Shown here in pieces: positions 1-32,146 of a stretch of 32,146 nt of DNA. The stretch is from assembly GCA_031256895.1 (NCBI GenBank), contig JAIRPR010000191.1, forward strand, positions 1 through 32,146, written 5' to 3'. This DNA is from Coriobacteriaceae bacterium. GTDB lineage: Bacteria > Actinomycetota > Coriobacteriia > Coriobacteriales > Eggerthellaceae. The notes under the pieces were generated by a model. The model saw nothing but the letters and a program-made list of their open reading frames with translations. It did no database searches and had not been told where the DNA came from. Position 1 is the first letter of the stretch, and the number at the start of each line of letters is the position of its first letter. The position numbers and the translations under genes are program-made.

Positions 1-1181
1 CTTGTGACGGGCTGAAGAGGGGCGGTACTGCCTGGGGGGCCGTTGACGTCCCGATTGAGGGACGGTGCCGGTGACGAGGCTGCCAGAAGCTCGGGGCTGG
101 ACCCAAAGGATGCCCCAAGGCCTTGCCCGCTGGCACCATCAGAAGCCGTCGGCACATGACAACTTGTTGTTTTCTGCGGCAACCGGGAAAAGCCCAAGGC
201 ATGTGCCATGGCGAAGAACTCCCGATCGGCAACCGGCTTGTTGCTTGCAGCACCAATCTGGCGTACCTGGTCGCACAGAAGGCGGGTCAATGGCCCATCA
301 TCGCGGAAGCCTTGCTCACGAAGCTTCATGCGCACCGCACCCACCCCGCTTTGCCTTCCCAAAAGCAAGGTACGCTTCTGTCCTACCTCTTCGGGGGGGA
401 AGGGCTCGTAACAACGGGGCTGCTTGGCTATTCCGTCAACGTGGATGCCCGACTCGACCAGGAATATCCGGCTTCCGAGCACCGCTTTGGCAGGAGGGGT
501 CTCCCTTCCGGTGACAAGCTGAAGCAACGCGGCCATCTCGGGGAACTGGGGGTGGCATTCGCTTGTCTGGCGAAGCCCTTGCGTGCGCAGGCACATGATG
601 AGCTCTTCGGTAGGGGCGAAGCCGCCGATGCCTCCGAAGGAACCGACCAAGCGTGCGCCCGCACAGGTCAAGGCCCATTCGACCGCCAAAGCGGTGGCGC
701 AGCGTGTCTCGTCGGTGGGGCAAAGCTCGATCCCTTGGGGGAACTCTGCTTTCAGCTGACCGAAGAACCCCAGATAATCTTCGGTAGCCAGGAAGCCCAG
801 GCCGCTTAACCGGGTATCCGAGGAAGGGGGTTCGGCGAACAGCCTGCTCAAGCTTGCCTTCGTATCAGCCCTTTGTTCCTGGGTGACCCTTTGGGCAGTG
901 CGCACCCCTTTGAGCCCCCCACATCCTTCCCGATCCAGTGGATCTGCGGCACAGACGAAATGCTTGATGGCAGGGTAACGTGCGCAGGCGGTGGCATCGT
1001 TCATCCGCAGCACATAGGCCGGGTGTTCGGGCAGTGGGGCAAGTGCTGCATACATCGCCTCTGAAAGCTCGATGGACTCTACGCCGGTCTCTATCAACAA
1101 GGTCAGGAAACGCTTGAGCGCAGGAAGCTGGGCACGGGAAGGGGTGAGGCAGGAAAGCGTCCGGTCACAAATGCTTATCAT
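1..1181 (-). CDS. nifV: NifV-like homocitrate synthase subunit (omega-type), partial at left edge
   Basis: The frame is open from ATG at 1181 to the window edge (393 codons), starting 14 nt after the nifB stop. Homocitrate synthase condenses acetyl-CoA with 2-oxoglutarate to make the organic ligand of FeMo-cofactor. The best match is the C-terminal part: 'ESGIHVDGIAK' around residues 243-253, followed by a 'PEEVGQ...LLGRQSGVGAV' segment. The N-terminal TIM-barrel half is degenerate. The expected 'TLRDGEQ' reads 'TLSCLT' (about residues 8-13), and the metal-binding HxHND of the family reads CPTDE at residues 154-158. Family knowledge: Clostridium pasteurianum splits this enzyme into omega and alpha subunits. 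By inference this is the omega-type subunit, and an alpha partner may lie beyond position 1. The last 60 or so visible residues are Ser/Ala/Pro-rich. Certain as a NifV/isopropylmalate-synthase-family protein; less certain on its role. Confidence 0.8.
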   Translation of the reverse strand, partial: MISICDRTLSCLTPSRAQLPALKRFLTLLIETGVESIELSEAMYAALAPLPEHPAYVLRMNDATACARYPAIKHFVCAADPLDREGCGGLKGVRTAQRVTQEQRADTKASLSRLFAEPPSSDTRLSGLGFLATEDYLGFFGQLKAEFPQGIELCPTDETRCATALAVEWALTCAGARLVGSFGGIGGFAPTEELIMCLRTQGLRQTSECHPQFPEMAALLQLVTGRETPPAKAVLGSRIFLVESGIHVDGIAKQPRCYEPFPPEEVGQKRTLLLGRQSGVGAVRMKLREQGFRDDGPLTRLLCDQVRQIGAASNKPVADREFFAMAHALGFSRLPQKTTSCHVPTASDGASGQGLGASFGSSPELLAASSPAPSLNRDVNGPPGSTAPLQPVT

Positions 1182-1195
1182 CGCGGATGCCTGCC

Positions 1196-2107
1196 TTATG
1201 CAACCTGCAAGGGGGGGCTGTCATGTTTGCGGCAAGTCCCCGGGGCGCAGGCTTCCTCATCAAGGAAATTGGAAAGGCTTCTGCCCAGGGGCCCTGCGGC
1301 ATCGGCACGGCATTGGCGGCAGTGGGTCATTTGGGGGATATGGGCTTTGCAGGCAGCACGCAGGGATGCAAGCTCTTGGTGGCTTATGCGCCCAAGGCCT
1401 GCGAACAGTGTCTGCGCCACGGGTATATGGGGCATGATGTTTGCCACGCAAGCCCCCATTTGGGCAGCCTTCTTGGTCACAGCGCTGATATGCCCCAGGT
1501 TGATGCCTTTGAGGGCAACGCAATTGACCTTGCAGGCCAAGCCTGCTTCCTTGAGCATCCGGATGCCTTCGAGTTGGTTTGCCTGCAGGATGGCGGCGCC
1601 CTCGGTGCCGGTGTAGACCCTGCCCTGATGGCGTATGTACGCATAGATGCGCGCCCCGATACGGGGGTCGATGGCATTCACGGTCACGGTGACATGGGAA
1701 ACCCCGAGGCTCACCAGGTCGGCCACGCGCAAGGGAAGGTCAAGGCCGTTGGTGGCGAGGCAAAAGGCGACAGTGGGGTCATACGCGCGAACAAGCCTCA
1801 GGGTTTCTGCGGTCTCGTCAAAGTTCGCAAGCGCATCCCCAGGGCCTGCGATGCCCACCACACTGATAGAAGCGAACTGCCCCTTGAAGGCCTTGTAGCG
1901 ATCGAGTGCCTGTGTTGGCCCAAGCACGGCAGAAGAGACCCCCGGGCGGCTCTCGTTCACACAATCATAGCTGCGGCTGCAATAGTTGCATTGGATATTG
2001 CAGCGGGGTGCGACGGGCAGGTGCACCCTTACCTGGTTGCAGGCGTGTTCATTGAAGCAGGGATGGATCTGCGTACCTTGGGCCCCCCATGTCTCCTTAT
2101 GCGCCAT
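1196..2107 (-). CDS. nifB: NifB, radical SAM FeMo-cofactor precursor synthase
   Basis: A 303-residue radical SAM protein that builds the 8Fe core (NifB-co) for the nitrogenase cofactor and delivers it to NifEN. The SAM-cluster motif CxxxCxxC is visible as C36, C40 and C43 ('CNIQCNYC'). It is preceded by the family 'HPC' (15-17) and followed by 'YDCVNESRPGV'. The closing 'CRQCRADAAGPLG' signature is also present. There is no NifX/NafY-like C-terminal domain, so this is the short form seen in methanogens and clostridia. The ATG at 2107 is chosen over upstream in-frame starts because a GGAGG lies 5 nt ahead of it and homology begins there. The gene overlaps the end of nifEN by 11 nt, which suggests translational coupling. 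Confidence 0.95.
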   Translation of the reverse strand: MAHKETWGAQGTQIHPCFNEHACNQVRVHLPVAPRCNIQCNYCSRSYDCVNESRPGVSSAVLGPTQALDRYKAFKGQFASISVVGIAGPGDALANFDETAETLRLVRAYDPTVAFCLATNGLDLPLRVADLVSLGVSHVTVTVNAIDPRIGARIYAYIRHQGRVYTGTEGAAILQANQLEGIRMLKEAGLACKVNCVALKGINLGHISAVTKKAAQMGACVANIMPHIPVAQTLFAGLGRISHQELASLRAACKAHIPQMTHCRQCRADAAGPLGRSLSNFLDEEACAPGTCRKHDSPPLQVA

Positions 2108-5100
2108 AACAGCCTCCTTCCTTGAAAGCCTCCGCTTTATCGGGGCATCCCTCAATGCTTCTCGACTGGCCTATGCTTTCTTGGAAGAAGCGTCCGTGCA
2201 GGTCGTCGCGAAAACCTGCATCGACCACATCTATCAGGGCGTTGGCAATGGCATCAAGCAGCCAAAGCGATCCTTCGAAGCCCAGGGTGCGTATCCTTTG
2301 GCCTCCTACATGGTCGTGGATAGGAAAGGCGCAACGGATAAGGGGCAGATGCAGGCGCTGGGCTATCCGGCGGGCATCGGAGCTGCCTATCAACAGGTTT
2401 GCGCCCGATTCGAGGCAAGCAGACTCGATATCCGAGAAGTCGCAATCGTCCATCACACGGGGCACCGGGGCGAAATGGAAGGCGGCGCAGGCCTGCGCTT
2501 CTTGTTCGACCACCTCTTTAAGGGAGGGGCACACCGATCCCGTGGCAACGACTGCAGGAAGGATGCCGTTCTCGCACATAAGCCGCACCAAGGCGTACAC
2601 GAAATCGGGGTCGCCGAACACAGCAACCCGTGCATCCGCGCAGTATTTATGGGAATCAGCCATGGCATCAAGATAACGTGCCCTTGCCTGAAGCGTCTTC
2701 GGGGGGATGACACCGCCCGCTTCTGCGACCGTCTGCAAAAACTGGTCCATCCCGCGCAAGCCAAGGGGCAGGGGAAGGCGTACCACAGGAACGCCGTGCG
2801 CCTTGTCAAGGTATGCAGCGGGCGAGCTTTCTTTGCCGATGAACGTTGAGAACTCAAGGGCCAGCCGACAATCGCCAAGCCTTGCCACATCGTTTAAGGA
2901 AGTGCCGCCCTTCTTCAGGCGCTGGTAGTCTGTCTGGACGCCCCCGTCAAGGCTTTCCGCTATATCGGGCAAGAGTATGCAGTCAAGTCCACAGCTTTCG
3001 AGGAAGCATCTCAGCCATCGCGTGTCAGCGCACGAGAGCAGGGGGGTCACGACTGCCACGCGGCTATGAGACGCACAATCGGTTTGCCTTGTCCCGACCG
3101 TGGCATCACCTTCCGGCCAGCGTGGATTGGCGGAAGTGTCTTTTGGGAAGCGCATTGCAACGGAAGTACCCTGGGGCATTGCCTCGGTTGACATGGGCAA
3201 TGCCCGGGGCGAAGAAGGCTGGGGGCACAGTTGGGCGACCAGGGATCGCAAGGCTGCAAAGAAACCTTCGTTATGGCTGCCGCTGTAGCCTGCCGAGCTT
3301 ATCGCCACGATCCTTGTCGTGCTTTGAGGCCTGCTTGCCTCGAATTCCTTGATGATGGCGTCCACATCTTCCCCTATGGTTTCTGCCAGACAGGTCGTGC
3401 ATACACCGATGAGGTCGGGCTGGTAGACGTCGATGAGGTTCTTCAAGCCCTTCATCAGGTTTTCCCGGCCACCGAACACCGTGCCTTCCTCGGTGAGGGA
3501 AGAAGAGGCGATGTCTATGGGCTCGTTGTAATGGGTGGCCATGTGACGCCTGATATAGGTTGCACATCCTTGTGAGCCATGCAGGATGGCCATGCTTTTG
3601 CGGATGCCGAAAAGGGCGCTGACCGCACCAAGGGGCATACACATCACACAAGGGTTCACGTTGAGCGCGGTAAGTCCTTTATAGCCGCCTGCGTGCCCTG
3701 CAATCAGCGGGTTTGACAGGCATCCATCGGCAGACGGTCGCCCGCCGCCTGACGGTTGCCCGCCGACTGTGGGGCACCCGCCGCCAGGCGGGCATCCATT
3801 GGCTGTGGGGCACCCGCTGGTTGGCAGACAACCGCCGTCTGAGGGGAACTTGCTCTCAGGAGGACACCCGCCGCCTGACGGGCGCCCATCGACTGGCAGA
3901 CACCCGCCGCCTGACGGGCATCCGCCGCCAGCCGCGGGGGCTTCAAGCCAGCTGTCAGGCGCTTGGGATAGCACAACGCCTTGCGCCTGCTTGACGTAAG
4001 GCCAGACGGGGCTGTTGAGCGACTTATGTATCTCGGAAACGAAGTTCCGGATGCCCTCGAAGCCGGCCAGGGGGTGCTTGCGTTCGTGGTTGTGGTCGCA
4101 GAACGCAATGCCCAGCTTGTAGGCCAAAGGCCGCTCTTTGACGCCGCCGACCAGGATGTCTGCCCCTTTTTCCAACAGGAAGGCCTCAAGTTCAGCGGGG
4201 TTGGCATCGTCGAGCACCACGGTGCCCTCGTCGACAAGGCTGGCGATGGTGGCATACTCGTCCGGCTTCCCGGTCTGTGTGCCCACCAGTACCGTTTTCA
4301 TGCCCAGCTCTTTGAACTGCCGGATGAGCGAGATAGCCTTGAAGCCCCCGCCCACAAAGATAGCGGCACGCTTACCCGTAAGACGCGGCCGGTAGGCTTC
4401 TATCAACGGGATCACCTCGGCCGTCTTGCTCGCTATGAAATGCTGTGCCATGGCCTCGACGCGGGGGTCTTGGGCAGCGCGTGCGATGCGCAGCAGGGAA
4501 GCCGAGCTGTCCTCGATACCGAAGAAGCTCACCTTCATGAAAGGGATGCCCCATTCCTTTTCCATGCGCTGCGCAAGGTATGCCGAAGATCCGGCGCATT
4601 GCACAATGTTGAGGTCTGCGGTGGGGGCTTGCATCAAGCTGTCCAGGCAGGCATCGCCGGTTATGGTGGAAACGACGTCGATTCCCAGATTGCGAAGGTA
4701 ACCAGCGATTATCCACATCTCACCGGCAAGGTTGTAATCGCCCAGGATGTTCACCTTCAGGCGCAGGTCCTCGCTGGCAGCCTGAGGGGCGCCGTCGCCC
4801 CTCTGCCGTCGAAGCATTGCGGCTTCGTGCCAGTCTTGCGGTTGCGACCTTTCGGATGGGGCAGCTAAGCCAGCAAGGGGGGAAGCGGTGCCGTCGCCCG
4901 TACGGGTGCCGCTGACGCCGTGGGCAGCATCGCCCATACGGATGCCGCTGACGCCGTTCACGGAAGGCGCAGAAGGGGCTATCAGGGTCATGATGGCGTC
5001 GCAGGCAAGCTTATAGCCGGTCGACTTGGTGCCCGAGAATCCGGGGGCTTTCACGGCTATCACACGGATTCCGTAGCGGGCTTCGGCGCTGCGGCAGACA

Positions 5101-5519
5101 GCCTCGACGTCGTCGCCGATGACTCCTACGATGCAGGTGGCGTATACGAAGATCAAACGGGGCGCGGGCTTCACGGTCCTCATCAGTTCGTCGATGGCGG
5201 CTGCAAGCTTCTTTTCGCCACCGAAGATGACATCCTTTTCTCGCAGGTCTGTGGAGAAGCTGGTACGGAAGACGTCTTCCCCCGAACTCAAGGAACCCCG
5301 GATGTCCCAGGTATAGCTTGCACAGCCGATGGGGCCATGCACGATATGGTAGGCATCGGTGATGGGGTTCAGCACGACGCGGGCGCCGCAGTACACGCAT
5401 GCACGCTGGCTGACCGAGCCGGAAACGCTCGGCTGTTCGCAGTGTATTGCCAAAGCAGCACCTGAGCCCTGCGCCACCTGTGCCCTGCGGTCCTCAAGCA
5501 CTGCTGTTCCCGTTCCCAT
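2097..5519 (-). CDS. nifEN: Fused NifE-NifN cofactor scaffold protein
   Basis: One 1140-residue frame carries NifE (about 1-515), a linker (about 516-607) and NifN (about 608-1105). NifEN is the scaffold on which NifB-co matures to FeMo-co before transfer to NifDK. The NifE half shows C41/C44, C66 and C129 at P-cluster-equivalent positions, and C308 ('NIVQCAGSS') at the position matching the cofactor cysteine of NifD. The NifN half begins with 'NVNPCVMCMPLGA' (C624/C627), 'HGSQGC' and 'TTCLAETIGEDVD'. The linker is made of GGGCP-like units with eight cysteines (534, 540, 552, 564, 570, 576, 582, 600). Further low-complexity insertions sit at about 181-250 (NifE) and 764-819 (NifN). Start: AAGGAGG overlapping the nifK stop, 5 nt before ATG. 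Separate NifE and NifN genes are the norm; fused versions are known in some cyanobacterial systems. Confidence 0.95.
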   Translation of the reverse strand: MGTGTAVLEDRRAQVAQGSGAALAIHCEQPSVSGSVSQRACVYCGARVVLNPITDAYHIVHGPIGCASYTWDIRGSLSSGEDVFRTSFSTDLREKDVIFGGEKKLAAAIDELMRTVKPAPRLIFVYATCIVGVIGDDVEAVCRSAEARYGIRVIAVKAPGFSGTKSTGYKLACDAIMTLIAPSAPSVNGVSGIRMGDAAHGVSGTRTGDGTASPLAGLAAPSERSQPQDWHEAAMLRRQRGDGAPQAASEDLRLKVNILGDYNLAGEMWIIAGYLRNLGIDVVSTITGDACLDSLMQAPTADLNIVQCAGSSAYLAQRMEKEWGIPFMKVSFFGIEDSSASLLRIARAAQDPRVEAMAQHFIASKTAEVIPLIEAYRPRLTGKRAAIFVGGGFKAISLIRQFKELGMKTVLVGTQTGKPDEYATIASLVDEGTVVLDDANPAELEAFLLEKGADILVGGVKERPLAYKLGIAFCDHNHERKHPLAGFEGIRNFVSEIHKSLNSPVWPYVKQAQGVVLSQAPDSWLEAPAAGGGCPSGGGCLPVDGRPSGGGCPPESKFPSDGGCLPTSGCPTANGCPPGGGCPTVGGQPSGGGRPSADGCLSNPLIAGHAGGYKGLTALNVNPCVMCMPLGAVSALFGIRKSMAILHGSQGCATYIRRHMATHYNEPIDIASSSLTEEGTVFGGRENLMKGLKNLIDVYQPDLIGVCTTCLAETIGEDVDAIIKEFEASRPQSTTRIVAISSAGYSGSHNEGFFAALRSLVAQLCPQPSSPRALPMSTEAMPQGTSVAMRFPKDTSANPRWPEGDATVGTRQTDCASHSRVAVVTPLLSCADTRWLRCFLESCGLDCILLPDIAESLDGGVQTDYQRLKKGGTSLNDVARLGDCRLALEFSTFIGKESSPAAYLDKAHGVPVVRLPLPLGLRGMDQFLQTVAEAGGVIPPKTLQARARYLDAMADSHKYCADARVAVFGDPDFVYALVRLMCENGILPAVVATGSVCPSLKEVVEQEAQACAAFHFAPVPRVMDDCDFSDIESACLESGANLLIGSSDARRIAQRLHLPLIRCAFPIHDHVGGQRIRTLGFEGSLWLLDAIANALIDVVDAGFRDDLHGRFFQESIGQSRSIEGCPDKAEAFKEGGCYGA
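3720..3940. repeat. GC-rich repeat block encoding the Cys/Gly/Pro linker of NifEN
   Basis: Repeats of a core 'CACCCGCCGCCTGACGGGC' are exact from about 3865 and 3901 (36-bp spacing). Diverged copies lie near 3748 and 3776. All lie in frame and encode the GGGCP/DGGCLP units joining NifE to NifN. Confidence 0.8.
4895..4957. repeat. 36-bp tandem repeat inside the NifE insertion
   Basis: Two 27-bp copies (4895-4921 and 4931-4957) differ at two positions and are spaced 36 bp apart, so they stay in frame. They encode two 'GVSGxRxGD' units within the insertion at NifE residues about 181-250, between the conserved 'KLACDAIMTLI' and 'LKVNILGDYN' blocks. Confidence 0.8.
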
Positions 5520-5529
5520 TCCTGCCTCC

Positions 5530-6894
5530 TTACATGACCACTTCGAAATCCTCTTCGGCGCAATCGCGGTCGAAGCGGTCCATCAGGGCGTTGCTTATCT
5601 TCTCGATAAGGCGTATGCCGCCGGTATACCCCACCACCGGCAGAAGGGAATGCCCATAGCGGTCCAGGACGGGAAAGCCGGCGCGCACGAAGGGGATGTC
5701 CTCTGCCCGGGCGATCTGCTTGCCGTAGCTCGAGCCGATGAGAAGGTCGACCGATTCACGTTTTATCCATTGGTGAAGCTCGAAGAGGTCCGAGCCCGCA
5801 CGGGCGATGCAGCCTTCTGCGCCATACTGTGCGAACAGCGCTTCAGCCTTGCGCGTGAACGTCTCTTTGGGCGTGCCGGTTATCACGTAGGCGGGCACCA
5901 TGCCTGCCTCAAGCACCAACGATGTCAGCGCCAAGACGATGTCGGGATCCCCGAACAGGGCGACCCGCTTCCCATAGGTGTATTGGTGGGAATCCAACAG
6001 CAGGTCCACCAGGCGGCCACGCTGCGCCTCCAGATCGGCGGGCACCTCGAGCTTCGAATGCCGCTGGAGCGCCATCACGAAGGCATCGGTGTAGGCCACA
6101 CCCACCGGCAGGGGCAGCAGCGTGTAGGGAACCTTCCATTTCTTCTCAAGAAGCTCGGCAGGCTCTTCGTTGATTATCTCGCCCAAGGCTATGGCTGATT
6201 CGCTGTCGCCGAGGCCGCGGATCTCGGCAATGGTGGTGCCCCCCTTCGGGTAAAGTTCGTAAGTGCCGGTCATGGGCGCGTCAAGCACGCCGCTCTGGTC
6301 GGGGAAGAAGGTGCAAGGCACCTCCATTTGGGCGGCTATCTGCTTCAGCTCGCGCAGGTCGCCGGGGTTCACCCAGCCGGGCAGAACGGCGCATCTTCCG
6401 TTGGGCACGCCCGTCTTTTGGGTGAGGTAGCTCATGAAGCCCATGGTCATGCGGGCATAGCCAACGATGTGCGAGCCGGCGTAGCTGGGCGTGTTGGCGT
6501 GCACGACCAGCTTTCCCGGTGGGACCTCCAGATCCATGATATAAGAGCCCAGGTCGTCGCCGATGGTCTCGGAAAGGCAGGTGGTATGGACCGCGATGAT
6601 GTCGGGGTCGTAGATGGCGAAGATGTTGCGCGTGGCAGCAACCAGGTTGCTCCTGCCGCCGAACACCGAAGCACCTTCGGTGAAGGAGCTCGAGGCTGCG
6701 ATGGCAGGCTCTTTGAAGTGGCGGGAAAGCACCGTGCGGTGGTACGAGCAGCAGCCTTGGGAACCATGGCTGTGCGGCATGCAGCGCTCGACGCCCAGGG
6801 CTGCGAAAAGCGCACCTACCGGCTGGCAGGTCTTACAGGGGTTTATCCTCAGTGCCCGGCGGTCCAGGTGTTCAGAGGGGGTCAGGTCAAGCAT
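5530..6894 (-). CDS. nifK: Nitrogenase MoFe protein beta subunit
   Basis: A 454-residue NifK, the beta subunit of the MoFe protein (dinitrogenase), which shares the P-cluster with NifD. P-cluster ligand positions are visible as C23 ('KTCQPVGA'), C48 ('HGSQGC') and C106 ('TTCLSETIGDD'). The protein is about 70 residues shorter at the N-terminus than proteobacterial NifK, as is usual for clostridial and archaeal forms. ATG at 6894 has an AGGAGG ten nt upstream, inside the last codons of nifD; the two genes are 3 nt apart. No truncation or odd insertion is seen, unlike its neighbours NifD and NifEN. Confidence 0.97.
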   Translation of the reverse strand: MLDLTPSEHLDRRALRINPCKTCQPVGALFAALGVERCMPHSHGSQGCCSYHRTVLSRHFKEPAIAASSSFTEGASVFGGRSNLVAATRNIFAIYDPDIIAVHTTCLSETIGDDLGSYIMDLEVPPGKLVVHANTPSYAGSHIVGYARMTMGFMSYLTQKTGVPNGRCAVLPGWVNPGDLRELKQIAAQMEVPCTFFPDQSGVLDAPMTGTYELYPKGGTTIAEIRGLGDSESAIALGEIINEEPAELLEKKWKVPYTLLPLPVGVAYTDAFVMALQRHSKLEVPADLEAQRGRLVDLLLDSHQYTYGKRVALFGDPDIVLALTSLVLEAGMVPAYVITGTPKETFTRKAEALFAQYGAEGCIARAGSDLFELHQWIKRESVDLLIGSSYGKQIARAEDIPFVRAGFPVLDRYGHSLLPVVGYTGGIRLIEKISNALMDRFDRDCAEEDFEVVM

Positions 6895-6897
6895 CGG

Positions 6898-8709
6898 TCA
6901 ATCGCCTCCTAGGGTGCCTTCAAGCATCGGTTGGTTCTTCCAGGGGGGCACGACCAACCCCCAAGCATTCGTGTACAAGGACATGGTGAGGTCGTGCGCG
7001 AAGTTCAATGCCCCCTGGAAACAGGTATAGGGGCCGGAATAGTCATAGGAATGGATCTGGCGCGAAGAGACGCCTGCCTTCTGGATGGAGTACTTGTCCT
7101 TGATGCCCGACAGGAACACATCAGGCTTGAGCCCCTTGATCAGGGCATCCGTCTCGTGGTGGTTGTAGTCGTCCACCACGACGTCTCCCGCGCCCATATC
7201 GGACATCATGCCGTCGTAGGTGTCCAGCTCGATGCCTTCTGCCACGCCGCCTGCCTTCAACGCGGCTATCTGGCTGGTTGAGTAGCGCTCGCGGTAATGG
7301 AGCGGATCAGGCTCTACCGTGATGGTCTCGATGTTCTTGCTGTCGGCGTCTTCCTTGATGAAGGGGATGACGTCGCGCCCCTCGTAATCGTCGCGGTGCG
7401 CGAACTCGTAACCGGCTATCACCGTTCTCATGCCCAGGCTCTCTAACAAGGCCTGGTAATGGTGCGAACGCGAGCCGCCCGAGAAGATGCCTGCGGTCTT
7501 TCCCGCAAGGCGTTGGCGGTACTGGTCCATCTGTTCCTGTATGGCGTCCATCTCTTCGGCAATGACCTCTTCCACCCTTGCGGAAAGGCCGGGATCGTCG
7601 AAATAGCGGGCAATGCTGCGCAAGGACTTGCAGGTGGCCTCGATGCCGATGAAGTTGACCTTCAGCCAGTCGATGCCGTACTTCGTCTTCATCATCTCGG
7701 CGATGTAGTTGATGGAACGATGGCACATGACCAGGTTGAGATGGGCAAGGTGGGCGCTTTTCAGGGCTTCGCAGGAAGCATCGCCCGTGAAGAGGTTCAA
7801 AACCTCTATCCCGCAGCGGGCAAGCAGGCGGCTTTCTTCCCAGCCGTCGCCGCCGATGTTGTATTCGCCCAGTATGTTGACCGAGAAGGCGGTCTTGGGC
7901 TGGGCATCGCCCGTTCCTATCACCGAACGCATCAACCCGTTGTTGGCGATGTGGTGGCCGGCCGATTGCGAAACGCCCTTGTAGCCCTCACAGGAATAGC
8001 CCACGGCGGTTATGCCGTACTTCTCTTCGGCGCGTCGTGCGACGGCCTGCACGTCGTCGCCGATAAGGCCGACGGGGCAGGTGGAGCATATCATGATGCT
8101 GCTGGGCTTGAAGAGGGTCATGGCTTCGTCGATGGCCTGCTCGAGCTTCTTTTCGCCGCCGAACACGATGTCGGATTCCTGCATGTCGGTGGAAAAGCAG
8201 TAGGGGACGAAGTTCTTGTCGGTATGCTCATCCGGCTTGGCCTTGTTGCGGCGCGTGCCCCAGGTGTAGAAGCCGCAGCCGATGGGCCCATGGGTGATGA
8301 CGCACACATCCTTCAAAGGGCCCACCACCACCCCCTTGCAGCCTGCATAGCAGCAGCCCCGCGCAGTCATGACGCCGGGTATGGCGCGGGTGTTCGCGGC
8401 AATGGTGTTTTCCTCGGCGGTCTCTTCCAAGGCCAGGATATGATCCTTGCGGTTCTTGTAGACCTTGGCAGGGTAAGCCTCAAGTATCCTTTCCCTGCTT
8501 GCGGCTGCCCGATTGGCATGCCGTGCGCTTGCCGGGACCGCTGGGGCAAACGGGGCAGCCGTCACTGTTGAGGCAACCGGGCTTGCAAGGCCGGCTGTCG
8601 CTGCCGGGGTCGCCGGCGTTGCCGTCGCTGCCGGGGTTGCCGCCGCAGATGTCGCTGCCGCTGCTGCTGAGGCCATGGTACCTTCCGTATCCGCATTCAT
8701 GCCGCTCAT
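6898..8709 (-). CDS. nifD: Nitrogenase MoFe protein alpha subunit with N-terminal extension
   Basis: A 603-residue NifD, the alpha subunit that carries FeMo-cofactor. Visible ligands are C119, C145 and C211 (P-cluster) and C329 ('LVMCHRS') with H553 ('IHSYDYSGPY') for the cofactor. 'SQSAGHH' supplies the substrate-pathway histidine (H252). The approximately 50-residue insertion near 455-508 is the type found in clostridial NifD and supports an anaerobe lineage. Residues 1 to about 65 are an Ala/Thr/Pro-rich extension not usual for the family; homology begins near 'ILEAYPAKVYKNRKDHI' (75-91). ATG at 8709 overlaps the nifI2 stop (ATGA). An alternative ATG at 8700 has a better-spaced GGAAGG. Neither start removes the extension. 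Confidence 0.96.
   Translation of the reverse strand: MSGMNADTEGTMASAAAAATSAAATPAATATPATPAATAGLASPVASTVTAAPFAPAVPASARHANRAAASRERILEAYPAKVYKNRKDHILALEETAEENTIAANTRAIPGVMTARGCCYAGCKGVVVGPLKDVCVITHGPIGCGFYTWGTRRNKAKPDEHTDKNFVPYCFSTDMQESDIVFGGEKKLEQAIDEAMTLFKPSSIMICSTCPVGLIGDDVQAVARRAEEKYGITAVGYSCEGYKGVSQSAGHHIANNGLMRSVIGTGDAQPKTAFSVNILGEYNIGGDGWEESRLLARCGIEVLNLFTGDASCEALKSAHLAHLNLVMCHRSINYIAEMMKTKYGIDWLKVNFIGIEATCKSLRSIARYFDDPGLSARVEEVIAEEMDAIQEQMDQYRQRLAGKTAGIFSGGSRSHHYQALLESLGMRTVIAGYEFAHRDDYEGRDVIPFIKEDADSKNIETITVEPDPLHYRERYSTSQIAALKAGGVAEGIELDTYDGMMSDMGAGDVVVDDYNHHETDALIKGLKPDVFLSGIKDKYSIQKAGVSSRQIHSYDYSGPYTCFQGALNFAHDLTMSLYTNAWGLVVPPWKNQPMLEGTLGGD
8597..8642. repeat. 27-bp repeat in the NifD N-terminal extension
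   Basis: Two 19-bp near-identical copies (8597-8615 and 8624-8642) lie 27 bp apart inside a run of Ala/Thr/Val/Pro codons. The spacing keeps frame and suggests the extension grew by tandem duplication. Confidence 0.7.
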
Positions 8710-9173
8710 CCTTCCTCTTCAAACCCGGTGCCCAGGCCTTCGCCTTGGGTAGGGTGCTCGGCTGCACTCGGTACAGCCGGTCCTAGATCCAAGCCTTCAG
8801 CCAGCGAGGCCTCGCCGGTGCTCACGCGGTAGCTTTCGGCTATGGGCAGGACGAAGATCCTGCCATCACCGGGGCTGCCGGTCTGATTGACGTCCACAAT
8901 GGCAGTGACGGCTTTCTTCACCTGGTCGTCCTCTACCACGATGATAAAGGCGCGCTTTGCTATCAAGCGTGATGCCTCGGTCATGTTCTCCCCCAGGTAG
9001 TTGCGGGGAAGCTCGCCCTGTGCAAGCACCATGTCCAGCAATTCGGGGTCGATGCCCTTCTTGCCGCGCCCCAGGCAGCGCAGGCAGGTGAAGGCGGGAA
9101 AGCCGCTTTCGGCAAGGGCCAGCTTGGTGGGGTTCACCTTGTCCGGGCGGATGATGGCGATAAGCTCACGCAC
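8706..9173 (-). CDS. nifI2: NifI2, PII-family nitrogenase regulator
   Basis: A PII-like protein (155 residues from GTG at 9173). In methanogens the NifI1-NifI2 pair binds NifDK and switches nitrogenase off when ammonium rises, relieved by 2-oxoglutarate and ATP. Visible PII features are 'RELIAIIRPDKVNPTKLAL' at the N-terminus, 'LGRGKKG', the 'AFIIVVEDDQVKKAV' strand-helix, and 'GDGRIFVLPIAESYRVSTGE' near the end of the domain. A roughly 30-residue acidic/Gly/Pro tail follows. A longer GTG start at 9182 is possible, but AGGGGG lies about 8 nt before 9173 and only 1 nt before 9182, and family homology starts at 9173. Confidence 0.9.
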   Translation of the reverse strand: MRELIAIIRPDKVNPTKLALAESGFPAFTCLRCLGRGKKGIDPELLDMVLAQGELPRNYLGENMTEASRLIAKRAFIIVVEDDQVKKAVTAIVDVNQTGSPGDGRIFVLPIAESYRVSTGEASLAEGLDLGPAVPSAAEHPTQGEGLGTGFEEEG

Positions 9174-9185
9174 AGCAGCCACCCC

Positions 9186-9509
9186 CTATAAGCCGGTCTG
9201 GCCGCTGGATATGGTGTAGGCGGCCTCGACGGGCGAAACGAAGATGCGTCCGTCACCATAGCTGCCCGTGCCCGTGCGGGCAGTGCGCATGATGATGGAG
9301 ACCAGATCGTCCTTGTCTTCATCGGCGCACACGATGAGCAGCATCTCCTTGGGGATCTCGTCGTAGTGGATCTCGCCGACCGAGATGCCCTTCTGTTTCC
9401 CGCGCCCGTACACGTCTATCTTGGTGACGGCGGGGAAGCCCGCCGCTGCCAACTCGCTTAGAACAAGCCCGGTCTTTTCCGGCCTCACGATCGCCTGTAC
9501 CAACAACAT
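9186..9509 (-). CDS. nifI1: NifI1, PII-family nitrogenase regulator
   Basis: A 107-residue PII protein, partner of NifI2 in post-translational control of nitrogenase. It begins 'MLLVQAIVRPEK', has the short T-loop typical of NifI1 ('RGKQKGISVGEIHYDEIPKEMLLIV'), and ends 'GDGRIFVSPVEAAYTISSG'. The T-loop tyrosine used for uridylylation in GlnB is not at its usual place. The ATG at 9509 is chosen over an upstream extension because GGAGAA sits 6 nt before it and homology starts there. It is separated from nifH by 187 nt containing two strong hairpins, and is nearly contiguous with nifI2. Confidence 0.93.
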   Translation of the reverse strand: MLLVQAIVRPEKTGLVLSELAAAGFPAVTKIDVYGRGKQKGISVGEIHYDEIPKEMLLIVCADEDKDDLVSIIMRTARTGTGSYGDGRIFVSPVEAAYTISSGQTGL

Positions 9510-9525
9510 GGGTGTTCTCCTTCCC

Positions 9526-9552
9526 GGGAAGGGGCATAAAGCCCGCCTTCCC
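9526..9552 (-). promoter_or_regulatory. Hairpin directly ahead of the nifI1 ribosome binding site
   Basis: The arms GGGAAG+GGGC and GCCC+CTTCCC pair with a 2-nt bulge and an ATAAA loop (read on the plus strand). One arm overlaps a perfect 14-bp palindrome (9519-9532) that contains the nifI1 Shine-Dalgarno. Pairing there could limit nifI1 translation or stabilise an upstream processed nifH RNA; this role is inferred. Confidence 0.55.
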
Positions 9553-9665
9553 ACACAGCTTCCTTATGGTGTCTTATCTTTGCACAACTGCTCATTTGCT
9601 CGGTGCCCGCGCCCTGGCAACTGCTGCCAAACGGCCATGCCACCGCTTCCTTGCAGGTTTGGGGG

Positions 9666-9690
9666 GGGTACCGGCTATAACCCGGCTCCC
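9666..9690 (-). promoter_or_regulatory. Hairpin just after the nifH stop codon
   Basis: Arms GGGTACCGG and CCGGCTCCC surround a 7-nt loop, with one mismatch and one wobble. It begins 7 nt after the nifH stop and is not followed by a U-tract on the minus strand. It therefore looks like an RNA-stabilising or processing structure rather than an intrinsic terminator. Excess NifH over NifDK is a known need in nif operons. Confidence 0.5.
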
Positions 9691-9696
9691 TGTATG

Positions 9697-10650
<954 letters not shown>

Positions 10651-10680
10651 TTATGTTGAATCCCGGTAAACAAACGCAGA

Positions 10681-10703
10681 CCGGATTGTTTCGGGGCATC
10701 CGG
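10681..10703 (-). terminator. Possible weak terminator after the small membrane protein gene
   Basis: CCGGAT and ATCCGG form a 6-bp stem with an 11-nt loop, followed on the minus strand by a U-rich TCTGCGTTTGTTT. It lies 20 nt after the stop of the gene at 10723. The stem is short, so partial read-through into nifH is possible. Confidence 0.35.
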
Positions 10704-10715
10704 GCTTAACGCTGT

Positions 10716-10869
10716 GCTTTGCTCAGGCGCATCCGTAGTTGGGTGGGAAGGAGATCTGGAACAGAACGGATCGGATAGCCCCGTTCAGGTTGCCCGCCAT
10801 GCCGATGCACAGCACGAGGTTCACCATCAGGACAAGGGCTACAATCCCGAAAGCAAGGAACAGCATCCG
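10716..10869. repeat. 154-bp direct repeat, copy 1
   Basis: Matches 11262-11415 with about four mismatches over 154 bp. It covers the last 48 codons of paralogue A and 7 nt beyond the stop. The sharp border inside two otherwise diverged genes suggests gene conversion or partial duplication. Confidence 0.9.
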
Positions 10870-11256
10870 GAAAGCACAGCGGATGGGGCTTTTCCTCTCT
10901 GCAAGCGCAGGTGTAGCTGCGTTATTGATGTTGTTGTCAACCTTGACAAAGAATACCCTGAAGGCAACCGTCAAGAGGAAATAGGCGAGCAAACAAAGGT
11001 AAGGGATGGTTTCCAGAAGATTTTGATGGAATATTCTTTGATCGGCCAAGGATATCCCCAGCATGGTATGCGACTCCCACGAGAATGCATGGAAAGCAGC
11101 ATTTATGCCCATAAGGGTGATACATGCCAATTGGGAAAAAAGCATCATCAATGCTACTGTGTGGATGGTTTTTGACACGGTTTTTCCGGCAAGGTTGAAC
11201 CTTCCCGGGTCTTTGTTATCCGCCGAAATGCCCATGTCCTGCCTTCCGTTTTCCAT
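10723..11256 (-). CDS. Small three-helix membrane protein, paralogue A
   Basis: A 177-residue protein of unrecognised family. It has three hydrophobic segments (about 32-55, 84-108 and 130-155) and ends in a conserved 'FQISFPPNYGCA' tail. Residues from 'RMLFLAFGIV' to the C-terminus are the same as in the adjacent gene at 11269-11787, whereas the first two thirds are only loosely similar. It follows that gene by 12 nt, so the two are likely co-transcribed. The ATG at 11256 has no clear Shine-Dalgarno, which fits translational coupling. Its position just upstream of nifH on the same strand may be chance or may mean co-expression; no function is claimed. Confidence 0.75.
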   Translation of the reverse strand: MENGRQDMGISADNKDPGRFNLAGKTVSKTIHTVALMMLFSQLACITLMGINAAFHAFSWESHTMLGISLADQRIFHQNLLETIPYLCLLAYFLLTVAFRVFFVKVDNNINNAATPALAERKSPIRCAFRMLFLAFGIVALVLMVNLVLCIGMAGNLNGAIRSVLFQISFPPNYGCA

Positions 11257-11261
11257 TCTGC

Positions 11262-11415
11262 GCTTTGCTCAGGCGCATCCGTAGTTTGGCGGGAAGGAGA
11301 TCTGGAACAGAACGGATCGGATAGCCCCGTTCAGGTTGCCCGCCATGCCGATGCACAACACGAGGTTCACCATCAGGACAAGGGCAACAATCCCGAAAGC
11401 AAGGAACAGCATCCG
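11262..11415. repeat. 154-bp direct repeat, copy 2
   Basis: Second copy of the repeat at 10716-10869; it covers the last 48 codons of paralogue B and the first few bases of the gap before paralogue A. Confidence 0.9.
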
Positions 11416-11787
11416 TCCAATAAAGTGTTTTTTCAATACCTCGGTTTCATCAGGAGCTTTGGCGGCGCTCATCCCGCTTTTCCGTGACCGGCAGAAGAGC
11501 TTCCTATATACCTGAAACAACAAAAAGCAAAAGGCCAGACAGAGCAAAGGGGTAAATACCTGGACGCTCCCGTGGATGAAAGCCTGCAGGTCGTATGCGG
11601 GATCGGGCAGAGAGGGCCCGGGTTCGAGGAAATTCCAGAAATACGCATGGAAAAGCACGACAAGCCCCATGGATATGAGGCAGGCCAACAACGAAAGAAG
11701 CATCAGCACCGATAATGCGCGTATGCTCTTCGGCAGTGCTTCATGTCCGAGAGCAAGACGGAGAAAGCGAGCTATCCCCCTATCCAT
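11269..11787 (-). CDS. Small three-helix membrane protein, paralogue B
   Basis: A 172-residue protein of unrecognised family with the same layout as its neighbour: hydrophobic segments at about 20-48, 80-102 and 124-150, a basic loop ('CRSRKSG'), and the shared 'FQISFPPNYGCA' tail. The ATG at 11787 is preferred over an upstream in-frame extension to 11952 because AAGGAGG lies 10 nt ahead and a promoter (-10 at 11898-11903) falls inside the extension. It is the first gene of a two-gene unit. The shared C-terminal helix and tail being near-identical while the rest diverges points to recent sequence exchange. No catalytic motif is seen. Confidence 0.75.
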   Translation of the reverse strand: MDRGIARFLRLALGHEALPKSIRALSVLMLLSLLACLISMGLVVLFHAYFWNFLEPGPSLPDPAYDLQAFIHGSVQVFTPLLCLAFCFLLFQVYRKLFCRSRKSGMSAAKAPDETEVLKKHFIGRMLFLAFGIVALVLMVNLVLCIGMAGNLNGAIRSVLFQISFPPNYGCA

Positions 11788-11897
11788 CGATGTCGTTCCT
11801 CCTTGTATCATCCGGTGTCGCAAGTGCCTGTGCCTCCTGCGGGCCTGCATCAGTCCAAGCCCGCATCCATTAACCTTCACCCCATGCCGGGGTTTCC

Positions 11898-11926
11898 ATT
11901 CTATCGCAGAAATGAATGGCTGACAA
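11898..11926 (-). promoter_or_regulatory. Promoter for the small membrane protein pair
   Basis: On the minus strand, TTGTCA (11926-11921), a 17-bp spacer and TAGAAT (11903-11898) form a good sigma-70-type promoter about 110 nt ahead of the ATG at 11787. The rest of 11788-12117 shows no supported gene. Confidence 0.6.
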
Positions 11927-12117
11927 ACAGGCAGCGAAAATTCACCATCCACCAGGCTCTTTCGACTGAAGCCACTTTCTCAGACGGGTGCGCCAGCTTA
12001 AAGCCAATCATAGATGAAGGCTGGCGGTCTGAGGCCTTTACGCGACAAAGGACAGTTCCCTGTCACGTTCATCCCTTGGAACCATTGCCTCTATCCAATC
12101 AGTCTGTCATGATAGGG

Positions 12118-12145
12118 TTGACATCAGATATCAAACGACTATACT
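12118..12145 (+). promoter_or_regulatory. mazEF promoter
   Basis: TTGACA (12118-12123), a 16-bp spacer and TATACT (12140-12145): close to the sigma-70 consensus. It lies 85 nt before the antitoxin start. MazE-type antitoxins usually repress their own promoter; an operator could not be fixed by eye. Confidence 0.75.
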
Positions 12146-12229
12146 CAGATTTATGATAAACAGGTATGCATCAGAAAAAAGGCGCAGGCGGCTGTCACGC
12201 CGCAACCCACAATGAAAGGCTCGATAGAT

Positions 12230-12469
12230 ATGAACAAAACAGCAACAGTGCACAAATGGGGCAGCGGGCTCGGAGTTCAATTGTCCAAGCCGATCGCAGA
12301 TGCCCTTGGACTGAGGCGCGGAAGCAAGGTCGAGCTGAGCATGTGCGGCGATGAGCTGCGGGTGCGTCCCTTAAAGAGCTACCGCATAGAGGATCTGCTG
12401 CGTGACTACGATGGCCCAAGTCCCGATGAATACGACTGGGGCGCCCCGGCTGGAAAGGAGGTTTGGTAG
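12230..12469 (+). CDS. mazE: MazE-family antitoxin
   Basis: A 79-residue AbrB/SpoVT-fold antitoxin that should neutralise the adjacent toxin and repress the operon. The N-terminal swapped-hairpin motif reads 'ATVHKWGSGLGVQLSKPIADALGL', followed by 'GSKVEL'. The acidic C-terminus ('DEYDWGAPAGKEVW') is the usual toxin-wrapping tail. ATG at 12230 matches the family start and has AAAGG about ten nt ahead; an upstream ATG at 12212 lacks one. The stop overlaps the toxin start by 1 nt. Confidence 0.9.
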   Translation: MNKTATVHKWGSGLGVQLSKPIADALGLRRGSKVELSMCGDELRVRPLKSYRIEDLLRDYDGPSPDEYDWGAPAGKEVW

Positions 12470-12798
12470 TGGCGATCTTCGACCAATGGGACATTGTCGA
12501 GTTCGACCTCAGCCCTTCATCAGGACATGAACCGAACGGGCGCCGCCCAGCGCTCGTTGTGAGCAACAGTCACTTCAATGTTGGCACATCTATGACGCTC
12601 GTCTGCCCCATTACATCTGCGAGCAACGGCTTCCCCTTGCATCTGCCTCTTCCCGATAGCCTTGAGACCAGAGGCTTTGTTGTCACAGAGCAACTGAGGG
12701 CGCTTGACTTTTCAGCCAGGCGGGCTCAACTCATAGAGCGGCTCGACGACAAGGCGCTCTCCGCAGCCATCTTGGAGTGCCTGCGCTCGTTTATCTGA
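12469..12798 (+). CDS. mazF: MazF-family endoribonuclease toxin
   Basis: A 109-residue PemK/MazF-fold toxin that cleaves RNA at short sequences when freed from the antitoxin. It shows the family opening 'GxxxWDIVEFDLSPSSGHEPNGRRPALVVS'-type block (residues 7-34), the 'VCPITS' strand, and 'EQLRALDFSARR' near the C-terminal half; the usual Arg and Thr/Ser active-site positions look intact. GTG at 12469 is chosen because AGGAGG ends 7 nt before it. A TTG at 12463 is too close to the ribosome site. The toxin-antitoxin pair lies between the nif region and rpoB. Confidence 0.92.
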   Translation: MAIFDQWDIVEFDLSPSSGHEPNGRRPALVVSNSHFNVGTSMTLVCPITSASNGFPLHLPLPDSLETRGFVVTEQLRALDFSARRAQLIERLDDKALSAAILECLRSFI

Positions 12799-12975
12799 TC
12801 TGCCCACAAGGTCGCACACAACATGTCATACAAATCCTGACAGGTAGACTTCCCGTCTGAAAGCTTTTTGAACAATGACTGTGGCCAGGTAGCGTACAAC
12901 GCTCTGGTGCCTCATGCTTATCAACAATGAGCAGGGCAGCAATAATCGCACTCCTGCGTTTGCGTCCGTCAGCGG

Positions 12976-12999
12976 CACCCTTAGGGCATCATAAGGGTG
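12976..12999 (+). terminator. Probable mazEF terminator hairpin
   Basis: Arms CACCCTTA and TAAGGGTG (8 bp) with an 8-nt loop. T-rich stretches follow after about ten nt. The T-run is further away than ideal. The remainder of 12799-13079 holds no supported gene. Confidence 0.5.
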
Positions 13000-13079
13000 G
13001 CCTAAAAATTCCATTTTTTGAAAACCCCAGATGGCCGCCCAAAAATCAGAAAAAGTACATACTTGAAAAAACTTTTTCT

Positions 13080-13108
13080 TGACGGGAACCGCTCAAGCCC
13101 CTATCCTG
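13080..13108 (+). promoter_or_regulatory. rpoBC promoter
   Basis: TTGACG (13080-13085), 17-bp spacer, TATCCT (13103-13108), placed after an A/T-rich stretch that may act as an UP element. It gives a leader of about 48 nt before the GTG of rpoB. No ribosomal protein gene (rplJ/rplL) lies upstream, so rpoBC appears to have its own promoter here. Confidence 0.75.
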
Positions 13109-13163
13109 AAAACTTGTGACTTTTTCACGAATACGCGCATTCCCATGAAGGAGGAAAAGCCCC

Positions 13164-21188
<8,025 letters not shown>

Positions 21189-21202
<14 letters not shown>

Positions 21203-21734
21203 AGCAAAGACCTACCTTCCCGAAGGGGAGGAACTGCCCGCATCCCAGATAGGGGCAACCCTTGAGGCGCTCGAAGCAACGATTGCCTCAAGGGGCGCCC
21301 TGGTGCGGGGGCTGGTTGCACAAGGCGCCGCCACAGAGGGCGTGAAAAGCCAGGAGGCTTTCCCGGAGGGCGCTGCCACGGAGGGCGTGAAAAGCCAGGA
21401 GGTGTTTCCGCGGGAAGCCGCGCAAAGCCAAGAGGCTTTCCCGGAAGATGGTGAGCAGAGCTACACGTGCCGCCTTCTGTCCGGGGATGAGTCGTTCCTT
21501 TGCGCCAAGATAGAGGAGGAGGCGGGCGAGGTGGTCGCGGCCACCCACGAAGGCGATACCGACCACTTGCGCTATGAGGTGGCAGATGTCATCTACCACC
21601 TCATGGTGTTGCTGCAGCGCCACCGGATCCCCCTTGACGAGCTCGCTGCCGAGCTCAACATGCGGATGCGTCCCGAGGAATGCCCTCAAGGCGGCATCCG
21701 CCTTTTCAGCCGGCATGTGAACCGGGGGAAATGA
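21189..21734 (+). CDS. hisE: Phosphoribosyl-ATP pyrophosphatase (HisE-like) with inserted repeats
   Basis: A 181-residue protein whose second half matches HisE, the enzyme that removes pyrophosphate from phosphoribosyl-ATP in histidine synthesis (MazG-like all-alpha fold). Visible are '[28 protein letters not shown]' and '[28 protein letters not shown]', with the metal-binding Glu/Asp set. The N-terminal HisE helix ('[14 protein letters not shown]') is separated from the core by about 45 residues of 15-residue repeats (46-86). Typical HisE is about 90-110 residues. ATG at 21189 overlaps rpoC by 14 nt, with a weak ribosome site (AAGAG). No other his gene is in view. A general MazG-type pyrophosphatase is an alternative, but the fit to HisE is better. 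Confidence 0.85.
21324..21446. repeat. 45-bp tandem repeat within hisE
   Basis: Copies begin at 21324, 21369 and 21414; the third lacks 12 nt. The first two encode [11 protein letters not shown](A/V)FP(E/R) units. All length changes are multiples of three, so the frame is kept. Confidence 0.9.
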
Positions 21735-21779
21735 CGCTTGCGGCAACCCGCCAGGCATGAAATACGCGGCCTTTCGGGA

Positions 21780-21870
21780 GGGATGATACCCGTAGCAACC
21801 CGCAAGGCATGATGCCACGGCTGCCCGCCAGGCATGACGCCCGTAGCAGCAACCGCTTCGGGATGATGCC
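21780..21870. repeat. Degenerate 25-29 bp repeats ahead of glmM
   Basis: Four copies of an 11-bp imperfect palindrome like GGCATGATGCC start at 21780, 21806, 21831 and 21860, each preceded by a variable CCGC-containing half (GTAGCAACCCGC in two forms). Spacing is 25-29 bp, not phased to codons. They fill the 226-nt gap between hisE and glmM; no gene is seen there. Confidence 0.6.
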
Positions 21871-21874
21871 TCAG

Positions 21875-21924
21875 AGCCTTCCCATCAAGCCGGTCAGAGA
21901 AGGGAGGAAGGCTAGCAACCTTCC
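21875..21924 (+). promoter_or_regulatory. Alternative hairpins in the glmM leader
   Basis: Segment GGAAGGCT (21906-21913) can pair with AGCCTTCC (21875-21882, 8 bp) or, by its first six bases, with CCTTCC (21919-21924). The two pairings exclude each other, and the downstream one is followed by GGCTTTTG. The layout resembles an attenuator but is unproven. Confidence 0.35.
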
Positions 21925-21960
21925 CGGTCTGGCTTTTGAGAACAAGTAAGGAGGGCGTCC

Positions 21961-23298
21961 ATGACGCAACTTTTCGGTACCGATGGTGTGCGCGGCATAG
22001 CGAACACAGAACTTTCAGCTGATTTGGCCTTTCGCCTGGGACAAGCCGCAGTCGCCTTCCTCGGCAGGAACATCGTGGTGGGGAAGGACACCCGCCGCTC
22101 CGGCGACCTGTTAGAGGCAGCTCTTTCGGCGGGGATCATGAGCTTGGGTGGCCATGCCCTTTTGGCCGGCATCGTTCCCACTCCGGCGGTCGCCCTTCTC
22201 ACGCGGGAGCTTAAGGCAGACGGAGGCGTGGTCATCTCGGCATCCCACAATCCGCCTGAGTACAACGGCATCAAGTTCTTCGATGCGCACGGCCTCAAAC
22301 TGACCCTTGCCAAAGAAGAAGCGATAGAGGCGTACGTTTCTGCCGGAGGGGCTTGCCTCGAAGAGCTTGCGGAAGGGGAAGGTCTCGGCATATCACTTCC
22401 CCTTGAAGAAGCCTCTGAGATCTATATCAACCAGGTGGTGTCAAGCATAGAAAGCCAGGGCATCACACTTGAAGGCCTGCGCATCGCCCTTGACGTCGGG
22501 CATGGGGCGGCATCGTTCACCAGCCCCGAGGCCTTTCGCCGCTTAGGGGCCCAGGTCATCGTTGTCAACGACGATTTCGACGGCTATGACATCAATGTGG
22601 GCTGCGGCTCGACCCACTTGGGGCCCTTGCGTGGGCTTGTCGCCAAGGAACAGGCCGACATCGGCATCGCCCATGATGGCGATGCCGACCGTGTCATGAT
22701 GATAAGCCCAGACGGGCGCGAGATAGACGGCGATGTCATCCTTGCGGTATGTGCCCTCGACTTGAAGAACCGCTGCCTGCTGCCCCACGACACCGTGGTC
22801 TCGACCGTCATGTGCAACCTGGGATTCGTGAAAGCCATGCGGGATGCCGGGATAGAGGTCGTACAGACCCAGGTGGGGGACAGGCATGTCCTTGAGGCGA
22901 TGCGCGAAGGCGGCTTCGCTCTGGGCGGCGAGCAGAGCGGCCATATCATCATGCTCGAGCACAACTCGACGGGCGATGGCCTCCAGGTGGCAGCGCAGTT
23001 CCTTGCGGCTTGCAGGCGCAGCGCCCCTTCCCTGGCCGAAGCAGCCTCGGTCATACAGCGCTATCCGCAGGTCTTGGTCAATGTGACAGGCATCGATAAG
23101 CAGGCACTGCCCGGCAACCCCCGTATAGCAGAAGAGATAAGCAAGGCTGAAGTGGCGTTGGGCACCGAAGGAAGGGTGCTTGTCCGCCCAAGCGGCACCG
23201 AGCCCCTGGTGCGCGTCATGGTGGAGGCTGCCTCAGCAGAGCATGCCCAAAGCCTGGCCGAATCCCTTGCCGAGACCATCAAGAGCGAGCTCTCATAG
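21961..23298 (+). CDS. glmM: Phosphoglucosamine mutase
   Basis: A 445-residue alpha-D-phosphohexomutase that converts glucosamine-6-phosphate to glucosamine-1-phosphate on the route to UDP-GlcNAc and peptidoglycan. It opens with 'LFGTDGVRGIAN'. The phosphoserine loop is 'SASHNP' with catalytic S95, the Mg site is 'DGDADR' with D239, D241 and D243, and the phosphate-binding loop 'RPSGTEPLVRV' starts at R409. Length and motifs are normal for GlmM, and the GTDGVRG opening sets it apart from phosphomannomutases. Start ATG has GGAGG 7 nt upstream. It has its own leader and seems to be a single-gene unit. Confidence 0.96.
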   Translation: MTQLFGTDGVRGIANTELSADLAFRLGQAAVAFLGRNIVVGKDTRRSGDLLEAALSAGIMSLGGHALLAGIVPTPAVALLTRELKADGGVVISASHNPPEYNGIKFFDAHGLKLTLAKEEAIEAYVSAGGACLEELAEGEGLGISLPLEEASEIYINQVVSSIESQGITLEGLRIALDVGHGAASFTSPEAFRRLGAQVIVVNDDFDGYDINVGCGSTHLGPLRGLVAKEQADIGIAHDGDADRVMMISPDGREIDGDVILAVCALDLKNRCLLPHDTVVSTVMCNLGFVKAMRDAGIEVVQTQVGDRHVLEAMREGGFALGGEQSGHIIMLEHNSTGDGLQVAAQFLAACRRSAPSLAEAASVIQRYPQVLVNVTGIDKQALPGNPRIAEEISKAEVALGTEGRVLVRPSGTEPLVRVMVEAASAEHAQSLAESLAETIKSELS

Positions 23299-23490
23299 AC
23301 GGAGGCCGCCTGCGTGCCTTCACAAAGGCTTGCGTTGCCCGCCCCCAACGTGCGGAAGACTTGCGTCAACGGTTCTGTTGTGACTTCTGTTGTGACGAAA
23401 GGAACCACACAAGCTTGTGTTGCCCGTCCCTCAATGGGCACCCATGCCTTCCGCATACGCACAAATTTTCGACATTGATAAGAACTTGCC
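23299..23490. other. Gap after glmM with short repeats, no gene
   Basis: No coding frame is supported. The gap holds an exact 12-bp tandem duplication, TTCTGTTGTGAC (23373-23384 and 23385-23396). Two diverged copies of a 'GCTTGYGTTGCCCG' element lie near 23330 and 23413. Confidence 0.6.
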
Positions 23491-23519
23491 TTGCACTCCG
23501 CCTCAGACTTGGGTAATAT
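23491..23519 (+). promoter_or_regulatory. Promoter for structured leader and small membrane protein
   Basis: TTGCAC (23491-23496), a 17-bp spacer and TAATAT (23514-23519). Predicted start of RNA is near 23526, which coincides with the first stem of the structured leader. Confidence 0.6.
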
Positions 23520-23525
23520 AGCTCG

Positions 23526-23653
23526 GTAAGGCAAAAACGAAGCCTTGCAGGCAGTGAAGGCCGCCAGGCCTGTGCTGGACGGACTAGAGGGGCAAGCGTG
23601 CAGGGTGCTTGCCGCAGTCCTTATCATGACGGATCGAGTAGCGCTGTGAAGCG
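23526..23653 (+). ncRNA. Structured leader RNA of unknown class
   Basis: Four consecutive stems can be drawn: GTAAGGC/GCCTTGC (23526-23548), AGGCC/GGCCT (23558-23571), and a two-part arm of GGACT/AGTCC around GGCAAGC/GCTTGCC (23581-23620). The fourth is CGCT/AGCG closed by a GTGA tetraloop (23642-23653). It starts at the predicted transcription start and ends just before the ribosome site of a 41-residue membrane protein. I do not recognise a known riboswitch or a housekeeping RNA (SRP, tmRNA, 6S, RNase P). A cis-regulator or a processed small RNA are both possible. Confidence 0.45.
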
Positions 23654-23670
23654 GCGAAATGGAGAGACAT

Positions 23671-23796
23671 ATGGACTCGTTAACCTTGTTCGGCATCAGT
23701 ATCCCGGCGGAAGCCGTGTGGATAGCTGCTGGTGTCATCGTACTGGCAATCATCGTGTTCATCGTCAAGGGCTTCCTTGACGAGCTGAAGAAGTGA
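23671..23796 (+). CDS. Small single-helix membrane protein (41 aa)
   Basis: A 41-residue frame starting at ATG 23671 with GGAG 6 nt upstream. The sequence has a short N-terminus (MDSLTLFGISIPAEA), a hydrophobic helix at about 16-35 (WIAAGVIVLAIIVFIVKGF) and a charged end (DELKK). The promoter, long structured leader, ribosome site and strong terminator around it support real expression. The family is not recognised; it could be a regulatory or complex-stabilising membrane peptide. A slightly longer start at 23659 is possible. Confidence 0.65.
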   Translation: MDSLTLFGISIPAEAVWIAAGVIVLAIIVFIVKGFLDELKK

Positions 23797-23854
23797 GATG
23801 AGAAGCATCCTTCCAGCTGCACAGAGCGTGGAATTTACGTACAGAAGCCCTTTT

Positions 23855-23876
23855 AACGTCCCCGGGTGGGGACGTT
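23855..23876 (+). terminator. Intrinsic terminator
   Basis: Perfect 9-bp stem AACGTCCCC/GGGGACGTT with a GGGT loop, followed by TTGCTATTAT. It closes the small membrane protein unit. Confidence 0.85.
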
Positions 23877-23877
23877 T

Positions 23878-23886
23878 TGCTATTAT
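23878..23886 (+). promoter_or_regulatory. Possible extended -10 promoter for the sortase gene
   Basis: TGCTATTAT matches an extended -10 (TG-n-TATTAT) and sits in the tail of the terminator, so upstream transcription ends where downstream transcription may begin. No good -35 is seen because the terminator stem occupies that place. The leader 23893-23996 holds no gene. Confidence 0.35.
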
Positions 23887-23996
23887 GGTAATGAACAGAA
23901 ACCGAGGGACGTGGCGGACGGGAGGCGCAGGGTCAAGATGTCGGACAGCCTGCGTTTCGCGTCGCACCCTTAGCGCTCAGACTGAAAGGCCTTTCC

Positions 23997-25106
23997 ATGG
24001 GTGATTACCAGAAATACCCTGCCCCTTCCGGGCGACATACGGGTTCAAAGGGCAGCCCTTCAAGGGACTCGGCCCGTGATGCATCGAAGGCGCAGAAAGG
24101 CACGCATGCCCCGGCCGCAAAGGCCGAAGGGCGCCATGGCTCTTCTGCAGCATTCCCCCAAAACCTTGTCCCTGCCGCGGCACACGACGGCTCCGCCCCG
24201 TCGAACGGCCAAGCGGCCTATTATGGCTACCAGGGATCGAAGAAGCGCAACCGGGGGAAGAAAAGCCCCTTGAGCCGCATCGTGTTCTGGGTCTCGCTGC
24301 TCATCTTCGTGGTATCGCTTGCCGTGCTCATAATCATCGGACTGAGCTATTGTCAAGGCCAGAACACCTACAAGAGCATAGCGGCCGAGATAGGCTTCAC
24401 CCCGCCTCCCGACATACAGAACAAGGCTCTCGCAGACCTCCAGGTCGATTGGGAGGCGCTGCGCGAGAAGAACCCCGAAACGGTCGCGTGGATATACATC
24501 CCCGGCACGGTGGTCAACTACCCCATCGTCCAAGCCACTGACAACCAGAAATACCTGACAACCGACTTCCTGGGCGGCCAAGGAATGGTGACCACCTTCG
24601 GCACCCCCTTCCTAGCGGCAGAGAACAGCCCCACCTTCTCTGACACGAACAACATCCTGTATGGGCACCACATGAACGATGGGTCCATGTTCGCCTGCAT
24701 CGACGACTTCCGCGACAGCGCACTTTTCAACAGCCATCGCACCATCTATATCCTGACCCCGCGGGGGAACTACCGCTGCAACAGCTTCTCGCTGGTCATC
24801 TGCGGTGCGAACGACCCCCTGGCCCAACCGAACTTCCAGAATGCCGAAAAGCTCCTGGAATACGTGCAGGACAAGATGGCGCGCAACGTGGTGACCCCCG
24901 ACCCCGACGATGTGGCAGCCGCGAGCGTATATAAGATATTCACGCTTGTCACCTGCGATTACACCATCAATGACGGAAGAGCGGTCCTTTTCGCCTCGGT
25001 TGTGGAAAGCACGATGATCACCGATGTGAACAATCCCGACGAAGAAAAAGCCGTGAACCCCGACGACATCGGCAACGTGGGCAATGCTGCTGAGGGAATC
25101 CAATGA
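23997..25106 (+). CDS. Class B sortase
   Basis: A 369-residue membrane-anchored transpeptidase that cuts a sorting signal and links proteins to the cell wall or to pili. The first 90 residues are cytoplasmic, Ser/Ala/Lys-rich and probably disordered. A single membrane helix spans about 94-118. The extracellular sortase domain has catalytic H224 ('LYGHHM'), C320 ('TLVTC') and R328 ('NDGRAVLFA'). The long helical insertion between strands and the 'TLxTCDY' context fit class B. ATG 23997 has AAAGG 7 nt upstream, inside a 12-bp palindrome. No substrate with a sorting motif is visible in the window. Confidence 0.93.
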   Translation: MGDYQKYPAPSGRHTGSKGSPSRDSARDASKAQKGTHAPAAKAEGRHGSSAAFPQNLVPAAAHDGSAPSNGQAAYYGYQGSKKRNRGKKSPLSRIVFWVSLLIFVVSLAVLIIIGLSYCQGQNTYKSIAAEIGFTPPPDIQNKALADLQVDWEALREKNPETVAWIYIPGTVVNYPIVQATDNQKYLTTDFLGGQGMVTTFGTPFLAAENSPTFSDTNNILYGHHMNDGSMFACIDDFRDSALFNSHRTIYILTPRGNYRCNSFSLVICGANDPLAQPNFQNAEKLLEYVQDKMARNVVTPDPDDVAAASVYKIFTLVTCDYTINDGRAVLFASVVESTMITDVNNPDEEKAVNPDDIGNVGNAAEGIQ

Positions 25107-25194
25107 GTCCAGCCCGCAGCTCGATACCGATCCACGGCACCCCGGGCAGGGGGGCCTGGCGTGCGTCAGGGCACGGCACCCCAAAGGGGGCGTC

Positions 25195-26640
25195 ATGAGT
25201 CTTGAGGCCTTGCCCGGCGAATGCCCCGACCATCCCCAAGAGGAATGTGCCGTTTTCGGGGTGTTCGCCCTAGGGGAAGACGTCGCCCGCATGACCTGTT
25301 ACGGCTTGCAGGCCCTCCAGCACCGGGGGCAGGAAAGCGCAGGCATTGCCGTAGGCGATGGGGAAACGGTAACGGTGGCCAAGGAGCTCGGCCTGGTGAC
25401 CCAGGTCTTCGACGAGGCAAGCCTTGCCGCATTGGACGGCTTTGTCGCGGTGGGGCACAACCGATATTCCACCAGCGGCGGCGCCGCTTCTTGGGAAGCC
25501 GCCCAGCCCCACATCTCGGCCATCGACACCACGCTGATCGCCCTTGCCCATAACGGCACCCTGATCAACACCGATGAAGCACGCGAGCGCTTGAGCAGGC
25601 AAGGCCTGCACTTCAGATCGATGTCCGACAGCGAGGTAGCGGCAAAGACCATCGGCATTGCCACGCAAAGGACCCATCACCTGCGAGAAGGCATCCGTCG
25701 GATGATGGAGACCCTGGAAGGCGCCTACGCCATGGTGATAGCAAGCCCTGATTCGCTCTATGCCTTCCGCGACCCCTGCGGTATACGGCCTTTGTGCATC
25801 GGCCGGCTGCCCGAAGGGCGCGGGTGGGTGGTATCGAGCGAGACCTGCGGCCTTGACATCGTGGGGGCTGAATACGTGCGCGATGTGGAGCCGGGGGAGA
25901 TAGTGCGCTTCAACGAGGAAGGCATGAGCGCCGAAGAGGGCGTGACGCCCCGTGGCCGCGCCGCATGCATCTTCGAATACGTGTATTTCGCCCGCCCTGA
26001 TTCGGTCATCGACGGACAGAGCGTCTACCAGGCACGGCGTGAGATGGGGCGTGTCTTGGCACGGGAAGCCCCGGCCAAGGCCGATCTGGTCTTGGGCGTG
26101 CCTGACAGCGGGGTGCCTTCTGCTATGGGGTATTCCCTGGAAAGCGGCATCCCTTATGCCGATGGCATCGTGAAGAACCGCTATGTCGGGCGCACCTTCA
26201 TCCAGCCCACCCAGGCTATGCGCCAGCTGGGCATCCGCCTGAAGCTCAACCCGCTCCCTTCGGTCATTGCCGGTGCGCGCCTGGTTGTGGTCGACGACAG
26301 CATCGTGCGCGGCAACACCTCGAAACAGCTGGTCTCCATGCTGCGCGATGCGGGCGCCACCGAGGTGCACCTGCGCATCGTTTCCCCTGAGGTGCGTTGG
26401 CCATGTTTTTATGGCATCGACACCGATACCCAGGAACAGCTTATCGCAGCCCGCATGGACCTTGAGGGGATACGCCGTTTCATCGGTGCCGACTCCCTGG
26501 CCTTCATATCGCTTCCCGGCCTTCGGTCGTCGGTGTGCGCCGATCACCCTGGGTTCTGTGAGGCCTGCTTTTCGGGGGAGTACCCCATTGAGATACCGGT
26601 GCCCATAAGGAAGAAGAGCTTCCTTTCCAAGACTGCGTAA
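25195..26640 (+). CDS. purF: Amidophosphoribosyltransferase (iron-sulfur type)
   Basis: A 481-residue enzyme that catalyses the first committed step of purine synthesis, PRPP plus glutamine to phosphoribosylamine. The N-terminal glutamine amidotransferase has its nucleophile at C18 ('EECAVFGV'), preceded by a 17-residue propeptide. The PRPP loop is 'VVVDDSIVRGNT'. Cysteines in 'AACIFEYVYFARPDS', 'WPCFYGID' and 'GFCEACFSG' match the 4Fe-4S ligands of the Bacillus-type enzyme, so this form is oxygen-labile. ATG 25195 has GGGGG 6 nt upstream; an in-frame ATG at 25084 overlaps the sortase and adds a non-homologous stretch. It heads the purine cluster, with 25107-25194 carrying two copies of CACGGCACCCC. 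Confidence 0.96.
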   Translation: MSLEALPGECPDHPQEECAVFGVFALGEDVARMTCYGLQALQHRGQESAGIAVGDGETVTVAKELGLVTQVFDEASLAALDGFVAVGHNRYSTSGGAASWEAAQPHISAIDTTLIALAHNGTLINTDEARERLSRQGLHFRSMSDSEVAAKTIGIATQRTHHLREGIRRMMETLEGAYAMVIASPDSLYAFRDPCGIRPLCIGRLPEGRGWVVSSETCGLDIVGAEYVRDVEPGEIVRFNEEGMSAEEGVTPRGRAACIFEYVYFARPDSVIDGQSVYQARREMGRVLAREAPAKADLVLGVPDSGVPSAMGYSLESGIPYADGIVKNRYVGRTFIQPTQAMRQLGIRLKLNPLPSVIAGARLVVVDDSIVRGNTSKQLVSMLRDAGATEVHLRIVSPEVRWPCFYGIDTDTQEQLIAARMDLEGIRRFIGADSLAFISLPGLRSSVCADHPGFCEACFSGEYPIEIPVPIRKKSFLSKTA

Positions 26641-26745
26641 AGCCACGATAGAACGCGTAAGGCCTCGCAAAAGCCACGATAGAACGCGAAAAGCCGCGAA
26701 AAGGCACGATAGATTGCGTAAGACCGCGTCAAGCCCCGAAAAGGC
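26641..26745. repeat. 30-bp tandem repeats between purF and purM
   Basis: Units starting AGCCACGATAGAACGCG at 26641 and 26672, a variant (AGGCACGATAGATTGCG) at 26702, and a decayed copy at 26732. A related stretch runs into the end of purF. Spacing is 30-31 bp. There are no unique spacers, so it is not CRISPR. Confidence 0.8.
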
Positions 26746-26780
26746 AGCTGCGCGAAGAGCTTTGACGAAGGAGTTTGTGC

Positions 26781-27944
26781 ATGACCGAACGAATCACGGT
26801 AAGCGCCGCCCAGGGAATGGACGCGCCTCATCTGCCCAGTTGGGTGACCGAGGACGTGGTGACCTATGCCAAGGCAGGCGTCGATACCGCTGAAGGGGCG
26901 CGCGCGGTGGAGGCCATCAAAGGCTCTGTTCATTCCACCTACCGTGATGAGGTCATAGGCGACATAGGCGGCTTCGGTGGCCTGTTCTCGCTGGCTGCGG
27001 CAAAGGGGATGGAAGACCCCATCCTGGTGTCAGGCACAGACGGCGTCGGCACCAAGCTCAAGCTTGCCCAGATAGCCGGCATCCACAACACGGTAGGCAT
27101 AGACCTGGTGGCCATGTGTGCGAACGACATCCTGGCAACCGGTGCGGAACCTTTGTTCTTCTTGGACTATATCGCAGTGGGCAAGCTGAAGGCAGAAGCA
27201 GTCGCCCAGGTTGTCGAAGGCATCGCCGAAGGCTGCAAGCTGGCGGGATGTGCCCTTATCGGCGGCGAGATGGCCGAGCATCCCGGCGTGATGGCACCCG
27301 ACGACTACGACCTTTCGGGCTTTTGCGTGGGGCTGGTCGACCGCCCCCACATGTTGGCACCCGACCGGGTGGAGACAGGCGACGTCTTGTTGGGCCTCGC
27401 ATCGAGCGGCCTTCATTCCAACGGCTATTCCCTTGCCCGCAAGGTGTGCGTCGAGGGAAGGACGCACTACGAGATACGCCTTCCGCATGAGGAACTGGGG
27501 GGTGCCAGCATCCAGGACGCGCTCTTGGAACCGACGCGCATCTACGTGGGTGCTGTGCGCGAGGCATTGCACGCGCACCCTGGCGCCATCCATGCCCTTG
27601 CCCATATCACCGGCGGCGGCATCAGCGAGAACCTCGACCGGGCTTTGCCCGCGCACCTGGATGCCGCAGTAGAGCTGGGAAGCTGGGAAGTGCCCCCGAT
27701 CATCGCCTATGTATGCCATGCTGCCCATCTGGATGAGGAAGAAGCGCTCAAGACCTTCAACATGGGCTTGGGCATGGTGCTTTTGGTCGATGAGTCGCAG
27801 GCCAAGGAAGTGGCCTCGACGCTCGAAGGCCTTGGAGAGACCGTGTACCGGATAGGCGAGGCCCGCAAAGGCACAGGCAAGGTGGCTTATTCGAACGAGG
27901 GGGCACTCAGTGCGGCGATGCAGGAGGCCTGGCAATGGACATGA
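26781..27944 (+). CDS. purM: Phosphoribosylformylglycinamidine cyclo-ligase (AIR synthetase)
   Basis: A 387-residue ATP-grasp-unrelated (PurM-fold) enzyme that closes the imidazole ring of AIR in purine synthesis. Visible blocks are 'GDIGGFGGLF', 'VSGTDGVGTKLKLA', 'DLVAMCANDILATGAEPLFFLDY', 'GCALIGGEMAEHPG', 'LASSGLHSNGYSL' and 'HITGGGISENL'. It is about 40 residues longer than common PurM. ATG 26781 has GGAG 7 nt upstream; a GTG two codons earlier is unlikely. The stop overlaps purN by 10 nt. Confidence 0.96.
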   Translation: MTERITVSAAQGMDAPHLPSWVTEDVVTYAKAGVDTAEGARAVEAIKGSVHSTYRDEVIGDIGGFGGLFSLAAAKGMEDPILVSGTDGVGTKLKLAQIAGIHNTVGIDLVAMCANDILATGAEPLFFLDYIAVGKLKAEAVAQVVEGIAEGCKLAGCALIGGEMAEHPGVMAPDDYDLSGFCVGLVDRPHMLAPDRVETGDVLLGLASSGLHSNGYSLARKVCVEGRTHYEIRLPHEELGGASIQDALLEPTRIYVGAVREALHAHPGAIHALAHITGGGISENLDRALPAHLDAAVELGSWEVPPIIAYVCHAAHLDEEEALKTFNMGLGMVLLVDESQAKEVASTLEGLGETVYRIGEARKGTGKVAYSNEGALSAAMQEAWQWT

Positions 27945-28660
27945 GTGCTGCACACGGCACGGCTTCCGCACACGGCACGGCTTCCGAACAAGGCACGGCA
28001 GCCGAACAAAGTGAGGCGCTCCCTGCAGGCCAGAAAGGCACTTTCCGCAAGCCTATCAGGATAGGGGTCCTTATCAGCGGCAGTGGATCGAACCTGCAGG
28101 CCTTCATCGATGCCATCGGGCAAGGTTGCCTTGATGCCGTTATCGTGAAGGTCATATCCTCGCGCCCCGACGCCTATGGGCTTGTCCGGGCCCAAAAGGC
28201 GGGCATACCGACCTGTGCGCTCGACAAGGATGTGTTCTTGGATCCAGCGGCAGCGAACCGCCTGATCGCAGAAGAGCTTCTCAATGCCGGGGCAGAATAC
28301 GTGGTGATGGCTGGCTATATGCGCAAGATAAGCGAAGAGGTGCTGGATGCCTTCCCTGACAGGGTCTTGAACATCCATCCGGCGCTCCTGCCTTCCTTCA
28401 AGGGCGCCCACGCTATACAGGATGCCTTCGCGGCGGGCGTCAAGCTGACGGGGGTCACCGTCCATTTCGCGAACGCCGAATACGACAAGGGCCCCATCAT
28501 TGCCCAAAGGGGCGTCGAGGTGCGCGAAGACGAAAGCCTTGCTTCCCTGGAAGCCCGCATCCATGAGGTAGAGCACGAGCTTTACCCTGCTACCCTGCAG
28601 CTGCTCGCTGAAGGGCGCATCAGCATAGACCAAGAGAGGAAGGTGCGTATCAGTGGATAA
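27935..28660 (+). CDS. purN: Phosphoribosylglycinamide formyltransferase
   Basis: A 241-residue GAR transformylase that moves a formyl group from 10-formyl-THF to GAR. Catalytic residues lie in 'LNIHPALLPSFKG' (Asn and His) and in 'GVTVHFANAEYDKGPIIAQ' (Asp). The core starts near residue 40 ('RIGVLISGSGSNLQAF'). The first 35 or so residues are an added segment with three six-residue repeats like HGTASA. ATG 27935 has GGAGG 7 nt upstream and overlaps purM; an ATG at 27941 is an alternative. The stop overlaps the next gene by 8 nt. Confidence 0.95.
   Translation: MDMSAAHGTASAHGTASEQGTAAEQSEALPAGQKGTFRKPIRIGVLISGSGSNLQAFIDAIGQGCLDAVIVKVISSRPDAYGLVRAQKAGIPTCALDKDVFLDPAAANRLIAEELLNAGAEYVVMAGYMRKISEEVLDAFPDRVLNIHPALLPSFKGAHAIQDAFAAGVKLTGVTVHFANAEYDKGPIIAQRGVEVREDESLASLEARIHEVEHELYPATLQLLAEGRISIDQERKVRISG
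27950..28003. repeat. 18-bp tandem repeat at the start of purN
   Basis: Three consecutive 18-bp units (27950, 27968, 27986); the first two are identical and the third is diverged. They encode AHGTAS, AHGTAS and EQGTAA. Confidence 0.9.
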
Positions 28661-29636
28661 ACGGGTCTTGCAAACCATAATCGAAGTGCTTCAGGGGGGA
28701 GGCACGCCCATCCTGGCTCCTGAGGACTTCCCCTGTTTCTCTCCCGAGGCGACCGAGGGCAAGGATTTCCTGGACCAAAGGAGCCGAGAGCGGCTTGCGG
28801 CGTCTTGGGGGAAGGAGGACATCCCCACCTTCGAAAGGGCATGTCAAGCCATCGATGCAGGCGAGCTTGCCTGGCTCGGCTTCAAGATGGTCTTCGATGA
28901 ACAGGCGGCAGTAGCCAACACCGACAACGAGGTCACCAAGAAGTACGGTGCGACCGGCTCGGCCGACGGCCAGCCCCTGGTGTTCTTCTGCAGTGAAGCG
29001 AAAGAGATTGTGGCCTCGCGCAGCTATTCGCCCCGCGACCTCTTCCAGATGAAGGACGCCACCCGCGGCCCCTCTATGCACAACGACCAGTTCCCAGGGC
29101 TCACCTGGACAAGCGTAGCCTTGTTCGACCCGGTGCGCGTTTGGCTTCTCGGCGCGAGCGATGCGGCAAGCGAGGTGGCCGCTTTGGCTGCCCACGTGGG
29201 GTTCAAGGTAGCAGTGGTCGATCACGATGCCGCCTACCTCAATGAAGGCCGTTTCCCTACTGCAGAGCGCATCCTGATAGAAGGCTTCGCCGCCCTTGAC
29301 CAGGTCAAGGCAAGCCCGAAGGATTATGTGTGCGTGCTCACCCGGGGGCATATGTTCGACCCTGAAGGCTGTATATGGGCAATAAGGAGCCAGGCGCATT
29401 ATATCGGCATGATGGGCTGTGCAGGCAAGAACGACCGCGTGTATGAACTCTGCCGCGAACAAGGCGTCACCGATGGGCAATGGGGGCGCGTCAAGCGTCC
29501 CATCGGTCTGTCGTTCGGGGCAAAGACCCCGGCAGAGCTGGCGATAGCCATTGTAGGCGAACTGGTCGACGTACGGTACCGTCAGCGCTACAGCGAAGAG
29601 GCACGGGCGCAGCACGATGCCGACCTAGGAAGATAG
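28653..29636 (+). CDS. XdhC/CoxI-family protein
   Basis: A 327-residue protein whose C-terminal half matches the XdhC Rossmann domain: 'VWLLGASDAASEVAALAAHVGFKVAVVDHD', 'YVCVLTRGHMFD', 'HYIGMMGCAGKNDRVYELCREQG' and 'KRPIGLSFGAKTPAELAIAIVGELVDVR'. XdhC proteins help insert sulfurated molybdenum cofactor into xanthine dehydrogenase and relatives. The N-terminal half does not show the usual XdhC_CoxI 'TVV...GSxPRxxGA' motif. It starts at GTG, overlapping purN by 8 nt, and lies between purN and purH, so it is co-expressed with purine synthesis. No molybdenum hydroxylase gene is in view, and the role here is unknown. Confidence 0.8.
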   Translation: MDKRVLQTIIEVLQGGGTPILAPEDFPCFSPEATEGKDFLDQRSRERLAASWGKEDIPTFERACQAIDAGELAWLGFKMVFDEQAAVANTDNEVTKKYGATGSADGQPLVFFCSEAKEIVASRSYSPRDLFQMKDATRGPSMHNDQFPGLTWTSVALFDPVRVWLLGASDAASEVAALAAHVGFKVAVVDHDAAYLNEGRFPTAERILIEGFAALDQVKASPKDYVCVLTRGHMFDPEGCIWAIRSQAHYIGMMGCAGKNDRVYELCREQGVTDGQWGRVKRPIGLSFGAKTPAELAIAIVGELVDVRYRQRYSEEARAQHDADLGR

Positions 29637-29674
29637 GAAAACGCGGATACCCGGGAAGCCCGGGAAGAGCGGTG

Positions 29675-29723
29675 TTCAGGCTTGCCCCGGCAGGGCTTGC
29701 CCCCAGGATTCGGCAAGCCTGAA
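29675..29723 (+). promoter_or_regulatory. Alternative hairpins ahead of purH
   Basis: TTCAGGCTTGCC (29675-29686) and GGCAAGCCTGAA (29712-29723) form a perfect 12-bp inverted repeat. A second GGCTTGCC (29694-29701) can pair with the same right arm. It is followed by A residues, not T, so it is not an intrinsic terminator on this strand. It may adjust purH expression within the operon. Confidence 0.45.
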
Positions 29724-29749
29724 AAAAGACACGAGGAAGGAAAACAGCA

Positions 29750-31402
29750 ATGGAGAACCCAAAGGTCAAACGAGTGCTTATCTCGGTCACCGACAAGACG
29801 GGGGTAGCGGCATTCGCGGCAGCGTTGAGCAAGGAATTCGGTGCCGAGGTCATATCGACCGGCGGCACGGCGAAGGCGTTGGCCGCAGCTGGCGTGCCCG
29901 TCGTCGCGATAGAGGCATTGACCGGGTTTCCTGAGATGATGGACGGGCGGGTGAAGACGCTTCACCCGAAGGTCCATGGCGGCCTGCTGGCCAGACGCGA
30001 CGACCCCTCCCATATGGCGCAGGCAGCCGAACAGGGCATCAGCATGATAGACATGGTGGTCGTGAACCTCTATGCCTTCACGAAGACGGTGGATTCCGGT
30101 GCAGATTTCGCCACCTGCATCGAGAACATCGACATCGGAGGGCCTTCCATGCTGCGCTCAGCCGCGAAGAACTTCGAGAGCGTCGCGGTGGTCACCAAGC
30201 CTGAGTCCTATGACGCCATCCTTGATGAGATGCGTGTGAACCAGGGTGCCACCACGCGCGAGACGCGCCTGGCCTTGGCGCTCCAGGTGTTCGAGACGAC
30301 CCACGCCTACGATGCCTCCATCGCTGCATGGATGAGCGGGCAGCAATGCGCTTCTGGCGTGGTTGCGGGTACTTGCCCGAATGACGCCCCTTTCGCAGCC
30401 GCCGGTTCTGCCGCCACCCCCGATTGTCCTGACGCCCCTACCGGTTTTCCCGCTCGGCTTTCCTTGGGGCTGACCAAAGCCCAGGACCTGCGCTATGGCG
30501 AGAACCCTCACCAAACCGCTGCCTTCTACCGCCGCGACGATTACCAGCATCCTGACTTCAGCCTTGCCCATGCGCAGCAGCTGCAAGGCAAGGAGCTTTC
30601 CTACAACAACTACCTTGACCTCGATGCAGCCTGGGCAGCCGTGCGCGAGTTCGATGACCCTGCCTGCGTCATCGTGAAACATCTGACGCCCTGCGGCATC
30701 TGTGTGGCTGCCGATTGCGCAACCGCGTACCAGCGCGCCCATGCCTGCGACCCGGTCTCGGCCTTCGGGGGTGTGATGGCCTTCAACCGCCCCATCGGCT
30801 CTGACGTCGTGGTCGAGATATTCAACAACAAGCAGTTCGTCGAGGCCATCATCGCGCCCGACTTCGCGGCGGATGCCCTTGACATGTACCAGGCAAAACC
30901 CAATGCCCGCCTGTTGCGCACCGGCGGCGTGAACAAGCCTGGTGGGGAAGTCGAATACCGTTCGGTCGAAGGAGGCCTGCTCTGCATGGATTCCGACACG
31001 GCGACCGAAGCACCTGCCGCCTTCACGGTTGTCACAAAACGTCAACCGAGCAAGGAAGAGATGGCGCAGCTCCTGTTCGCCTGGAAGGCGTGTAAGTCTG
31101 TCAAGAGTAATGCCATCCTGATAGCAAAGGACATGACCAGCATAGGGGTTGGCGGCGGGCAGCCCAACAGGGTCAATTCCGCCCGAATAGCCGTTGAACA
31201 GGCGGGCGAGGCAGCGCGGGGAGCCGTTGCCGCAAGCGATGCCTTCTTCCCCTTCCGCGACGGCTTCGACGTGCTTGCCCAAGCCGGGGTCACTGCTGTC
31301 ATCCAGCCTGGTGGCTCCATGCGCGATGAAGAGGTCATAGCCGCTGCCGATGAGCAGGGGATTGCGATGGTGTTTACCTCCCATCGCCACTTCCGCCACT
31401 GA
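29750..31402 (+). CDS. purH: Bifunctional AICAR transformylase/IMP cyclohydrolase
   Basis: A 550-residue enzyme for the last two steps of IMP synthesis. The N-terminal cyclohydrolase (MGS-like) domain covers about 1-195 ('ISTGGTAKAL', 'MMDGRVKTLHPKVHGGLL', 'NIDIGGPSMLRSAAKN'). The transformylase follows from about 240, with K310-H311 ('IVKHLTPCGICVA') as the catalytic pair and 'GVGGGQPNRVNSARIA' further on. A Cys/Ala/Pro-rich insertion of about 35 residues (198-233) lies at the domain joint. ATG 29750 has GGAAGG upstream. It closes the purine cluster. Confidence 0.97.
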   Translation: MENPKVKRVLISVTDKTGVAAFAAALSKEFGAEVISTGGTAKALAAAGVPVVAIEALTGFPEMMDGRVKTLHPKVHGGLLARRDDPSHMAQAAEQGISMIDMVVVNLYAFTKTVDSGADFATCIENIDIGGPSMLRSAAKNFESVAVVTKPESYDAILDEMRVNQGATTRETRLALALQVFETTHAYDASIAAWMSGQQCASGVVAGTCPNDAPFAAAGSAATPDCPDAPTGFPARLSLGLTKAQDLRYGENPHQTAAFYRRDDYQHPDFSLAHAQQLQGKELSYNNYLDLDAAWAAVREFDDPACVIVKHLTPCGICVAADCATAYQRAHACDPVSAFGGVMAFNRPIGSDVVVEIFNNKQFVEAIIAPDFAADALDMYQAKPNARLLRTGGVNKPGGEVEYRSVEGGLLCMDSDTATEAPAAFTVVTKRQPSKEEMAQLLFAWKACKSVKSNAILIAKDMTSIGVGGGQPNRVNSARIAVEQAGEAARGAVAASDAFFPFRDGFDVLAQAGVTAVIQPGGSMRDEEVIAAADEQGIAMVFTSHRHFRH

Positions 31403-31572
31403 CGGGGGCGCTGGGCGGCACATAAGTCGCTCCAAGCTGCGCTCACGTACAATAGTACGCTTCGCGCAGCTTTCACGCCTTCTGTTGCCGCCGATCGCCC
31501 CCTCTGCGGGGGGGGCAGCAGCCAGGTAAGGCTTGCGCACTGCGTGCGCATCGCTGACGGGGGCGCTGGGCG
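31399..31572. repeat. Palindrome-rich segment bounded by 19-bp direct repeats
   Basis: The sequence CTGACGGGGGCGCTGGGCG occurs at 31399-31417 (covering the purH stop) and at 31554-31572. Between them are three hairpins. The first is AAGCTGCGC/GCGCAGCTT (31434-31442 with 31464-31472) enclosing CGTAC/GTACG. The second is GCCCCC/GGGGGC (31497-31516). The third is TGCGCAC/GTGCGCA (31534-31550). No gene is seen. The first hairpin may also end purH transcription. Confidence 0.7.
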
Positions 31573-31626
31573 CCCTTCGTGGCTTCACGGTATCTTCATG
31601 TTACTTGTGGACTCGGTGGAGTTCCT

Positions 31627-31654
31627 TTGGCAAAGGGACGTTTCTTGTTATCAT
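31627..31654 (+). promoter_or_regulatory. Possible promoter for the exported coiled-coil protein
   Basis: TTGGCA (31627-31632), 16-bp spacer, TATCAT (31649-31654), about 57 nt before the ATG at 31712. A second, weaker option (TTGTTA with TACTAA) overlaps it. Confidence 0.4.
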
Positions 31655-31711
31655 TAAGGCTGCTTGTACTAAAAAAATCGTACTCGATGCTCAATCAAGG
31701 AGGTTTTTTCG

Positions 31712-32146
31712 ATGAGAGAGCATGTTCGCAACATAAGTAGACGAGCTTTTCTTGGCGGTGCCGCAGCGTTCGGCACGGTCTCCTTGGTGAACCCATCCCT
31801 CGCTTTTGCGACCCCTACTGCGGCCGAGAAGCAGGCCGAAGCCGATGCTGTGCGCATCCGCGTCACGTCGATGCAGCACGAGCTGAACATGGCCTCCGAC
31901 AACTACTATATCGCGCTGGAGGAACACGATGCGGCCGTCTTGGCCATGGAGGCCGCCCAAGCCCGCATCGACGAAACAAACGCGCAGATAGCCACTTTGC
32001 AGGGCAAATTAGGCACGCGAGCACGCGCCATGTACCGCAATGGCACCGCATCGTTCTTGGACATCCTTTTCGGGGCGACGTCCTTTGAGGAATTCGCCAC
32101 GAACTGGAGCCTTTTGAACTCCATGAACCAAAGCGATGCCTCCATG
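31712..32146 (+). CDS. Tat-exported coiled-coil cell-wall protein, partial at right edge
   Basis: 145 codons are visible before the window ends, starting at ATG 31712 with AAGGAGG 8 nt upstream. The N-terminus has a twin-arginine motif (SRRAFLGG, about residues 9-16), a hydrophobic stretch and an 'AFA' type cleavage site near 31-33. It then enters a heptad-rich coiled coil (about 38-100) followed by 'RARAMYRNGTASFLDILFGATSFEEFATNWSLL'. This matches the N-terminal domain of peptidoglycan hydrolases of the CwlO/PcsB/RipA kind, where the coiled coil keeps a C-terminal hydrolase inactive until FtsEX-type activation. The catalytic domain, if any, lies beyond the window. Confidence 0.8.
   Translation, partial: MREHVRNISRRAFLGGAAAFGTVSLVNPSLAFATPTAAEKQAEADAVRIRVTSMQHELNMASDNYYIALEEHDAAVLAMEAAQARIDETNAQIATLQGKLGTRARAMYRNGTASFLDILFGATSFEEFATNWSLLNSMNQSDASM

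Follow-up and report, generated by a model that had tools for sequence, protein, structure and literature searches.

The question raised by this locus is whether a homologue of the homocitrate synthase NifV that lacks catalytic and metal-binding motifs, and that is the last visible gene of a nif operon, represents a decaying gene or one subunit of a split enzyme. The DNA analysed (here called the window; 32,146 nt) is the entire contig C163 of a Coriobacteriales genome (G000; 2.36 Mb in 224 contigs, 77.5% complete), and this contig stops inside the gene of interest, the frame of which runs on the minus strand from position 1181 to position 3 (393 aa) and is open at the left contig end. The visible operon has the order nifH-I1-I2-D-K-EN-B-V(omega) on the minus strand and contains, upstream of the last gene:

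1196..2155, minus strand: nifB, radical SAM part, without a NifX-like domain (TIGR01290 319 bits, below the 343.65 cut-off; Pfam Radical_SAM)
2097..5519, minus strand: fused nifE-nifN (TIGR01283 641 bits, TIGR01285 316 bits)
5530..6894, minus strand: nifK (TIGR01286, over cut-off)
6898..8709, minus strand: nifD (TIGR01282 643 bits)
8706..9182, minus strand: nifI2, PII-like (51-58% to relatives)
9186..9554, minus strand: nifI1, PII-like (61-79% to relatives)
9697..10632, minus strand: nifH (TIGR01287 448 bits, over cut-off)

NifE and NifN are joined via a Gly/Cys/Pro-rich tandem-repeat linker (window 3699-3953), and each is interrupted by low-complexity sequence at a comparable position (window about 4767-4985 in NifE and 3060-3233 in NifN); NifE and NifN are separate ORFs in those relatives where both are readable as ORFs.

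Within the last gene, the following features were assigned:

3..1181, minus strand: nifV-omega gene (393 codons), its 3' end lying off the contig
207..1181, minus strand: conserved part of omega (aa 1-325), comprising the degenerate barrel and the C-terminal subdomains (alignment of 17 omegas, AlphaFold2, fold match)
3..206, minus strand: additional Ser/Ala/Pro-rich tail, in frame and stopless, without counterpart in other omegas; linker or extension
1149..1160, minus strand: TLSC replacing TLRD(GEQ), metal Asp gone (alignment, motif count)
708..722, minus strand: CPTDE replacing HxHND, both metal His gone (alignment, motif count)
618..635, minus strand: GGIGGF, ERA of GxGERAGN deleted (alignments)
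441..452, minus strand: SGIH, with His247 matching His379 of M. tuberculosis LeuA (MtLeuA) by motif; invariant in 17/17 omegas
408..410, minus strand: Tyr258, matching MtLeuA Tyr410 by motif; invariant in 17/17 omegas

The proposal of the earlier note that the DGEQ and HxHND motifs are both replaced while the C-terminal part is kept was confirmed by an alignment with six single-chain NifVs, in which TLRDGEQ corresponds to TLSCLTP (omega aa 8-14), HxHND to CPTDE (aa 154-158) and GxGERxGN to GGIG---GF with three residues missing, while ESGIHVDGI...CYEPFPPEEVG is retained in the C-terminal part. The NCBIfam nifV model TIGR02660 matches residues 139-325 only (profile positions 176-364 of 365) with 92.7 bits (E 2.8e-26) against a cut-off of 462.9 bits, and HCS_D2 is the only Pfam domain found. 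Single-chain NifV (TIGR02660; for example in G068, G112 and G369) belongs to the same superfamily and occupies the same metabolic place, and its C-terminal part is retained in omega; however, it also retains RDGEQ and HxHND (8/8), whereas the window's protein has neither motif and scores below the cut-off. Neither the frame breaks nor the loss of conserved positions that would mark a pseudogene were seen; instead, homology to the NifV C-terminal part is combined with loss of the catalytic motifs of the barrel and with a location in the nif cluster directly after nifB and nifEN. The assignment of the whole of positions 1-1181 to a NifV homologue stands for aa 1-325 (to window position ~207), but not for aa 326-393, which form the tail without counterpart in relatives.

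The AlphaFold2 model of omega (pLDDT 88.3, pTM 0.86) is a complete but degenerate (beta/alpha)8 barrel, in which the strands are still present and the helices are shortened, followed by C-terminal subdomains. Because the modelled chain comprises a full barrel as well as the subdomains, its N-terminal part is, according to the prediction, degenerate rather than deleted, and the product is modelled as a degenerate-barrel protein and not as a half-protein. The best fold match is the Sulfolobus homocitrate synthase 6ktq_B (Z 25.2, rmsd 3.8, 318 aligned residues, 18% identity); structures of LeuA-type isopropylmalate synthases and homocitrate synthases (6ktq, 2ztj, 1sr9) share the fold of the whole omega, but these chains bear all catalytic residues, whereas the omega barrel is catalytically empty. 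Alpha is modelled as a plain TIM barrel (pLDDT 93.7).

Relatives of the pair were retrieved with a profile built from two omegas, a first scan of genome contigs with the single omega protein having returned 29 pattern matches and no relative, and a pattern scan of viral contigs no omega match. A single clear orthologue was present among 395 genomes of the order (G371, 49% identity), the contig of which also ends inside the omega frame; the C-terminal half of an alpha, bearing HAHND and GIGERAGN, stands at the start of another G371 contig. The two-omega profile identified 16 loci in named genomes, one of which (L100, Coriobacteriales bacterium Po218_bin41) is the G371 contig itself with a 100% identical omega. 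These loci (L096-L111; Oscillospiraceae, Lachnospiraceae, Treponema, Candidatus Fibrimonas, Desulfovibrio, Marasmitruncus massiliensis and Ruminiclostridium hungatei among their hosts, many of which presumably come from termite guts, judging from record titles and recall) encode omegas that are 28-47% identical to that of the window and have lost the same motifs. They differ from the window in that an alpha with RDGEQ lies downstream of omega in 15 of the 16 (the genome of the sixteenth, G371, having its alpha fragment on another contig), in that nifE and nifN are not fused in any locus where both are visible, nifN-B being mostly fused, and in that their omegas end after 268-337 aa, whereas the window's frame is open at 393 aa. 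Upstream of omega, nif genes were found in 14/16 loci. One other ORF separates omega from alpha in L101, the alpha of L099 is cut by a contig end, and that of R. hungatei DSM 14427 (L108 7004-7900) is frameshifted in the record (error or real). The earlier interpretation of the gene as the omega half of a split homocitrate synthase is thus supported by orthologues, by the downstream alpha and by the fragment in the sixteenth genome.

None of the 17 omegas retains any of the three motifs, and they have their own invariant residues in common. When two omegas of a second type (see below) were included, RDGEQ, HxHND and GxGERxG were each present in 0 of 19 omegas, and SGxH and the Tyr in all 19; among 17 alphas, RDGEQ was counted in 16, HxHND in 17, GxGERxG in 16, and SGxH and the Tyr in none, the two misses (one RDGEQ, one GxGERxG) being fragments cut by contig ends. 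These counts indicate that the two subunits hold complementary sets of motifs, just as a single LeuA-type dimer site takes residues from two chains. By motif, S244-G245-I246-H247 and Y258 of omega correspond to SGSH379 and Y410 of MtLeuA, and by our own count in an alignment the SGIH His falls at position 292 of the Thermus enzyme. The LeuA structure paper reportedly has the His379/Tyr410 region supplied by the other chain in the natural dimer. A passage on MtLeuA describes a homodimer with metal ligands Asp81, His285 and His287, and docked compounds that reach Ser376, Gly377, Ser378, His379 and Tyr410 of the other chain (chain B) near the active site (PMC5498780), while a passage of a further paper lists H379 and Y410 together with the acetyl-CoA groove of GxGERxG (PMC2704214).

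Considering that the SGIH His and the Tyr point towards the active site of the other chain in LeuA-type homodimers, a single composite site shared by alpha and omega can be proposed. Alpha, a complete TIM barrel in its model, has the metal ligands (the Asp of RDGEQ and the HxH) and the GxGERxG acetyl-CoA loop, and stops short of the C-terminal subdomains. Omega is a dead barrel to which these subdomains, including the conserved His of SGIH and Tyr of YEPF, are attached; it would be a pseudoenzyme acting as dimer partner and donating the lid in trans. Together they would form a heterodimer with one composite active site, the homocitrate product of which would go to FeMo-co. The gene is very probably nifV-omega, and its product the C-terminal-type half of a split homocitrate synthase; such an alpha/omega heterodimer with a composite site and homocitrate synthase activity is the likely mechanism.

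The alpha partner was sought in G000 with four queries (the NifV profile, a single-chain NifV, the G371 alpha fragment and a 15-row alpha profile), and an alpha with RDGEQ was not found in this 77.5%-complete assembly, where the matches were leuA (C176, C197), cimA (C183), a pyruvate carboxylase-like gene on C128, and omega. The sole N-terminal match, C176:1-234, was rejected as an alpha since comparison by eye with a LeuA identifies it as the beginning of leuA, the rest of which is on C197. A walk outward from the left edge of C163 detected no overlapping contig in G000; C192 was rejected as a continuation because its short matches stem from tandem repeats of 36 nt within a gene resembling a transport permease. 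Using the G371 neighbour gene as bait for the gap gave no match in G000, and an RDGEQ start is absent from all three frames of the last 420 nt. From the related loci we infer that alpha is present in this genome, where it should lie directly beyond the left end of the contig.

An intact full-length nifV elsewhere, which the earlier note had named as a finding that would point to decay, was retrieved neither from the G000 assembly (NifV profile and single-chain NifV queries) nor from any of the 15 omega/alpha genomes (15/15; NifV query, matches at E <= 1e-25). The best match in the latter reached E 6e-61, the matches being ORFs of LeuA, CimA or alpha size, and a 355-aa candidate cut by a contig end was rejected as LeuA-like; true single-chain NifVs of eight genomes gave E 6.5e-98 to 9.8e-267. 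Conversely, the omega query retrieved from those eight genomes only the single-chain NifV at E <= 1e-13. The single-chain NifV of G369 lies next to nifH, and G369 nests among split-NifV clusters in a NifK tree (16 rows; loci whose retrieved sequence had no NifK ORF being left out), which argues that the split and single-chain forms replace each other.

If a full-length nifV had instead lost its catalytic motifs by decay, leaving the nif cluster or FeMo-co impaired, the missing motifs, the missing alpha and the longish branch of the window's omega (1.18, longer than those of its nearest relatives, with 0.65 for G371) would all be accounted for. Nevertheless, the same losses are common to 17 diverged omegas that form one clade (support 100/99; the alphas, analysed without the frameshifted copy of L108 in both alignment and tree, also form one, 100/98), and the inner branching of Lachnospiraceae, Treponema and Fibrimonas matches between the two trees. 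In the Treponema/Fibrimonas branch, omega is under purifying selection like alpha, with dN/dS of 0.056-0.107 for omega and 0.085-0.132 for alpha (6 pairs each from four loci, which represent the closest 4 of the 17 omegas and a sister branch of the window's copy). The window's omega retains 34/35 positions invariant in the other 16 omegas and 48/51 positions conserved in at least 15 of these 16, without a stop in 393 codons; taken with the E-values, the 34 retained positions exclude chance resemblance. Decay is therefore very improbable, and the single clade, the purifying selection and the retained invariant positions argue, at the level of sequence, that omega is a working subunit. As its branch is longer and its exact place inside the clade is not settled, the window's copy may be under some relaxed constraint. 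It is also very improbable that omega works with another alpha-like barrel, or that homocitrate is taken up or made elsewhere: LeuA (C176 and C197) and CimA (C183) are indeed present in G000, but both have C-terminal domains of their own, and all related genomes examined have a dedicated alpha along with omega.

A variant of the heterodimer concerns the tail, which adds 68 in-frame codons after aa 325 up to the contig end and could be a low-complexity linker into an alpha barrel, in which case omega and alpha would be fused in this genome as an internal pseudo-heterodimer with a single composite site, enzyme and pseudoenzyme being tied covalently. The open frame agrees with this, and a fusion is conceivable given that the same operon already has one such case, NifE joined to NifN by tandem repeats. 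The GC content by codon position of the tail (0.64/0.66/0.61) resembles that of the in-frame NifN insertion (0.59/0.66/0.59; omega core 0.64/0.50/0.68). Elsewhere, omega and alpha overlap in 8/15 pairs, the overlap being 4 nt in six (from ORF coordinates, with chosen alpha starts). Such tight coupling would be expected in the window too, but the 68 extra codons are found instead, which speaks against the main reading. Against a fusion, the two genes are separate ORFs in 15/15 loci where both are visible (0/15 fused), and the G371 omega tail, likewise open at a contig end, consists of inserted repeats, so that open tails need not be linkers. We regard the fusion as unlikely, though with an appreciable share of the probability, and retain two separate subunits as the preferred reading. 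Should it be true, the fusion together with the second type of pair would mean that homocitrate synthase has been split more than once and re-fused. The G371 omega end (L056 2147-2346) contains a perfect 25-nt inverted repeat and 12-nt tandem repeats exactly at the contig break, and the idea of a purposeful linker was dropped for that tail on finding them.

Split NifV as such is already known from Clostridium, where omega is the C-terminal-type half of NifV and where a 1991 report on C. pasteurianum is said to describe the nifV-omega/nifV-alpha split in the same order. For three Clostridium species, nifV-omega followed by nifV-alpha is given downstream of nifE and nifN-B in a published table (C. 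butyricum FF104_18340/18345, C. acetobutylicum CAC0260/0261 and C. beijerinckii Cbei_2011/2012; PMC12342839). The window, likened to these by gene order and not by sequence, differs in its host, a presumed gut bacterium of the Coriobacteriales, its fused nifE-nifN, its separate nifB, the omega tail and an alpha that is not in the assembly. A split NifV outside Clostridium was not found in the titles, abstract openings and some passages searched, which is no proof of absence; as far as these searches show, hosts among the Coriobacteriales, Treponema, Fibrimonas and Desulfovibrio are new. The present analysis adds the taxonomic spread, the way in which the two forms exclude each other, the test of selection, the complementary motifs and the second type of pair. 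The split form is widespread (Bacillota, Spirochaetota, Fibrobacterota, Thermodesulfobacteriota and Coriobacteriales) and goes with one type of nif cluster, and all its nifV model scores are far under the cut-off; since the model misses the split enzyme, diazotrophs with this form look as if they had no homocitrate supply. Deletion of nifV reduces 15N2 assimilation more than acetylene reduction (PMC3798268), from which it follows that losing the split enzyme would be costly. The pair also offers a clean test of whether a pseudoenzyme subunit can supply the trans-acting C-terminal residues of LeuA-type synthases.

The second type of pair, omega2/alpha2, lies next to nifB in R. hungatei (L122 4689-6606, G406:C18) and in one other genome (L123 4882-6874, G396:C27); the R. 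hungatei copy also adjoins nitrogenase-like genes, and its genome is the one with the frameshifted alpha (L108). Omega2 is longer and less degenerate than omega, and clusters with neither omega nor single-chain NifV. An uncharacterised protein of ~325 aa without NCBIfam match recurs beside alpha or the nif cluster (L091 520-1500, L096 8400-9392, L098 7789-8718, L123 9108-10082 and L067 10732-11718), and the G371 alpha (L091 3-620) contains a Pro/Gln-rich insertion of ~30 aa directly in front of HAHND, and there is an overlap of ~100 nt with the gene that follows.

In G000, in-frame minisatellites occur in several genes (window 3733-3929, 8597-8660 and 27950-28009) and in the transport permease gene that starts contig C192 (L130 1-192 and 3318-3474, G000:C192), and could be the cause of part of the numerous contig breaks in this assembly. 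Upstream of nifH, two adjacent small proteins without Pfam match (window 10723-11256 and 11269-11952) have identical ends of ~48 residues and represent a local duplication, and a PemK/MazF-like toxin gene is located on the plus strand (window 12463-12798; Pfam 80 bits). The genome also contains a second nitrogenase-like cluster (L046 4235-9983, G000:C84), comprising two NifD/E-like genes, nifH, nifB and a NifX-like gene without NifV, which perhaps encodes a homocitrate-free reductase and has a similar counterpart in G098 (L051).
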